From: Betaproteobacteria bacterium MOLA814
GTDB taxonomy: Bacteria > Pseudomonadota > Gammaproteobacteria > Burkholderiales > Burkholderiaceae_C
Length of the DNA: 64,000 nt
Assembly (NCBI GenBank): GCA_000496475.1
Contig: AYMW01000001.1
Location: forward strand, 184,623-248,622
Reading direction: 5' to 3'
Shown here: positions 1-64,000 of the stretch, piece after piece
How positions within the stretch are numbered: the first letter of the stretch is position 1
How the letters are laid out: each line of letters opens with the position of its first letter
Translations under genes and position numbers: made by a program
Notes under the pieces: generated by a model
Told to the model about the DNA's origin: nothing
Database searches by the model: none
What the model saw: the letters and a program-made list of their open reading frames with translations, nothing else

Positions 1-720
1 AATACTGTGCCAACCAGGCCTGGCTTGCAACCCATTCACGTTGCTTTGGCTGACCATAATCAACGTGGGATTGGCACGCACAACGAACTCTGGGTTCAAC
101 TTTGGAAACGGCCCCAACTTGGCTGGAACAATATTGCTGACCCCGAAACGGCTTAACGTTTCGCCAATGAAAGACGACTCACCGGCCGCGTAAGGACCTT
201 GGTTGACTTCAAAGTAAACCCTTAAACCACGCACGGATGGCGGCAGCGACCGGGCAGCTGCAGACACACCTGCGTCGATGTCACGCCAGATTCGCTGCGC
301 GTCTGGCACCTCCAGCAACGCCCCAATTTTGAGCATGACGCGCTGCACGTCGGCGTGGGTTTTAGGCTCAAGCGCCACCACCTTCAAGCCCAGTGCCTCC
401 AGCCGTTCGCCAGCGCGCGACGATTTGGCCATCAACACCACGTCGGGCTTGAGCGCCACGATGGCTTCAATGTTTGGGTCCAAACCACCGCCCACTTGCA
501 CCAACTTTTGAACACTATCGGGATAATTCGAATAACGGTCTACCCCCACCAAACGATCACAGCGGCCTAACTCGCACACAGTTTCGGTCAAGGAGGGCAG
601 CAAACTGACGATGCGCAACGGCGACTGGGTCAGTGTGACCATTACACCCCGGTCGTCGGTGACCTGCAGGGCATGAGACGTTGTGGCCAACAGGTACAAC
701 GTAATGAGCCACAATTTCAT
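1..720 (-). CDS. btuF: BtuF-like cobalamin ABC transporter substrate-binding protein (partial, C-terminus off window)
   Basis: The reading frame starts at 720 (MKLWLITLYLLATTSHA, a short cleavable signal peptide) and stays open to the left edge, so about 240 residues are present and the C-terminus is missing. After the leader it reads as a class III periplasmic binding protein (PF01497 type), with IVSLLPSLTETVCELG near residue 37 and a long helix region, as in BtuF. It should bind corrinoids in the periplasm for an ABC importer. Its ATG overlaps the cobU stop (ATGA), so it is the last visible gene of the riboswitch-controlled B12 operon. No BtuC or BtuD permease/ATPase gene is in the window; they may lie to the left. 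The family is clear; the cobalamin ligand is inferred from context. Confidence 0.85.
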   Translation of the reverse strand, partial: MKLWLITLYLLATTSHALQVTDDRGVMVTLTQSPLRIVSLLPSLTETVCELGRCDRLVGVDRYSNYPDSVQKLVQVGGGLDPNIEAIVALKPDVVLMAKSSRAGERLEALGLKVVALEPKTHADVQRVMLKIGALLEVPDAQRIWRDIDAGVSAAARSLPPSVRGLRVYFEVNQGPYAAGESSFIGETLSRFGVSNIVPAKLGPFPKLNPEFVVRANPTLIMVSQSNVNGLQARPGWHSI

Positions 721-1292
721 GACAACCCTTTTAATGTGAGTGGTAGGCCTGCCGCCATCAGCGTCACACGCTCACAGGTGCTGGCCACCTGTTGGTTGAG
801 CAAACCCAATGCATCTACAAAAGCCCTGACCTCGCGACCCATTGGAATCACACCCAAACCAATTTCATTACCAACCAAAATAACGGGACCTGGGGCCAAC
901 GCAATGGCTGCTGCAAGATCCGCCACGGGCAACGTGTCCGAGGTGTAGGTAGGTTGGTCTCCGACTGACTTTGCAGGCATCAACAAGTTGGTCAACCACA
1001 ATGTGAGGCAGTCCACCACCACCAATGTGGTTGGTGTACTGACCCGTCGGATCGCACCTGCCAGCGCAAGCGGCTCTTCTAGGGTGGTCATGCCAGGCAC
1101 GCGTTCAGCACGGTCTGTTTGATGGCGTTCAATCCGCTGGCGCATTTCCTCGTCCCACGGCTGTGCTGTGGCAATCAAGACCGCCGTGTGATCACCAGAC
1201 GCATCCAACCAGACGCGGGCCAATTGTTCCGCGCGGCGAGACTTGCCACTTTTTTGGCCGCCGATGATCAATTCACTGTCTGCAATGTGCAT
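717..1292 (-). CDS. cobU: bifunctional adenosylcobinamide kinase / adenosylcobinamide-phosphate guanylyltransferase
   Basis: CobU/CobP phosphorylates adenosylcobinamide and then transfers GMP to it, preparing the nucleotide loop of B12. Visible family motifs are the P-loop GGQKSGKS at the N-terminus, IATAQPWDEEM followed by RIERHQTDR (the His that becomes guanylylated in this family lies here), VDCLTLWLTNL and VGNEIGLGVIP. The start at 1292 (MHIADSEL) is chosen because the P-loop then lies at the usual distance from the N-terminus and the codon sits just after the stop of the preceding gene. An in-frame start at 1334 would add 14 unlikely residues and overlap that gene. The length of 191 residues is normal. 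The stop overlaps the next start, which suggests translational coupling. Confidence 0.93.
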   Translation of the reverse strand: MHIADSELIIGGQKSGKSRRAEQLARVWLDASGDHTAVLIATAQPWDEEMRQRIERHQTDRAERVPGMTTLEEPLALAGAIRRVSTPTTLVVVDCLTLWLTNLLMPAKSVGDQPTYTSDTLPVADLAAAIALAPGPVILVGNEIGLGVIPMGREVRAFVDALGLLNQQVASTCERVTLMAAGLPLTLKGLS

Positions 1293-1294
1293 GG

Positions 1295-2143
1295 TCACGG
1301 CGCTAAAGCCCCGGCCAGATCTGCGTCCATCCACGCGAGAACCAGCTTGTGGATCTGGCCCACGCCGTCGGTGAGCGCAGCAGGGCCAGGCTGCAAAATA
1401 TCAGGTGACTTTATTTCAAACAATTGGCCATTGCGCACGGCAGGCACATCTGCCCAGCCATCACGTGCAGCCACTGTCTCAGGTCGGAATTTCTTGCCGC
1501 ACCACGAACCAAGAATAATGTCTGGGCTGCGCTGCACAATTGTGAACCCATCGGCAATGATGCGATTTTTCCCCAAGGACTGTTGCGCCAACTCGGGAAA
1601 GCAGTCGTCACCACCTGCAATGCCAATGAGCTCTGACACCCATTGAATGGCACTGATGTGTGGCACATCCCACTCTTCAAAGAAAACTTTCGGCCTGCGT
1701 GCACCCGCCGCCAGCCGGCTCGTCACGGCGTCTTGCATGGCCTGCAACCCTTGTTGCATGGCAACAATGCGTTGCATACCTTGGTCAACCTCACCAACCA
1801 TTGAGGCCACTTGGTACATCATGGAGAAAATTTCAGCTACGCTGCGCTGGTTGTAAACCGTTACCTGAACACCCGCGCGTATCAGTACCGCGGCGATGTC
1901 GGCTTGCAAATCTGAAAATCCCAGCACGCAGTCGGGTTGCAATGCCAAAATCTTATCGATTTTGGCGCTGGTAAAGGCACTGACGCGCGGCTTTTCAGAC
2001 CGTGCCCGGCGTGGTCTGACCGTAAAACCTGATATCCCAACAATGCGTGCTTCCTGGCCCAGCAGGTACAGCCACTCGGTGGTCTCCTCGGTCATACAAA
2101 CAATGCGCTGCGGACCTAATGGAAAGCTGAAGGGATCAGACAT
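1295..2143 (-). CDS. BtuF-like cobalamin-binding protein without a signal peptide
   Basis: This 282-residue protein has the PF01497 periplasmic-binding fold signature: RIVCMTEETTEWLYLLG at the start, then SAKIDKILALQPDCVLGFSD, and a C-terminal lobe with SPDIILGSWCGKK. It begins directly with MSDPFSFPLGPQRIV, with no hydrophobic leader, so as written it should stay in the cytoplasm. It overlaps the end of cobB by 8 bases and is followed two bases later by cobU. The operon therefore encodes two binding-protein paralogues, one secreted and one not. Such leaderless proteins are commonly labelled cobalamin-binding protein in proteobacteria; whether it traffics corrinoid inside the cell is not known from sequence. 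No alternative upstream start with a leader was seen. Confidence 0.85.
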   Translation of the reverse strand: MSDPFSFPLGPQRIVCMTEETTEWLYLLGQEARIVGISGFTVRPRRARSEKPRVSAFTSAKIDKILALQPDCVLGFSDLQADIAAVLIRAGVQVTVYNQRSVAEIFSMMYQVASMVGEVDQGMQRIVAMQQGLQAMQDAVTSRLAAGARRPKVFFEEWDVPHISAIQWVSELIGIAGGDDCFPELAQQSLGKNRIIADGFTIVQRSPDIILGSWCGKKFRPETVAARDGWADVPAVRNGQLFEIKSPDILQPGPAALTDGVGQIHKLVLAWMDADLAGALAP

Positions 2144-3497
2144 GGTGAGACCTCATTGCGTTGTCGCTGAATAAATTGGCTGTGGCCGCAGGGCTAGACC
2201 AAAACCAGGCATGAAAATAACTCGCACGCAGTGACCCAGACTGGTAGACCGCTTCGCCTGCATCCTGCGAGGGCGCTTGGTTGGGACGGGTGGTGCGTTC
2301 AACCGCAGGCATCGCCGTTGTGCACGTTGAATAGTGGAACGTGTGGCCGCGCAACACGCCAGTTGGCGACGTCCATTGCTGGGGGCCAAGACCCGCCAGC
2401 CGTGTGTGCATGCTGACCGTGCCCGGGAGCAAACCCCATTGGGTCTCGCGGTGCCCATCGTGGTCAATCAGGACGTCAAACAAGGCCATCATGCCACCAC
2501 ACTCCGCCCAAACGTTCTTGTGGGCAGCAACATGCGCTTTCAAACTGTTTATAAACCGTGCGTTGCCGCCCAACGCAGCTGCATGCAACTCCGGGTAACC
2601 GCCCGGCAACCAGACGGCATCGCAGGCCGGCAGCGCAAAGTCGGCCAAGGGCGAGAAAAAAACCACCTCTGCCCCCAAGGCTTTCAGGCACTCGAGGTTG
2701 GCATCATAAATAAAACAGAACGCCGCATCTCGTGCCACTGCAATGGTGCGTCCAGCCAGGCGTTGCCCAGCAATGGCGTCGTCTACAAAGGCTTTAGACT
2801 CCGTGAAATTGACGCTCCAACGCTGCCAGTCTGATAGCGCCATCTGCCCCAACGGCGTGTCGGCCAAGGCGTCGGCTGCCGCATCCAACATGGCCAAGCC
2901 GTCCACCACCTCACTCGCCAGTTTCAACCCCAAGTGGCGCTCGGGCACACTGAGATGTGGGTTGTGCATCAAAGCACCAAGCCACTGCGCAGGTTCGCGC
3001 ACGCTGTCCATCAACATGCTGGCATGGCGCTCACCAGCCACCCGGTTTGCGAGTACACCCATCCAAGGCATGCCGGGTCGGTAGTGCTGCAGGCCAAATG
3101 CCAGGGCCCCAAATGTACCGGCCATGGCGCTGGCATCGATGACTGCAAGCACAGGCAAACCAAAACGCTGCGCTAAATCGGCCGCACTGGGGTCGCCATC
3201 AAACAAGCCCATCACACCTTCGACAATGATCAAATCAGAATTCAAAGCGGCAGCGGCCAAGCGGGCGCGGCAATCGGCCTCACCTGTCATCCATAAATCC
3301 AACTGGTGAACTGGGCGACCGCTGGCCAACGCCAACCAGCGTGGGTCCAAAAAATCTGGCCCACACTTGAAGACGGTGACCCGCTGGCCACGTCGCACCT
3401 GCAGCCGCGCCAGCGCAGCCGCCACCGTTGTCTTGCCCTGACCAGACGCAGGGGCTGCGACTAGGATGGCGGGGCAATTGGCCGCTGAGGGCAACAT
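2136..3497 (-). CDS. cobB: cobyrinate a,c-diamide synthase (CobB/CbiA)
   Basis: This enzyme amidates the a and c side chains of (hydrogeno)cobyrinic acid using glutamine and ATP. The N-terminal half is a dethiobiotin-synthetase-like ATPase with ILVAAPASGQGKTTVAAAL near residue 11 and CGPDFLDPRWL shortly after. The C-terminal half is a class I glutamine amidotransferase with AVWLPGGYPELHA and the nucleophile Cys in NVWAECGGMMALFDVL; a late GHTFHYS supplies the His region. The length of 453 residues matches the family. It is the second gene of the leftward B12 operon, 13 bases after btuB, and overlaps the next gene. In a cell lacking the early de novo pathway this step would act on salvaged precursors; that pathway is not visible here. 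Confidence 0.93.
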   Translation of the reverse strand: MLPSAANCPAILVAAPASGQGKTTVAAALARLQVRRGQRVTVFKCGPDFLDPRWLALASGRPVHQLDLWMTGEADCRARLAAAALNSDLIIVEGVMGLFDGDPSAADLAQRFGLPVLAVIDASAMAGTFGALAFGLQHYRPGMPWMGVLANRVAGERHASMLMDSVREPAQWLGALMHNPHLSVPERHLGLKLASEVVDGLAMLDAAADALADTPLGQMALSDWQRWSVNFTESKAFVDDAIAGQRLAGRTIAVARDAAFCFIYDANLECLKALGAEVVFFSPLADFALPACDAVWLPGGYPELHAAALGGNARFINSLKAHVAAHKNVWAECGGMMALFDVLIDHDGHRETQWGLLPGTVSMHTRLAGLGPQQWTSPTGVLRGHTFHYSTCTTAMPAVERTTRPNQAPSQDAGEAVYQSGSLRASYFHAWFWSSPAATANLFSDNAMRSHHV

Positions 3498-3510
3498 GCC
3501 TGTTAGCCTA

Positions 3511-5298
3511 TCAAAGCGGTGACCACTTCAAGCCAACATAAAAGCCCAAGCCAGCGGTGGCATAGCCTTTGGCGGTTTCATAAGCTTGGTCGGCCACGTT
3601 ATCAACCCGTCCCAACACCGTCCAATCGCGGCTTAATGCGGTGCTGGCCGTGAGGTTTAAAAGGGTGTAGCTGGGTAAGCGATTTGTGTTGGCAGCGTCG
3701 TCAAAACGCGACCCAGTCATTTGCAACTCGGCGCCCATGTTCCAACCTGACAAGCGGGTGTCGGCGGTCAATGTAGCCATTTGCTTGGCACGGCGCGCCA
3801 ACTGTTTGCCCGTCACCATGTTTCTTGGATTTTGCATGTCCAACGAACCACCCACTGACACACCCGCTATGCGCTTAGACGCTGCAAGCGTGATGCCTTT
3901 GTACTGTGCCAATGCGGCTTGCTCGTAAGTCCTTGTTCCATAGTAAATCAAATTAGACACGTCGTTGCGGTACAAAATAGCGCTAAAACTATTTCCATTT
4001 TGCTCATACTTAACGCCGACCTCACGGTTTTGTGATGTCTCTGGTTGAAGCGTGGCCAAACCATAATAGCTGTCAAATCGCTGATACACCGTCGGCGAAC
4101 GAAAAGCGTTACCAGCTGCGGCTGTAAGCCGTAAAAAGGGGGTAAGACTCAAAGCATACGATGCACTGCCAGTGGCATAAACACCGAATTCACTGTCGTG
4201 ATCATGTCGGACATTCAGTTGCAACGCATGCACGCCTTGTTTCAACCCGTAGCCAAGGGCCAATGCATTTTGAAAACGAGTTGAAACCACGGGGGTTGTA
4301 TACACATTATTCAGCTTGTCCTCACGCCGCTCAATATCCACGCTCAGTGTGTGATTTTCTATTCGGTATTCGTTGTGCAACAAATAACTCGTTACGCTGG
4401 TATCACTAATGTAAGCGGATGGCTTGTCTTCAAGACGGTCATTGCCTTGCCCAATGCTTACGCGCGTGGAGTAAGCATCTGTCCAATTTGCTGACCAAAG
4501 CAAACCCAATGTCTGCAAGCGATGCAAGCTATGTGAGTCTGTTCCAGAAACGTTATCATATTGAGCATCTATTTCGGTTTGCAAAAATGTAGCTTCTATG
4601 CGATTGGCGGCATCTAATTTCAACCCTATGCGGCCTGAAGCGGTAGTGCTGCGGTAACCATCTAACTCAGAATCAACAAGAGGCCGAGCGCTAAACCCGC
4701 TGCTGATTTCACGGCTAATACCTATAGAGTAGTCAACCACATCAGTACCGCCAGCTAAGCCTAAGGCAAGCTTGCGGGTGCCGTGGCTGCCAGCTCCGAT
4801 TTCAACCGTAGGCAAAAAACCAGCCTGACCATCACGCGTAAAAATTTGAATAACGCCTGCCATAGCATCTGATCCGTAAATCGCAGCCGCTGGACCACGC
4901 AGAATTTCAACGCGGTCTATTTGAGACAATGGAATAGCCGCCCAACTTGCGCCACCCGTGGACTGCGAGTCGACACGCACGCCATTGATGAACACCGCGG
5001 TAAAGCGCGACTCTGCCCCGCGTATATATAGACTGGTGGTTGTTCCTGGGCCGCCGTTGCGAGCCATGGCAATACCAGGGGAGCGGGCCAGCAAATCAAC
5101 CAAACCGCCGGCCCCGCTGCGCTCGATTGCAGCTCTGTCGAGCAAGGTGACATCGGCCACCACATCAGTGATAGGCTGGGCCATTCGGGTAGCCGTTACT
5201 ATGACGGGTGGCATCTGTATTTGAGCAACCGATGGAAAAGCGGCCGCCAAGGCCAAAGGCAGTGCCAGCAAACGTGCACGTGAAGAAGTAATTTTCAT
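3511..5298 (-). CDS. btuB: TonB-dependent vitamin B12 outer-membrane receptor
   Basis: This is a TonB-dependent outer-membrane receptor, most likely for cobalamin because it directly follows a cobalamin riboswitch and heads a B12 operon. The start at 5298 gives MKITSSRARLLALPLALAAAFPSVAQ, a normal signal peptide, followed by the plug domain (PPVIVTATR, then SLYIRGAESRFTAVFINGV, then RVEILRGPAAAIYGSDAMAG) and a beta-barrel ending in a terminal aromatic segment (GFYVGLKWSPL). The length from this start is 595 residues, like BtuB. The frame is open upstream to 5481, but that extension lies partly within the riboswitch and is rejected. No strong Shine-Dalgarno is visible. A 7-bp hairpin sits about 30 bases before the start and may take part in translational control. 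Confidence 0.92.
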   Translation of the reverse strand: MKITSSRARLLALPLALAAAFPSVAQIQMPPVIVTATRMAQPITDVVADVTLLDRAAIERSGAGGLVDLLARSPGIAMARNGGPGTTTSLYIRGAESRFTAVFINGVRVDSQSTGGASWAAIPLSQIDRVEILRGPAAAIYGSDAMAGVIQIFTRDGQAGFLPTVEIGAGSHGTRKLALGLAGGTDVVDYSIGISREISSGFSARPLVDSELDGYRSTTASGRIGLKLDAANRIEATFLQTEIDAQYDNVSGTDSHSLHRLQTLGLLWSANWTDAYSTRVSIGQGNDRLEDKPSAYISDTSVTSYLLHNEYRIENHTLSVDIERREDKLNNVYTTPVVSTRFQNALALGYGLKQGVHALQLNVRHDHDSEFGVYATGSASYALSLTPFLRLTAAAGNAFRSPTVYQRFDSYYGLATLQPETSQNREVGVKYEQNGNSFSAILYRNDVSNLIYYGTRTYEQAALAQYKGITLAASKRIAGVSVGGSLDMQNPRNMVTGKQLARRAKQMATLTADTRLSGWNMGAELQMTGSRFDDAANTNRLPSYTLLNLTASTALSRDWTVLGRVDNVADQAYETAKGYATAGLGFYVGLKWSPL

Positions 5299-5389
5299 TT
5301 TTGAAACAAACGCAATGTAAGCCCTCACCGCCTTCCCCGGCAGTGCTTGGACGAAATTTGCATGCACGTCAGCAACGCGCACACAAGCT

Positions 5390-5605
5390 AATTGGCCGGT
5401 ATCCGGGCTGACGCAGTTGGTTTGTCGCCTTCCCAAGTTGGAACAACTCAGTGGCTTTGACAAACTGGGGCTTGGGCTCACACTCGGGGTGAAAGACCAG
5501 GCCTGCGCTTACCGTTGCGGGGGCAGCTCAGGTTAGGTGCGTGCTTGTGGGCACATACCCTCCTGATTCCCGTTGAACTACAGCGTGCTGAACGCAGCTG
5601 TGAGC
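5390..5605 (-). promoter_or_regulatory. cobalamin (AdoCbl) riboswitch
   Basis: The leftward leader of btuB contains the conserved elements of the cobalamin aptamer in order: GGGAATCAGG near 5570, CTGAGCTGCCCCCGCAACGG followed by TAAGC (5507-5530), GCCACTG then TTGGGAAGGCG, and the B12 box AGCCCGGATACCGGCC at 5394-5409, which fits the published consensus at every position. The distance from B12 box to the btuB start is about 95 bases, with a GC hairpin between but no U-tract, so control at translation initiation is likelier than termination. It should repress btuB-cobB-cobU and the two BtuF-like genes when adenosylcobalamin is plentiful. The exact ends are approximate. Confidence 0.95.
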
Positions 5606-5617
5606 ACCAACAGTTTG

Positions 5618-5623
5618 ATTATA
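5618..5623 (-). promoter_or_regulatory. predicted -10 box of the B12 operon
   Basis: The leftward strand has a perfect TATAAT here, about 12 bases before the first bases of the riboswitch, as expected for a start site near 5610. No good -35 element is seen at the right spacing. The same 40-base gap must also hold the signals for the rightward ZapB-like gene. Confidence 0.55.
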
Positions 5624-5642
5624 AAGCCTTTAAAATAACGAC

Positions 5643-5864
5643 ATGTCTACACACGAACAACTTGAGCAACTGACCCAACGCGTCGAGCGTCTGCTGCTGC
5701 GTCACGAAGAGGTGCAACGTGCCAACGCGTTGCTTCAAGACGAACTGGATGCTTGCAACCGAGACCGCGACATGCTGAAAATGCGACTCTCTGCTGCCAA
5801 GCAGCGCATGGACGCCGTCATCGCCGGCTTGCCGTTGCCATCACCCGAGGAGCTACAACCATGA
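5643..5864 (+). CDS. small ZapB-like coiled-coil protein (TIGR02449-type)
   Basis: This 73-residue protein is almost entirely heptad-patterned (EQLEQLTQRVERLLLRHEEV, then ANALLQDELDACNRD) and ends in a proline-rich tail. It resembles the short coiled-coil proteins found immediately upstream of zapA in beta- and gammaproteobacteria (TIGR02449 family, sometimes called ZapB-like). Its TGA overlaps the zapA ATG, so the two are almost surely coupled. By context it may assist the Z-ring together with ZapA; direct function is inferred. The next leftward transcription unit (btuB) starts only about 30 bases away on the other strand. Confidence 0.8.
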   Translation: MSTHEQLEQLTQRVERLLLRHEEVQRANALLQDELDACNRDRDMLKMRLSAAKQRMDAVIAGLPLPSPEELQP

Positions 5865-6190
5865 GCCGTATAGAAGTGCAAATAATGGGGCAAAGTTACG
5901 TGCTCGCCAGCCCAGATGGCGGTGAAGAAGCCTTGATAGTGGCCGCCAACAAAGTTGACGTGGCAATGTGCGGCATTCGGGACGCAGGCAAGATTAAGGC
6001 GCGCGAACGAATTGCCGTGCTGGCCTGCCTCAACATGGCATTCGAGTCTGGTCAGCCAACGGTTGGCAGCGACGGCGTGTCTGCTGCACACGCCACTGCA
6101 GAGCCAATTCTTGTAACACCCAACCCAGCCCTGACATCTTTAATCAAAAAACTTGATGATGCGCTGGCTCAAGATGGCCAATTGCTCTAA
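5861..6190 (+). CDS. zapA: cell division protein ZapA
   Basis: ZapA binds FtsZ and stabilises the Z-ring. The start at 5861 (MSRIEVQIMGQSYVLASP) matches the family's N-terminal beta-strand, followed by EEALIVAANKVDVAM and the conserved KARERIAVLACLNMA. The C-terminal part (LTSLIKKLDDALAQDGQLL) is the coiled-coil dimerisation arm. The length of 109 residues is typical. The longer open frame starting at 5753 is out of family register and is rejected. It is coupled to the preceding ZapB-like gene by an ATGA overlap and is followed directly by 6S RNA, the classical zapA-ssrS neighbourhood of proteobacteria. Confidence 0.93.
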   Translation: MSRIEVQIMGQSYVLASPDGGEEALIVAANKVDVAMCGIRDAGKIKARERIAVLACLNMAFESGQPTVGSDGVSAAHATAEPILVTPNPALTSLIKKLDDALAQDGQLL

Positions 6191-6211
6191 CCACACGTCT
6201 ATAATTGTCAT

Positions 6212-6394
6212 GTCTGCAGTACGCGCTGGGTTCTATATTTCCTTGTACCAATGCTCATTGAGCCCGGGCTAGAAATATTGCTTGGCTGGTGTGAGCGTCT
6301 CGCGTTAGATGAACCCGAAGCCTCGACTGATCCTGCCCACCTGTACCCTTCGGTTCAGGAATGCGGCCCGGCGGTACTTGCAGACACCCCTTTT
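6212..6394 (+). ncRNA. ssrS: 6S RNA
   Basis: The RNA starts about seven bases after a perfect TATAAT (6200-6205) and ends at the TTTT near 6391. The two ends pair (CTGCAGTACGC against the later GCGGTACTTGCAG), giving the long closing stem. The 3' half contains GCCCACCTGTACCCTTCGG and GTTCAGGAATGCGG, which resemble the conserved 6S 3' arm, and the 5' half has the TATTTCCTTGTACC segment of the opposite arm. Its place directly after zapA is the usual one in beta- and gammaproteobacteria. 6S RNA mimics an open promoter and holds sigma70 RNA polymerase in stationary phase. The folate cyclo-ligase gene that often follows is absent here. A 63-codon open frame overlapping it (6251-6442) is not credited. 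Confidence 0.85.
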
Positions 6395-6438
6395 CATACA
6401 TTCGCTGTACCTACTAGCCTCCCCAGGCTACCCACGCC

Positions 6439-7275
6439 ATGACCTTGCTTAGCTCTTTTGAATGGTCTTGGTTATGGACCTTTGCTGCGCTGCTGACCCT
6501 GGGTCTGGTCACAGGCTTTTTGGCTGGCTTGTTGGGTATTGGCGGCGGCATGGTGATGGTGCCCTTCCTCACCTATTTGATATCACAGCAAGGCGTCGGC
6601 AGTGCGCTAGCCGTCAAAATGGCGATCGCCACGTCCATGGCCACCATTGTGTTTACCTCGCTCTCCAGCGTGCGCGCCCACCATAAAAAAGGGGCTGTGC
6701 GCTGGGACATCGTGCGGGGACTAACACCGGGAATTGTGGTGGGCGCTCTGATCGCCAGCCTGGGGGTGTTTTCCGTGGTGAAAGGCACGACGCTCGCGTT
6801 TGTGTTTGCTGGCTTTGTCGGCTTCTCTTCACTCCAAATGTTTAGGAACAAGCAGCCACAACCCAGTCGTATGCTGCCAAGCCCTCCCGGGTTGGCGGGC
6901 GCAGGCGGCGTGATTGGATTTGCCTCTGGGCTGGTAGGCGCTGGCGGTGGTTTTATCAGCGTACCCTTCATGGCGTGGTGCAATGTAGCCATTCATCAAG
7001 CAGTGGCAACGAGTGCCGCTTTGGGCTTCCCCATCGCTGTGGCAAATGCCGTGGGTTATGTGTGGTCTGGCCAGCAAGTCAACAACTTGCCCGCTGGTGC
7101 AATTGGCTACATCTACATGCCAGCATTGGCCAGCATCGCAATCGCCAGCATGTGTACGGCCCCGTTGGGAGCACAAGCGGCACATGCGCTGCCAGTGGCC
7201 AAACTCAAGCGGGTATTCGCCACGCTGTTGCTGGGCTTGGCTGTCTACATGGCCTACAAAGGCTTGGCGGCGTAA
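6439..7275 (+). CDS. TauE/SafE family permease (probable sulfite/anion exporter)
   Basis: This 278-residue protein has about eight hydrophobic segments and the internal duplication typical of TauE/SafE (PF01925): GFLAGLLGIGGGMVMVPFL in the first half and GFASGLVGAGGGFISVPFM in the second, each with a glycine-rich motif followed by a VPF. The family exports small sulfur-containing or organic anions across the inner membrane; the substrate cannot be read from sequence. It stands alone between 6S RNA and the convergent rraA pseudogene, about 45 bases after the 6S terminator. Confidence 0.88.
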   Translation: MTLLSSFEWSWLWTFAALLTLGLVTGFLAGLLGIGGGMVMVPFLTYLISQQGVGSALAVKMAIATSMATIVFTSLSSVRAHHKKGAVRWDIVRGLTPGIVVGALIASLGVFSVVKGTTLAFVFAGFVGFSSLQMFRNKQPQPSRMLPSPPGLAGAGGVIGFASGLVGAGGGFISVPFMAWCNVAIHQAVATSAALGFPIAVANAVGYVWSGQQVNNLPAGAIGYIYMPALASIAIASMCTAPLGAQAAHALPVAKLKRVFATLLLGLAVYMAYKGLAA

Positions 7276-7304
7276 GCGCTCACAGCGCCAGCAGCCGGGT
7301 TCAT

Positions 7305-7702
7305 TCATTGATGCAGATGGATTGGCTGACGGCTTACCACCGCACCCTCGGTATCAACGTACGACCAGTCACCAGGATAACTCCAATGCCTTTCAACAAA
7401 CAGGCACATCGCGCACGCCAAGATCTTGTCGGTTTGTAAGCATGGGGGTTGACGCCAGCGCAGACATGACACTGCGCCAGTTTAGCCACATCACGCACGC
7501 AACCGTTGACCAACACCCACCCTAAACCTAGTGATTCAACGAAAGCCTTCACCAAGCTTTTGTCCTCGACACACTGAACGGTGGCAACAGGGCCAGCCCA
7601 AGACGCCCCCTAGCCATACCAGCGCCGCACAACGGGGCGGGCGTTCACAGTGCCAGATGTGGCACTTTTACATGCGTGGCACACATCACAAGTTGCAAAC
7701 AT
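7305..7702 (-). pseudogene. rraA: rraA pseudogene (RraA / HMG aldolase family, several inactivating lesions)
   Basis: Read leftward from 7702, the sequence begins MFATCDVCHACKSATSG, the characteristic RraA N-terminus (FATCDLCDAH in intact members). It then has an in-frame TAG after RRWYG, resumes with WAGPVATVQCVEDKSLVKAF (the RraA AGPVATVKCFEDNSLVK segment), jumps from ESLG to WVLVNGCVRDVAKLAQCHV, skipping the conserved VDGGGSLRRALLGG region, and continues in shifted frames with GVRDVPV and PGDWSYVDTEGAVVS to a stop at 7305. So there is one stop codon, an internal deletion and at least two frameshifts. Intact RraA is about 160 residues and either inhibits RNase E or acts as an oxaloacetate decarboxylase/HMG aldolase; this copy cannot make it. 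The homology was recognised by eye from motifs. Confidence 0.8.
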
Positions 7703-8069
7703 CAACAACTCAGTTGTCACAGAAACTCTCGGCACGGGTTGGCTGTGGGCACAGGTCACAGCTCATAACAGGGCCATGTGTCGGGATAGACTGAAAATGC
7801 CAAACAAGTGATGGGTCATTGCGACGCACAGGGGGCTCAATGGCTTGTTAGTCGTCTTGGTATTGTGAAATCGCAACCATTCAACCGACCCAAAGCGTCA
7901 CACAAGCAATACTTAATAACTAATAAATGCAATTTTCTTGCTAAAAACGACGGTCGCCAAGCTTATGCCAACTTATCTCCGGTAGCATATGCATGGTCGG
8001 GCCTTCAATATTTGTATTTTCAAAAAAGAGGGTTGGCGTTTAAGAACATCTGAAAAGGACATTTCCACA
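7703..8069. other. non-coding gap between the rraA pseudogene and the SWIB gene
   Basis: About 370 bases without a believable gene on either strand; the short open frames here lack codon bias and ribosome-binding sites. It must hold the promoter of the SWIB gene; an AT-rich part at 7910-7945 and another at 8010-8030 are the likeliest places. No tRNA or terminator was recognised. Confidence 0.5.
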
Positions 8070-8351
8070 ATGGCGACAGCTAAAAAAGCACCTGCAGTCA
8101 AGCGCGCTCCCAACGCCGCTTTCATGAAGCCCATGACCATCAGCGCCGATTTGGCCGCTGTGATCGGCGCAGCACCAATGCCGCGTACCGAAGTTACCAA
8201 GAAAATTTGGGAATACATCAAAAAGAACGACTTGCAAGATGCCGCCAACCGCCGCAACATCAATGCCGACGACAAACTCCGAGTGATTTTTGGTAAAGAC
8301 CAAGTCACCATGTTCGAGATGACCAAGCTCATCAGCGTTCACTTGAGTTAA
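8070..8351 (+). CDS. SWIB/MDM2 domain-containing protein
   Basis: This 93-residue protein consists of a short basic N-terminus (MATAKKAPAVKRAPNAAFM) and one SWIB/MDM2 domain (PF02201): SADLAAVIGAAPMPRTEVTK, KIWEYIKKNDLQDA, NRRNINADDKLR and VIFGKDQVTMFEMTKLISVHL. SWIB domains are known from eukaryotic chromatin remodelling complexes; short bacterial versions occur in Chlamydia and many Burkholderiales and are thought to bind nucleic acid, though their role is not established. The start at 8070 follows AAAAGGAC at a normal spacing; an in-frame start at 7989 precedes that site and is rejected. It is monocistronic, ending in a strong terminator. Confidence 0.92.
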   Translation: MATAKKAPAVKRAPNAAFMKPMTISADLAAVIGAAPMPRTEVTKKIWEYIKKNDLQDAANRRNINADDKLRVIFGKDQVTMFEMTKLISVHLS

Positions 8352-8370
8352 TTCAGGTCTGCGCGGCAGC

Positions 8371-8406
8371 AACCACCTCAGCCCAACGGCCTAGGTGGTT
8401 TTTTTT
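8371..8406 (+). terminator. intrinsic terminator after the SWIB gene
   Basis: AACCACCT and AGGTGGTT form an 8-bp stem around a GC-rich loop, followed by TTTTTT, 20 bases after the SWIB stop codon. It can also serve the convergent leftward gene poorly, since the opposite strand has only a short A/T run. Confidence 0.9.
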
Positions 8407-8421
8407 CGCCTACGTGAAACC

Positions 8422-10146
8422 CTAGCCCGACGCATCAAGTGCGAATTGACGGATAGCCGACAAGGTGGCTTTGGTTGTAATGACCTCTGGATCCAACACC
8501 ACCTCAATCAAATAGCCGCTGGCGCTCGCCAACGCCACTTGCAAGGCAGCTTCAAACTCATGGGTGTGTGTAATACGCTGCGCGCCGTAGCCGTAGGCTT
8601 TGGCCAACGCACAAAAGTCAGGGTTTGCCAATGTACTGCCACTAAGACGCGCAGGATAGTGACGCTCTTGGTGCATGCGAATAGTGCCGTACATACTGTT
8701 ATTCAGCAGCAATACGATGGTTTTAGCACCATGTTGAACCGCTGTTGCCAACTCTTGGCCATTCATCAGAAAGTCACCGTCACCCGCAATGGTGAACACT
8801 GTACGCCCAGAGGAAATGGCCGCGCCAACCCCTGCTGGTATGCCGTAGCCCATGGCGCCATTGGTAGGCGCTAACTGGGTTTTAAGCCCGCGAGCCAAGC
8901 CAACATAGGGATAAAAGCGGTGTAACCAACTGGCAAAGTTACCTGCGCCATTGGTCAACACCGCATCCGCTGGCAGGTGCTTGACCAATGTATGAATGAT
9001 GGCTGGCATGTCTATGGTGCCGGGCATGGCCATGCCACCGTTGGCGACGTCTGTGTGTACGTGGTAATCGGCGTTGGCTTGATGCGTCCAATTGGATTGC
9101 ACCCACGCCACCTGGGGTGACTCGCCTTGGCAACTGGCGGCCAAGGCAGCTGCCGCGCTGGGCATGTCCGCGCAGCCGCTTACATGCGCCGTAAACACAC
9201 GGTTTAACTCATGAGCGCTGGCGTGTATGTGCACCAAATATTGTTTGCTCACTGGCGAGGTCACAAGTGTGTAGCCATCTGTGGTGGACTCACCCAAACG
9301 CGGGCCCAGCACAAACAAGTAATCGGCTTCTTGTATGCGCTTGCTCAATTGTGGGTTGATGGCCAAGCCCATGTCGCCGGCGTACAGCGCATGGCTGTTG
9401 TCAAAACAGTCTTGAAACCGAAACGCATTGCAGACTGGCAACTGCCAATGCTCAACCCATGTTTGCACATCGCGTGCCGCCTGAGACGTCCAACCGCCGC
9501 CGCCCAGCACCACCAGCGGGCGCTTAGCTGCTTGCAAGGCGTGTTCAATATCTAAGACCACGCGAGGTGACAAGCCCATAGGCACTGGCTGCGTGCACCC
9601 CAGTTGAGCCGGCACACCGTACAGATGCGCAGGTATCACCTGGGTCAGCATGTCCTCAGGCAATACCAACACCACTGGCCCAGGGCGACCGCTCATGGCT
9701 GTGGCGTATGCCCGCTGTACATACTCAGGTATTCGCAAGGGGTCGTCTATACGCTGCACAAGCTTGGCCATTGGGCCAAAAAACTGGGTAAAGTCCACCT
9801 CTTGAAACGCTTCACGGTCCCGGCAGTCAGCAGCCACATCGCCCACCAACAGCAGCAACGGTGTGCTGTCTTGAAACGCGGTGTGCAAGCCAATGCTCGC
9901 ATTGGTCGCACCTGGCCCCCGTGTGACCATGCAGACACCCGGGCGCCCCGTCAACTTGCCATGCGCTTCAGCCATGAATGCCGCCCCACCCTCTTGGCGA
10001 CACGTTACAAACTGAATGGCTTCGGCATGGAGATGCAAACCATCAAGAACTGCTAAATAACTCTCACCGGGCACACCAAAAGCATGGGTTGCTCCCTGCT
10101 CTATCAAGCACTCCACCAGCCAATGTCCTGCCAACTTAACCTGCAT
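8422..10146 (-). CDS. thiamine pyrophosphate-dependent enzyme, acetolactate synthase-like
   Basis: A 574-residue member of the ThDP-dependent decarboxylase/carboligase superfamily (POX/AHAS type). The N-terminal PYR domain has HAFGVPGESYLAVLDGL and the catalytic Glu region FVTCRQEGGAAFMAEAHG. A central TPP_enzyme_M domain follows, and the C-terminal PP domain carries the ThDP/Mg motif GDGDFLMNGQE ending in LLLNN. The start at 10146 (MQVKLAGHWLVE) follows AAGGG. It is not a clear IlvB: no small regulatory subunit or ilvC is nearby. It lies 21 bases after an MFS transporter gene and is probably co-transcribed with it, so the two may handle one metabolite. Substrate unknown; biosynthetic acetolactate synthase, a benzoylformate-decarboxylase-like or an oxalyl-CoA-like role cannot be separated by eye. 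Confidence 0.85.
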   Translation of the reverse strand: MQVKLAGHWLVECLIEQGATHAFGVPGESYLAVLDGLHLHAEAIQFVTCRQEGGAAFMAEAHGKLTGRPGVCMVTRGPGATNASIGLHTAFQDSTPLLLLVGDVAADCRDREAFQEVDFTQFFGPMAKLVQRIDDPLRIPEYVQRAYATAMSGRPGPVVLVLPEDMLTQVIPAHLYGVPAQLGCTQPVPMGLSPRVVLDIEHALQAAKRPLVVLGGGGWTSQAARDVQTWVEHWQLPVCNAFRFQDCFDNSHALYAGDMGLAINPQLSKRIQEADYLFVLGPRLGESTTDGYTLVTSPVSKQYLVHIHASAHELNRVFTAHVSGCADMPSAAAALAASCQGESPQVAWVQSNWTHQANADYHVHTDVANGGMAMPGTIDMPAIIHTLVKHLPADAVLTNGAGNFASWLHRFYPYVGLARGLKTQLAPTNGAMGYGIPAGVGAAISSGRTVFTIAGDGDFLMNGQELATAVQHGAKTIVLLLNNSMYGTIRMHQERHYPARLSGSTLANPDFCALAKAYGYGAQRITHTHEFEAALQVALASASGYLIEVVLDPEVITTKATLSAIRQFALDASG

Positions 10147-10167
10147 AACAACCCTTAAAAACAATAC

Positions 10168-11454
10168 TTAACAAACTGCATTTTCCGTCTGCGTCTGCGC
10201 GGCCATGTGGGCGCGTCTGGTCAAACGACCCACACCTAAAGCCAAGCCTACAGAGGCAAACAGCACCAACGCGGCACCGGCCAGGGTTGCTTGGTAGCGC
10301 CCTGCGTCCATCAGCGCACCGAATACAAGCGGCGACAAGGCAAAGCCAACGTCTAGGCCAGAGTAGACCGTGCCATACACCCGACCCGTTGCAGATGCAG
10401 GCGTGGCTTTACGAATCATCATGTCGCGGCTTGGCCCGCCAATCCCCACTGCAAAACCAGTGGCGGCCAAACCCAACATGGTCCCAGTAGCTCCCAACAA
10501 TGACGTGGCGCACAGCAGCAGCAAGGCGGCGCCTGCAGCCATCGAGTAGGCCACGACGCGATCACTGTATGCGGCCTTCTTGACCGCCACCCAGCCACCG
10601 ACCAACATACCCACAGCAGCACTTACCATATAGGCCGACAGCGTCACAGATGCGGCCTCAAAACTAACGCCGTGAAGCTGTTGCAAGATAGAAGGGGCAA
10701 AAGTTTGTATCACTGCCAGCGTCATGGTAGACAACATGAAGAAGCCAAAACACCACCACACGACTGCCAACTTCATGTAGGCCAGTGGGTGCTCTGTAGA
10801 AGCGACATAACGTATGTCGGCAGCGCGACTTTTGGCCGTAGACGTTGCCAAGCGTTCGCGGTTGGTCCACATCACCCACAGCACCAATAAGTACAACAGC
10901 GCAGCACACCAATATGCCACGCGCCAATTGGCCACTGCAGAAATACCCACCAAAAATACGGGTGCCAGCGCCCAGCCTAAATTACCGGTTAAACCGTGAG
11001 CGCTGAAGGCGTAGCCTAAACGAGGCTCCGACACACGCTGGTTCAATATGGTGAAGTCGGCGGGGTGAAATGGTGCATTGCCCAAACCCGCCAACAGAGC
11101 GGTCACGACCAGCCCGCTGTAACCAGTCGCAGTGGCTGCTGACATTGCAGCCAACGCAAATATAACCATTGAAGCAAATAACACCGGGCGCGCGCCAATG
11201 CGGTCGACCAAAAACCCAGACAAGGACTGGCCTACACCTGAAACAACAAAAAATAAGGTGACCAACAAGCCGACATCTGAAAAACTCAAGCCAAACTCGC
11301 GCATGAATACCGGAAACAGCGGCGCTAGCAGCAGGTGCGAAAAGTGTGAGGTGGCATGTGCCAAGCCCACCAAGCCAATGACTTGTGCGTCTTGGCGCAG
11401 TGGGATGAGGTGAACGGGTTCAGCGGGAGGCACAGTAGCAGCAGCGGTATTCAT
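10168..11454 (-). CDS. MFS transporter (Fsr-like, drug/metabolite)
   Basis: About 428 residues with twelve predicted membrane spans. The loop between spans 2 and 3 reads GFLVDRIGARPVLFAS, the classic MFS motif, and the second half has a related VGGWVAVKKAAYSDRVVAY. Overall it resembles the fosmidomycin-resistance-like MFS group (LAHATSHFSHLLLAPLFPVF near residue 30). The start at 11454 (MNTAAATVPP) is preferred over the non-homologous 14-residue extension to 11496. It precedes the ThDP enzyme gene by 21 bases on the same strand. Direction of transport and substrate are not evident. Confidence 0.85.
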   Translation of the reverse strand: MNTAAATVPPAEPVHLIPLRQDAQVIGLVGLAHATSHFSHLLLAPLFPVFMREFGLSFSDVGLLVTLFFVVSGVGQSLSGFLVDRIGARPVLFASMVIFALAAMSAATATGYSGLVVTALLAGLGNAPFHPADFTILNQRVSEPRLGYAFSAHGLTGNLGWALAPVFLVGISAVANWRVAYWCAALLYLLVLWVMWTNRERLATSTAKSRAADIRYVASTEHPLAYMKLAVVWWCFGFFMLSTMTLAVIQTFAPSILQQLHGVSFEAASVTLSAYMVSAAVGMLVGGWVAVKKAAYSDRVVAYSMAAGAALLLLCATSLLGATGTMLGLAATGFAVGIGGPSRDMMIRKATPASATGRVYGTVYSGLDVGFALSPLVFGALMDAGRYQATLAGAALVLFASVGLALGVGRLTRRAHMAAQTQTENAVC

Positions 11455-11545
11455 GACCAGAATAATACGCCGATTGCACGAGGCCTTTGCCTGCACTCAC
11501 CAGACCAGTGGCGCCAAGGTCAGCTTGTTGTGCCTCCGGCTGCGC

Positions 11546-14155
11546 TTATACAGACGCAGTCGCAATAGATTTAAAGTAAAACACGCCTGGATCAAGCGCA
11601 GGATCAACAGAAATATCGACTGTGGTGCCAGGTAAAAACTCCCCTTGCAACATGCGCTTGGACAATGGATTTTCAATGCGTTGCTGCATGGCTCGCTTCA
11701 ATGGGCGCGCACCATACACAGGGTCAAAGCCCACTTTGGCCAACTCGGCCAAGGCAGAGTTTGACACTTCGAGACCTAAGTCCAAGGCCTGCAAACGCTT
11801 GCGCAGACTTTTCAACTGAATGCCCGCAATGGCGCTGATGTGATGCGCATTGAGGCTGTGAAAAACCACTGTCTCATCAATGCGGTTGAGCAATTCAGGA
11901 CGGAAGTGGTTTTTTAGCTCGTCCCAAACCGCATCCTTAATGGCGACGTGCTCCTGTCCAGCCATATGCTGAATGATGTGAGAGCCAATGTTGCTGGTCA
12001 TCACAATGACGGTGTTTTTAAAGTTAACCGTTCGACCCTGACCGTCGGTTAAACGCCCATCGTCCAACACCTGCAACAAAATATTGAATACATCTGGGTG
12101 TGCCTTTTCAATTTCATCAAGCAGCAACACGCTGTAAGGCTTGCGTCGTACGGCCTCTGTGAGGTAGCCGCCTTCGTCGTAGCCCACATAGCCCGGGGGC
12201 GCACCAATCAGGCGACTGACGGAGTGCTTTTCCATAAACTCGCTCATGTCGACTCGAATCAAGTGGTCTTCGCTGTCAAACAAAAAACCCGCCAACGCTT
12301 TGCACAGCTCAGTTTTACCAACACCGGTTGGCCCCAAAAACAAGAAAGAACCAGTGGGGCGATTGGGGTCTGACAAGCCCGCACGTGAGCGACGAATGGC
12401 ATCAGCAACCGCCGTAATGGCCTCGTCTTGACCCACCACACGTTGGTGCAGTTGGTCTTCCATCTGCAACAACTTATCGCGCTCGCCCTGCATCAGTTTG
12501 GACACAGGAATGCCAGTCATGCGTGCCACGACATCCGCAATTTCTTCAGCGCCAACTTGCGTTCTCAACAACCGATTGGGTGCATTCGCAGGCTTGCTGG
12601 CTTCTTTGTCTTGCGCGGCGTGCAATTCTTTTTCCAGCTCTGGTAGACGCCCGTATTGCAGCTCGGCAACTTTATTGAAATCGCCTTTGCGCTTTAAATC
12701 CTCAATTTGAAAGCGCATTTTGTCAATTTCTTCACGCACGTGGGCAGAGCCTAATGCGGCGGCTTTTTCGGCTTTCCAGACCTCGGCCAAGTCGGCATAT
12801 TCGAGCTGCAACTTGCCGATTTCTTCTTCCAACAACGTCATGCGTTTTTTGGAGGCTTCGTCGGTTTCTTTGCGAACGGCTTCACGCTCAATTTTGAGCT
12901 GGATTAAACGCCGATCGAGTTTGTCCATGATTTCTGGCTTGGAGTCGATTTCTATTTTTATCTTTGCCGCTGCCTCGTCAATCAGATCGATCGCCTTGTC
13001 AGGCAAAAACCGATCGGTGATGTAGCGGTCGCTCAGCTCGGCAGCCGCCACAATGGCCGGGTCAGTGATGTCAACACCGTGGTGCACTTCGTAACGCTCT
13101 TGCAGGCCGCGCAATATGGCGATAGTGGCCTCCACTGTAGGCTCGCCCACCAATACCTTTTGAAAGCGACGCTCTAAAGCGGCGTCTTTTTCAATGTACT
13201 TGCGGTATTCATCAAGCGTGGTCGCGCCCATGCAGTGCAACTCGCCGCGCGCCAAGGCGGGCTTTAGCATGTTGCCTGCGTCCATGGCACCCTCGCCTTT
13301 GCCCGCACCCACCATGGTGTGAATTTCATCAATAAATAAAATAATGCGCCCATCATCAGCGGCCACTTCTTTCAACACCGTCTTGAGGCGCTCCTCAAAC
13401 TCACCGCGGTATTTGGCACCCGCCAACAAACCCGCCATGTCTAAGGACAGCACGCGTTTGTCTTTGAGTGTGTCTGGCACCTCACCCGCCACAATGCGCT
13501 GCGCCAAGCCTTCGACGATGGCTGTTTTGCCCACACCCGGCTCACCAATGAGCACGGGGTTGTTTTTGGTACGGCGCTGCAGCACCTGAATGGCACGGCG
13601 TATTTCATCGTCGCGCCCAATAACTGGGTCTAACTTGCCTTGGCGCGCGCGCTCTGTAAGATCTAGCGTGTATTTTTTAAGTGCTTCGCGCTGTGTTTCA
13701 GCCTCGGGACTGTCCACGCGCTGCCCACCTCGTACAGTCGCAATGGCCTGCTCAAAAGCGGTGCGACTGAGGCCATGCTTGCGAACCAATTCGCCAGCAT
13801 CGCCTTTATGATCGGCCAAAGCGCTTAAAAACAACTCGCTGGCAACGTATTGGTCACCGCGCTTGATGGCGTCTTTTTCGGCTTGCTGCAGCAAGCTCAG
13901 CAAGTCACGTCCAACCTGCACCTGCTCTTGGCCCTGCACTTGAGGTAAGCCTTTGATAAGCTTGTCTGCCGCCTCGCTCAGGGCGTTGACCTTGACATTG
14001 GCGCGCTGTAACAAAGAAGCTGGGCCATCCGTTTGACGCAGCATGGCTTGCAACAAGTGCACAGGCTCAATGTAGGCGTGGTCATTGCCCAAGGCAAGAC
14101 TTTGAGCGTCAGACAAGGCTTCTTGGAATTTGGTAGTTAATTTGTCGGCGCGCAT
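11546..14155 (-). CDS. clpB: ATP-dependent disaggregase ClpB
   Basis: ClpB is a hexameric AAA+ chaperone that works with DnaK to pull apart aggregated proteins. The 869-residue product has the Clp_N repeat domain, NBD1 with Walker [14 protein letters not shown] and Walker [10 protein letters not shown], the long middle coiled coil (from about residue 410, with repeated EA-rich helices), NBD2 with [14 protein letters not shown] and [13 protein letters not shown], and the C-terminal D2-small domain. The length is normal. It is preceded by a good sigma32 promoter and GGAG just before the ATG. It is the last gene before the MFS/ThDP pair on the same strand. Confidence 0.97.
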
Positions 14156-14190
14156 GGTGTGGTCTCCATTACAACTATAAGTAAGTTGTC

Positions 14191-14218
14191 ATATGGAGTG
14201 AGTGTGCAGTCTTTCAAG
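14191..14218 (-). promoter_or_regulatory. sigma32 heat-shock promoter of clpB
   Basis: On the leftward strand CTTGAAA (14218-14212) is followed after 13 bases by CTCCATAT (14198-14191), a near-perfect match to the sigma32 consensus CTTGAAA-N11/16-CCCCATNT. It lies about 40 bases before the clpB start, as expected. The 5' leader that results carries a small perfect hairpin (ACAACT and AGTTGT at 14171-14189) just before the ribosome-binding site. Confidence 0.85.
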
Positions 14219-14269
14219 ACCACACGGCATACCCCAACGGGTATTTATTGCGCAACTGCTGGGTGCCGG

Positions 14270-14755
14270 TCAACCACCAGCATTGCTGGCGTTGATACCC
14301 CAACGAGCCAAAGCTGCATCATCAGCCTCGCGTGCGTCCACCCACTGCGCGCCAGCGGCGGTGTGTTCTTTTTTCCAAAATGGCGCTTGCGTTTTGAGGT
14401 AGTCCATTAAAAACTCGCAGGCCTGAAACGACTCATGCCTGTGGGTGGATGTCACTGCAACCAACACAATTTGATCGCCTGCCAATAACTCACCAACACG
14501 GTGAATGACAACGGCATCAAACATATCAAACCGCGCCTTGGCTTGAACCACCATGGCTTCAATCGCTTTTTCGGTCATACCTGGGTAGTGCTCAAGCGTC
14601 ATGCCATGGATATCTTTGGCATTCGGTTCTTGTTTGTTCCAGATGCGCACAGTACCTACAAACGAACAAACTGCACCAACTTGCAGGTTGTTTGCATGCA
14701 GGGCCGCCAACTCGGTTGAAACGTCAAAGTCTTGTGTTTGTATGCGAACTGTCAT
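14270..14755 (-). CDS. moaE: molybdopterin synthase catalytic subunit MoaE
   Basis: MoaE, with thiocarboxylated MoaD, inserts two sulfurs into precursor Z to make molybdopterin. Seen here: AVCSFVGTVR near the N-terminus, LEHYPGMTEKAIE, VVIHRVGELLAGDQIVLVAV, the conserved STHRHESFQACEFLMDYLK, and the catalytic-site lysines in APFWKKEH. The 161-residue start at 14755 (MTVRIQTQDFD) matches the family; a GTG at 14782 would overlap the moaD stop and adds unrelated residues. It follows moaD by 19 bases and is the last gene of the leftward moe/moa group. Confidence 0.95.
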   Translation of the reverse strand: MTVRIQTQDFDVSTELAALHANNLQVGAVCSFVGTVRIWNKQEPNAKDIHGMTLEHYPGMTEKAIEAMVVQAKARFDMFDAVVIHRVGELLAGDQIVLVAVTSTHRHESFQACEFLMDYLKTQAPFWKKEHTAAGAQWVDAREADDAALARWGINASNAGG

Positions 14756-14774
14756 GGTTGGAACAAATAAAGGT

Positions 14775-15035
14775 TTAACCACCAGTCACCGGCGGGAAGA
14801 AAGCCACCTCGTCGCCCGCAGCGACCACTTGGTTGGCGTCCACAATTTGGTGATTCACAGCAATACGCAACACTTGGTCACTGGCCAAGGCCATAGACCA
14901 AGGCTGACCCTTGGCCACCAAGGCCTCGCGCACGCCAGCGGCTGTGGATGGCACACCTGCATCAGCAGGCCATGCCTCAACAGCGCAGCCTATGGCTTCG
15001 CGTACACCGGCAAAATAACGAATGGTAATACTCAT
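14775..15035 (-). CDS. moaD: molybdopterin synthase sulfur carrier subunit MoaD
   Basis: An 86-residue ubiquitin-like protein ending in VTGG, the double glycine that is adenylated and thiocarboxylated before sulfur transfer to precursor Z. The N-terminus SITIRYFAGVREAIG and the strand LRIAVNHQIVDANQVVAAGD followed by EVAFFPPVTGG fit the ThiS/MoaD fold. It lies between moeA (25 bases upstream) and moaE (19 bases downstream). Confidence 0.95.
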   Translation of the reverse strand: MSITIRYFAGVREAIGCAVEAWPADAGVPSTAAGVREALVAKGQPWSMALASDQVLRIAVNHQIVDANQVVAAGDEVAFFPPVTGG

Positions 15036-15060
15036 GGGCTTGTTACTCGCGGTTTAACAG

Positions 15061-16365
15061 TCAAGCTATGCACTGTGACATAGGCCAAAAAGACACGGTG
15101 TCACCGCGGCTAATCGATTGGCTAGGAGGGTTGTCAACAAAGCCATCTGCCCACGACACGGATGTCAACACGCCAGAGCTTTGGTTGGGATACAAATCAA
15201 GCCCGCCTAGTGTGTTGCGTTTGACACGCAAAAATTCACGGCGCTTGTCTGGCTTGGGCCAATTAAAGTGCGCAGTCATAGGCAAGGCGTGCACGCCTGC
15301 ATGACTCACGCCCAGCAAGCGGTCAATGAAGGGCCTGACCAGAACAACAAAGGTCACAAAACTAGACACTGGGTTGCCCGGCAAACCGACAAAGTGCGCG
15401 CAGCTTGCAGCGTTGAGCCGATTGATGCGGCCATATGCAAATGGCTTGCCCGGCTTGATGGCCAGTGCCCATAAATCGAGAGAGCCCAAGCTTTGAACAG
15501 CTGGCTTGACGTGGTCTTCTTCTCCCACGCTCACACCGCCAGTACTGACAATTAAATCGTGGTCGTTGGCCGCGTGTTGTAAAGCAGCTTGGGTATCAGC
15601 CAGTGTGTCTGCAACGATGGCCAACTCTGTGACGTGCGCGCCCAACCTTGTAAGCAACGTGCTTAAAAAGAAACCATTGGAGCTGAAAATAGCGCCCGGC
15701 GGCAAAGCGTCAGCTGCTACAGCGCCAGGCATCACCAGTTCGTCACCCGTTGACAACAACGCCACACGCAATGGCTTGAGCACGCTCACATGCGCTTGGC
15801 CAATGCTGGCCAACAACCCTAGGTGTGCAGGCGTTAAACGCGTACCTTTGCGCACGACGACTTGTCCGTTGGCAATATCTTCGCCACGCATGCGAATGTT
15901 TTGCCCCGGTGTTGGCGCTTGAGTTAGGCGCACAACATCGCCTCCTGGTTGTGGCGACACCAAGCAGTCTTCTTGCATCACCACAGCATTGGCATTGACT
16001 GGGATGGGCGCACCAGTAAAAATTCGCGCCACAGTGCCACCAGCCAAGTTGCCTGAGAAGTGGCCCGCTGGAATACGCGCAGATTGCGGCAAGCCCTCAC
16101 GCAACGCGGTGCTGGTATCAGCTACGTTAAGGGCGTAGCCGTCCACAGATGAGTTGTCAAAACCCGGCACGTCAAGTTGAGCCACCACATCGTTTCCAAG
16201 CACACGCCCGTCGGCCAACTGCAGCAGTACATCTTCTACAGATGTCAGCGGCGAGGCATTCGCCAACAGCTCAAGCAAGGCATCATCTAAAGACTTGAGG
16301 GGTGGTCGTGCTGGCGTTTGCTGGGCCAGTTTGTTGTCATTGGGGGTGGGGGACGTGCTGTTCAT
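15061..16365 (-). CDS. moeA: molybdopterin molybdotransferase MoeA
   Basis: MoeA inserts molybdate into adenylylated molybdopterin, the last common step of Mo-cofactor synthesis. The 434-residue protein shows the MoeA domains in order: the N-terminal part with VDGYALNVAD, the beta-barrel domain with GGTVARIFTGAPIP and VVMQED, the MoCF_biosynth domain with LLSTGDELV, LIVSTGGVSVGEEDHV and AHFVGLPGNPVSSFVTF, and a C-terminal beta domain. Its ATG overlaps the thrC stop (ATGA), so Mo-cofactor genes are translationally tied to the threonine genes; this mixed operon is common in Burkholderiales. Confidence 0.95.
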   Translation of the reverse strand: MNSTSPTPNDNKLAQQTPARPPLKSLDDALLELLANASPLTSVEDVLLQLADGRVLGNDVVAQLDVPGFDNSSVDGYALNVADTSTALREGLPQSARIPAGHFSGNLAGGTVARIFTGAPIPVNANAVVMQEDCLVSPQPGGDVVRLTQAPTPGQNIRMRGEDIANGQVVVRKGTRLTPAHLGLLASIGQAHVSVLKPLRVALLSTGDELVMPGAVAADALPPGAIFSSNGFFLSTLLTRLGAHVTELAIVADTLADTQAALQHAANDHDLIVSTGGVSVGEEDHVKPAVQSLGSLDLWALAIKPGKPFAYGRINRLNAASCAHFVGLPGNPVSSFVTFVVLVRPFIDRLLGVSHAGVHALPMTAHFNWPKPDKRREFLRVKRNTLGGLDLYPNQSSGVLTSVSWADGFVDNPPSQSISRGDTVSFWPMSQCIA

Positions 16366-17798
16366 ACCGGCGTTTGCGCTTCGACGCCGGCGTGTTTGCG
16401 AATGAAGCTTTTCACGCCCTCAACATCCGCAGACATACGCACAGAGCGTTTGGGTAGATTTTCAATGCCTTCAAACTTGGTTGGACATGGGGGTAGCTGA
16501 CCTGTGGCCTCCACAATAGTTTGTGAGAATTTAATAGGCAAAGCTGTTTCCAACACAATCATGGGCACACCAGGTATGAGGTGTTCAGCCGCTACTTTTA
16601 CACCGTCGGCGGTATGCGGATCAATCAGCAACCCATAGTCGGCCAAGGTGCTTTTAATGGTTGCTAAGCGGTTGGCATGGGTGCTGGTACCACTGATAAA
16701 ACCGTAGTCTGTTGCGGCTGTGGCAAACGCAGGCTCGGCGCTGAGGTCGAAGCTGCCGGTGGTGCGCAAACTGTCGTCGAACAAGCGCTTGGTAACCGCG
16801 CCATCGCGTCCCATGAGGTCAAATACAAAACGCTCAAAGTTGCTGGCTTTGGAAATATCCATAGATGGGCTGGAGGTTTCAAACGTCTCAGCGCTGGCGC
16901 GCACACGGTACACACCAGCGCGAAAAAATTCATCCAACACATTGTTCTCGTTTGTGGCAACCACCAGCTTGTCAATTGGCAGCCCCATCATGCGGGCCAC
17001 ATGGCCGGCGCACACATTGCCAAAGTTGCCACTGGGCACAGCAAAGCTCACGCGCTGTTCTGAGCTTTGTGTGGCTTGCAAATAGCCCGCAAAGTAATAC
17101 ACCACCTGCGCCATCAAACGTGCCCAGTTGATAGAGTTGACTGTACCAATGCGCATACTTGTTTTAAATGACAAGTCGCTAGACACAGCTTTCACAATGT
17201 CTTGGCAATCGTCAAATACGCCATCAATGGTGATGTTGTGAATGTTGTCATCTAACAAACTAAACATTTGCGCTTGCTGAAAAGGGCTCATACGGTCATG
17301 AGGGCTGGTCATGAACACGCGTACACCGCTTTTTCCCCGCATTGCGTATTCAGCAGCGCTGCCTGTATCGCCAGACGTGGCACCCAAAATATTCAGTGTC
17401 TCACCTCTGCGAGCCAACTCGTACTCAAACAAATTGCCAAGCAACTGCATGGCCATGTCTTTAAAAGCCAACGTTGGGCCGTTAGACAAGCCCTCAATGT
17501 AGAAGCCGTCTTTTAGTTGTGTAAGCGGCACGATGGCCTCAGTGCCAAATACCTCTTGGGTATACGTTTTGGCACACAGCGCCTTCAGGTCTGCGCTGGG
17601 GATGTCATCAATGTACAAAGATAAGACTTCAAACGCCAGCTCGTTGTAGGGCAAGGAGCGCCAAACGTCCAAGGTTGAAGCGCAGACTTGGGGGTAATGT
17701 TCGGGCAAGTACAGGCCGCCATCTGGGGCCAACCCTGCCAACAAAATATCGCAAAACCGCTTGGGTGATCGGTCACCGCGGGTAGATATGTATTGCAT
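16362..17798 (-). CDS. thrC: threonine synthase
   Basis: Threonine synthase converts O-phosphohomoserine to threonine with PLP. The N-terminal MQYISTRGDRSPKRF and LAGLAPDGGLYLPEHYP are typical; the PLP lysine is in NGPTLAFKDMAMQLLGNLFE; LNILGATSGDTGSAAEYAMRG is the phosphate-binding loop. The length of 478 residues fits the bacterial/fungal long form. It overlaps hom by one base (TAATG) and moeA by four, so alaA-hom-thrC-moeA looks like one leftward operon. Confidence 0.96.
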   Translation of the reverse strand: MQYISTRGDRSPKRFCDILLAGLAPDGGLYLPEHYPQVCASTLDVWRSLPYNELAFEVLSLYIDDIPSADLKALCAKTYTQEVFGTEAIVPLTQLKDGFYIEGLSNGPTLAFKDMAMQLLGNLFEYELARRGETLNILGATSGDTGSAAEYAMRGKSGVRVFMTSPHDRMSPFQQAQMFSLLDDNIHNITIDGVFDDCQDIVKAVSSDLSFKTSMRIGTVNSINWARLMAQVVYYFAGYLQATQSSEQRVSFAVPSGNFGNVCAGHVARMMGLPIDKLVVATNENNVLDEFFRAGVYRVRASAETFETSSPSMDISKASNFERFVFDLMGRDGAVTKRLFDDSLRTTGSFDLSAEPAFATAATDYGFISGTSTHANRLATIKSTLADYGLLIDPHTADGVKVAAEHLIPGVPMIVLETALPIKFSQTIVEATGQLPPCPTKFEGIENLPKRSVRMSADVEGVKSFIRKHAGVEAQTPV

Positions 17799-19144
17799 TA
17801 CGCCAACTCCTCCTTGCGCAATATAACCACATGTGCCAGCACAGAAGGCAAGGCTTGAATTTCTTGCAAGGCGTCTAACAGTGCGCCTTCACGCACAATA
17901 TGCGTGAGCATAACCAGGTCGGTTTGGTTGCCCTCTTGACCACTTACGTCGTGTGCCTCACGCTGCAACACGGCATCAATACTGATACCGCACTTGGCCA
18001 ACAAGCCAGTGAGATTGGCAAGCACCCCAGCCTGGTCTGACACACGCAGGCGCAGGTAATAAGCACTCATGACATCGTCTATGGCAAGCACAGGCGTATC
18101 GACAATGGCTTGCGGCTGGAACGCCAAGGCGGGCACACGTGCATGCAACGGACAACTTGCAACTCGGGCAACGTCGACAAGGTCTGCAATCACTGCACTA
18201 GCAGTGGGCTCGCCTCCCGCACCTTTGCCGTAGTAAAGCGTTGTTCCCACTGCATCACCTTGCACCACCACAGCATTCATAGCGCCCTCCACATTGGCCA
18301 GCAAACGCTCAGATGGCAACAAACAAGGGTGCACGCGCAACTCAATGCCATTGGCTACACGCTTGGTGATACCCAACAACTTGATACGGTAACCCAATTG
18401 CTCGGCGTACTTGATGTCTTGCGGGTCTAGTTGCGTAATGCCTTCAATATGGGCTTTGTCAAATTGCACGGGGACACCAAACGCAATGGCGCTCATTAAT
18501 GCGAGTTTGTGTGCCGCGTCTACGCCCTCAATATCAAACGTAGGATCTGATTCTGCGTAGCCCAACGCTTGTGCAGCTTTCAGCGCGCTGGCAAAGTCCA
18601 GCCCTTTGCTGCGCATCTCACTCAAAATAAAGTTGGTGGTGCCGTTGATAATGCCGGCCACCCACTCCACGCGATTGGCCGCTAAGCCTTCGCGCAGAGC
18701 TTTGATGATGGGGATACCCCCGGCCACTGCAGCCTCAAACGCCACCACCACGCCGGCTTTGTTGGCGGCATCGAAAATTTCAGTGCCATGCAATGCCAGC
18801 AAAGCTTTGTTGGCTGTGACCACGTGCTTGCCATTGGCTATGGCTTGTAACACCAACTCACGCGCCAATGTGGTGCCACCAATCAACTCCACCACCACAT
18901 CAACTTGGTTGTCTTTCACAATATCGTGTGCGTCAGCCACCACTTGAACGCCAGCAGCAACCAATGGTTGGGCGGCAGCCAAGTTGCGACGGCTGGCCAT
19001 GACCACATCGATCGAGCGTCCCGCACGACGCGTAATCTCGTCGCGGTTGCGTGTCAGCACATCAAATACAGATTGGCCAACATTGCCAACCCCTAACAAA
19101 CCTAACCTAAGCGGGGACTGAGAAACAAGTGAAGAAGACTGCAT
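17798..19144 (-). CDS. hom: homoserine dehydrogenase
   Basis: This enzyme reduces aspartate semialdehyde to homoserine for threonine and methionine. It has an N-terminal NAD(P)-binding Rossmann motif (LGLLGVGNVGQSVFDVL), the catalytic domain with AAVAGGIPIIKALREGLAAN and INGTTNFILSEM, and a C-terminal ACT domain (YYLRLRVSDQAGVLANLTG) that usually gives feedback control by threonine. The length of 448 residues fits the monofunctional form without aspartokinase. It is followed by thrC with a one-base overlap. Confidence 0.96.
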   Translation of the reverse strand: MQSSSLVSQSPLRLGLLGVGNVGQSVFDVLTRNRDEITRRAGRSIDVVMASRRNLAAAQPLVAAGVQVVADAHDIVKDNQVDVVVELIGGTTLARELVLQAIANGKHVVTANKALLALHGTEIFDAANKAGVVVAFEAAVAGGIPIIKALREGLAANRVEWVAGIINGTTNFILSEMRSKGLDFASALKAAQALGYAESDPTFDIEGVDAAHKLALMSAIAFGVPVQFDKAHIEGITQLDPQDIKYAEQLGYRIKLLGITKRVANGIELRVHPCLLPSERLLANVEGAMNAVVVQGDAVGTTLYYGKGAGGEPTASAVIADLVDVARVASCPLHARVPALAFQPQAIVDTPVLAIDDVMSAYYLRLRVSDQAGVLANLTGLLAKCGISIDAVLQREAHDVSGQEGNQTDLVMLTHIVREGALLDALQEIQALPSVLAHVVILRKEELA

Positions 19145-19254
19145 AGATTTAAAGTATCGCGTGAAGCGGAGATAAGTGGCAATGGAAGTAAGAACTGGCG
19201 CATGGTGTGGGCCATGTGTGTAAGTGATTTACGTGAGGGGTGTGTGCACGCCTT

Positions 19255-20505
19255 CTAAGCTGACGCAACCGACGTGGGCTGACGAATACCCGCAAGAAAA
19301 CGTGCAATTCGGCCAACAGCATCGCGCAAGTCATCCTCATGCGGCAAAAATACAACCCGAAAGTGGTCTGGCGTGGGGTAGTTGAAGCCTGTGCCTTGCA
19401 CCACCAACACCCGCTCTTGAGCCAGCAAGTCGTAAGCGAATTGCTGGTCATCGGTGATGTGATACATGTCAAGATCAAGTTTGACAAACATGTACAAAGC
19501 TGCCTTGGGCTTGACCACACTCACACCAGGTATGGCGCTAAACAGCTCATAAGCCAAGTCTCGCTGACGGCATAAGCGCCCTGTTGGAGCGATCAAATCG
19601 TTGATGCTTTGGTAGCCCCCAAGCGCTGTTTGTATGGCCAATTGGCCAGGCGTGTTGGCACACAATCGCATTGAGGTCAACATATTCAGGCCTTCTATAT
19701 AGTCGGCTGCGCCACGCTTGTCACCAGACACCACCATCCACCCTGCACGGTAGCCACATGAGCGGTAGTTTTTAGACAGGCCATTGAACGTTACAAACAG
19801 TATGTCGTCTGCCAGCGACGCAATTGAAGTGTGTGTATGGCCATCAAACAAGGTTTTGTCGTAGATTTCATCGGCAAAAATAACCAAGCCATGTTTGCGC
19901 GCCAACTCAATCACACCCAACAACACCTCGTTACTGTATAAAGCCCCTGTCGGGTTGTTGGGGTTGATGATGACAATGCCGCGCGTGTTGTCGGTAATTT
20001 TGCTGGCCATATCGGCCAAATCTGGGGCCCACTGATTGGCCTCATCACAGATGTAATGCACGGGGGTGCCACCAGACAGAGACACTGAAGCCGTCCACAA
20101 CGGGTAGTCAGGCGCGGGCACCAAGATTTCGTCCCCCACATTGAGCAAGGCATTCATGCTGATGGTGATGAGCTCACTGGCACCGTTGCCCAAGTACACA
20201 TCGTCAACGCTGACGTTGGCAATGCCTTTTTCTTGCGTGTAATGGACCACTGATTTACGCGGTGCGAACAAACCCTTGCTGTCTGTATAAGCTGCAGCTT
20301 GCGCCAAATTACGAATCATGTCTTGCACGATTTCGTCTGGCGGCTCCAAGCCAAACACGGCTAAATTGCCGATGTTCAGTTTGATAATTTTTTGACCGTC
20401 CTCCTCCATCGCTCGCGCTTTGTCCAACACGGGACCGCGAATGTCGTAACAAACGTTGGCTAACTTTGAAGACTTTTGAATGGACTTAATGGGCACGATG
20501 GACAT
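19255..20505 (-). CDS. alaA: alanine aminotransferase AlaA-like (PLP aminotransferase)
   Basis: A fold-type I class I/II aminotransferase of 416 residues closest to AlaA (YfbQ), which makes alanine from pyruvate and glutamate. The N-terminus KLANVCYDIRGPVLDKA and KIIKLNIGNLAVFG are typical of AlaA; GNGASELITISMNALL, VIINPNNPTGALY, the PLP lysine in TFNGLSKNYRSCGYR and RAGWMV follow. It starts the alaA-hom-thrC group, a standing arrangement in Burkholderiales, about 110 bases before hom. The start at 20505 is consistent with the family. Confidence 0.92.
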   Translation of the reverse strand: MSIVPIKSIQKSSKLANVCYDIRGPVLDKARAMEEDGQKIIKLNIGNLAVFGLEPPDEIVQDMIRNLAQAAAYTDSKGLFAPRKSVVHYTQEKGIANVSVDDVYLGNGASELITISMNALLNVGDEILVPAPDYPLWTASVSLSGGTPVHYICDEANQWAPDLADMASKITDNTRGIVIINPNNPTGALYSNEVLLGVIELARKHGLVIFADEIYDKTLFDGHTHTSIASLADDILFVTFNGLSKNYRSCGYRAGWMVVSGDKRGAADYIEGLNMLTSMRLCANTPGQLAIQTALGGYQSINDLIAPTGRLCRQRDLAYELFSAIPGVSVVKPKAALYMFVKLDLDMYHITDDQQFAYDLLAQERVLVVQGTGFNYPTPDHFRVVFLPHEDDLRDAVGRIARFLAGIRQPTSVASA

Positions 20506-20561
20506 CCAAGAAAAACAACAATAAACAGTAGCGCTGCGTTGCGCACATGACTTTGACAGCC

Positions 20562-20622
20562 TTAAGCCACACTGCTAGTCTGGCTTAACGGCGAGCTTGA
20601 GGGTGAAATATATAATTTCACC
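20562..20622. promoter_or_regulatory. two perfect inverted repeats in the alaA / Mth938 divergent region
   Basis: TTAAGCC (20562-20568) is repeated inverted as GGCTTAA (20582-20588), and GGTGAAAT (20602-20609) as ATTTCACC (20615-20622) with a 5-base AT spacer. The second palindrome contains a perfect TATAAT (20611-20616) on the + strand, so a dimeric repressor bound there would cover the -10 box of the Mth938-like gene. No known regulator was identified. Confidence 0.5.
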
Positions 20623-20682
20623 ATACTTTGGATGGCCTTTTGGCAGATCAGCTATCGACTTACAACCTTTTTATACCAGCCC

Positions 20683-21072
20683 ATGAAATTAGAACCCGAT
20701 CACCCCAGTACGCAAGCTATTCAATCGGCTCAAACTGACTGGATACAAGTGGCCGGGGAGCGCATTGCGCACAGCGTCATATTGGGCTCTCACGGGGAGC
20801 GCAAACCCTGGCAATGCGAGACCGCACAAGCGCTGAGTGAGGCTCATTTTGAACAGATTTGCGCGTTTAAGCCTGAGTTGGTGATTTTTGGCAGCGGTGC
20901 GAGGCAGCAGTTTGTTCATCCAAGGCTCTACCAATCGCTCATCGCAGCGGGCATTGGCATAGAAACAATGGACACGTTGGCAGCGTGTCGCACCTACAAC
21001 GTGTTGGCCAGCGAGGACAGGCATGTCATTGCAGCCCTGATCATCGAGCCTGAGCCAGCCATGCACATGTAA
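20683..21072 (+). CDS. Mth938-like domain-containing protein (DUF498/DUF598)
   Basis: A 129-residue protein of the Mth938/NDUFAF3 family (PF04430). Visible family features are HSVILGSHGERKPWQCE and PELVIFGSGARQQFVHPRLY followed by IGIETMDTLAACRTYNVLAS. Mitochondrial relatives assist complex I assembly; the bacterial role is not settled. The start at 20683 (MKLEPDHPST) is preferred over 20632 because the extra 17 residues are not family-like and would lie next to the promoter palindrome. It is followed by msrB after about 90 bases. Confidence 0.85.
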   Translation: MKLEPDHPSTQAIQSAQTDWIQVAGERIAHSVILGSHGERKPWQCETAQALSEAHFEQICAFKPELVIFGSGARQQFVHPRLYQSLIAAGIGIETMDTLAACRTYNVLASEDRHVIAALIIEPEPAMHM

Positions 21073-21164
21073 CAAGTCGTGCGCAACAAGCAATGTGAAC
21101 TGTTGACGGGCTACATACAGCCAAACTCCTCCAGCGACACCTAAACAAACAAAGGCCACCCACC

Positions 21165-21614
21165 ATGAACAACACCCTAACTTGGTCCAGCGTCATAGAA
21201 CTTGCCGATAATCCCGTGCCACCCACAGCCGATAAATTTTCGAAAACACCACAAGAATGGCGTCAACAGCTCAGCGCAGAGCAGTTTTACGTTACCCGCG
21301 AACACGGCACAGAACGCGCATTTAGCAACGACATGTGCAGCGCGTTTGAACCGGGGCGCTATGTTTGTGTGTGTTGCGCCAACGTGCTGTTTGACGGTGC
21401 TGAAAAATTTGAGTCCGGCACAGGCTGGCCTTCTTTCACGCAACCCGCGTCAACAGCAGCGGTGTCATACAAAGCAGATCACTCACACGGCATGACGCGC
21501 ATTGAGGCTTTATGCGCTGTGTGCGACGCGCATTTGGGGCATGTTTTTCCAGACGGCCCAGCGCCTTCCGGGCTACGCTACTGCATGAACGCGGTATCGC
21601 TGACCAAGGCCTAG
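21165..21614 (+). CDS. msrB: peptide-methionine (R)-S-oxide reductase MsrB
   Basis: MsrB repairs the R-sulfoxide of methionine in proteins. The 149-residue product has the two zinc-binding Cys pairs (CVCC and CAVC), the substrate motif FESGTGWPSFTQP, LGHVFPDGPAPSGLRYCMN with the catalytic Cys in RYCMN, and VTREHGTERAFS near the N-terminus. No leader peptide is seen, so it acts in the cytoplasm. It ends 8 bases before the convergent GNAT gene. Confidence 0.95.
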   Translation: MNNTLTWSSVIELADNPVPPTADKFSKTPQEWRQQLSAEQFYVTREHGTERAFSNDMCSAFEPGRYVCVCCANVLFDGAEKFESGTGWPSFTQPASTAAVSYKADHSHGMTRIEALCAVCDAHLGHVFPDGPAPSGLRYCMNAVSLTKA

Positions 21615-21621
21615 GCCAGAA

Positions 21622-21942
21622 TCAAATCGCAGGGGGTGCCAACAAATGCCCCCAGCGAGCGGCGTGGCGTTTCATAAAGTTTTGGGTGTAGGGGCAAACA
21701 GGTTCTACCAAGACACCCATTGCCGCCAACTCGGTCAACACAGCTTGAGTCATTAGGCTGGCTTGCCCCAAACCCCGCACTTTTCTGGGCACAAACGTAT
21801 GCAGCAGCCGCATCACGCGAGGCTGACCAAGTACATCGGTGCGCCACTCGTAGCGCACGTTACCCACTGCACCATCAGCAAGCGTGACTGTAAACCTTCG
21901 CTCTAAATCGTCATGTGTGGCCAACGCTTCAAAATTACGCAT
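21622..21942 (-). CDS. GNAT-like acetyltransferase of the YjdJ type
   Basis: A short GNAT-fold protein (PF14542-like). Seen are FTVTLADGAVGNVRYEW, then MRLLHTFVPRKVRGLGQAS with the acetyl-CoA loop, and the tail VEPVCPYTQNFMKRH typical of this group (VVPLCPYVRRYIRRHP in relatives). The start at 21942 (MRNFEALATHDD) gives 106 residues, close to the family; the frame is open upstream to a TTG at 21996. Substrate unknown. It is convergent with msrB. Confidence 0.82.
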   Translation of the reverse strand: MRNFEALATHDDLERRFTVTLADGAVGNVRYEWRTDVLGQPRVMRLLHTFVPRKVRGLGQASLMTQAVLTELAAMGVLVEPVCPYTQNFMKRHAARWGHLLAPPAI

Positions 21943-22188
21943 AGCAAGTTGATTGATGTTGTTGTAATTGAAAGAAATGTGTCGATTCAAGCCCAAGTTA
22001 GGAATTGTTAGCGACCATCAGCAGGTTTTGGTGGGTATTCAACGGCAGGGGCCACAGCATGATAAAATGTAAGTTCAGTTGTGAATTTTTGAATGCAAAT
22101 GCTTTTCACTTGTTCAATAACCTAGGTCTAAAGTCTAAAGATTTTGAACCTCCAGTAAATACTAAACCCTTCAGGTTAGGATACACAG

Positions 22189-22674
22189 ATGGCCGTTGTT
22201 GTCAACAAACCCCTCCCCGAATTTGAAGCTGTAGCTACCAGCAACATTAGCTTATCGAACCAATCGCTAATCGGTGAAACCGTGGTGTTGTATTTTTACC
22301 CTAAAGACAACACACCAGGCTGCACAACAGAAGCCATGCAGTTTCGTGACAAGTACAAAGACTTCATTAAAGCTGGCGCCATTATTTACGGCGTGTCGCG
22401 TGACAACATGAAATCACACGACGACTTCAAAGAAAAGCTTGAGCTACCCTTCGAGCTTATATCGGACAACGAAGAAAAAATGTGCCACATGTTTGGTGTC
22501 GTAAAAAACAAAATCATGTACGGCAAGAAAGTAAAGGGCATTGAACGCAGCACTTTCTTGGTTGGGGCTGATGGCATTCTCAAACAAGAATGGCGCGGTC
22601 TGAAAGTGCCGGGTCACGTCGAAGAAGTCTTAAAGGCCGTTAAGGCTTTGAAGAAGGCCACAGCCTCCGCATAA
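22189..22674 (+). CDS. bcp: peroxiredoxin of the BCP/PrxQ family
   Basis: Thiol peroxidase that reduces H2O2 and organic peroxides. The 161-residue protein has the peroxidatic Cys45 in YPKDNTPGCTTEA and the catalytic Arg later in GIERSTFLVGADG. E. coli BCP has a resolving Cys five residues on, but here that position is Met50; the only other Cys is in KMCHMFGV, so it may work as a 1-Cys or atypical enzyme. It is preceded by TTAGGA at good spacing and ends in a strong terminator about 100 bases downstream. Confidence 0.93.
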   Translation: MAVVVNKPLPEFEAVATSNISLSNQSLIGETVVLYFYPKDNTPGCTTEAMQFRDKYKDFIKAGAIIYGVSRDNMKSHDDFKEKLELPFELISDNEEKMCHMFGVVKNKIMYGKKVKGIERSTFLVGADGILKQEWRGLKVPGHVEEVLKAVKALKKATASA

Positions 22675-22770
22675 AGGTTGAACGACCACACGTTGCCAAG
22701 GCTACTTGTAGCTTGTGTATAGTAAAGCCATGCAAGCAATGCTGGCGTCTACTACACTGTCGTATTAAAA

Positions 22771-22808
22771 GAAAAGCCGCTCCGGTTTACTGGGCGGCTT
22801 TTCCTTTT
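22771..22808 (+). terminator. intrinsic terminator after bcp
   Basis: AAAAGCCGC and GCGGCTTTT form a 9-bp stem with a GC-rich inner loop, followed by CCTTTTTG. It separates bcp from the PIN-PhoH gene on the same strand. Confidence 0.85.
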
Positions 22809-22856
22809 TGAAGCGTACGCCGCCATCTCCTCTCTTTTGTTTTACTTGAGCGCACC

Positions 22857-24656
22857 ATGCCACTACCCCCAGCACCCAGCAAAAAAGCCAGCCGACTCAA
22901 TGCCGACTATGCAGACAATGCGCCCAAGGCAGACAAGCCCAAACCATCTACCCGTCTGGCCAAGAGCAGCATAGCCGCGCCTGAGGCCATGATGCAAATA
23001 CAAACCAAAACACCTGCTTCAACCGCCCACGCAGCAGCCAACCCAGTACAGGGCGCGCCTAGCTCAATTGCGCAAGCACCTGAATCCCAAGCTCAGACAC
23101 CACATAACGTCTCTGGGCAAAAAACAAGGTCAGTAACAAACGCTGCAACGCGCGCAGAACCAGCAAACACGTCGACGCCTAAACCTGCGTCGCAAACAGC
23201 GGCGAAACCTAAGGCTGCCTCACCCGTCAAGTCAAAACAACAACACAAGCGCCGTGCTGCGCAAACCGGTAGCAAGCGTTTGTTTGTGTTAGATACAAAC
23301 GTACTGATGCATGATCCCGTTTGTATGTTCAGATTTGAAGAGCACGACATCTTCTTACCTATGGTGGTGCTGGAAGAGTTAGACAACAACAAAAAAGGCA
23401 CCAGTGAGGTTGCTCGCAATGCGCGTCAAACCAGTCGTACCTTAGACGCCTTGGCTGGCGAAGCTGAGGACTTGGTATTGGGCTTGCCGCTGAATGCCAC
23501 TGGTCACAAAAATGCCACAGGCAAGCTGTTTTTTCAAACCGCACCTCTCAATGCCCAGCTTCCAACAAGCCTGCCGCAAAGCAAGGCCGACAACCAAATT
23601 CTGGGGGTTGTACAAGCTCTTAGTGACCAAGCCACAACACGCGAAGTGGTGTTGGTCTCAAAGGACATCAACATGCGCGTCAAAGCGCGTGCTTTAGGTC
23701 TTGCCGCCGAAGACTACGAAAACGACAAAACACTTGATGATGGTGAGTTGTTGTATCCAGGTATGCTGGCTTTACCCGCGGATTTTTGGTCTAAACAAAG
23801 TAAAAAAATAGAGAGTTGGCAAGAAGCTACCCACACGTATTACCGTGTGGCAGGCCCAGTGGTTCAGCAATTCTTCATCAACCAGTTTGTGTACTTTGAG
23901 GCACCTGGCGAGCCATCTTTGTATGCGCGCGTGGTTGAACTGCGCGACAACACTGCCGTTCTGCGCACCTTACGCGACTTCGGCCATCAAAAAAATGCGG
24001 CCTGGGGCATTACAAGCCGCAACCGCGAGCAAAACTTCGCACTCAACTTACTCATGGATCCAGATGTGGATTTTGTCACCCTTACTGGCACAGCCGGTAC
24101 TGGAAAAACCTTGCTGGCTTTGGCCAGCGGCCTAACCCAAGTGCTTGATGAGCGCCGATATACAGAAATTATCATGACACGTGCTACCGTGTCCGTGGGC
24201 GAAGACATTGGTTTTTTACCCGGTACGGAAGAAGAAAAGATGGGGCCTTGGATGGGCGCGCTTGACGACAACCTAGAGTTTTTAGCCAAAGGCGACGGCA
24301 CTGGCGCTGGCGAATGGGGACGCAGTGCCACCAACGAGCTGATTCGCTCGCGTATCAAAGTTAAGAGTTTGAACTTCATGCGCGGACGCACTTTCTTGAA
24401 CAAATACGTCATCATTGATGAGGCACAAAACTTGACGCCGAAACAAATGAAAACGCTGATCACGCGCGCTGGCCCTGGAACAAAAATAATTTGCATGGGC
24501 AACTTGGCGCAAATTGACACGCCCTATCTCAGCGAGGGCTCTTCGGGATTGACCTATGTTGTAGACCGCTTTAAAGGGTGGGTCAACGGCGGACACATAA
24601 CCTTGGCGCGTGGCGAGCGTTCACGCTTGGCGGACTTCGCCAGCGATGTGTTGTAA
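22857..24656 (+). CDS. PIN-PhoH family ATPase with a long disordered N-terminal tail
   Basis: A 599-residue PhoH2-type protein. Residues 1-140 are low complexity, rich in Ala, Pro, Lys, Ser and Thr, with no predicted fold. From about 141 comes a PIN ribonuclease domain (RLFVLDTNVLMHDP, then LEELDNNKKG and ASKDINMRVKA-like VSKDINMRVKARALGL), and from about 400 a PhoH AAA-like ATPase with Walker A LTGTAGTGKTLLALA and Walker B VIIDEAQNLTPKQ. Such proteins couple an RNA helicase and an RNase. Betaproteobacterial relatives often begin near the PIN domain, so the 140-residue tail is notable; a later start was considered but the frame has normal codon use from 22857. It is followed by a small membrane protein gene 34 bases on. 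Confidence 0.9.
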   Translation: MPLPPAPSKKASRLNADYADNAPKADKPKPSTRLAKSSIAAPEAMMQIQTKTPASTAHAAANPVQGAPSSIAQAPESQAQTPHNVSGQKTRSVTNAATRAEPANTSTPKPASQTAAKPKAASPVKSKQQHKRRAAQTGSKRLFVLDTNVLMHDPVCMFRFEEHDIFLPMVVLEELDNNKKGTSEVARNARQTSRTLDALAGEAEDLVLGLPLNATGHKNATGKLFFQTAPLNAQLPTSLPQSKADNQILGVVQALSDQATTREVVLVSKDINMRVKARALGLAAEDYENDKTLDDGELLYPGMLALPADFWSKQSKKIESWQEATHTYYRVAGPVVQQFFINQFVYFEAPGEPSLYARVVELRDNTAVLRTLRDFGHQKNAAWGITSRNREQNFALNLLMDPDVDFVTLTGTAGTGKTLLALASGLTQVLDERRYTEIIMTRATVSVGEDIGFLPGTEEEKMGPWMGALDDNLEFLAKGDGTGAGEWGRSATNELIRSRIKVKSLNFMRGRTFLNKYVIIDEAQNLTPKQMKTLITRAGPGTKIICMGNLAQIDTPYLSEGSSGLTYVVDRFKGWVNGGHITLARGERSRLADFASDVL

Positions 24657-24690
24657 AGCACGCCCCACTGAAAACTGAAGGAGAACACCG

Positions 24691-25038
24691 ATGGCCATTG
24701 GATGGTTGACCGCTTTGAAACTTGTACCTTGGGGCGACGTGATTGAGGCCGCGCCAGGCGTAGTCAACGCAGCGCGTAAGTTGCTGACCAAACGTCAGAA
24801 AGAAAGCCAACAGTACGTAGACAGCGGCCCTATCGAGGTGACGCCAGCGTTGGTGCACAACCTGCGTCTTGAACTTGAATTAACCGCTGAGTTGCTCAAA
24901 GACTTGGCTGAACAACATGCACGCGTGGTGAAAGAGGTTGAAGGGCTACGGCGTCGCCAACAACGGTTGAGCTGGGTACTAGGCCTGTTTATTGTGGGGG
25001 TGGCAACCCTGATGCTGCGTTATTTTTTACTCGCCTAA
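24691..25038 (+). CDS. small coiled-coil protein with one C-terminal membrane anchor (unknown function)
   Basis: I do not recognise a named family. The 115 residues contain an amphipathic N-terminus (WLTALKLVPWGDVIEAAPGV), a basic stretch (RKLLTKRQKE), a helical heptad region (LRLELELTAELLKDLAEQHA through EVEGLRRRQQ) and a terminal hydrophobic span (WVLGLFIVGVATLML). It should be a bitopic inner-membrane protein with the coiled coil in the cytoplasm. A GAAGGAGAA ribosome-binding site precedes it. It sits 34 bases after the PIN-PhoH gene on the same strand and is probably co-transcribed with it. Confidence 0.8.
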   Translation: MAIGWLTALKLVPWGDVIEAAPGVVNAARKLLTKRQKESQQYVDSGPIEVTPALVHNLRLELELTAELLKDLAEQHARVVKEVEGLRRRQQRLSWVLGLFIVGVATLMLRYFLLA

Positions 25039-25107
25039 CAGCCAGCACCAACTGCCAACAGCCGCAACGGATTCAAACGTGCTTGTGACCTGATTTCACT
25101 GATAGCG

Positions 25108-26529
25108 CTAGTAGTCATTGCCACTTGAGGCCAAACTCTCAAAGCGGGTTAAGTGGTTCATAAACGCCAAGCGGACGGTCCCGGTTGGGCCGTTGCGCTG
25201 TTTGCCAATGATGATTTCAGCCACGCCTGGATCCTTACTGGCCTCTTTGGTGTAGTAGTCATCGCGGTAAATAAACATGATGATGTCTGCGTCTTGCTCA
25301 ATAGCGCCGGACTCCCGCAAGTCACTCATCATGGGGCGCTTATCAGTCCGCTGCTCAACGCTTCGATTGAGCTGAGACAACGCAATAACTGGGCATTGCA
25401 GCTCTTTGGCCAGCATTTTTAAGCCTCTTGATATCTCACCCAGTTCAGTAGCCCGGTTCTCGCCCTCAGATTTACTGCCGCTCATTAGTTGCAAGTAATC
25501 CACCACGATCAAACCTAATTTGCCACAAGTCCTGGCCAATCGTCTGGCGTTGGCTCTCAGCTCGCTGGGTGTCAAGCCAGGTGTTTCGTCAATGTGCAGT
25601 GACACCGTACGCAACTGTTCAATGGCCTCGGTCAAACGCGGCCACTCGTCATCATTCAACTTACCAGTGCGCAAGCGACCCTGATGAATGCGACCAATAG
25701 AGCCCACGACTCGAACTGCCAACTGGGCCGCGCCCATTTCCATAGAAAACACCGCAACTGGCAATTGCTCATGCAACGCCACATGCTCAGCAATGTTGAT
25801 AGCAAAGGCTGTTTTACCCATAGACGGACGGGCTGCCAATACCACCAGGTCACCAGCTTGCAAGCCAGAGGTCATCCTGTCGAGGTCTGGAAAACCGGTC
25901 GGCACACCTGTAATGTCGTTGGGATTGTCGGCCATTTCCTGAACACGGTCTAAGAGGTCTACGACCAACTTGTCCATGCCCTGAAAGCCCTGTTTCATAC
26001 GCGAGCCTTCCTCGCCGATTTGAAAGATTTTTTGTTCGGCTTGGTCTAGCACTTGTGCCACCGTTTTGCCCTGCGGGTTGAAGGCGTTGGTAGCAATGTC
26101 ATCGCTGGCAGAGACCAGTTTGCGTAAAATACCGCGTTCTCGCACAATCTCGGCGTAGCGTCGAATATTGGCAGCGCTTGGCACGTATTGCGCCAAGTTG
26201 TTGAGGTAGGCCAAACCACCTGCTTCTGTGGCCTTGCCAATTCCCTGCAAGTGCTCAAACACCGTGATCACGTCGGCAGGCTTGCTGTTGTTGGTCAAAT
26301 CGTGAATGGCTTTGAAAATTAAGCGGTGCTCAAACCGGTAAAAATCATCGCTGCCTAGCAAATCGGCGACCCTGTCCCATGCAGAGTTATCCAACAACAA
26401 ACCACCTATCACGCTGGACTCGGCCTCAAGGGAGTGAGGCGGTACGCGCAGCTGCGCTACCTGCCTATCGTGCGCACTAAAATCGGCGGTACTCAAGTAG
26501 TCTGGTTCAGGGGGTGAGAAGTCGTTCAC
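25108..26529 (-). CDS. dnaB: replicative DNA helicase DnaB
   Basis: Hexameric 5'-3' helicase that unwinds DNA at the fork. The 473-residue protein has the N-terminal DnaB domain (PHSLEAESSVIGGLLLDNSA), the linker helix, and the RecA-like C-terminal domain with Walker A VVLAARPSMGKTAFAINIA, the Walker B region LGLIVVDYLQLMSG, CPVIALSQLNRSVE and ADIIMFIYRDDYY. Length and motifs are normal; no intein. It lies downstream of the rpsF-priB-rpsR-rplI operon on the same strand, the usual order in Burkholderiales, but is separated from it by a terminator and about 290 bases. Confidence 0.97.
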   Translation of the reverse strand: MNDFSPPEPDYLSTADFSAHDRQVAQLRVPPHSLEAESSVIGGLLLDNSAWDRVADLLGSDDFYRFEHRLIFKAIHDLTNNSKPADVITVFEHLQGIGKATEAGGLAYLNNLAQYVPSAANIRRYAEIVRERGILRKLVSASDDIATNAFNPQGKTVAQVLDQAEQKIFQIGEEGSRMKQGFQGMDKLVVDLLDRVQEMADNPNDITGVPTGFPDLDRMTSGLQAGDLVVLAARPSMGKTAFAINIAEHVALHEQLPVAVFSMEMGAAQLAVRVVGSIGRIHQGRLRTGKLNDDEWPRLTEAIEQLRTVSLHIDETPGLTPSELRANARRLARTCGKLGLIVVDYLQLMSGSKSEGENRATELGEISRGLKMLAKELQCPVIALSQLNRSVEQRTDKRPMMSDLRESGAIEQDADIIMFIYRDDYYTKEASKDPGVAEIIIGKQRNGPTGTVRLAFMNHLTRFESLASSGNDY

Positions 26530-26605
26530 GTGTAGGGGTGCTTCATAAAGTTATGGGTGGTATCGACAACCAATTAGACATGTTAAGCCCTCAGCGCTGC
26601 GCCCC

Positions 26606-26671
26606 TGTGGATAATCCTGTGCACAGCCCTGTGTGTAAACAGTTGATTGCCTGTGGAAATACATGGATAAG
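26606..26671. promoter_or_regulatory. DnaA-box-like cluster upstream of dnaB
   Basis: TGTGGATAA at 26606-26614 is a perfect DnaA box (TTATCCACA) on the leftward strand. Two degenerate copies follow within 60 bases: TGTGGAAAT (26652-26660) and ATGGATAAG (26663-26671), each 7 of 9. They lie 75-145 bases before the dnaB start. DnaA could regulate dnaB from here; no origin features (DUE, many boxes) are seen. Confidence 0.5.
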
Positions 26672-26753
26672 TCGCAGCCCAGCACGCTTATAGTCAACTG
26701 CCAACGCTGGCATGTGATGTCTGCCAAGACAACACAATGTACGATGCACACAT

Positions 26754-26786
26754 AAAAAAGCCGCCAAAGTTGCCTAGGGCGGCCTT
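26754..26786 (-). terminator. intrinsic terminator of the rpsF-priB-rpsR-rplI operon
   Basis: On the leftward strand GCCGCC and GGCGGC form a stem around a 12-base loop, followed by TTTTTT. It lies about 35 bases past the rplI stop codon and isolates the ribosomal operon from dnaB. Confidence 0.88.
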
Positions 26787-26822
26787 GTCATGTGGCGCGA
26801 TGAGCGCTACAAACGAGTTGGC

Positions 26823-27275
26823 TTATGCAGCTTCACCGTTGACTTTGACAGAAACTTCCAAATGGACGTCTGTGTGCAAAGCTACTTCAACGCCGTACTC
26901 GCCAACCGACTTCAAAGGACCATTGGGCATACGAACCTGGGCTTTTGCAATCGCAAAACCCATTTTCGTCAGTGCGTCAGCAATGTCTTGGTTGGTGATA
27001 GAACCGAACAAACGGCCATCAACGCCAGCTTTTTGGCTGACAGTAACCACAACACCACCCATTTTTTCGCCAACAGATTGTGCCGCAGACAGCTTTTCAG
27101 CAGCAGCTTTCTCAAGCTCTGCGCGGCGAGCTTCGAACTCAGCAATAGCGGCTTGGGTAGCGCGACGTGCACGACCTGATGGAATCAGGAAGTTACGGGC
27201 GTAGCCATCTTTAACTTTAACCACATCACCCAATGAGCCTAGGTTCACGATTTTTTCTAAAAGAATAATTTGCAT
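26823..27275 (-). CDS. rplI: 50S ribosomal protein bL9
   Basis: bL9 binds 23S rRNA domain V near the L1 stalk. The 150-residue sequence has the N-terminal RNA-binding domain ([34 protein letters not shown]), the long connecting helix ([20 protein letters not shown]) and the C-terminal domain ([16 protein letters not shown]). It ends the leftward operon, 12 bases after rpsR, and is followed by a terminator. Confidence 0.98.
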
Positions 27276-27287
27276 GAATGTAACTCC

Positions 27288-27566
27288 TTAAACGCGGTGC
27301 TGGTCGGTGTATGGCATCAATGCCAAGAAACGCGCACGCTTGATGGCAGTGGTGACTTGACGTTGGTAAATGGCGCGTGTGCCGGTCAAACGTGCAGGAA
27401 TAATCCTGCCATTTTCAGCGATGAAGTCACGCAATGTGTCTGTATCTTTGTAATCAACCTGCTCTACACCGGCAACGGTGAAGCGGCAGAAACGCTTGCG
27501 CTTGAACAACAAAGACTGTGTGTTGCGCTTACGCTTGTTATCAAATTTTTTACGGGGTGCAGCCAT
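27288..27566 (-). CDS. rpsR: 30S ribosomal protein bS18
   Basis: bS18 pairs with bS6 on the platform of the small subunit. The 92-residue protein is basic and shows [38 protein letters not shown] and [20 protein letters not shown], the conserved rRNA-binding core. It lies between priB and rplI. The S6:S18 complex is known in other bacteria to repress its own operon through the rpsF leader. Confidence 0.98.
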
Positions 27567-27585
27567 GATGGGCCTTCCTTAAGAT

Positions 27586-27888
27586 TTAAGAGGTCAGAGA
27601 CTGGGGTAACAGCTCTTGTATATGAAAAACCACGCCTTTACCGTTGCGAGATGTAGCTATAAAACCTGTGAATCCGTATTCGGTATTCAAGTCTTGCCTA
27701 GCTAGCGTTTGCGCTATGGCCCCAAATGCCAGTGCTTTGATACGCAATTGAACTTGTCGCTCAATCCCAGCTTCTTTGGCCGTTGATTCGTGTTCTAGCC
27801 ACAAATCTAAAGCAGCCAAACCGGCTGGTGTATACCGCAGAGTATTTAAAGCTTGCAAACGTGCGCTGAGCACAAACTGGTTGGTCAA
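27586..27888 (-). CDS. priB: primosomal replication protein PriB
   Basis: PriB is a small dimeric OB-fold single-strand DNA-binding protein, part of the PriA-PriB-DnaT restart pathway. The 100 residues show NQFVLSARLQALNTLRYTPA, LDLWLEHESTAKEAGIER, VQLRIKALAFGAIAQ and the end GFTGFIATSRNGKGVVFHI, the normal SSB-like pattern. It is nested between rpsF and rpsR, as in most proteobacteria. Confidence 0.93.
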   Translation of the reverse strand: MTNQFVLSARLQALNTLRYTPAGLAALDLWLEHESTAKEAGIERQVQLRIKALAFGAIAQTLARQDLNTEYGFTGFIATSRNGKGVVFHIQELLPQSLTS

Positions 27889-27912
27889 CGCGTCACCTCA
27901 ACTGTGCGGCAA

Positions 27913-28278
27913 TTAAGCGGCGGTCTCCTGGTGTTGGGCTTTGCGAGCTTCTTCACGCTCAACAGACTTCATCATTGAAGAAGGCGTTGTTTCGGCTTTC
28001 TTCATTGACACTGTCATGTGGCGCAACACTGCATCGTTGAATTTGAAGGCGTGCTCCAATTCGTCCATTACCGGTTGATCAGCTTCGATGTTCAAACACA
28101 CGTAGTGGGCTTTGCTCAGCTTGTTGATCTGGTAGGCCAACTGGCGACGGCCCCAGTCCTCTTCGCGGTGGATCTTGCCACCGCCGGCCGTGATTTGGCC
28201 CTTGTAACGCTCCAGCATGGCTGGAACTTGTTCACTTTGGTCCGGGTGAACCAACATCACAATTTCGTAATGACGCAT
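27913..28278 (-). CDS. rpsF: 30S ribosomal protein bS6
   Basis: bS6 is the first gene of the operon. The 121-residue product has [19 protein letters not shown], the segment [19 protein letters not shown], and [17 protein letters not shown], followed by a polar C-terminal tail ([15 protein letters not shown]). AAGGAGT precedes the ATG. The leader before it contains a promoter and a terminator-like hairpin. Confidence 0.98.
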
Positions 28279-28309
28279 CTGTACTCCTTACGGATATATC
28301 CTTGTGGAT

Positions 28310-28345
28310 GAAAAAACCACCCCTGAGCGTCGACACAGGGTGTGG
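28310..28345 (-). terminator. terminator-like hairpin in the rpsF leader (possible attenuator)
   Basis: On the leftward strand CCACACCCTG and CAGGGGTGG form a 9-bp stem, followed at once by TTTTTT. It ends 32 bases before the rpsF start. Because a TATAAT (28366-28361) lies just upstream and there is no room for a promoter after the hairpin, transcription of rpsF must read through it, unless it mainly ends transcripts from the symporter gene upstream. An attenuator role is an inference. Confidence 0.65.
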
Positions 28346-28360
28346 CAAGGTTAGCTTTAA

Positions 28361-28366
28361 ATTATA
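28361..28366 (-). promoter_or_regulatory. predicted -10 box of the rpsF operon
   Basis: A perfect TATAAT on the leftward strand, 83 bases before rpsF. A weak -35 candidate (TTAACG, 16-base spacing) lies upstream. The expected start near 28353 falls right before the leader hairpin. Confidence 0.5.
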
Positions 28367-28508
28367 GCCTTGTTTGCTGCTCCGTTAAAACAACGACTGC
28401 CCAAGCCTGCCATGACGGTGCCATTCTCACCCGTACGTCTCTTAAGTAATTTTTGGATGGGTGCCATTTGTTACTTTTGAAACCGTTTGAAAACGGGGGG
28501 CACATGGT

Positions 28509-30605
28509 TTAAAGGTCCGGTCCTGCGTAGCGAAGCCGCTGCACCATCCGCTGCACAGCCAACGGCGGTGCTGGGGTCAACAGGCTTGCGATGACCAGTA
28601 CAGCGAAGCCAACGGGTACGCCAAATACGCCTGCCGAAATAGACTGTATGCCCCACCACAACTGTGCCTCGCCTTGCATACCGAAGGCTTGGCGCAGCCA
28701 CGGGTGGGTGGTAGCCATATAAAAAATAGTCATACCCAAACCGCTGAGCATGCCCAAAATAGCACCTGTGCTGTTGGCCCGCTTCCAAAATATACCCAGC
28801 GTTAAAACCGGGAAAAATGCCGATGCAGCCAAAGAAAATGCCGCTGAGACCAAGAACAAAATGTCAGCAGGTTTTTGTGCTGCGACGTAGGCGGCAGCCA
28901 AAGCTACTACCAACAACAACATTTTGGAAATGGTCACTCGACGCGCTGTAGAAGCTGTAGGATCAATGAGCTTGTAATACAAGTCGTGGCTCAATGCGTT
29001 GGCCACTGTCAACAACAGGCCATCTGCCGTCGATAAGGCTGCGGCCAAACCCCCTGCGGCAATGAGGCCCGACACCACATAGGGCAAACCCGCAATCTCT
29101 GGGGTGGCCAACACAATGATGTCGCTTCCCATACTGAGCTCGTTCAGTTGCACCAAACCGTCTTTGTTGATGTCTGTGAGCGATAACAAGGACGGGTCTA
29201 CCTTGCTCCAAGCTGATACCCAAGCCGGTAAGTTATCAAACGATGAGCCGACCAAACCGTTAAAAATTTCATACTTCACCATCACTGCCAATGCAGGTGC
29301 AGTCAAATACAGCAACAGAATAAAAAACAACGACCAAGTTACAGACTGCCTCGCCGCACGCACGCTGGGAGTTGTGTAGTAACGCACGAGAACGTGTGGC
29401 AAAGCAGCGGTACCAAACACCAAACAAAAAACCAATGCTATGAAGTTGCGCCGCGAGGTCTCAAAGCTGTCACGCTCTTGCTCGCTGCCATCGGGGTCGC
29501 CAGCGAAGGGTTGCGCATGAGGCGTCATACCGTTGAGTGGCTTCATCTTGGTGTTTGCCACTTCCAGCTGCGCGCGCCACTGACTCGTAGCACCGTCCAG
29601 GGTTCTTGGCATGGTTGCCAGCACACGCTCTGCTGCAGCCCGCTCATTCAACGGCGCTTGTGCAGCTTTAAGGCTGGCAACCAGGGTCTGCGCAGCTTTG
29701 CGGTCAGCTCGTAACGCACTGGCTGGGTTGTGCAACTTTGCTTCTAGGTCTTTGGCTCTCTGGGCAAAAATTGCTTGAACTTCTAGCTCCTTGGGATCGG
29801 ATATGAGCGTTTGTTCAAGCTGCCCAACTTGTGCCAGCTGATAGCCGTAAGACAACTGAGGCACAGGGCTGCTGGTTTGCTTGATCGACAGCCACATCAC
29901 AGGTATCAGAAATGCGACTATCAGCACAATGTACTGAGCGACTTGCGTCCAAGTGACTGCACGCATACCACCCAAAAAAGAGCACACCAAAATGCCGCCT
30001 AAGCCCAAAAAAACACCCAACTCAAAGGCCACGCCAGTCAGGCGCGATGTGATGAGGCCCACACCATAAATTTGTGCCACCACATACGTAAAAGACACCA
30101 AAATCACGGCCACCACGCCAATCAAGCGTGGAATATGACCGCCGTAGCGCTCGCCTAAAAAATCGGGAATGGTGAACTGGCCAAACTTGCGTAAATAGGG
30201 TGCCAACAGCAAGGCCACCAGCACATAGCCCCCAGTCCATCCCAATACGAAGGCCAACCCTGTATAGCCACTGATGTACAAGGTGCCAGCCATGCCAATA
30301 AAACTGGCTGCAGACATCCAGTCGGCACCTGTTGCCATGCCGTTGTACACCGCAGGCACACTGCGACCAGCCACATAGTATTCGGTAGCGTCTGTGGTGC
30401 GACAAACCAGACCAATAGCTGCATAGACGCCAATGGTGGCGATTAAAAATACAAAACCAATCCAGCTTCTGGGCATGCCCATCTGCTCGAGCACACCCAA
30501 CACCGCCACAAGGGACACAAACGCCAAGGTGTAGAGTAGGTATAGCTTGTTGAGCCGAGCCATCCATGCCCGGCTACCCAAGGCGTAAGGGAGGCCTTTA
30601 CCCAT
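28509..30605 (-). CDS. sodium:solute symporter, VC_2705/ActP-like, with EF-hand-like loop and large insertion
   Basis: A 698-residue member of the SSS family close to the VC_2705 subfamily that pairs with DUF4212 proteins. Family marks are EYYVAGRSVPAVYNGMATGA, DWMSAASFIGMAGTLYISGY, LLAPYLRKFGQFTIPDFLG and GLAAALSTADGLLLTVANAL. Likely substrates are acetate or other short monocarboxylates (inference). Two oddities: an Ala/Lys-rich helical insertion of about 130 residues (roughly 255-385), and a canonical EF-hand loop DINKDGLVQLNE at residues 478-489 in a loop between membrane spans. An alternative start at 30563 (MARLNKLYLLYT) would fit the family better than 30605; neither has a clear Shine-Dalgarno. 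The DUF4212 gene precedes it by 15 bases. Confidence 0.9.
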   Translation of the reverse strand: MGKGLPYALGSRAWMARLNKLYLLYTLAFVSLVAVLGVLEQMGMPRSWIGFVFLIATIGVYAAIGLVCRTTDATEYYVAGRSVPAVYNGMATGADWMSAASFIGMAGTLYISGYTGLAFVLGWTGGYVLVALLLAPYLRKFGQFTIPDFLGERYGGHIPRLIGVVAVILVSFTYVVAQIYGVGLITSRLTGVAFELGVFLGLGGILVCSFLGGMRAVTWTQVAQYIVLIVAFLIPVMWLSIKQTSSPVPQLSYGYQLAQVGQLEQTLISDPKELEVQAIFAQRAKDLEAKLHNPASALRADRKAAQTLVASLKAAQAPLNERAAAERVLATMPRTLDGATSQWRAQLEVANTKMKPLNGMTPHAQPFAGDPDGSEQERDSFETSRRNFIALVFCLVFGTAALPHVLVRYYTTPSVRAARQSVTWSLFFILLLYLTAPALAVMVKYEIFNGLVGSSFDNLPAWVSAWSKVDPSLLSLTDINKDGLVQLNELSMGSDIIVLATPEIAGLPYVVSGLIAAGGLAAALSTADGLLLTVANALSHDLYYKLIDPTASTARRVTISKMLLLVVALAAAYVAAQKPADILFLVSAAFSLAASAFFPVLTLGIFWKRANSTGAILGMLSGLGMTIFYMATTHPWLRQAFGMQGEAQLWWGIQSISAGVFGVPVGFAVLVIASLLTPAPPLAVQRMVQRLRYAGPDL

Positions 30606-30620
30606 GATTAATACGCATGG

Positions 30621-30995
30621 TCAACTCTCATGGCCGCTCACCGCTGCTGCGCTTGATGCGGGCACAGTCGAATGCTCTTCCTGTAAGCCGTACATCACGT
30701 CCAGCTTGTGTACAGACCACGCATACACGCCAATGATGAACAAGTACATCAGCAACACGCCTTGTGCAGCCATCCAATAACTGAATGGCCAACCCAGCAC
30801 CACCACATTCAGTTCACGCGAAAAGTAGGTGCAGCCAAAGGTGACCACAGTCCACAGCAACAGCAACCAGGCAGTTAGTCGCTTCAACCGCTGCCAGTGC
30901 TTTTTCCGCTTGAGCAGCTGCAGTGCTGCGGCCACGTCACTGAGCGCGGACTTCTGGGCAGCAAATGGCAGTGAGTGAGCGTTGGGGTCGTCCAT
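30621..30995 (-). CDS. DUF4212 small membrane subunit (symporter partner), long form
   Basis: DUF4212 proteins are small two-span membrane proteins encoded just before ActP/VC_2705-type symporters. This one has KKHWQRLKRLTAWLLLLWTV, TYFSRELNVVVLGWPFSYWM and AAQGVLLMYLFIIGVYAWSV, the two conserved spans. The start at 30995 (MDDPNAHSLPFAAQ) gives 124 residues, longer than the usual 80-90 because of polar ends on both sides. The same frame is open upstream to 31217, but that part shows no family similarity. It lies 15 bases before the symporter gene. Confidence 0.85.
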   Translation of the reverse strand: MDDPNAHSLPFAAQKSALSDVAAALQLLKRKKHWQRLKRLTAWLLLLWTVVTFGCTYFSRELNVVVLGWPFSYWMAAQGVLLMYLFIIGVYAWSVHKLDVMYGLQEEHSTVPASSAAAVSGHES

Positions 30996-31580
30996 GACAG
31001 GCGTATAAGTGAGAATTGCAATATGAATCACTGGCACCAGTGTAGCCATCAATGAAGCGAGCTTCGTACGCCACCATAGGGTTGCCACAAGTTCCAACAA
31101 TATGGCCTTGTAAGGTATCAACAACCAAACCACAGCTGTATCGACCCTTGTGACGCGAGCCGCAATGTGTGTAGTGCCTGGCGCCAGCGTGCAAGATACA
31201 ACACGCCGGCGCACCACATGGCTTCACGCAGCCCCCTCACGGCGGATGCGCAGGCCACCATTTTTGAAGGTTTGTTGGTTTGAACCCAACACAACATGCG
31301 CCACATGCCCGGTGTACATGACCAACAAGTGCTGGGCGTGATGAACGCTACCTCGCGCATGCAACAGCACAGTGCCTCACCAACCGCCCTAACCGTAGCC
31401 TGCGGTATCAGTTTCCAGCATGACCTAACAGGCCAAGCCACGGCCAAGACGCAACAACTGCAACAAGCTGGCAGCCAACCAGATCAGCACCAGCAGCGCG
31501 ACCATGGCGATTGCCGCTATGCGGCCAGTGTCAAAACCTTTACTGAACATGGTGGGCAATGTTGCATTGAGCCGCACCTC
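30996..31580. other. gap of about 585 bases between ppsA and the DUF4212 gene, no confident gene
   Basis: No frame is convincing across this gap. On the leftward strand a 41-codon frame at 31425-31550 would give a Leu-rich membrane span (AIAMVALLVLIWLAASLLQL) 30 bases after ppsA, without a ribosome-binding site. The same frame continues with several stops and reopens at 31217 into the DUF4212 gene, encoding hydrophobic text (AVVWLLIPYKAILLELVATL). That pattern could be a decayed membrane-protein gene, but I could not match it to a family. Confidence 0.4.
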
Positions 31581-33989
31581 TTACGCGCCAGCCAAGCGTT
31601 TCCAAGTCGCCACCACCGTGTCAGGGTTAAGCGATATGGAATTGATACCTTGGTCCCTCAGCCACAACGCAAAATCTGGGTGGTCGCTCGGGCCTTGGCC
31701 ACAAATACCAACGTACTTGCCCTGCTTTAAACACGCAGCAATTACTTGGCTGAGCAAGGCTTTAACGGCTGGATCACGCTCGTCAAAATCAGCAGCCAAC
31801 ACCTCCAAGCCAGAATCCCGATCTAGGCCTAGTGTGAGCTGCGTCAAGTCGTTTGAGCCAATGGAGAATCCATCAAAGTACGCCAAAAACTCTTCGGCCA
31901 AGATGGCGTTGCTAGGTACCTCACACATCATGATGATCTTGAGACCGTTGTCACCCCGGCTCAAGCCCTGTTCGGCCAACAACTCAGTCACAGCTTTGGC
32001 CTGGCCTAACGTGCGAACAAACGGCACCATGACCTGCACGTTGGTCAAACCCATATCGTTGCGCACACGCTTGATTGCATCGCACTCCATGGCAAAGGCC
32101 GCACGAAATTCTTGGCTGATATAGCGGGCCGCACCGCGAAAACCCAACATGGGATTTTCTTCGTCAGGCTCGTAACGAGAGCCACCAATGAGCTTGCGGT
32201 ACTCGTTGGACTTGAAGTCCGACAAGCGAACAATCACTGGCTTGGGCCAGTAAGCTGCCGCAATGGTGGCAATGCCTTCGGCTACTTTGTCTACATAAAA
32301 AGCTGTGGGTGAGCTGTGCCCACGCGTAACAGACTCAACCGCTTTTTTCAAATCTGCATCAATGTTGGGATAGTCCAAAATCGCTTTGGGGTGCACGCCA
32401 ATGTTGTTGTTGATGATGAACTCCAAGCGCGCCAGACCAACACCCGCATTGGGCAGTTGACAGAAGTCAAACGCCAACTGTGGATTGCCCACGTTCATCA
32501 TTATTTTGACGTCCAACTCTGGCATGTCGCCGCGTTGCACTTCGGTCACTTCGGTGTCTAACAACCCTTCGTAAATATTGCCAGTATCGCCCTCAGCGCA
32601 GCTGACAGTAACAAGTGAGCCGTCTTTCAGCTTGGCGGTGGCGTCGCCACAACCAACAACCGCAGGGATGCCCAACTCGCGGGCAATGATGGCTGCGTGG
32701 CAGGTGCGTCCACCCCGGTTGGTCACTATGGCGCTGGCGCGCTTCATCACTGGCTCCCAATTGGGGTCCGTCATATCCGTCACCAACACATCCCCTGCTT
32801 GAACTTTGTCCATGTCGGCAATGTCGTATACCAAGCGAACAGGACCTGTTCCAATTTTTTGACCAATCGCACGGCCCATCGCCAGCAATTGACTTTTACC
32901 TTTCAGTTTGTAGCGCAATTCAGCTTTGCCCTTGGCTTGGCTTTTCACGGTTTCAGGTCGAGCCTGCAAGATGTACAGCAAACCATCTTCGCCGTCTTTG
33001 CCCCATTCAATGTCCATAGGGCGACCGTAATGCTGCTCAATCAGCACCGCGTACCGGGCTAATTGCTCAACGTCGGCATCACTCAAACTGTATCGGTTGC
33101 GCTGCTCAACGGGCACGTCAATGGTGTGCACCAACTTCCCAGATGCCGCTTTATCCTCAGCGGAAGCAAACACCATTTGAATAAGCTTAGAGCCCAAATT
33201 GCGACGAATCAGCGCTTTGTTGCCAGCTTTAAGCATTGGCTTGTGCACATAGAACTCGTCTGGGTTGACCGCACCTTGCACAACGGTTTCACCTAGGCCG
33301 TAGCTAGACGTAATAAACACCACATCCTCAAAGCCAGATTCGGTGTCTATGGTGAACATCACGCCCGCAGCACCCGTGTCTGAGCGCACCATACGCTGAA
33401 CGCCAGCGCTTAAAGCCACGTCTGCATGGGCAAAGCCCTTGTGAACGCGGTAGCTGATGGCCCTGTCGTTGTACAGAGAGGCAAACACCACTTTCATTTT
33501 GTGCAACACATCTTCAATGCCCACAACATTTAGGAAAGTTTCTTGCTGGCCTGCAAACGAGGCATCTGGCAAGTCTTCAGCCGTGGCTGATGAGCGCACC
33601 GCGAAGCTTGCCTGTAAGTTATCACTGGCAAGTGTTTGAAAGGCTGCACGAATGCCCGCTTCTAGCTGCGGGGGAAATGGTTGGGCTTCGACCATCATGC
33701 GTATATCGGCGCCAGCCTTGGCCAACTCACGCACATCTTCCACATCAAGTGCGTCTAGACGGGCATTGATTTTGACGGTTAGGCCATCAAACGCGAGGAA
33801 TTCTCGAAAGGCATTGGCAGTGGTGGCAAAGCCTGTCGGGACTCGAACACCGTTGGGCAGCTGAGAAATCATCTCACCCAAACTGGCATTCTTGCCGCCT
33901 ACGACTTCAACGTCACTGTTGCGCAACAGCTCGAAAGGAACGACCAACGCGGCCGCGTCAAATCGATCTGAGTGATTAACGTCAGACAT
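31581..33989 (-). CDS. ppsA: phosphoenolpyruvate synthase
   Basis: PEP synthase converts pyruvate, ATP and water to PEP, AMP and phosphate, the entry step of gluconeogenesis from C3 acids. The 802-residue protein has the ATP-grasp N-terminal domain ([35 protein letters not shown]), the swivelling phosphohistidine domain with the catalytic His in [20 protein letters not shown], and the C-terminal PEP-binding barrel ending in [16 protein letters not shown]. The start at 33989 follows GGAG; a TTG two codons earlier is less likely. It is divergent from its regulator ppsR. Confidence 0.97.
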
Positions 33990-34181
33990 ACACAAGACTC
34001 CACAAAGTTATAAATGCGGTGCTGGCTGTGGGGTGCTCGCCAAGGTTTTATTGTTCTGATTGTTACCATGGGCACCGAGTTACAGCTTGGTTACATGTAT
34101 TGTAGAGTGTCAATCCCACGCGAAACTGTCAACAGCTGCCCTCTTGCGTATTTGTTCAACTCACCTATAAGCCTGTCATTC

Positions 34182-35003
34182 ATGCCCAATCGCAGCGTAT
34201 TTTTTGTCTCAGATGGCACAGGCATTACAGCCGAGACATTTGGCAAAGCCATTCTTGCCCAGTTTGAAATATCACCACGCCAAGTGCGCCTGCCCTTTAT
34301 GGACAGTGTTGACAAGGCTCACCAAGCCGTGCGGCAAATCAACCACGCCGCAGAGGTAGACGGGAAACGGCCTATTGTTTTTTCCACCTTGGTCAATATG
34401 GAGGTGCTGGCGGTCATCAAAGAAACGTGCCAAGGCATGGTGCTGGACATGTTTGGTACCTTTGTGGCGCCTTTAGAGGAAGAGCTGAGCCTCACCTCAA
34501 ACCACCGTGTAGGACGCTTCTCTGATGTCAGTAAATCTCAGGAGTACCACGACCGGATTGAAGCTATTAACTTTTCACTGGCGCATGACGATGGTCAAAG
34601 CAACCGCGATTTGTCCAGCTCAGACGTGATTTTGGTGGGGGTCAGCCGCAGCGGAAAAACCCCAACATCGCTGTACTTGGCCATGCAATACGGCCTAAAA
34701 GCATCCAACTACCCGCTTATCCCTGAAGACTTTGACCGCCATGAACTGCCTCCAGACTTGGCACCATTCAAATCCAAGCTATTTGGTCTGACCATACAGC
34801 CAGAGCGGTTAAGCGAAATTCGCAATGAGCGACGCCCTAACTCGCGCTACGCCAGCTTAGACAACTGCCGCAACGAGGTGCACGAGGCTGAGGCCATGAT
34901 GCGCCGCGAAGGCATACGGTGGCTATCAACCACCACCAAGTCCATTGAAGAGATTGCCACCACTATTTTGCAAGTGGTACAAGGTGATCACAAAGCCTAT
35001 TGA
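34182..35003 (+). CDS. ppsR: PEP synthase regulatory protein (bifunctional kinase/pyrophosphorylase)
   Basis: PpsR (DUF299) inactivates PEP synthase by ADP-dependent phosphorylation of a threonine next to its catalytic His and reactivates it with phosphate. The start at 34182 ([20 protein letters not shown]) is the family N-terminus; the frame is open to 34014 but the extra 56 residues are not homologous and cover the promoter region. The P-loop [19 protein letters not shown] and the C-terminal [20 protein letters not shown] are present. The length of 273 residues is normal. The ppsA/ppsR divergent pair is the usual betaproteobacterial arrangement. Confidence 0.96.
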
Positions 35004-35040
35004 GGCCGACAGCGGCGGCACACAGGGCTAGATGCGCAGG

Positions 35041-35469
35041 CTACTGAGCGCCAGCATCCTCTTGCTTGGACTGCTGCAGCGCCAACTTGGCATCAGCCTT
35101 GGCTTGCTTAACGGCAGCTTTGTCCGCTTGTGTTTTATCCCAGTGTGCGTGGCGGCTTAAGGCAAAGTTAAAAAACAGCTTGCACCAAATGGTGATGCCG
35201 GCCATGGCCGTCCACTCGTCTTTGGCAAGGTTGGCACCTACCACGCCAATGATGGCACTCAGCACCACAGTGCCCGCAATAAGGTTGGCCGCCAAAGCAA
35301 ACGGGGCAAACTTAGCAGGGTTGGGTGGAGACTCGCCATTTTTAACTGCTACGCTTGAGAAGTCGCGCTTCACAGCAATCGCCCACACTTGTCGAAACCA
35401 GACAAAGGCCATTGGAAACAGCGCCAAAAACAAAATCCAAGTCAATACCAAATCTACGTAGAGATGCAT
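35041..35469 (-). CDS. small inner-membrane protein of unknown function
   Basis: I do not recognise a named family. The 142-residue product starts with a hydrophobic span (VDLVLTWILFLALFPMAFVW), has a second span pair (ALAANLIAGTVVLSAIIGVV) and a basic/Ala-rich helical tail (DKAAVKQAKADAKLALQQ). It lies between ppsR (convergent) and the terminator of the second symporter; the hairpin at 35513-35553 separates them, so it has its own promoter. Confidence 0.75.
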   Translation of the reverse strand: MHLYVDLVLTWILFLALFPMAFVWFRQVWAIAVKRDFSSVAVKNGESPPNPAKFAPFALAANLIAGTVVLSAIIGVVGANLAKDEWTAMAGITIWCKLFFNFALSRHAHWDKTQADKAAVKQAKADAKLALQQSKQEDAGAQ

Positions 35470-35512
35470 AACAGTCCAATTATTCGCTCAATCTATTAAC
35501 CACCAACTGTAA

Positions 35513-35553
35513 AAGAAAAAAGCCCTGCCGCATTGCCGCCGCAGGGCTTTTTA
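35513..35553 (-). terminator. intrinsic terminator after the second symporter
   Basis: On the leftward strand GCCCTGC and GCAGGGC form a stem around CG-rich loop bases, followed by TTTTTT. It lies about 65 bases after the symporter stop codon. The opposite strand also ends in TTTTT, so it can work in both directions. Confidence 0.9.
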
Positions 35554-35615
35554 CTTTGGGCTAGGCACACTGAATAGTCTCAGTGTGCCCAACCCTAGTT
35601 GCTTAAGGCCTCTAT

Positions 35616-37418
35616 TTAGTGACCCGTTGCAGCACCCGCACCCTTAGGGATACGGATAGACTCAACCAGCTCCTGAATATGGGTAGGCGTTTGTGCTGTG
35701 AACTTACAGACCGCGTAGGCGACTGCGAAGTTAACAATAGCACCCAACGTACCAATGGCGTTTGGCTCAATACCAAACCAGCCGTTGGCACCGCCCACCA
35801 TGTCCACAAACTCGGTGCCCTTGATAAACAAGATACCTTTGTGTGCAAACACGTAGAACAGTGTCACGCTTAGACCAGACAACATACCGGCCATTGCGCC
35901 TTCGCTGTTCATCTTTTTAGAGAAGATGCCCATAACGATGGCTGGGAACAATGAGCTGGCAGCAATACCGAAGGCCAAAGCCACCGTACCTGCGGCGAAA
36001 CCTGGTGGGTTTAAGCCCAAATAGCCTGCCACAAATACAGCACCAGCCATGGACAATTTACCGGCCAACAACTCGCTCTTCTCACTGATACCGGGGTTAT
36101 AGACACCCTTGATCAAGTCGTGAGAAATAGCTGAGGAAATAGCCAATAACAAACCAGCAGCCGTAGACAGCGCAGCGGCCAAACCGCCAGCAGCTACCAA
36201 TGCAATCACCCAGTTGGGCAACAACGCGATTTCAGGGTTGGCCAACACAATAATGTCGGCGTTCACTGTCAACTCGTTGCCTTTCCAGCCAGCGGCTTCG
36301 GCATTGGCCAGAACAGCTTGGTCTTTGGTCTTGTCGTTGTAGTACTGGATACGACCGTCGCCGTTCTTGTCGTCAAACTTCAACAGGCCAGTCACTTCCC
36401 AACGCTTCATCCAGTCTGGACGGTCATCGGCTTTGATGCTGTTCTCCGCCGCAAACAAGTCACTGTTGGCATTCACACCAGCGTTGACCGTTGAGTGCAG
36501 GTTCAACTTGGCCATTGCACCCACAGCAGGTGCAGTGGTGTACAAAATAGCGATGAAGAACAAGGCCCAGCCAGCTGATTTACGCGCATCAGACACTTTT
36601 GGCACTGTGAAGAAGCGAACAATCACGTGCGGCAAACCAGCCGTACCAATCATCAGCGAAACGGTGTAGAAAAACATGTTCAACGTACTGCCGCGACTGG
36701 TGGTGGTGTACTCGTTAAACCCAAGCTCTGTCACCACCTGGTCCAACTTTGCCAACAGCGATACATCAGTACCGACAAGGTCACTGCCCAAGCCCAATTG
36801 TGGGAGAACGTTGCCAGTTAGGTTCAAGGAAATGAACACAGCAGGCACGGTGTAAGCCAAGATCAACACGATGTACTGGGCCACTTGGGTGTAAGTAATA
36901 CCCTTCATGCCACCAAACACGGCGTAGGCAAACACGATAGCCATGCCGATGTAAATGCCCATTTCTTTGGTCACGCCTAAAAAGCGCGAGAAAGCCACAC
37001 CCACACCAGTCATTTGACCAATGATGTATGTGATTGACGCCACCAACAAACACACCACAGCAATAACGCGTGCAGCCTTTGAGTAGTAACGGTCACCAAT
37101 AAACTCCGGCACAGTGAACTTACCGAACTTGCGCAGGTAAGGCGCCAGCAACATAGCCAGCAACACATAGCCGCCGGTCCAGCCCATCAAAAATACGGCA
37201 CCGCCATAGCCCATGTTGGAAATCAAACCCGCCATGGAAATGAAAGAAGCTGCAGACATCCAGTCAGCAGCCGTGGCCATGCCGTTCATGACAGGGTGTA
37301 CACCACCGCCAGCAACGTAAAACTCACTGGTGCTACCGGCACGTGCCCAAAATGCGATACCGAGGTACAGCGCGAAGGTAAAGCCTACGATAACGTAGGT
37401 GATAGTTTGTAGATCCAT
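35616..37418 (-). CDS. sodium:solute symporter (ActP/VC_2705-like) with EF-hand-like loop
   Basis: A 600-residue SSS-family symporter. It shares with its neighbour at 28.5 kb the motifs EFYVAGGGVHPVMNGMATAA, DWMSAASFISMAGLISNM, LLAPYLRKFGKFTVPEFIG and GLAAALSTAAGLLLAISSAI. Acetate or a related monocarboxylate is the likeliest substrate (family knowledge plus the ppsA context). A calcium-type loop DKNGDGRIQYYN lies at residues 350-361, close to the canonical EF-hand but with Asn instead of Glu at position 12, inside a hydrophilic loop before DIIVLANPEIA. The start at 37418 (MDLQTITYVIVGFT) has AAGGAG at good spacing; 37457 is rejected since it overlaps the DUF4212 gene. Confidence 0.92.
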   Translation of the reverse strand: MDLQTITYVIVGFTFALYLGIAFWARAGSTSEFYVAGGGVHPVMNGMATAADWMSAASFISMAGLISNMGYGGAVFLMGWTGGYVLLAMLLAPYLRKFGKFTVPEFIGDRYYSKAARVIAVVCLLVASITYIIGQMTGVGVAFSRFLGVTKEMGIYIGMAIVFAYAVFGGMKGITYTQVAQYIVLILAYTVPAVFISLNLTGNVLPQLGLGSDLVGTDVSLLAKLDQVVTELGFNEYTTTSRGSTLNMFFYTVSLMIGTAGLPHVIVRFFTVPKVSDARKSAGWALFFIAILYTTAPAVGAMAKLNLHSTVNAGVNANSDLFAAENSIKADDRPDWMKRWEVTGLLKFDDKNGDGRIQYYNDKTKDQAVLANAEAAGWKGNELTVNADIIVLANPEIALLPNWVIALVAAGGLAAALSTAAGLLLAISSAISHDLIKGVYNPGISEKSELLAGKLSMAGAVFVAGYLGLNPPGFAAGTVALAFGIAASSLFPAIVMGIFSKKMNSEGAMAGMLSGLSVTLFYVFAHKGILFIKGTEFVDMVGGANGWFGIEPNAIGTLGAIVNFAVAYAVCKFTAQTPTHIQELVESIRIPKGAGAATGH

Positions 37419-37431
37419 TTGTGTGATCTCC

Positions 37432-37683
37432 TTAATCTTCGCTGACGCCGAATTCACGGTCGATTTGGCCCATTTTTTTCGTGTAATACACGATCAGGAT
37501 CAAAAAGACGTAAATGGAGCCTTGCTGTGCAAACCAGAAACCCAGTGGGTATCCGCCGAGGTGGAACGAATTGAGTGCAGGTGCAAACAAGATACCAGCG
37601 CCATACGAGACCAAGAACCAGACTACGAGAATCTTGGTCAGCAGGCTGAGCGTTGCAGCCCAGTAGCCTTTGCTGTCATTCAT
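37432..37683 (-). CDS. DUF4212 small membrane subunit (symporter partner)
   Basis: An 83-residue two-span membrane protein of the DUF4212 family: TKILVVWFLVSYGAGILFAP, then FHLGGYPLGFWFAQQGSIYV and FLILIVYYTKKMGQIDREFG. It is translated from an ATG after TTAGGAG and lies 13 bases before the symporter gene. The pairing strongly suggests the two form one transport complex, though the role of the small protein is not established. Confidence 0.92.
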   Translation of the reverse strand: MNDSKGYWAATLSLLTKILVVWFLVSYGAGILFAPALNSFHLGGYPLGFWFAQQGSIYVFLILIVYYTKKMGQIDREFGVSED

Positions 37684-38199
37684 AGGTCATCTCCTAATTT
37701 AGAAATGTTGTTCAAATCACAGCAAACCAACGGCTTGCTGCACTTTGTCTGAATGCCGTACACACGTAAAAAACAGCACACGGCTTATCCATCGACAGTG
37801 CAATGTGATCGGCTAGGCTTACGGCTAACTTATGAACAGGCCCTAATGACCACCAAACTAGGGTTTGTCCCAACTAATTACATGCAGTAGCTACATGCAG
37901 TAGCCATGGATTGCTGGGTTGCTGGGTTGCAGCGCTACCAGGACCGCAAACTAAGCGGTCCTGTGCCCTGCTGCTGAACGATTCGACCGCTTAGCGAGCA
38001 GTTGTATAACAGCTCAGGCAAGCGCGCCCAGCAAACCCGTGCTTACACATGTTGTCAACACCCCGCGGGTCTGGTCTGCAGCGCACAGGGCGCCACTCAC
38101 ATCTTCATACAACACGAACGCCACAGCTGTGACACCGCTGATGCGTGGCAATTGGCACTCAGGTTTGCGACACCTGGTTTGCGCGAAACGGGCCAGTTG
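37684..38199. other. non-coding gap of about 515 bases upstream of the second DUF4212 gene
   Basis: No believable gene on either strand. It holds the promoter of the DUF4212-symporter unit, short tandem repeats (separate entry) and a perfect 8-bp hairpin (AGGACCGC and GCGGTCCT, 37940-37962) without a T-tract, possibly an end signal for the leftward DUF3422 gene. Confidence 0.55.
37879..37930. repeat. short tandem direct repeats
   Basis: TACATGCAGTAGC occurs twice head to tail (37879-37891 and 37892-37904), and TTGCTGGG occurs two and a half times immediately after (37911-37930). They lie about 200-250 bases upstream of the second DUF4212 gene. They may be regulator sites or replication slippage; no family is recognised. 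Confidence 0.7.
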
Positions 38200-39480
38200 T
38201 TAATGCGCCGCACCGTACACGGCTTGTTGCACCCGCTTGAGTGTCCACCACACAGCAAGCGCGATCAACGGCACGGCAACCGCCATCGTCATCTCGCTGG
38301 AAATGGGCCAGCCCACAGTTTTAGCAACCTTGGCCACGTAACCTAACAAACCAGTCAAGTAGTAAGTGATGGCGACCACAGACAAACCCTCCACCGTAGA
38401 CTGCAACTTCAGTTGCAAAGCTTGGCGCTGGTTCATGGTCACTAGCAACGCGCGGCTGCTGTCTTGTTGCTCAATTTCCACTCGGGTGCGAAGCAAGTTA
38501 CTCATGCGTGAAATACGTTCAGACAGCGCCTGTTGGCGACGTTGCGACCAATCACACGTGCTCATAGCAGGGGTTAATCGTCGCTGCATAAAATCTTTTA
38601 TAGACTGCAAGCCGTCGAGCCTATCCTCGGCAATGTCATCAATACGGCGCATCACCAAATCAAAATAAGCACTGCTGGCCGAAAACCGGGAGTGGGTAGC
38701 CGCGTAGTAACCCTCCACCTCACCAGCCAATCGCGTTAATCTATCCAGCAAAGCTGGCTCATCATCCGGCTTGGCCGTGCGAATAGCCGTTGCCAAAGAA
38801 GCCAACTCGATCTCACCGCGGCTAAGCATGGCTACACTGTCACGCGCAATAGGCAGGCCCAACAAGGCCACCATCCGGTACGTTTCAATCTCCAGCAAAC
38901 GTTGAACCAAACGACCTAAACGCCTAGGCGATAAATCGCGAACCAACACCAGTGTTTGCGTCGCGCCATCGGCTTGTATTACAAAGTCAGCGAATACAAG
39001 CGCTTGCTGGTTGGCCACCAAAGAACCTGTCAGCGACTCGTCTTGCAGGGTGGCTCTTACGGCATTCCCTCTGACCGTATCGGCTTCAGACACAGCGGTC
39101 ACATGCATATGGCACACCAACTCACCAGGCATGCTGTTCAGCCACGCAACAGGCACCACCTCAAGTGCTTTGGGCACTGATTTATCGGCTGCGCTGTCTG
39201 CACCCAAATTGCGCATAAAGGTGTAACTGACAAACTCGGTGTGCATTTCCCAGCGCAAACGGAAGGCGCCCATGTCAGCGCGCATGTGGTTCACGCCAGC
39301 TTGCGGCTCTGGCAAGTGATGGTCTCTCAATAGTTGAGAGAAATGTGCATGACTGTCAGTGCGCTGGTGGGCTTGTAACAGCATGACCACGTGGGTAACT
39401 GCAACTGGCGGTGGCAATGGTTCAGGCGGGCGGGCGTGCACCTCGTTGTGCAACGACAGTCTGTGGGGGTGGTTGTTCAC
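38200..39480 (-). CDS. DUF3422 family membrane protein
   Basis: A 426-residue protein of the DUF3422 family found across proteobacteria. The N-terminus HRLSLHNEVHARPPEPLPPP is the family signature; later come LRWEMHTEFVSYTFMR, DLSPRRLGRLVQRLLEIETY RM-type sequence, a helical region (LLRTRVEIEQQ) and two C-terminal membrane spans (VAITYYLTGLLGYVAKV and MAVAVPLIALAVWWTL). The likely topology is a large cytoplasmic domain anchored at the C-terminus. Function unknown; it resembles egg-lysin-like or CorA-shaped helical membrane proteins only in outline. Confidence 0.88.
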   Translation of the reverse strand: MNNHPHRLSLHNEVHARPPEPLPPPVAVTHVVMLLQAHQRTDSHAHFSQLLRDHHLPEPQAGVNHMRADMGAFRLRWEMHTEFVSYTFMRNLGADSAADKSVPKALEVVPVAWLNSMPGELVCHMHVTAVSEADTVRGNAVRATLQDESLTGSLVANQQALVFADFVIQADGATQTLVLVRDLSPRRLGRLVQRLLEIETYRMVALLGLPIARDSVAMLSRGEIELASLATAIRTAKPDDEPALLDRLTRLAGEVEGYYAATHSRFSASSAYFDLVMRRIDDIAEDRLDGLQSIKDFMQRRLTPAMSTCDWSQRRQQALSERISRMSNLLRTRVEIEQQDSSRALLVTMNQRQALQLKLQSTVEGLSVVAITYYLTGLLGYVAKVAKTVGWPISSEMTMAVAVPLIALAVWWTLKRVQQAVYGAAH

Positions 39481-39508
39481 GGCATCTCAATCAAACAAAA
39501 AAATGGGG

Positions 39509-40282
39509 TTACTTGGTCGCATCGCGCCACGGCTTAAACATTTTCAGCCACACCACCGCTGGCAGAGAAAAACGGTCCTCAATGGCTTGCGCTTGCTTGA
39601 GCAACGCCATGCGACTCGGCTCATTGGCACGCGCTTGTGCCAACACCACGCAGTTGCCTTCGCGGGTTGGGGTGAACGACCAAATAGCGTCTTCGCCAAA
39701 GACTTGCGCCATGTTGTTCATAGACACGTTAAAACTGGCGTGACGACCAAATAAATTAACAGTCATAGCGCCGTTGAGGCTCAGCAAACGCTTGCAGTCA
39801 GCGTAAAAATCAACACTGTCCAACACCGGGCCTGCAGCTGTATGGTCGTATAAATCCACTTGCAAAGCGTCTACAGCGCCCTCCCACTCGGGCTGGCAAA
39901 TTACCTCGCCAGCATCACCCAACACCACATTCAAGCGGGCCTGGTTGGGCGGTAACTTAAACCATTGGCGGCATACCAGCTCAACTTGAGGGTTGAGCTC
40001 AACAGCGGTTGTCAGCATGCCCAACTTTTTGAAACAGTATTTGGTCAACGAACCCGCCCCCAAACCCAACTGCATGGCGTGCATGTCTTTGACGTGCTCG
40101 AGATCCACAAACAGCAGCCACGCCATCATGCGACGCACGTAATCCAGTTCAATCTCAAACGGCGACGCCATGATCATGGAGCCCTGTACCCACTCAGAGC
40201 CTAAATGCAAATAGCGCACTTCACCATCTTCTGAAAAATTAACTTCAGGCAGGTCAATCTGTACTTTTTTAGGTGATGTCAT
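39509..40282 (-). CDS. spermidine synthase-like methyltransferase-fold protein
   Basis: A Rossmann-fold protein of the SpeE-like group. The SAM/dcSAM-binding glycine motif is MQLGLGAGSLTKYCFKK, followed by TTAVELNPQVELVCRQWF with an acidic residue at the end of strand 2, VVLGDAGEVI and ALQVDLYDHTAAGPVL. True spermidine synthases have a GGGDG motif, which is changed here, so polyamine synthesis is doubtful; such proteins occur next to tatD or lol genes in Burkholderiales. The 257-residue start at 40282 (MTSPKKVQIDLPE) is chosen; 40312 is possible. It lies 28 bases before the DUF3422 gene on the same strand. Confidence 0.82.
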   Translation of the reverse strand: MTSPKKVQIDLPEVNFSEDGEVRYLHLGSEWVQGSMIMASPFEIELDYVRRMMAWLLFVDLEHVKDMHAMQLGLGAGSLTKYCFKKLGMLTTAVELNPQVELVCRQWFKLPPNQARLNVVLGDAGEVICQPEWEGAVDALQVDLYDHTAAGPVLDSVDFYADCKRLLSLNGAMTVNLFGRHASFNVSMNNMAQVFGEDAIWSFTPTREGNCVVLAQARANEPSRMALLKQAQAIEDRFSLPAVVWLKMFKPWRDATK

Positions 40283-40393
40283 ATGGTGCTGGCAATTCGC
40301 ATTAAAACCCAAGTATCCACCATGATGTATGTCTGTACTGCAGCTGCACGCGCAGGCATGGCAGGCAACCTTGTCAGCACGGGCAGAACGGCT

Positions 40394-41233
40394 TCACAAC
40401 GACGTGTCAATCAGCGCATCCAGCTTGGGCAACACACGCTTGGCATTGGCGCAGGTTTGGGCCGCCAACAGTGCGACATGGACGCCTCGTAAGTTGGCGA
40501 CAACCTGTGCAATCTCGGGCAAATGAACGCTGGAGTTCAAGCCTTGCGCCATGCCAGCGCTGCGTTGCAGCTCAGTGGCGTAAATCCAATGCGGGGGGAT
40601 ATCTGGGCCGTCAGTTTCTATCACCAGATCGGTGTGACTCAAGGTGGCGGCCAAACGGCGAATGCGCACAGCAGTCTCAAACGTTGCCGTGCCGCCAAAC
40701 CCCAGTACAAAGCCCATGCGCACAAATGCCTGCGCTTGTTGGACGCTGCCGTTAAACGCGTGGCCGATACCGCCCACTACGGGTAACTCACGCAGGTGTT
40801 TGAGCAGCACATCAGCGCTTTTACGCACGTGCAAAACTACAGGTAAATGGTGCTTTCGGGCGAGCCTGAGTTGGGCTCTGTAAATGGCGTGCATTTTGAC
40901 TTTAGCGCCCGGTGTTTGCAGCCACGGCACAAAGCCATCGATGCCGATTTCTCCCACCGCCACCAAACGCGGGTCGCCAGCCAAATCGCCCAAGGCCTGA
41001 TCAAGCTGGCTGAGATGCGCTTCGGTGGCATCCAAGGCAAACAAGGGATGTATGCCCAACGCGTAAGCGTCACCATACGTGTGCGCCCAACGCCGCACCG
41101 ATTCAAAGTTGCTGACTTGAACGGCGGGTACAACGCACAAACTCACGCCGCGCGCTTGCGCTTGGGCACGTAAGTGGCCGCCAGCATCACCGAACTCAGA
41201 CGCGTCCCAGTGGCAGTGTGTATCAATCAACAT
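40394..41233 (-). CDS. TatD family metal-dependent hydrolase
   Basis: A 279-residue TIM-barrel hydrolase. The metal ligands appear in LIDTHCHWDASEF at the N-terminus, GEIGIDGFVP (usually GEIGLD) in the middle, VVLHVRKSADVLLKHLR with the His, HAFNGSVQQAQAF, and VIETDGPDIPP near the end (LETDxP motif). TatD proteins are 3'-5' DNA exonucleases or deoxyribonucleases. It lies 16 bases after lolD on the same strand. Confidence 0.92.
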   Translation of the reverse strand: MLIDTHCHWDASEFGDAGGHLRAQAQARGVSLCVVPAVQVSNFESVRRWAHTYGDAYALGIHPLFALDATEAHLSQLDQALGDLAGDPRLVAVGEIGIDGFVPWLQTPGAKVKMHAIYRAQLRLARKHHLPVVLHVRKSADVLLKHLRELPVVGGIGHAFNGSVQQAQAFVRMGFVLGFGGTATFETAVRIRRLAATLSHTDLVIETDGPDIPPHWIYATELQRSAGMAQGLNSSVHLPEIAQVVANLRGVHVALLAAQTCANAKRVLPKLDALIDTSL

Positions 41234-41249
41234 ATGGCTTTATATGGCC

Positions 41250-41936
41250 TTAAACTGGCGACAACACGCCTTCAACCAAATCAAATCGGCGCTGACATTG
41301 CTCAGCCAAGCTGATGTCGTGTGTCACCACAACCAACGCCGTGTGTTGCTGGGCAGCCAAATCCAGCATGAGCTGAAATACGACTTGGGCAGACGTTCGG
41401 TCTAGATTGCCTGTGGGCTCATCCGCCAACACGCAGGCAGGCTGTGTCACCAGCGCCCTCGCCACCGCCACACGCTGGCGCTCACCACCCGACAACTCGC
41501 TGGGACGGTGATGCAAACGCTCACCCAAGCCGACTTGGCGCAGCATGTCGCTGGCTTGCTGGTTGGCTTGCGCTTTGTCCATACGGCGAATCCACAGCGG
41601 CATGGCCACGTTGTCCAGCGCCGAAAACTCTGGCAACAAATGGTGAAATTGGTAGACAAAACCCAAGTGCTTATTTCGCCACTGGCTTTGCGCTCCAGCG
41701 CCCATGCGCGACCAGTTGTGACCGCACAAAGACACTTCGCCGCTGGTTGGTTTATCAAGACCACCCAGCACGTGTAACAGTGTGCTTTTGCCCGAACCTG
41801 ACGCCCCGACCACGGCAACTGTTTCCCCCGCGTTGACCGACAAGGACACATTGCGCAGCACCGTTACATCCAAGCGCCCTTCGGCAAAACGCTTGCTGAT
41901 GTTGTTGGCGTTCACCACGTTGACAACCTCATTCAT
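41250..41936 (-). CDS. lolD: lipoprotein-releasing system ATP-binding protein LolD
   Basis: LolD drives release of lipoproteins from the inner membrane to LolA. Motifs: Walker A VVGASGSGKSTLLHVLGG, the Q-loop region LGFVYQFHHLLPEFSALDNV (the LolD-type FVYQFHHLLPEF), the signature LSGGERQRVAVARAL and Walker B VLADEPTGNLD. The start at 41936 (MNEVVNVVN) gives 228 residues and overlaps the lolC stop by 8 bases; a longer frame to 41999 lies inside lolC and is rejected. Confidence 0.96.
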   Translation of the reverse strand: MNEVVNVVNANNISKRFAEGRLDVTVLRNVSLSVNAGETVAVVGASGSGKSTLLHVLGGLDKPTSGEVSLCGHNWSRMGAGAQSQWRNKHLGFVYQFHHLLPEFSALDNVAMPLWIRRMDKAQANQQASDMLRQVGLGERLHHRPSELSGGERQRVAVARALVTQPACVLADEPTGNLDRTSAQVVFQLMLDLAAQQHTALVVVTHDISLAEQCQRRFDLVEGVLSPV

Positions 41937-43185
41937 AGCGCAGCGCCTCAGCTGGGTTGAGACGGCTTGCACGCCAGCTTGGGTAGAGGGTTGCGACAAA
42001 CGCCAACACCAAAGAAATTAAAGTGATCGGCATGATGTCACCCATTTGCGGGTCACTGGGCATGCTGTTGATGAGGTAAATGTCTTGCGGTAAAAAGCTC
42101 GCACCAACTAGCCGCTCTATAAACGGCACAATCACCCCCACGTTGAAGGCCACCAACAAGCCCAGCCCCAAACCCGCAACAGTCCCCAATCCCCCCGCCG
42201 TGGCACCTTGGACCACAAACACCGACATGATGCTGCCAGGTGTCGCGCCTAGCGTGCGCAAGATTGCAATGTCTGCGCGCTTGTCTGTAACCGTCATGAC
42301 CAACGTGCTGACCAAATTGAACGCAGCGACCGCCACGATCAGCGTCAAAATAATCGCCATCATGCGTTTTTCCACCTGCACAGCGGCAAACCAATTGCGG
42401 TTTTGCCGTGTCCAGTCGCTGACCCAATAATCCAGCCCCAAGGTAGCCGATACGTTGACGGCAACTTGTGGCGCCAAGTGGTAGTCGTCTAGCTTCAAGC
42501 GCACACCGGTAGGACCGCTCAAGCGAAACAGCTTGGCCGCGTCCCCCATGTGCAAGTAGGCGTAGCCCGCATCGAATTCGTAGTGCCCCGAATCAAATGC
42601 GCCCAACACTGTCATTTGCTTCAGCCTTGGCACCACCCCTGCAGGTGTCATTTGACCGCTGGGCACTATCAGTGTGACGGTGTCACCAGCCCCTACGCCC
42701 ATTGCACGTGCCAAGTTGCCACCCAAAATCACGCCAAAGCCGCCATCGGTCAACTTGTTGCGCAAGGCAGGGGGCATGTCACCCACCAGAGGCGTCACGT
42801 CTTTTTCAAGCTGTGGGTCAATGCCACGCAAGACAACGCCTCGCATCTCATCGCCTCTGGCCAACAAGGCCTGCGCCGCCACAAAAGGCGCTGCTGCCAC
42901 CACATGCGCTTGCGTACCCAAACGCTGCAACAGGCTGGGCACATCAGCGATTGCTTGGCCACTGGCTTCAAACACCTCGACGTGGGCCAGCACACTGAGC
43001 ATGCGGTCACGCACCTCTTTTTGAAAACCGTTCATCACAGACAACACAATAATAAGCGCCGCCACGCCCAAGCAAATGCCCAGCATGGACACCCCAGAAA
43101 TGAAGGATATAAAGCCGTTTTTTGCGCTGGACTTGACTGCACGCGTGTAGCGCCAGCCAATACTGAGTTCGTAAGGTATTTTCAT
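41929..43185 (-). CDS. lolC: lipoprotein-releasing system transmembrane protein LolC/E
   Basis: The membrane partner of LolD, with MacB/FtsX topology. The 418 residues open with MKIPYELSIGWRYTRAVKSS, have a first membrane span (MLGICLGVAALIIVLSVMNG, followed by FQKEVRDRMLSVLAHVEV), a large periplasmic domain and three C-terminal spans with TLVMTVTDKRADIAILRTLG and FVVQGATAGGLGTVAGLGLG. As in other betaproteobacteria a single LolC/E-type protein may form a homodimer (LolF-like); no second copy is in the window. Translation is coupled to lolD. Confidence 0.95.
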   Translation of the reverse strand: MKIPYELSIGWRYTRAVKSSAKNGFISFISGVSMLGICLGVAALIIVLSVMNGFQKEVRDRMLSVLAHVEVFEASGQAIADVPSLLQRLGTQAHVVAAAPFVAAQALLARGDEMRGVVLRGIDPQLEKDVTPLVGDMPPALRNKLTDGGFGVILGGNLARAMGVGAGDTVTLIVPSGQMTPAGVVPRLKQMTVLGAFDSGHYEFDAGYAYLHMGDAAKLFRLSGPTGVRLKLDDYHLAPQVAVNVSATLGLDYWVSDWTRQNRNWFAAVQVEKRMMAIILTLIVAVAAFNLVSTLVMTVTDKRADIAILRTLGATPGSIMSVFVVQGATAGGLGTVAGLGLGLLVAFNVGVIVPFIERLVGASFLPQDIYLINSMPSDPQMGDIMPITLISLVLAFVATLYPSWRASRLNPAEALRYE

Positions 43186-43239
43186 GACTGTGATAATGAC
43201 TGATTGCCTATTGTGGCAGGCTTATAACTTCTTTTTTTT

Positions 43240-44283
43240 ATGTCTATTTCTGTTCGCCAAGTTCTCATTGCACATGCCACTTGGCACGGAGACGCCGCAC
43301 AAGTCCAAGCCATGGACTTGGCTTTAAACAGCAAGCTGGTCAATACCCGCGCGCTGTTGGCCAGTTGGCGCCCGCTTGGTAGCTCTCACCACAGTGGCGA
43401 TAGCGACTGGGCTAGCCCCAGCGAGCGCTTCTGGGCCCAAGCGGCAGGTTGGTTGCCCGAGACCTCACCAGCCACGGATAGTGACAACAGCGAACGCAGC
43501 CAACCCCTTCCGCTTGCAGCTTTGGAGTTGGGTGATCAACTGCCACCCAACCTGCCCGCGGCTTGGCTCTCGCCCGTTCACGTGCTTGCCAGCATGAACG
43601 ACGTGCGCTTAAGCCACCCCAACCACTTACAGCTGAGCGAGGCACACAGCAACACACTGCTGGAGGCGCTGAAGCCCCTGTGCGCGGAAGACGGCGTTGA
43701 TTTGTCATATGTGGCACCACAACGCTGGTTGCTGGCCGGCGAGCGCTTACGCGGCATCGTGAGCCCTTCCATGTCGCTAGCCTATGACCAGCCCATCAAC
43801 GATTACTTGCCATTTAGCACCTCCCATCCCGCTTCACCGCAGTGGCTGCGCCGCTTGCAAAACGAAGCGCAGATGCTGTTTTACACACCCCCAGTACACG
43901 ACGAGCGTCTAGCGCTTGGCCTGCAACCCGTGACGGGTATCTGGCTGCATGGTGCGGGTGCCATCGCCGAACACCGAGATCACAGCCACATCAGCCGCAA
44001 CAATGAACTGGCCCAACACGCCCACCAGCCTTTTGACTGGCAGGGTGCCTGGGCTGCATTAGACGCGGGCACCATGGCCACGTTACTAGGCCAAGGTCAG
44101 ACACAAGCATTTGAGGTGTGTTTTGCCAGCCACAACGGCATAACCCGCTATGCCAGCCCGGCCTTGTCGGCTGCACAAGGCGCAAATAAGACGCCGCTGT
44201 TACAACGTTTAAGTCATACCATCACCCACGGCTGGCGACGACTTGCGCCCACCCTCTTACCCAGTGCATTGGCACCTCAGTAA
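43240..44283 (+). CDS. RpfE-type protein (annotated phosphoglycerate mutase-like), gene before recJ
   Basis: A 347-residue protein typical of the gene preceding recJ in Burkholderiales and Xanthomonas, where it is called RpfE-type or phosphoglycerate mutase. The recognisable part is the C-terminal block NEAQMLFYTPPVHDERLALG followed by LQPVTGIWLHGAG, and the central LAGERLRGIVSPSMSLAYD. The phosphatase active-site residues of true APGMs are not evident, so enzyme activity is doubtful. In Xanthomonas rpfE lies in the diffusible-signal cluster. It begins 54 bases after the divergent lolC start and is followed by recJ after 18 bases. Confidence 0.8.
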   Translation: MSISVRQVLIAHATWHGDAAQVQAMDLALNSKLVNTRALLASWRPLGSSHHSGDSDWASPSERFWAQAAGWLPETSPATDSDNSERSQPLPLAALELGDQLPPNLPAAWLSPVHVLASMNDVRLSHPNHLQLSEAHSNTLLEALKPLCAEDGVDLSYVAPQRWLLAGERLRGIVSPSMSLAYDQPINDYLPFSTSHPASPQWLRRLQNEAQMLFYTPPVHDERLALGLQPVTGIWLHGAGAIAEHRDHSHISRNNELAQHAHQPFDWQGAWAALDAGTMATLLGQGQTQAFEVCFASHNGITRYASPALSAAQGANKTPLLQRLSHTITHGWRRLAPTLLPSALAPQ

Positions 44284-44301
44284 ACTCATTCAGACGACAC
44301 C

Positions 44302-46026
44302 ATGCAGATAACCACCAGAGATATACCACCGCGCACCGTTCACACCTTAGAGCAAGCAGGCGTTCACCCGTTGCTGGCGCAGCTCTTTGCCGCCAGAGGG
44401 GTGCTTGGACCACACGACTTGGACGACAGCTTGGCCAAGTTACTGTCGCCAGACACCATGTTGGGCATAGACGCGGCGGCTCACACCTTGGCGACAGCCA
44501 TTGCACACCAGCAACACATCTGCGTGGTAGCTGACTACGACTGCGATGGCGCCACCGCGTGTGCAGTTGCCATACGGGGTTTACGCTTGCTGGGCGCTAC
44601 CAACGCGCACTACTTGGTGCCAGACCGCATTACCGACGGCTACGGCCTCACCGCTGGCATTGCCAGGCGGGTGGCACAGACAGGGGCTGGCGTGTTGATG
44701 ACGGTTGACAACGGCATTGCCAGCTTTGAAGGCGTGGCCACCGCCCGCGAGCTTGGCTTGACTGTGATCGTGACCGACCACCATTTACCAGCGCTCGTAA
44801 ACGGTGACATTCAGTTGCCCGATGCACACGCCATTGCCAACCCCAACCAGCCTGGCTGCAACTTTGAAAGCAAGTCCATCGCTGGTGTGGGGGTGATGTT
44901 TTATGTCTTGCTCAAGCTGAGAGCTGTGATGCGTGAGGCCGGACTGTTTGATGCCAGCAACCAACCCAAGCTGGACGCGCTGCTGCCTTTGGTGGCATTA
45001 GGTACTGTGGCGGACGTGGTCAAACTAGACGCCAACAACCGCCGGTTGGTGGCGCAGGGCTTAAAGCGCATACGTGCAGGCCACTTGCCAGTCGGGATGC
45101 AAGCCCTTTTTAAAGTGGCTGGGCGGCACACTGATGTGGCCACCACCTTTGATTTTGGATTTGCCGTTGGACCGCGCTTGAACGCTGCGGGGCGATTGGC
45201 CGACATGACTTTAGGCATTGAATGCTTGATAACCGACGACGCCATTCAGGCCGAGGCCTTGGCTCAGACGCTAGATCAAATCAACCGTGATCGCAAACAT
45301 ATTGAAGGTCATATGCGTGACCAAGCGCTGGAAATGGCCGAGACCATGATCGATGATGAGGCTGAAGCTCCGCCCGCGATCGTCCTGTTTGACCCCGACT
45401 TTCACGAAGGTGTGGTCGGCATTGTGGCCTCTCGTATCAAAGACAACATGCACAGGCCCACCTTTGTATTTGCCATGAGCCAGTCCCCGGGTTGTGAAGA
45501 CGAATTAAAGGGTTCAGGGCGGTCTATTCCAGGCTTTCACTTGCGCGACGCCTTGGACCTTGTCGCCAAACGCCACCCAGGCGTGCTGTTGCGCTTTGGC
45601 GGCCACGCCATGGCAGCAGGCTGCACCATTGACGCCGACCAGCTCGATGTATTTGAGCAAGCCTTACAAACAGTGGCTGGAGAATGGCTAGACGCCGCGA
45701 CCCTCACCCGCCGCTTAGAGACAGACGGCCCGCTGGACCCCAAATACCGCCACCCAGATGTGGTGGACCATTTGCACCAAGCTGTATGGGGCCAAGGTTT
45801 TGCGCCCCCTGTGTTCAGTGAACTGGTAGACATCGTGTCACAACGCCTGGTTGGCGAGAAACACTTGGCACTCAAAATGCTGCACCAAGGCCAAGCTGTT
45901 GACGGCATATGGTTTGGACACACGGAGCCCCTGCCCCAACGCGTCAAGTTGGCCTTTAGGCTGGATGCCGATGCATGGCAAGGCCAAAAACGTGTGCGAT
46001 TTTTAATAGAGGGCGCTCAACTATGA
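44302..46026 (+). CDS. recJ: single-stranded-DNA-specific exonuclease RecJ
   Basis: RecJ degrades single-stranded DNA 5' to 3' in recombination and mismatch repair. The DHH-phosphoesterase motifs are visible: ICVVADYDCDGATACAV (motif I), GVLMTVDNGIASFEG (II), LTVIVTDHHLPA (DHH, III) and GVGVMFYVLLKLRA, then GPRLNAAGRLADM, and the DHHA1 domain with HPGVLLRFGGHAMAAGCTI. The 574 residues match the family. Its stop overlaps the start of the next gene (ATGA). Confidence 0.97.
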   Translation: MQITTRDIPPRTVHTLEQAGVHPLLAQLFAARGVLGPHDLDDSLAKLLSPDTMLGIDAAAHTLATAIAHQQHICVVADYDCDGATACAVAIRGLRLLGATNAHYLVPDRITDGYGLTAGIARRVAQTGAGVLMTVDNGIASFEGVATARELGLTVIVTDHHLPALVNGDIQLPDAHAIANPNQPGCNFESKSIAGVGVMFYVLLKLRAVMREAGLFDASNQPKLDALLPLVALGTVADVVKLDANNRRLVAQGLKRIRAGHLPVGMQALFKVAGRHTDVATTFDFGFAVGPRLNAAGRLADMTLGIECLITDDAIQAEALAQTLDQINRDRKHIEGHMRDQALEMAETMIDDEAEAPPAIVLFDPDFHEGVVGIVASRIKDNMHRPTFVFAMSQSPGCEDELKGSGRSIPGFHLRDALDLVAKRHPGVLLRFGGHAMAAGCTIDADQLDVFEQALQTVAGEWLDAATLTRRLETDGPLDPKYRHPDVVDHLHQAVWGQGFAPPVFSELVDIVSQRLVGEKHLALKMLHQGQAVDGIWFGHTEPLPQRVKLAFRLDADAWQGQKRVRFLIEGAQL

Positions 46027-46895
46027 ATACCAGCACCGCCGCAGCAGTGGAACTGAACGCAGACCTGCACTGCCACTCCACCGCATCAGACGGCACCTTG
46101 GCTCAAGAAGTGTTGGTCAAGCGCGCCAAAGACAACGGCGTGCAGCTGTGGGCGCTGACAGACCACGACGAAATTGCAGGTCTAGACCTGGCGCATCAGA
46201 CAGCCCAAGACTTGGGGCTGCCCTTTGTCAATGGCGTAGAAATCTCAGTCAGCTTCGCTGGGGTCACCGTTCACATTGTTGGCTTGGGCTTTGACAGACG
46301 CAATCCCGACTTGGTCGCGGGCTTGGCCGCCACCAGAGGTGGACGCGCCCAACGCGCACGCGACATGGCGGCAGAGTTGGCCAAAGTTGGCATCCACAAT
46401 GCCTACGAAGGTGCTTTGAAATACGTAGGCAATCCTGACCTTATTTCTCGCACCCATTTTGCCCGTCACATCGTAGACATTGGCATGGCACGTGACACCC
46501 ACGACGTATTTCGCAAATACTTGGCCGATAACAAGCCCGGCTTCGTGCCACATAAATGGGCCGGACTTGGCAACGCGGTGAAATGGATCACAGGTGCGGG
46601 TGGTGTTGCCGTCATTGCACACCCAGCCCGTTACGGGCTATCGCCCACCGCCGAATACGCCTTGTTCAGCGAATTCAAAACGCACGGTGGCTTAGCCGTA
46701 GAGGTGGTGACTGGCAGCCACAGCGAAGCCGAGTACATCAAGTACGCCGACACCGCGCGTGAGTTCGGCCTTATGGCCTCACGCGGCTCGGACTTTCACA
46801 GCCCGACAGAAAGCCGCATAGACCTGGGCACGCTGCCCAACTTGCCCAAAGGATCAACGCCCGTGTGGTCGGTGCTCAAGCCACTGTCAGCCTAA
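46023..46895 (+). CDS. rnm: RNase AM / 3',5'-nucleoside bisphosphate phosphatase (PHP domain, YciV/TrpH)
   Basis: A 290-residue PHP-domain phosphoesterase. Metal-binding motifs are DLHCHSTASDGTL, LWALTDHDEIAGLD, VNGVEISVSF with the Glu, AVIAHPARY with the His and SRGSDFHSPTES near the end. In E. coli the homologue matures 5' ends of rRNA and hydrolyses 3',5'-bisphosphates. The start at 46023 overlaps the recJ stop; an in-frame start at 45975 would lie within recJ and is rejected. It is followed by the Sua5-like gene after 19 bases, and the YciV-YciO neighbourhood is conserved in proteobacteria. Confidence 0.93.
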   Translation: MNTSTAAAVELNADLHCHSTASDGTLAQEVLVKRAKDNGVQLWALTDHDEIAGLDLAHQTAQDLGLPFVNGVEISVSFAGVTVHIVGLGFDRRNPDLVAGLAATRGGRAQRARDMAAELAKVGIHNAYEGALKYVGNPDLISRTHFARHIVDIGMARDTHDVFRKYLADNKPGFVPHKWAGLGNAVKWITGAGGVAVIAHPARYGLSPTAEYALFSEFKTHGGLAVEVVTGSHSEAEYIKYADTAREFGLMASRGSDFHSPTESRIDLGTLPNLPKGSTPVWSVLKPLSA

Positions 46896-46914
46896 GCGAG
46901 CCTCACTAAAAACC

Positions 46915-47556
46915 ATGTCGCAATACTTCGAAATTCACCCCAACAACCCGCAACCACGCTTGCTCAAACAAGCCGTTGAATTGCTGAAAAAAGGGGGCTT
47001 GCTGGCCATTCCTACGGACTCCAGCTACGCGCTGGTGTGTCAACTTGATGACAAGGCTACTGTGGACAAGATGCGCCGTATTCGCCAAGTCGACGACCGC
47101 CACCACCTCACGCTGCTGTGCGCCGACTTGAGCGAGCTTGCCAACTATGCAAAAGTTGACAACCAGCAATACCGCTTGCTCAAGCTGGCTTCGCCAGGAC
47201 CCTTCACCTTCATATTGGACGCCAGTAAAGAAGTACCAAGGCGTGTGAGCCACCCATCGCGTAAAACCATTGGTTTGCGAGTGCCCAACCATGCGGTTGT
47301 TCACGAGCTGCTGGCTTTGCACATGGCGCCGCTCCTGGCCACCACGCTCATCATGCCCGGTGACACCCTCCCCCTCAATGATCCGCAAGAGATACGCGAA
47401 CGGCTGCTCAACAGCGTTAACGGTGTGATCGATGCAGGCGCATGTGCCCTAGAGCCCACCACGGTGCTAGACCTCACGACCATGCAGACAGGTGGCGCGC
47501 CGCAAGTGGTGAGGGACGGCGCAGGCGACTGGCGCGCTCTGGGCATTGAAAGCTGA
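46915..47556 (+). CDS. yciO: YciO/Sua5 family protein (L-threonylcarbamoyladenylate synthase-like)
   Basis: A 213-residue TsaC/Sua5-fold protein. Seen are LLKKGGLLAIPTDSSYALVC, the region KMRRIRQVDDRHHLTLLCAD, ASPGPFTFILDASKEVPRRV and RKTIGLRVPNHAVVHELLAL. The family binds ATP, threonine and bicarbonate; the YciO branch is thought to be distinct from the essential TsaC. The gene belongs to the rightward recJ-rnm-yciO-M50 series. Confidence 0.9.
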   Translation: MSQYFEIHPNNPQPRLLKQAVELLKKGGLLAIPTDSSYALVCQLDDKATVDKMRRIRQVDDRHHLTLLCADLSELANYAKVDNQQYRLLKLASPGPFTFILDASKEVPRRVSHPSRKTIGLRVPNHAVVHELLALHMAPLLATTLIMPGDTLPLNDPQEIRERLLNSVNGVIDAGACALEPTTVLDLTTMQTGGAPQVVRDGAGDWRALGIES

Positions 47557-47594
47557 GCGTCAGCCTCAGGGCAAGCCTGAGCGACAATAACGCC

Positions 47595-48263
47595 ATGGAC
47601 CTCGCCAACCTCATTCAAACCATCGCCATTTATGCACTGCCTGTGCTGTTTGCCATCACCCTGCACGAAGCCGCGCATGGCTACGCTGCGCTGCATTTTG
47701 GCGACAACACGGCCGCCATGCTGGGGCGAATTACCCTCAATCCCATCAAACACATAGACCCGGTGGGCACCTTGGTCATGCCGCTGGTGCTGTACTTTGC
47801 CACCAGCGGGGCCTTTTTGTTTGGTTATGCCAAACCTGTGCCTGTCCGGTTTGGCCAGCTCAACAACCCAAAGCGCGACATGGTCTGGGTGGCGCTTGCT
47901 GGTCCTGCTGCCAACTTTGTCCAAGCGGTCATGTGGTCTGTGATGTTTTACGTGTTGGTGGTGATGGGTGTAGAGGAGCGTTTTTTCTTTGAGATGTGCC
48001 AAGCCGGCCTGCTGGTGAACTTGGTCATGTTTGCCCTCAACTTGTTTCCTTTGCCACCACTTGACGGCGGCCGTATTTTGGTGGGCTTGTTGCCCATGAG
48101 GGCGGCCATGGCTGTGTCGAAAGTAGAGCCTTGGGGCTTCTTTATCGTGATGGCCCTGATATTTACAGGCGTTGTCAGCGCATGGTGGTTGCGTCCACTG
48201 ATGGCCGCCACGGCCAGCTTCATACAGCTCATGCTCACACCACTGCGCGTGCTGGTGAGCTAA
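47595..48263 (+). CDS. site-2 protease family protein (M50-like membrane peptidase)
   Basis: A 222-residue multi-span membrane protein with the zinc motif HEAAHGYAALHFGD (HExxH) near residue 23 and the second motif FPLPPLDGGRILVGLLP (family NPxPPLDGG) near residue 150. It is the short S2P form without PDZ domain, common next to yciO and trpS in betaproteobacteria. Substrate unknown. It begins 38 bases after yciO; trpS follows after 33 bases. Confidence 0.92.
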   Translation: MDLANLIQTIAIYALPVLFAITLHEAAHGYAALHFGDNTAAMLGRITLNPIKHIDPVGTLVMPLVLYFATSGAFLFGYAKPVPVRFGQLNNPKRDMVWVALAGPAANFVQAVMWSVMFYVLVVMGVEERFFFEMCQAGLLVNLVMFALNLFPLPPLDGGRILVGLLPMRAAMAVSKVEPWGFFIVMALIFTGVVSAWWLRPLMAATASFIQLMLTPLRVLVS

Positions 48264-48296
48264 AGCGCCACATTTTTACTTTTTCAATTAATTTTT

Positions 48297-49532
48297 ATGC
48301 CTGATAACAGCCAACAACCTTCATTCCCAACCGCCTCACGTGAACGTGTGCTGTCAGGCATGCGCCCCACTGGCGCACTGCATTTGGGTCATTACCATGG
48401 TGCGCTTAAAAACTGGACACGCTTGCAGCACGAGATGTCGTGTTTTTACTTTGTCGCCGATTGGCATGCGCTCACCACCCACTATGAAAGCCGCGAGGTC
48501 ATTGAGAAAAACGTTTATGAGATGGTGATTGATTGGCTGGCCACTGGCCTAGACCCCAATCTGTGCACCATGTTTTTGCAAAGTCGCATTCCCGAACATG
48601 CCGAGCTCTTCACCCTGCTGTCCATGGGCACGCCGATTGGCTGGCTAGAACGGGTACCGACATACAAGGACCAACAAGAAAAATTAAAAGACAAAGACTT
48701 ATCGACCTATGGCTTCTTGGGCTACCCGTTGCTGCAAGCGGCAGACATACTGATTTATCGCGCCCAACACGTTCCGGTTGGCGAAGACCAAGCCAGCCAT
48801 GTGGAGCTGACCCGAGAGGTGGCTAGACGCTTCAACCACTTGTATGGGCGAGAGTCCGATTTTGAAGTACGGTTGGCGGCCTCTTTAGAAGCCATTGGCA
48901 AAGACAGCGCCAAACGGTTTGAAAAATCCAGACGGCAATTTCAAGAAGCGGGGGACGCCAAGGCATTTGAAGGGGCCATGGCCTTTATCGCCAACCACCC
49001 CGATCTCAAGGCTGATGATAAAGAACGCCTTCAGGGTTACTTTAAAGGCTCAGGCAAATCGGTACTGGTTGAGCCACAAGCATTACTCACGCAAGCCAGT
49101 CGCCTGCCTGGCCTAGACGGTGCAAAAATGAGTAAAAGTTACAACAACACCATTGCCATACGCGAAGACAAAGTCGCTATAGAAATCAAGCTGAAGCGCA
49201 TGCCAACAGACCCGGCGCGGGTCAGACGCACCGACGTAGGCAACCCAAGCCGTTGCCCTGTATGGCAATTCCACAAGGTCTACTCTGACGCCACTACGCA
49301 GGCATGGGTGCAGCAGGGTTGCACGAGCGCAGGCATTGGCTGTTTGGACTGCAAGCAACCCATCATCGACGCGGTCTTGCTAGAGCAACAGCCCATGCTA
49401 GAGCGCGCCCAGCCATACATTGACAACCCGACATTGGTACGTGACATCATCGATGCCGGTACCGACACAGCCCGCAAGGTGGCCAGAGAAACCATGGTGG
49501 ATGTCAGAGCGGCGATAGGGCTAAACTACTAA
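48297..49532 (+). CDS. trpS: tryptophan--tRNA ligase
   Basis: A class Ic tRNA synthetase that charges tRNA-Trp. It shows the HIGH-type motif MRPTGALHLGHYHGALKNW, the KMSKS motif LDGAKMSKSYNNTIAI and LLQAADILIYRAQHVPVGED for tryptophan binding. The length of 411 residues reflects an insertion (about residues 185-235) before the KMSKS loop, seen in many betaproteobacterial TrpRS. Last gene of the rightward series that begins at recJ. Confidence 0.96.
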   Translation: MPDNSQQPSFPTASRERVLSGMRPTGALHLGHYHGALKNWTRLQHEMSCFYFVADWHALTTHYESREVIEKNVYEMVIDWLATGLDPNLCTMFLQSRIPEHAELFTLLSMGTPIGWLERVPTYKDQQEKLKDKDLSTYGFLGYPLLQAADILIYRAQHVPVGEDQASHVELTREVARRFNHLYGRESDFEVRLAASLEAIGKDSAKRFEKSRRQFQEAGDAKAFEGAMAFIANHPDLKADDKERLQGYFKGSGKSVLVEPQALLTQASRLPGLDGAKMSKSYNNTIAIREDKVAIEIKLKRMPTDPARVRRTDVGNPSRCPVWQFHKVYSDATTQAWVQQGCTSAGIGCLDCKQPIIDAVLLEQQPMLERAQPYIDNPTLVRDIIDAGTDTARKVARETMVDVRAAIGLNY

Positions 49533-49576
49533 ATATGAGCCTACAGTTGTCCTTTTAGCATTACTGCTGTAATTGA

Positions 49577-49603
49577 GGTCTTTTAGCTGTAACATAAGAC
49601 CTA
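49577..49603. promoter_or_regulatory. inverted repeat before the response regulator gene
   Basis: AGGTCTT (49577-49583) and AAGACCT (49597-49603) form a perfect 7-bp inverted repeat with a 13-base spacer, about 80 bases before the response regulator start. The motif CTTTTAGC also occurs twice in this gap. It could be an operator or, less likely, a weak trpS end signal (no T-run). Confidence 0.4.
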
Positions 49604-49681
49604 TGTATCACCCAGTGAACTAAGTGCTTAAAACTTGGTTCTGCATGGTGCCAAAGCACAATCAATTGTGGAAAGACCAAA

Positions 49682-50278
49682 ATGAGCATTCTTGTCATAG
49701 ACGACCATCCCCTGATGCGCGAGGCCGTTGTTATGTTGCTGCGTCGCTTGCGCACCAAAGCCACCGTTATTGAATTAGACAGACTTGCTGTGGTCAACCA
49801 AGCAATCGTCGAGCACGGCACACCTGAATTGGTTTGTTTGGATTTAAAACTGCCTGACACCAATGGTGTATCAGGTGTGCGTGAATTGCGCCGCTTGCTG
49901 CCAGACACATCGCTTATTGTGTTGTCAGCTTCTCCTGCCACAGACTACTCAGACTTGTCGTTAGAAGCAGGCGCTGATGCCTACGTTGAAAAATCGCTAG
50001 GTGCTGCCCACATTGGCAAAGTACTGAAAGAGTTTTTAGAAGATGACGACGAAGACGATGCCGATGGCCCCACCATCCCAGAAAAGCTCTCTAAACGTCA
50101 AAAGCAGCTGTTGGTGATGCTTGACCGGGGACTCAGCAACCGCGATATTGCTGAATCACTGTCAATCAGTGAGCATACGGTGAAGGTACATTTATGGCGC
50201 TTGTTCCGTCGCCTGAACGTCAAGAGCCGCTCACAAGCCAGCCATTTGGCAAGGACCGCAGGCTTGATAGACTACTGA
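49682..50278 (+). CDS. NarL/FixJ-type response regulator (orphan)
   Basis: A 198-residue two-domain regulator. The receiver has acidic pocket ILVIDDHPLMREAV, the phospho-acceptor Asp in LVCLDLKLPDTNGVSG, Ser/Thr in LIVLSASP and Lys in AYVEKSLGA. A striking acidic linker (EDDDEDDADGP) leads to a LuxR-type HTH (SKRQKQLLVMLDRGLSNRDI, AESLSISEHTVKVHLWRLFR, RLNVKSRSQA). No histidine kinase is adjacent, so its partner is elsewhere. It is monocistronic, ending in a strong terminator. Confidence 0.92.
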   Translation: MSILVIDDHPLMREAVVMLLRRLRTKATVIELDRLAVVNQAIVEHGTPELVCLDLKLPDTNGVSGVRELRRLLPDTSLIVLSASPATDYSDLSLEAGADAYVEKSLGAAHIGKVLKEFLEDDDEDDADGPTIPEKLSKRQKQLLVMLDRGLSNRDIAESLSISEHTVKVHLWRLFRRLNVKSRSQASHLARTAGLIDY

Positions 50279-50338
50279 GACACAACACTCTCATCAGCCA
50301 GGCGCTCAGTCAGCAAGCGTGCTGCAGCGACCAACCAG

Positions 50339-50381
50339 CCACCTGATGTCCCGCGTACCGTTGGACATCGGTGGTTTTTTT
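50339..50381 (+). terminator. intrinsic terminator after the response regulator
   Basis: CCACC-T-GATGTCC pairs with GGACATC-GGTGG, a 12-bp stem with one bulged T, followed by TTTTTTT. It lies about 60 bases after the stop codon. The following 290 bases up to the binding-protein gene contain its promoter and no gene. Confidence 0.93.
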
Positions 50382-50672
50382 ATGACTGCCCACAGTCGAC
50401 CCAACACACACCCTGTCACCCTCCAGTTGTAGCGCAGCACTGGCCTTGCAGCCCATGACCTTTTTTTACGCTGAAACCTTGGACGCTTGCGGCTTTTTGA
50501 CACAAAACGGGTAGACCCTGATGCCGCAGACCTCTAAAAGTAGGTAAACTAATAATTTACGCATTAGGCATTGAACAGAACGCTGTTGCAAACAGCCTGT
50601 TGTGCCTTGCGTGAAATGATCAATTGGCGCAGGATAACCATCCCGCATTTTGAAACCTGCAAAGGATTACTT

Positions 50673-51854
50673 ATGAAGAAGATTCTGACGGCAACAGCCT
50701 TGGCTGCAGCCTTAATCACGTCGGCACAAGCTGAAAATATTAAAATTGGTATTGCCTTGGGCTTCACGGGTCCTGCCGAGTCCTTGGCTCCGCCCATGGC
50801 GTCTGGCGCTGAATTGGCTTTAAAAGAAGCCAGCGACAGCGGTGCCTTTTTAGGTGGAACGACCATTACTACTGTTCGCGCTGACAGCACCTGCATTGAC
50901 GCTGCCGCAGCAACAGCTGCCGCTGAACGCTTGGTCAGCTCTGAAGGCGTGAAGGCCATCATCGGCGGCCTGTGCTCTGGTGCAACGACTGCCATATTGC
51001 AAAACGTCGCCATGCCCAAAGGCGTGTTGCAGTTTTCACCATCTGCCACATCACCGGCTCTAACAACCATTGCTGACAATGGCTTGTTTTTCCGTGCATC
51101 GCCTTCCGATGCACGTCAAGGTGCCATCATTGCGCAAATGCTGAAAGAAAAAGGGATCAAGTCAGCTGCGCTGACATACACCAACAACGACTACGGCAAA
51201 GGCTTGGCAGACAGCATCAAGACAAACGTCGAAGCCATGGGCGGCAAGATCACCATTTACGCATCGCACGAAGACGGCAAGGGTGACTACACCGCTGAAG
51301 TTGGCGCATTGGCATCTGCCGGCGGTGAGATTTTAATCGTTGCAGGCTACTTGGACCAAGGCGGTCGCGGCATCATTCGCTCAGCGCTTGATACGGGTGC
51401 ATTTGAAAGGTTCTTTTTACCTGACGCCATGATTGGCGAGAGCTTGACCGCAGCCATAGGCAAGGGCCTGAACGGCTCTTTCGGTGTGGTGCCAGGCACT
51501 GACAGCCCAGGCGCCAAGTTATACGAAGCATTGACTGTCAAAGCAGGCTTTAAGAATGGCCCTTACTCACCAGAATCTTACGACGCTGCTGCACTGACTA
51601 TTTTGGCCATGCAAGCTGCCAAATCTACTGACAGCGCTAAAGTTAAAGCCAAAGTGTTTGAAGTTGCCAATGCACCTGGCGAAAAAATATTTCCAGGTCA
51701 GTTGGCAAAGGCCTTGGGCATTTTGGCCAAGGGTGGTGACATCGACTACGTTGGTGCGTCTGCCATTGAGTTGATTGAGCCAGGCGAGAGCGCTGGCGGC
51801 TACCGTGAAGTCGAAGTCAAGGGCGGCAAGTTCAACACCGTTGGCTACCGTTAA
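50673..51854 (+). CDS. branched-chain amino acid-type ABC transporter substrate-binding protein
   Basis: A periplasmic Leu/Ile/Val-type binding protein (PF13458 group). The start at 50673 follows AAAGGA and gives the signal peptide MKKILTATALAAALITSAQA; the frame is open from 50571 but the extra N-terminus has no leader. The mature part begins ENIKIGIALGFTGPAESLAP and contains AAERLVSSEGVKAIIGGLCS and ALTYTNNDYGKGLADSIK. The 393-residue precursor has normal length. As the first gene of the importer operon it is separated from the rest by two hairpins, which often keep binding-protein message in excess. The ligand may be an amino acid, amide or urea; not decided by sequence. Confidence 0.92.
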   Translation: MKKILTATALAAALITSAQAENIKIGIALGFTGPAESLAPPMASGAELALKEASDSGAFLGGTTITTVRADSTCIDAAAATAAAERLVSSEGVKAIIGGLCSGATTAILQNVAMPKGVLQFSPSATSPALTTIADNGLFFRASPSDARQGAIIAQMLKEKGIKSAALTYTNNDYGKGLADSIKTNVEAMGGKITIYASHEDGKGDYTAEVGALASAGGEILIVAGYLDQGGRGIIRSALDTGAFERFFLPDAMIGESLTAAIGKGLNGSFGVVPGTDSPGAKLYEALTVKAGFKNGPYSPESYDAAALTILAMQAAKSTDSAKVKAKVFEVANAPGEKIFPGQLAKALGILAKGGDIDYVGASAIELIEPGESAGGYREVEVKGGKFNTVGYR

Positions 51855-51879
51855 TCGGTAAGCTGCAATGATTGGCAGC

Positions 51880-51945
51880 TGGCGCAGGTTTGTTTAAGCT
51901 GCGCCACCAACCTTCATACGGCCCCGCCTAACGGCGCGGGCCGTT
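51880..51945 (+). promoter_or_regulatory. two intergenic hairpins between the binding-protein gene and livG
   Basis: TGGCGCA/TGCGCCA (51880-51906) and ACGGCCC/GGGCCGT (51918-51944) are two stem-loops in the 100-base gap; the second is followed by only TTTG. They may slow 3' decay of the binding-protein message or partly terminate it, lowering expression of the membrane genes. Confidence 0.6.
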
Positions 51946-51957
51946 TGCATTACTAAC

Positions 51958-52740
51958 ATGATCCAAATTAAAAACCTCAAGATGCACTTTGGCGGCATTC
52001 ATGCCCTTGACGATGTGTCCTTGACGCTGGAAACAGGCCGCATCACAGGGCTGATTGGTCCAAACGGCGCAGGTAAAACCACGCTATTTAATGTGATTGC
52101 TGGTCACTACAAGCCCACCAGCGGGCAGGTCTTTCTAGACGGTGAAGACATTACAGGCTTGCCGCCGCACGAGCTCTTTGCCAAAGGTATGCTGCGTACC
52201 TTTCAAATTGCACACGAATTTTCCACATTAACCGTACGCGAAAATCTCATGATGGTGCCCGGTGGGCAATCAGGAGAGCGTTTGATTGATACGTGGCTGC
52301 GCCCAAGGCGGGTCCAGCAAGAAGAGGAAGCTGTTCGAGCCAAAGCTGATGACGTCATCACTTTTTTGGAAATCAGCCATGTGGCTGACGAATTAGCCGG
52401 CAACTTATCCGGTGGACAAAAAAAACTGCTGGAGCTGGGTCGAACCATGATGACAGACGCCAAGATTGTCTTTCTTGACGAGGTAGGTGCGGGTGTCAAC
52501 CGCACGCTGCTCAACACCTTGGGCGATGCCATCATTCGTTTGAACCAAGAGCGCGGCTACACCTTTTGCATGATCGAACACGACATGGACTTTATTGGGA
52601 GGCTGTGCGAGTCGGTCATTGTGATGGCCGAAGGCCATGTTTTGGCACAAGGCACTGCTGCAGAGGTCACCTCCAACGAACAGGTGATTGAAGCCTACCT
52701 TGGCCGTGGCCTAAAGAACAAACCAGGGATAGTCGCATGA
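51958..52740 (+). CDS. livG: branched-chain amino acid-type ABC transporter ATP-binding protein LivG
   Basis: The first of the two ATPases of the importer. Walker A is [20 protein letters not shown], the signature [16 protein letters not shown], Walker [14 protein letters not shown] (a D-E pair with slightly unusual following residues) and the H-loop [13 protein letters not shown]. The C-terminal extension typical of LivG ([20 protein letters not shown]) is present. It overlaps livF by 4 bases. Confidence 0.94.
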
Positions 52741-53441
52741 GTTTCCTGATCGGAAAAGACATGACAGGCGGCTACGGTGGCGCAGACATCTTGAACGATT
52801 GCACAATCGCTGTCGAACGCGGAGAAATCGCCGTGATTGTGGGTCCCAATGGTGCCGGCAAGTCAACCGCGATGAAGGCCTTGTTTGGCATGTTGTCCCT
52901 ACGCAAAGGATCGGTCACGCTGGACGGCCAAGACATCATCGATCTCAGCCCACAAGACCGAGTGGCACAGGGTATGGGTTTTGTGCCACAGACGAACAAC
53001 GTGTTCACCTCCATGTCGGTTGAAGAAAACCTAGAGATGGGTGCGTTTTTGCGCACGGACGACTTCAGCGAGACGATGGGTCAAGTCTACGATTTGTTTC
53101 CCATACTGAAAGAAAAGCGCAAACAGCCCGCAGGCCAACTGTCTGGTGGCCAGCGTCAACAAGTGGCAGTAGGTCGGGCTCTGATGACGCAACCCAAGGT
53201 ATTGATGCTTGATGAACCAACCGCTGGGGTGTCGCCTATTGTGATGGATGAGCTGTTTGACCGAATCATTGAAATTGCGCGCTCAGGCATTGCTATTTTG
53301 ATGGTTGAACAAAACGCGCGCCAAGCACTCAACATTGCCGACAAGGGCTATGTGCTTGTGCAGGGTAGCAACCGCTTTACCGACACGGGCGAAGCTTTGA
53401 TGGCGAACCCTGAAGTTCGTCGTTCTTTTTTAGGAGGCTGA
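52737..53441 (+). CDS. livF: branched-chain amino acid-type ABC transporter ATP-binding protein LivF
   Basis: The second ATPase, 234 residues. Walker A VIVGPNGAGKSTAMKALFGM, signature LSGGQRQQVAVGRALM, Walker B VLMLDEPTAGVSP and ILMVEQNARQAL follow the LivF pattern. It overlaps livG (ATGA) and ends just before livH, whose Shine-Dalgarno (TAGGAGG) is inside its last codons. Confidence 0.95.
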   Translation: MSFLIGKDMTGGYGGADILNDCTIAVERGEIAVIVGPNGAGKSTAMKALFGMLSLRKGSVTLDGQDIIDLSPQDRVAQGMGFVPQTNNVFTSMSVEENLEMGAFLRTDDFSETMGQVYDLFPILKEKRKQPAGQLSGGQRQQVAVGRALMTQPKVLMLDEPTAGVSPIVMDELFDRIIEIARSGIAILMVEQNARQALNIADKGYVLVQGSNRFTDTGEALMANPEVRRSFLGG

Positions 53442-53444
53442 TTG

Positions 53445-54458
53445 ATGCACGACATCTTGAATGCTTTTGTGCTGCTCAGCAACTTCGTTATTGTTCCAGC
53501 AGCCGCATACGGCAGCCAACTGGCACTTGGCGCACTTGGCGTGACCTTGGTCTATGGCATTTTGCGATTCTCAAACTTTGCACATGGCGACACCATGGCG
53601 TTTGGCACCATGGTGGTGATACTGGTGACCTGGGGTTTCCAAAAGCTGGGTATTGGTATTGAACCATTGCCGACAGCGCTGTTGGCATTGCCCTTTGGTA
53701 TTTTAAGCACCATGGCCATGGTGCTGCTGTCAGACCGCGTGGTATATAAACACCAACGCAAGGTCCGCGCAGCGCCGGTTGTGTTCCTGATCTCATCGAT
53801 TGGTTTGATGTTTGTTCTGAATGGATTGGTCAGATTCATTATTGGAACTGGTGACCAGCGCTTCACCGACGGTGAGCGGTTCATCATGCGCTACGGCGAG
53901 TTCAAAGCCATGACGGGACTGGACGAGGGCATTGCTTTCAAAACCAGCCAGGGCTTGACCATCGTGACAGCGGTTGTGGTGGTCGCTGCGCTGTTTTGGT
54001 TTTTAGGCAGCACGCGGGCAGGTAAATCTATGCGCGCCTACTCAGACAACGAAGACTTGGCGCTGTTGTCTGGCATCAACCCAGAGCGGGTGGTCATGAT
54101 CACTTGGATGCTGTCTGCCACGCTGGCAACCATCGCTGGCACGTTGTACGGCTTAGACAAGGGATTCAAACCGTTCACCTACTTCCAGTTGTTACTGCCG
54201 ATATTTGCGGCGGCTATCGTGGGCGGCCTAGGCAACCCACTGGGGGCGATTGCGGGTGGCTTTGTCATCGCCTTTTCGGAAGTAACAGTGACATACGCCT
54301 ACAAAAAATTCCTCACCTACTTGTTACCTGAATCTTGGGCACCTGAGGGTTTGGTTCAATTGCTCTCTACCGATTACAAATTTGCAGTCTCGTTTGCCAT
54401 CATGGTGCTGGTGCTGCTCTTGCGGCCAACCGGTATCTTTGCGGGAAAATCAGTATGA
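53445..54458 (+). CDS. livH: branched-chain amino acid-type ABC transporter permease LivH
   Basis: A 337-residue inner-membrane permease with about eight spans. Family marks are YGSQLALGALGVTLVYGILR, FSNFAHGDTMAFGTMVVILV and the EAA-like loop MRAYSDNEDLALLSGINPER. It has a longer central part than E. coli LivH. The start at 53445 (MHDILNAFVL) lies 8 bases after TAGGAGG; a TTG one codon earlier is less likely. It overlaps livM by 4 bases. Confidence 0.93.
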   Translation: MHDILNAFVLLSNFVIVPAAAYGSQLALGALGVTLVYGILRFSNFAHGDTMAFGTMVVILVTWGFQKLGIGIEPLPTALLALPFGILSTMAMVLLSDRVVYKHQRKVRAAPVVFLISSIGLMFVLNGLVRFIIGTGDQRFTDGERFIMRYGEFKAMTGLDEGIAFKTSQGLTIVTAVVVVAALFWFLGSTRAGKSMRAYSDNEDLALLSGINPERVVMITWMLSATLATIAGTLYGLDKGFKPFTYFQLLLPIFAAAIVGGLGNPLGAIAGGFVIAFSEVTVTYAYKKFLTYLLPESWAPEGLVQLLSTDYKFAVSFAIMVLVLLLRPTGIFAGKSV

Positions 54459-55786
54459 ATATCTCCAAACAACAAGCGCCATTGATGTTCGGATTAATGG
54501 CCCTCGCGCTGCTACTGGTTGGGGTGCTGCAAAGTTGGTCGTTGGCGTTGACAATTTTGAACTACTGCCTGATTGCCGGCATTATGGCGCTGGGCTTGAA
54601 CATTCAATGGGGCTACGCTGGCCTGTTTAATGTGGGCTTGATGGGCTTTGCCGCGCTCGGTGGTATTGCCGCGGTGCTGGTATCCATGGAGCCTGTTCCT
54701 GAGGCTTGGGCCGCTGGTGGTGCGGGCATTGGCGCGGGCCTGATCACCAGCATTGCAACTGTTGTGTTGGCCATCATGGCTTACCGTCGCCTCCCTAAGG
54801 GCGCGCTGAAGGGCTGGGGCATGACGGGCATTATTGTGCTTGGCTACTTTTTGGCACGCTACTTCTTTGACCCGGCCGTTGCTCGGATCGAATCTGTCAA
54901 TCCGGCGCAATCGGGTTTCTTAGGTGGCTTAGGCCTACCCATAGCGTGGAGTTGGTTGGTTGGCGGTTTGCTCGCAGCTGCTGTGGCCGCTGTTATTGGC
55001 AAGGTGACCTTGGGCTTGCGCTCAGATTATTTGGCCATTGCCACCTTGGGTATTTCTGAAATCATCATTGCCGTTTTGAAGAATGAAGACTGGTTAACGC
55101 GTGGCGTCAAGAATGTGAACGGCTTGCCTAGGCCTGTGCCATTCGAGTACGACTTGCAACAAACAGTGTGGGCTCAAGAGTGGGCAGCGCGCTTTGGCGC
55201 AGACCTGCAAGACTTCACCTCCATTTATGTCAAGTTATGCTACGCGGGTCTCAGCTTGGTTATTTTGTTGGCGTTGTTCTGGCTGGCGCAAACCGCCATC
55301 AAATCGCCTTGGGGTCGCATGATGTACGCGATTCGTGACAACGAAACAGCGGCAGAAGCCATGGGTAAGCACGTGAAGGGCAGGCATCTACAGGTCTTCA
55401 TTATTGGCTCAGCTGTTGTCGGCCTTGCCGGCGCAATGATGACCACCATGGATGGTCAATTCACGCCAACGACTTACAACCCCTTACGCTTTACATTTTT
55501 AATTTGGGTCATGGTCATCGTTGGCGGTTCTGGCAACAACCTAGGTTCGATTTTGGGTGGCTTTGTCATTTGGTTTTTCTGGGTAGAAGCTGAGCCCATG
55601 GGCTATGCCTTGCTCAATTTTTTAACGTCAGGTATGGCACAAGAGAGCTCGCTGCGCGCGCACTTGTTAGACAGTGCCGCACACATGCGGTTGATCACCA
55701 TGGGGTTAATTTTGCTGCTCACATTGCGGTTTAGACCGCGAGGCTTGTTGCCTGAGCGATCTGAACGAACGCGTTCAGGCCATTAG
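54455..55786 (+). CDS. livM: branched-chain amino acid-type ABC transporter permease LivM
   Basis: The second permease, 443 residues, with about ten spans. The N-terminal region LMALALLLVGVLQSWSLALT and LNIQWGYAGLFNVGLMGFAA, the conserved GLRSDYLAIATLGISEII, the EAA-like RMMYAIRDNETAAEAMGKHV and LRPRGLLPE-like RFRPRGLLPERSE are present. It is the last gene of the five-gene operon. A short inverted repeat (CAATAT/ATATTG, 55799-55814) follows, without a clear T-tract, before the convergent fbpC. Confidence 0.93.
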   Translation: MNISKQQAPLMFGLMALALLLVGVLQSWSLALTILNYCLIAGIMALGLNIQWGYAGLFNVGLMGFAALGGIAAVLVSMEPVPEAWAAGGAGIGAGLITSIATVVLAIMAYRRLPKGALKGWGMTGIIVLGYFLARYFFDPAVARIESVNPAQSGFLGGLGLPIAWSWLVGGLLAAAVAAVIGKVTLGLRSDYLAIATLGISEIIIAVLKNEDWLTRGVKNVNGLPRPVPFEYDLQQTVWAQEWAARFGADLQDFTSIYVKLCYAGLSLVILLALFWLAQTAIKSPWGRMMYAIRDNETAAEAMGKHVKGRHLQVFIIGSAVVGLAGAMMTTMDGQFTPTTYNPLRFTFLIWVMVIVGGSGNNLGSILGGFVIWFFWVEAEPMGYALLNFLTSGMAQESSLRAHLLDSAAHMRLITMGLILLLTLRFRPRGLLPERSERTRSGH

Positions 55787-55946
55787 ACAAGCACTGCACA
55801 ATATCCCGATATTGCTGGCCACTTAAGCTGGCCCAGCGTATCCGGGGTGTTTGCGTACCGCTGTCAAAAGCTATATGTGCTTGGTTCAAGGGCACTGCTA
55901 CGTTCCCAGCCTTCAGCGCCAGCTGGTTGTTGATCCTGGCAAGGAC

Positions 55947-56993
55947 TTAACGGCTAAAACTGACCAAGTGATCGACCTCTGCTTTGATACCTATCCACTC
56001 GCCGACATGGTGGTTGTGGTGGCTTGGCACCAAGGCTTTGATGCGCAGACCAGATGGCAAGCGCAGTGTGTATAAAAAAGTAGACCCTCTGAACACCTTG
56101 CACTCAATGCAAGCCTTGGTTGGCGCATCGTCGTCGTGCACGATGTCATCGGCACGCAGCAACAAAGCCATGCCGCCTTCAGGAATGTGATCCACCGCTT
56201 GGGTGAACACCTGTCCTTGCAAACCGCCTAACGATCGCGCTGCATCAGACGCGTTGGCCAAATCAACGAACACACCTTGCCCAGTGAAGTTGGCAACAAA
56301 CCGCGTCGTGGGATTGTGGTACAGGTCGTAGGCGCTGTCCCACTGATGCAACTGGCCATGGTTCATCACGCCGACACGGTCACCCACAGAGAAAGCCTCT
56401 AGCTGGTCGTGGGTGACAAACAAGGCCGTGGCGTTGGCCAGTTTTAAAATACCCCGCAAATCATGGGCCAGACGCTCGCGCAAATCGGTGTCTAAATTAG
56501 AAAATGGCTCATCCAACAGCAACAACTGCGGCTTTGCAGCCATAGCCCGCGCAACGGCTACGCGCTGCTGCTGCCCGCCCGATAACTCATGTGGCATGCG
56601 CTGAGCCAGATCACCCAACTGCACCAACGCCAACACCTCTTGCACGCGCGCGCTGCGCTCAGCGTGTGGCCAGTGGTGAATACCAAATGCAACGTTGTTG
56701 GCCACATTCAAATGTGGGAACAAGGCGTAGTCTTGAAACACCATGCCAACGCGGCGCTGCTGCGGGGGCACGTGCACCTGCTCGCTGCTAACAACCTCTC
56801 CAGCAATTCGTATCTGCCCGCCAATTAACGGCTCAAGTCCAGCAACAGCGCGTATGAGTGTGGTCTTACCGCAGCCCGACGGCCCCATCAAAACACCCAG
56901 CTCGCCTGCCGCGAGGGTCAAACTGACGTCGTCGACCACCGGTTTGTCATTTCCGGGGTAGGTGAGTTGAACATGGCTGAGTTCTAAGTGCAT
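55947..56993 (-). CDS. fbpC: Fe(3+) ABC transporter ATP-binding protein FbpC-like
   Basis: An ABC ATPase of 348 residues with Walker A VLMGPSGCGKTTLIRAVAGL, signature LSGGQQQRVAVARAM, Walker B LLLDEPFSNLD and H-loop ALFVTHDQLEAFSVGD, followed by a C-terminal TOBE-type regulatory region. The N-terminus LELSHVQLTYPGNDKPVVDD resembles FbpC/PotA. It is transcribed away from fbpB-fbpA (170-base gap), so the importer is split between two divergent units. Confidence 0.9.
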   Translation of the reverse strand: MHLELSHVQLTYPGNDKPVVDDVSLTLAAGELGVLMGPSGCGKTTLIRAVAGLEPLIGGQIRIAGEVVSSEQVHVPPQQRRVGMVFQDYALFPHLNVANNVAFGIHHWPHAERSARVQEVLALVQLGDLAQRMPHELSGGQQQRVAVARAMAAKPQLLLLDEPFSNLDTDLRERLAHDLRGILKLANATALFVTHDQLEAFSVGDRVGVMNHGQLHQWDSAYDLYHNPTTRFVANFTGQGVFVDLANASDAARSLGGLQGQVFTQAVDHIPEGGMALLLRADDIVHDDDAPTKACIECKVFRGSTFLYTLRLPSGLRIKALVPSHHNHHVGEWIGIKAEVDHLVSFSR

Positions 56994-57163
56994 GGCGTAT
57001 TGTATAAACTCAGAGGTTGTGTAGCGCGCAAGTGCGCTGTTGAACTTACGAATAAGCTGGCTGTTATTGCGCCCTATGCGACAGTTTTAAGAGGATAAGC
57101 AGCCGCTTGACCCATTACATGCATACAACTTCCTACAATCACGGCTAGACAACCACAAGCACC

Positions 57164-58780
57164 GTGACCCAACTCCTACGTTTTCTCAGCCTCATACCCA
57201 TGCTTATTTTGGCCATGCCAATCGCCAGCATTGGCTTGTCATGGCTCGGCGTCGACGCGGTTCAGTGGGGACTCATGCGTGAAATGGCCGCCACCGTCCT
57301 GCCTGGTTACACACTCACCACCTTGGCTTTGATCCTCATGGTTGCAGTCGGAGTAGGTTTGTTGGGCTGTGGCTGCGCTGTGTTGATCGTGATGTTTGAT
57401 TTCCCGGGCAAGCGCTGGCTGACTTGGGCCCTGCTGCTGCCTTTGGCCATGCCCGCCTACGTGACGGCCTACGCCTATACAGATTTTTTGCAGTACAGCG
57501 GCTGGTTGCAAACCACGCTGCGTGAGGTGCTTGGTTTGCAAGGCCGCATGCTGCCAGAGATACGCAGCACTGGCGGTGCAGCCTTGGTGTTTATAGTGTC
57601 GCTGTACCCGTATGTGTATCTGCTAACGCGGGCTGCATTGCTCGAACGTGCAGGCAATTTGCTAGAAGCGGCCAAGCTGATGGGCGCCACGCCCTTAGAC
57701 CGCTTGCGCCGCGTCGCCCTGCCCTTGGCAAGGCCAGCCATTGGCGCAGGCATTGCGCTGGCGCTGATGGAAACCTTGGCCGACTTTGGTGTCTCCAGTT
57801 ACTTTGCCGTGCAAACGTTCAGTGCTGGCATTTACAAGGCATGGCTGGCGCTAGACAACCCCATGTTGGCCAGCCAACTGGCCACCGTGTTGTTGGTATT
57901 TGTAGCCATCGTGCTGTGGTTGGAACGCCGCGCACAACGGCGCATACGCTTTGCCAGCAGCAAAACAACGCTCGCCAAACCCGCCGCCGTTGCGCCAACA
58001 CAGTTGCACGGGTGGGCCTCAGTGCTGGCGTGTGCTGGCGTGTTGCTGCCCATTGTGTTGGGCTTTGCGGCACCCGTTCTTGTTATGCTGCACACCTTAA
58101 CCAGCAGCGGCGATGATGCGTCAACACCTGTCTTGTCGGCCCTCGACTGGGCTGCAAACAGCGCCGGGCTTGGCATATTAAGCGCAGCTATGGCCGTCTC
58201 TATTGCCTTGGTTTTGGCCACACAGCAGCGGTTGCGCCCCAGTTCTTTTGGCAAAAGCGTGACTCAAATTGTGGCGCTTGGCTACGCCGTACCTGGCGCC
58301 GTAGTCGTTGTTGGCTTGCTGTTGCCGGTGTTGTGGTTGCGCGAATTTGTGCCAGGCACTGGCTTTGGCGCATGGCTCACGGGCGGTATTGGTGGCTTGT
58401 TGTGGGCTTATATGGTGCGGTTTGTAGCTGTGGCTATGCAGTCTGTAGACAGTGGCTTTACGCGCATACCCAACAGCTTTGACGACAGTGCCAAGCTTTT
58501 AGGCGCTAAGGATGGTGCCATATGGCGGCGTGTGCATTGGCCGCTGCTGCGAGGTCCTGTGGCTGCCGCAGCCCTGCTGGTTGCTGTGGACGTCATGAAG
58601 GAGCTACCTGCCACTCTGGTGCTGCGTCCGTTCAACACAGACACACTCGCCGTCATGACCTACCAACTCGCACGCGACGAGCGCTTGGGTGAGGCTGCAC
58701 TGCCAGCTTTGGCATTGGTCGTGGTTGGACTGATACCCATCATTTGGCTCAGCCGACAACTCAACAAACCCCGCCACTAG
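57164..58780 (+). CDS. fbpB: Fe(3+) ABC transporter permease FbpB-like (fused two-domain)
   Basis: A 538-residue permease with about twelve spans and two BPD_transp_1 halves. EAA-type loops are visible in both halves: LLEAAKLMGATPLDRLRRVA (first) and FDDSAKLLGAKDGAIWRRVH (second), which is the FbpB/SfuB layout. The start is GTG at 57164 (reads MTQLLRFLSLIP). It is followed by fbpA after about 165 bases, enough room for a separate promoter with the Fur-box-like site. Confidence 0.9.
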   Translation: MTQLLRFLSLIPMLILAMPIASIGLSWLGVDAVQWGLMREMAATVLPGYTLTTLALILMVAVGVGLLGCGCAVLIVMFDFPGKRWLTWALLLPLAMPAYVTAYAYTDFLQYSGWLQTTLREVLGLQGRMLPEIRSTGGAALVFIVSLYPYVYLLTRAALLERAGNLLEAAKLMGATPLDRLRRVALPLARPAIGAGIALALMETLADFGVSSYFAVQTFSAGIYKAWLALDNPMLASQLATVLLVFVAIVLWLERRAQRRIRFASSKTTLAKPAAVAPTQLHGWASVLACAGVLLPIVLGFAAPVLVMLHTLTSSGDDASTPVLSALDWAANSAGLGILSAAMAVSIALVLATQQRLRPSSFGKSVTQIVALGYAVPGAVVVVGLLLPVLWLREFVPGTGFGAWLTGGIGGLLWAYMVRFVAVAMQSVDSGFTRIPNSFDDSAKLLGAKDGAIWRRVHWPLLRGPVAAAALLVAVDVMKELPATLVLRPFNTDTLAVMTYQLARDERLGEAALPALALVVVGLIPIIWLSRQLNKPRH

Positions 58781-58861
58781 CCTCGGGGTGATGCTGGCGG
58801 GCCAACAGCATGAGGGGCTTGGAGGACTAGGCTTGGTGAATACCCACAAGAAAAGAGGTTA

Positions 58862-58880
58862 ATAAATACGAATCATTATC
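58862..58880 (+). promoter_or_regulatory. Fur-box-like site before fbpA
   Basis: ATAAATACGAATCATTATC matches the 19-base Fur consensus GATAATGATAATCATTATC at 13 of 19 positions, including a perfect right half TCATTATC. It lies about 70 bases before the fbpA start codon, as expected for iron repression. No comparable site was seen before fbpB or fbpC. Confidence 0.7.
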
Positions 58881-58946
58881 GTTCGCGTTACAATTGCCGC
58901 AAGCAACGGTGTGTTGCTCGTTGTTCCCAACCCTGCATTTATACCT

Positions 58947-59987
58947 ATGACACGTTCTCCAATTTCAGCTGCATACGCAGCCGTTGTAACCACCTTGGTG
59001 CTTGGCAGCACCGCGGCTATGGCACAAGACAGCATCAACATTTACTCGGCCCGACATTACCAAACTGATGCAGCCTTGTATGCCGGTTTTACCAAGGCAA
59101 CTGGTATTGCCATCAACCGAGTTGATGCCAACGACGCAGGCATTGTTGCCCGTCTCAAGGCTGAGGGTTCTGCCTCGCCTGCCGATGTCGTTTTATTGGT
59201 CGACGCCACGCGACTGCACAACGCAGAGCAAGACAATTTGTTCCAAAGCATTGACTCACCCCTGCTGCAACAACGCATCCCGGCTTACATGCACTCCCCC
59301 AAGAACACGTGGTTTGGTTTTTCCACACGTGCGCGCGTGATTGTGTATGACCCCAAGCGCGTCAAAGCCAGCGAGGTTGCGACTTACGAACAACTTGCCG
59401 ACCCCATAAACAAAGGCCGTGTGTGTTTGCGTACAGGGACCCACCCGTACAACCTGTCTTTGTTTGGATCTGTCGCTGTGCACAGCGGTGATGCCACCAC
59501 AGAGAAGTGGCTGGCTGGCGTAGCAACCAACTTGGCCCGCAAACCACAGGGGGGCGATACAGACCAAATAAAAGCAGTGGCCTCTGGGGAATGTGCGGTG
59601 GCAGTTGCCAACAGCTATTACTTGGCGCGCTTAATGCGCTCAGACAAACCAGCCGACCAAGCAGTGGCCAAGGCTGTAGCCATTGTCATGCCCAATCAAA
59701 CCACAACGGGTACACACATGAATGTGGCTGGTGGCGCGGTGGCTGCTAATGCACCGCACAAGGCTGGCGCTGTCAAGTTTCTAGAGTACTTGGCAAGTGA
59801 TGCCGCTCAAGCCCATTTTGCCGACGGCAACAACGAGTGGCCAGTTGTCAAAGGTGCGCCAATGAACAACCCAGCACTCAAAGCGATGGCATCAGCCGAC
59901 TTTAAAAGAGACACGGCCTCTGTTGCTGACATTGGCGCCAAGCAAGTGGCCGTGCAACAAATGCTAGACCGCGTAGGGTTTCAATAA
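58947..59987 (+). CDS. fbpA: Fe(3+) ABC transporter substrate-binding protein FbpA-like
   Basis: Periplasmic ferric-binding protein, 346 residues. The start at 58947 (MTRSPISAAYAAVVTTLVLG) gives a cleavable leader ending at TAAMAQ; the frame is open from 58911 but that start lacks this feature. The mature part begins DSINIYSARHYQTDAALYAG, as in FbpA/FutA, followed by GIAINRVDANDAGIVARLKA, and ADVVLLVDATRL. The twin tyrosines of the iron site are plausibly within CAVAVANSYYLARLM (NSYY). It is last in the rightward fbpB-fbpA unit and has its own Fur-box-like site. Confidence 0.92.
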   Translation: MTRSPISAAYAAVVTTLVLGSTAAMAQDSINIYSARHYQTDAALYAGFTKATGIAINRVDANDAGIVARLKAEGSASPADVVLLVDATRLHNAEQDNLFQSIDSPLLQQRIPAYMHSPKNTWFGFSTRARVIVYDPKRVKASEVATYEQLADPINKGRVCLRTGTHPYNLSLFGSVAVHSGDATTEKWLAGVATNLARKPQGGDTDQIKAVASGECAVAVANSYYLARLMRSDKPADQAVAKAVAIVMPNQTTTGTHMNVAGGAVAANAPHKAGAVKFLEYLASDAAQAHFADGNNEWPVVKGAPMNNPALKAMASADFKRDTASVADIGAKQVAVQQMLDRVGFQ

Positions 59988-60125
59988 CCTGGGTTGGATA
60001 ACAACGGCACCAAGACCGTTTGACCTGAAACACCTTGCGCGCGCACCTCGCCGCTCAGGGCTGTTGCCTGTGCAACTGCACCCCTGAATAAACAGGGTTG
60101 CAACAATGCTCAAACAGACTGCGCG

Positions 60126-61475
<1,350 letters not shown>

Positions 61476-61546
61476 TCAAAAATAATCCCCCAATCATACG
61501 AGACGCCGCAACGGGCTTCTAAGTACTTACACGGATTCGCGACTTA

Positions 61547-61595
61547 CACTTTGGTACTAAAAAAGCGTTTGTACTAGTTATTTCTTCTAGTACAA
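61547..61595. promoter_or_regulatory. perfect inverted repeat between serS and the comEA-like gene
   Basis: TTGTACTAG (61569-61577) is repeated inverted as CTAGTACAA (61587-61595) with a 9-base AT-rich spacer; a third partial copy, CACTTTGGTACTA, lies at 61547-61559, and the right arm continues as CTAGTACAAGTG. The site is 35-80 bases before the comEA-like start and 85-130 before serS, suitable for a dimeric regulator. No known regulator was matched. Confidence 0.55.
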
Positions 61596-61628
61596 GTGAA
61601 ACTTTTTTAAACATTAGGGAGAAATGAC

Positions 61629-61910
61629 ATGATTCAAAGCATTTTAAAAATTGTCGTGGGCCTCATCGCCATTCTTGCCACAAGCCTAGCCATGGCCAGC
61701 GTAGATGCCAATACGGGCAGCACGGCTGAGCTCAGGAGCATCAATGGACTGGGGCCAACCGTGTCTCAAGCCATTGTGGATGAGCGCAAGTCTGGTAAGT
61801 TCAAAAACTGGGCTGATTTTATTAAACGAGTCAAAGGTGTTGGCAACGCCCGCGCCAACAAGTTATCAAAAGCTGGCTTAACCATCAACAAGATGCCACT
61901 GAACAAGTAG
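61629..61910 (+). CDS. ComEA-like helix-hairpin-helix protein
   Basis: A 93-residue protein with an N-terminal hydrophobic leader (IVVGLIAILATSLAMA) and a ComEA/HhH domain: VDANTGSTAELRSINGLGPT, VSQAIVDERKSGKFKNWADF and GVGNARANKLSKAGLTI. ComEA-type proteins bind DNA in the periplasm during natural transformation. AGGGAGA precedes the start. It is a stand-alone gene; no comEC or pilus genes are nearby. Confidence 0.92.
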   Translation: MIQSILKIVVGLIAILATSLAMASVDANTGSTAELRSINGLGPTVSQAIVDERKSGKFKNWADFIKRVKGVGNARANKLSKAGLTINKMPLNK

Positions 61911-62000
61911 CACGTCTCGAGCAGCGGGGCCATCTGATGCCCCTGCTTGCGCCCCCTACAATGAGGCATCACAAGAACGCCACTTCTACGCGCCTCAAAT

Positions 62001-62393
62001 ATGTATCCAGTTCTCGCAATGTGTGTCGGTGCCAGCCTAGGTGCCATCAGCCGCTGGCAACTTAGCCTGTGGTTCAACCATAGTGGCCATGCCAGTATTG
62101 CCATAGGCACGCTGAGTGCCAACTGGATTGGGGCTTACTTTGTCGGCATGGGTTTTGTGTTTTTACAAACCCACACTGCCCTAGATCCCATGTGGCGTTT
62201 GCTACTGATGACAGGCTTTCTGGGAGCACTCACCACCTTCTCCACATTTTCAATTGAAACGGTTAATTTGCTGCAAACAGGTCAATTCTTAGACGCACTG
62301 ATCAACTCGGCATTGCATCTAGTAGGCTCTTTGGTGTTGACGTATGCTGGCATTCAGACAGCACAATGGCTGTGGGCTCACTCGCCTTCGTAA
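62001..62393 (+). CDS. crcB: fluoride efflux channel CrcB/Fluc
   Basis: CrcB forms a dual-topology dimeric fluoride channel. The 130 residues have four spans and the family motifs GASLGAISRWQLS, GTLSANWIGAYFVG and GFLGALTTFSTFSIETVNLL (Phe-box and polar track). No fluoride riboswitch was recognised upstream; the 90-base gap contains a GC hairpin (61921-61946) without the conserved riboswitch bases. Confidence 0.94.
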   Translation: MYPVLAMCVGASLGAISRWQLSLWFNHSGHASIAIGTLSANWIGAYFVGMGFVFLQTHTALDPMWRLLLMTGFLGALTTFSTFSIETVNLLQTGQFLDALINSALHLVGSLVLTYAGIQTAQWLWAHSPS

Positions 62394-62401
62394 GGCTTCA
62401 G

Positions 62402-63463
62402 CTACACGCCACACACCAGCCCAGGGTCGTTGTGAGGTGTCTCTAGCCGCTCCTTGGCAGAACCAACCTCCATATCACGCGGCAATGTGACACTGTTTTT
62501 GACAGCCAAAATTTCTGCCATGACACTCACAGCAATTTCTGGCGGTGTTTTGCTACCAATATAAATACCAATAGGGCCGCGCAAGCGGGCCATGCCCGCT
62601 TCAGTTTGTTCGAAATGCTCGATCAAGCGCTGCTTGCGTGTCGCATGGTTGCGGCGTGAACCAATTGCGCCAACGTAAAAAGCTGGCGTGTTCAACGCCT
62701 CTAGCAATGCCAAGTCATCTAGTTTGGGGTCATGCGTCAAGGCCACCACACAACTGCGAGAGTCAGGTGCAAAGGCCAGTACCTCGTCATCAGGCATGGT
62801 ACTGACCACATGCGCAGCAGGCACTTGCCACGCGCCGCGGTATTCATCGCGCGGGTCACACACAGTGACAGAAAAGCCGCTGAACAAAGCCATGGTGGCC
62901 AAATACTCGCTCAACTGGCCAGCGCCAATGATGAGCATGCGGTAACCAGGGCCAAACGTGTTGACCAACGTTTGCGCATCCAGCTTAAGGGCCTCCGGCG
63001 TTTTGCTGACTGTACAAACAGCTATCCCGCTCGTTAAATCCAAACTGCGACATACCAAACGGCCTTGGTCTAAGTGCGTCACCAACTCGACCAGTTGGGC
63101 TGCATTTGGGTCAAACTCCAACAACAACTCCAAGGTGCCGCCACAAGGCAGACCAAACCGGTGTGCCTCATCGGCACTCACACCGTAGCTCACAGGCTGT
63201 GGCGCACCCATTGGAATCGCTGCATCTTTATTGCTGTCGTGCTGACCTGAATAAGCCAAGGTGTAGCGGTTGATGAGGTCGTCCTCAATACAGCCGCCAG
63301 ACACTGAGCCAACAACTGCACCGTCTTCTCGCATGACCATAATGGAGCCCACAGGCCGAGGCGATGAGCCCCATGTGCGCACAACAGTAGCCAATAAAGC
63401 CCTGTGCCCTGCAACACGCCAGTCGCGCAATGTCCGCAATACTGTGAGATCTAGGTTGTCCAT
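62402..63463 (-). CDS. xdhC: XdhC family protein (Mo-hydroxylase maturation factor)
   Basis: XdhC-type proteins bind and sulfurate molybdenum cofactor and insert it into xanthine dehydrogenase or CO-dehydrogenase-like hydroxylases. The 353-residue protein has the N-terminal XdhC_CoxI domain (LATVVRTWGSSPRPVGSIMV and SVSGGCIEDDLINRY with the conserved Cys) and the C-terminal NAD-type Rossmann domain (MLIIGAGQLSEYLATMALFS, then YVGAIGSRRNHATRKQRL). It lies 36 bases after the coxG-like gene on the same strand, so the hydroxylase subunits probably lie to the right of the window. Confidence 0.92.
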   Translation of the reverse strand: MDNLDLTVLRTLRDWRVAGHRALLATVVRTWGSSPRPVGSIMVMREDGAVVGSVSGGCIEDDLINRYTLAYSGQHDSNKDAAIPMGAPQPVSYGVSADEAHRFGLPCGGTLELLLEFDPNAAQLVELVTHLDQGRLVCRSLDLTSGIAVCTVSKTPEALKLDAQTLVNTFGPGYRMLIIGAGQLSEYLATMALFSGFSVTVCDPRDEYRGAWQVPAAHVVSTMPDDEVLAFAPDSRSCVVALTHDPKLDDLALLEALNTPAFYVGAIGSRRNHATRKQRLIEHFEQTEAGMARLRGPIGIYIGSKTPPEIAVSVMAEILAVKNSVTLPRDMEVGSAKERLETPHNDPGLVCGV

Positions 63464-63499
63464 GTTTACCGTCCTGAAGGCTTGGTCTAACTGTGCTTT

Positions 63500-64000
63500 C
63501 TATGCACTCAATAACAAATAGGCCACGATGCCGACTACAGCAACACCCAGCATCCAATTGATGCTCTTGGACGCGCCAGCTGTTTCAACTGCAGCGCCTT
63601 CAGGCTTGGCCTGTGGTGCCTTTGATGTTTCTGTACTGGCTGAAGTGGCTGAGCTTGCATCTGGAGCCGCTGCACCGTGCTGCTCGGCCAAGTGGTTGTC
63701 CATGCGTTTGAAAAAGTCATCGGCCATTTTTGAGGCTACCCCGTCTATCAAGCGCTGACCCAATTGGGCCACTTTACCGCCCACTGTTGCGTGCACGGTG
63801 TAGGACAGCAAGCAGCCACTGCCTTGAGGCGTTAATTTGACATGTGAGGACCCTTTGCCGAATCCTGCAGGGCCACCCTGACCTTCAAACTGCAATGTAT
63901 AGGCGTTAGGCGGGTCAACATCCTCTAGCTTAATCACACCCGTGAATTTGGCAGAAACGGGCCCTATTTTCAAAGCCATGGCCATGTCAAATGTGTTGTC
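63500..64000 (-). CDS. coxG: CoxG/carbon monoxide dehydrogenase subunit G-like protein (partial, N-terminus off window)
   Basis: An SRPBCC-fold protein of the CoxG family (PF06240). The frame is open to the right edge (DNTFDMAMALKIGPVSAKFT at the border) and continues as VIKLEDVDPPNAYTLQFEGQ, then GCLLSYTVHATVGGKVAQLG and RLIDGVASKMADDFFKR. A Ser/Ala/Thr/Pro-rich linker and a C-terminal membrane span (MLGVAVVGIVAYLLLSA) complete it, an arrangement typical of CoxG that recruits maturation factors to the membrane. The ATG at 63985 is an internal Met. Together with xdhC it suggests a Mo-hydroxylase gene cluster beyond the edge. Confidence 0.88.
   Translation of the reverse strand, partial: DNTFDMAMALKIGPVSAKFTGVIKLEDVDPPNAYTLQFEGQGGPAGFGKGSSHVKLTPQGSGCLLSYTVHATVGGKVAQLGQRLIDGVASKMADDFFKRMDNHLAEQHGAAAPDASSATSASTETSKAPQAKPEGAAVETAGASKSINWMLGVAVVGIVAYLLLSA

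Follow-up and report, generated by a model that had tools for sequence, protein, structure and literature searches.

A leaderless BtuF-like protein clade found beside B12 genes, with a putative cytoplasmic role in corrinoid binding

Why does a B12 operon encode two proteins of the PF01497 (Peripla_BP_2) family, only one of which carries a leader? The question arises at the left end of the window (the whole 64,000-nucleotide stretch of DNA analysed here), where a minus-strand operon runs riboswitch–btuB–cobB–leaderless gene–cobU–btuF–btuC–btuD and on to cobS (Table 1). A sequence-only reading of this DNA had pointed out the two paralogues, and both indeed match the profile; the leaderless product scores 143 bits (cut-off 27.5), with residues 14-246 covering profile positions 1-233 of 235, and the profile is likewise matched by all 12 members of a clade set (A1). 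That reading had also given a leader to the paralogue at 1-720 and a direct start to the other, with an 8-base overlap with cobB, and on both points it was correct. The full btuF product in the assembly (290 aa; L003 14471-15343, followed by btuC and btuD) has a hydrophobic N-terminus. The second gene starts without a leader at an ATG (2143) that lies inside the end of cobB (2136), and two bases separate its stop from the cobU ATG at 1292, which is preferred here to the GTG at 1334 of the ORF list. We looked for an alternative start that would supply a leader; it is excluded, since an in-frame TGA lies just three codons 5′ of the ATG and no leader-bearing longer product is possible.

Table 1. 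Features of the B12 operon in the window
Feature	Coordinates	Strand	Evidence
Cobalamin riboswitch 5′ of btuB	5377..5626	-	RF00174 66.1 bits, gathering 31.5
btuB, TonB-dependent B12 receptor	3511..5298	-	best NCBIfam match TIGR01779 382.1 bits, under 599.7 cut-off
cobB, cobyrinic acid a,c-diamide synthase	2136..3497	-	NF002204 403.6 bits, cut-off 254
In-frame TGA upstream of the leaderless gene's ATG	2153..2155	-	translation reads ...ATTQ*GLT-MSDP
GAGG, Shine-Dalgarno-like, 7 nt 5′ of the leaderless gene's ATG	2151..2154	-	sequence
Leaderless PF01497 protein, 282 aa	1295..2143	-	ATG start, ORF and PF01497 match, model pLDDT 92.5
cobU	717..1292	-	PF02283 156.5 bits, cut-off 27; start taken as ATG 1292
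btuF, truncated at the window edge; N-terminus hydrophobic	1..720	-	PF01497 84.6 bits

Beyond btuD, ORFs of the assembly can be read as cobO, cobD, cobC, cobQ, cobT, cobS and a cobC-type phosphatase. The host genome (2.86 Mb, completeness 100) encodes two PF01497 proteins, both in this operon, and one FecCD permease, beside btuF. CbiC/CobH was not found in it and tetrapyrrole methylase-fold proteins number two in all, suggesting that the host salvages and does not make the corrin ring. Retention of cobB without ring synthesis was also seen elsewhere: in a set of 100 same-family genomes, CbiC is absent from 33 of the 49 that bear cobB (a count that includes G068 and G072, with split sub-cutoff matches). 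According to PMC6461909, 46% of precursor salvagers have cbiA/cobB, which means that cobB without ring synthesis is known in general.

The absence of a leader is unlikely to be a chance feature of this locus. Under a rule that takes a start 16-60 codons 5′ of the core, K/R and an uncharged 10-residue window with a Kyte-Doolittle mean above 1.8, a leader-like N-terminus was found from any start in one of 141 clade loci and in 80 of 95 operon BtuFs; this is a crude rule that overlooks some BtuF leaders, and the loci include certain genomes twice. The predicted location of the protein is thus the cytoplasm.

If so, what does it do there? The sequence-only reading had proposed that a cytoplasmic corrinoid-binding protein hands substrate to CobB and CobU, and had suggested looking for the pairing of leaderless PF01497 genes with cobB/cobU. 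The leaderless clade and its place in a B12 operon support the first half of the proposal; a conserved hand-off is not supported. The leaderless gene is present in 45 of the 100 family genomes (E below 1e-40), and its co-occurrence with either gene does not exceed chance, cobB being found in 23/45 carriers and 26/55 non-carriers (Fisher p 0.84) and cobU in 28/45 and 33/55 (p 0.84). Both genes are absent from 12 of the 45 carriers, eight of which are at least 90% complete; one genome without them (G087) has the order btuB–leaderless gene–btuF–btuC–btuD and a cobalamin riboswitch. As the adjacent gene, cobB occurs in 11/45 carriers. These counts (p 0.84 each, 12 carriers with neither enzyme) indicate that delivery to CobB and CobU is not the conserved role of the family. 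A one-genome-per-species scan gave at least 589 relatives, of which 80, mostly titled Comamonadaceae or other Burkholderiales, were analysed as named loci. In these 80, btuB precedes the leaderless gene in 29 loci and cobB does so in 28, cobU follows it in 43 and btuF follows it in 26, and the order cobB–gene–cobU occurs in 27. That order, together with the tight coupling in the window (the 8-base overlap and 2-base gap), favours a hand-off dedicated to the two enzymes; however, btuB and btuF are common neighbours too, and we consider such a dedicated role very improbable. CobB and CobU may still receive substrate from the protein where they are present, including in the window organism.

The neighbourhoods point instead to B12 genes in general. 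In 44 family carriers (43 and the window; G040 was left out for its contig edge), a B12 gene lies within about 300 bases of the leaderless gene in 34 and none adjoins it in 10. The 34 loci comprise 17 with cobU 3′, 10 with btuF 3′, five with cobQ–gene–cobT and two others (L077, L105). The arrangements include btuB–(cobB)–gene–cobU or –btuF, cobQ–gene–cobT and btuFCD–gene. Since B12 genes recur beside the leaderless gene in separate arrangements, the clade is tied to B12, and the family appears to go with B12 genes at large and not only with neighbouring CobB/CobU. In one locus (L094, G099), the operon with the leaderless gene and btuF includes a second BtuF-like gene, 3′ of cobO.

Two loci from other classes of the phylum show the association too. 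One (L061, G372) has the order riboswitch–btuB–PF01497 protein with leader–btuC–btuD–leaderless gene. In the other (L065, G131), read in the gene's orientation, cobO is followed by a riboswitch (7097-7284), a hydrophobic protein (7312-7992) and the leaderless gene from 7992; the gene for the hydrophobic protein (8768-9448, minus strand) overlaps the leaderless gene by one base, and the two genes come directly after the riboswitch. For the hydrophobic partner, Pfam gave nothing up to E 1 and NCBIfam two uninformative sub-cutoff matches, and no relative of it was found in the other loci L054-L195; it is possibly a B12 or corrinoid membrane protein.

Most copies outside the family have no B12 neighbour. 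Eighteen non-family loci were scanned over up to 8 kb on either side of the gene: three show B12 reference genes, and in the other 15 nothing matched the B12 proteins of the window operon, a search that divergent proteins could escape. In one locus (L068), cobT and cobS are more than 5 kb from the leaderless gene. No cobalamin riboswitch was found within about 1.5 kb in 17 of the 18 non-family loci; near solitary copies, one was present in 1/18 non-family loci (L046) and 1/10 family loci (L105). No neighbour of the solitary copies is common to more than four loci, in the 22 of 29 loci where the gene was recovered by ORF calling; the neighbour shared by L054, L056, L057 and L058, apparently close relatives, is an ORF that we take to be AroB-like. 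In the phylum sample, riboswitches are present in 21/21 carriers and in 258/299 genomes overall, a difference that is not significant (p 0.09).

The protein could alternatively be a second substrate-binding protein of BtuCD, exported without a classical leader. The host genome does encode one FecCD permease for two PF01497 proteins, and most members of the clade keep an acidic residue at the first docking site. However, the second docking glutamate is mostly lost. The columns of E. coli BtuF E72 and E202 are both Glu in 91/91 distinct BtuFs, whereas of 132 distinct leaderless proteins nine have Glu in the first column and eight in the second; the first is Asp in 105/132, and the window protein has D63 and F200. 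Outside the family, the second site is Glu or Asp in 12/17 and the first is Glu in 1/17. PMC3741162 describes Glu-Arg salt bridges as a requirement for docking by binding proteins of this class and numbers the first glutamate Glu74; we use 72, its number in the MG1655 BtuF sequence. Nothing about the docking glutamates was found in PMC5698293, PMC5662663, PMC6453779 or PMC5997447. The gene is also kept in complete genomes without an above-cutoff FecCD permease. Three carriers listed as 100% complete (G253, G311, G379) gave no FecCD match, a fourth so listed (G130) gave only a sub-cutoff match over 67 profile positions, and no FecCD permease was found in a fifth, 84% complete (G341). In all five, the leaderless protein is the sole PF01497 protein, and cobalamin riboswitches are present. 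B12 users without BtuFCD, Xanthomonas axonopodis for example, have been noted before (PMC2667541). Given the loss of most docking glutamates and the retention of the gene without a BtuC-type permease, the protein is unlikely to serve an ABC importer at all, and, with 140/141 loci lacking a leader under our rule, we regard export to BtuCD as extremely improbable. PF01497 matches would then not all be transporter parts, and a leaderless gene counted as BtuF would point to B12 import in genomes that lack a BtuC-type permease.

To see what the protein might bind we turn to its predicted structure. The AlphaFold2 model (pTM 0.90; pLDDT in Table 1) has V. cholerae BtuF as its top Foldseek match (E 1.6e-16, among 50 matches listed). 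E. coli BtuF (1n2z, 5m29) has the same PF01497 fold and also a B12 gene context, 1n2z aligning by VIA with rmsd 2.5 over 241 residues; sequence identity to it is 16%. Contacts of BtuF with cobinamide are given as Y50, W66, W85, F162, F168 and W196 in PMC5269720, and most of the same residues in PMC5662663. To read the corresponding columns, we aligned E. coli BtuF with 91 distinct BtuFs and 132 distinct leaderless proteins. In the leaderless clade, the Y50 column is Y/F in 132/132, W66 is F in 131/132, W85 is F in 132/132, F162 is Glu in 132/132, F168 is variable (His in 72/132), and W196 is F in 130/132, the alignment being gapped around W196 and the SWCG motif, so that these columns are less sure. 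Four of the six contact positions are thus aromatic. Phe in place of W66 is compatible with a corrinoid, since the W66F mutant of BtuF retains 30 nM cobinamide binding (PMC5269720). Unlike in BtuF, where a C-lobe loop arginine (R246) is present in 91/91 proteins, this column is Gln in 132/132 leaderless proteins. The exchange of F162 for Glu, the loss of F168 and the change of R246 to Gln suggest that the ligand may differ from cobalamin.

A further difference from BtuF is a set of residues particular to the clade. E156, E157, W158, S213, C215, G216 and Q251 are invariant in 132/132 leaderless proteins, among them the W158 and S213/C215/G216 that BtuF does not have; E20 is Glu in 131/132 and W214 is Trp in 126/132. 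E156 is also Glu in 91/91 BtuFs. The cleft is predicted to be mostly aromatic with a clade-specific FEEW/SWCG set. Five proteins excluded by a score filter from the column counts and the tree (L112-L115 and L071) were inspected separately. All of them keep FEEW and SWCG, and in L112-L115 Ala or Ser replaces Q251. L112-L115 form a 44-47% identical subgroup, represented in four genera, whose genes are flanked by cobQ and cobT; L071 (G341) is a 36%-identical relative.

The fold by itself would also suit a cytoplasmic protein for heme, another tetrapyrrole or a metal complex, present in B12 operons for some other reason. Class III heme-binding proteins are periplasmic partners of heme importers. 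Those matched here (2r79, 2r7a, 5giz BhuT, 3nu1) have the same fold with Z 22-25, and two of them score above BtuF by VIA (2r79 25.4 and 2r7a 24.8 versus 23.7 for 1n2z, among 50 matches listed); the best single-sequence PDB match of the leaderless protein is a BhuT chain (5b58_T, E 1.5e-8). The many non-family copies with no adjoining B12 gene would fit such a ligand too. However, the clade differs from these proteins in being leaderless and beside B12 genes, which recur in several arrangements, and a riboswitch leads into the G131 unit; the aromatic cleft follows the W66/W85 positions of BtuF; and the IsdE model (TIGR03659) gives 25.2 bits against a cut-off of 298.65. We therefore judge heme or a related ligand improbable, and a corrinoid would be the ligand suggested by the genomic context and the cleft.

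Because the FEEW/SWCG site is so invariant, the main rival to a binding role is an enzyme that acts on corrinoids, by removal of an axial ligand or by cutting or changing a side chain, through E156, E157, W158 and C215. Strict identity of six of these residues (E156, E157, W158, S213, C215, G216) in 132/132 proteins seems high for a carrier, and the two motifs persist in the divergent cobQ–cobT subgroup and in the 36%-identical relative. CbiZ is a known cobinamide amidohydrolase. It is absent from 100/100 family genomes, though the operon has ORFs read as cobD, cobC and cobQ. Against this, a strictly conserved binding site would look alike, the structural matches (best 50 each, Foldseek and VIA) are all binding proteins by title, and CbiZ is equally missing from the 55 family genomes without the leaderless gene. 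An enzymatic role of this kind is, in our estimate, unlikely. The idea that the protein replaces CbiZ was considered and dropped, since its absence from all 100 family genomes offers no contrast.

A recent duplication of the operon's own btuF as the origin of the leaderless gene was rejected, for the two fall into separate clades over long branches. In a tree of 32 leaderless rows and 26 operon BtuF rows with E. coli BtuF, the two groups are divided by branches with support 99/98 and 96/92 on long stems; in this tree the bootstrap had yet to converge, the row of E. coli BtuF is very long and the root is arbitrary. The operon's BtuF shares PF01497 and the operon with the leaderless protein, but is 27% identical to it over residues 10-255, begins with a hydrophobic leader, keeps the two docking glutamates and belongs to the other clade. 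The spread of the leaderless gene is wide. It was found in 21 of 299 phylum genomes (E up to 1e-25), and 17 of the 21 belong to other families, five from the same class and 12 from other classes, with identity of 36-62%; no relative was found in viral contigs. Taken with the tree, this distribution indicates a clade that is separate from BtuF and old. One genome (G250) has two leaderless copies (L059, L060), 58 and 56% identical to the window's.

PF01497 itself is already known; the leaderless clade is widespread and apparently unstudied. Three NCBIfam matches of the window protein fall well under their cut-offs (64.3/325, 31.7/234 and 25.2/298.65 bits), the second being to the BtuF model NF002894, whose cut-off the operon's BtuF, as far as it lies in the window, does not reach either (70.2); the general subfamily NF038402 TroA_like is matched by 9 of 12 diverse members (best E 6e-9). 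No close relative was found in the PDB, where the best match of the clade profile is 4m7o (E 2e-25), and among the open-access papers searched, no title or abstract beginning deals with a BtuF-like or PF01497 corrinoid protein that is leaderless.

From the above, the best explanation, to which we give an even chance, is that the leaderless protein uses its class III (BtuF-type) fold to bind corrinoids in the cytoplasm, acting as a carrier or acceptor after import and not docking on BtuCD. The protein would be made together with the B12 uptake system and stay in the cytoplasm, where imported corrinoid (cobinamide and/or cobalamin) would be held in the cleft between its two lobes and passed to whichever host enzyme is present; candidates include CobO (an adenosyltransferase), CobU and B12-dependent enzymes. 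A broader version, which we put forward tentatively, has an intracellular corrinoid chaperone or corrinoid-processing enzyme: a periplasmic fold recaptured into the cytoplasm, its invariant Cys/Glu/Trp site facing the corrin ring, that would deliver B12 or its precursors to host enzymes even in the absence of BtuCD. To our knowledge, no dedicated soluble corrinoid carrier has been assigned in bacteria between the inner-membrane importer and the enzymes. The carrier role that we infer would fall to a conserved, leaderless BtuF relative encoded beside B12 genes; with its site defined and mutable, the handling and transfer of scarce, reactive corrinoids along this route become testable.

Just beyond the operon, the window holds a 6S RNA (RF00013, 56.2 bits) at 6208-6390, beside an ORF (5862-6190) that is presumably ZapA-like.
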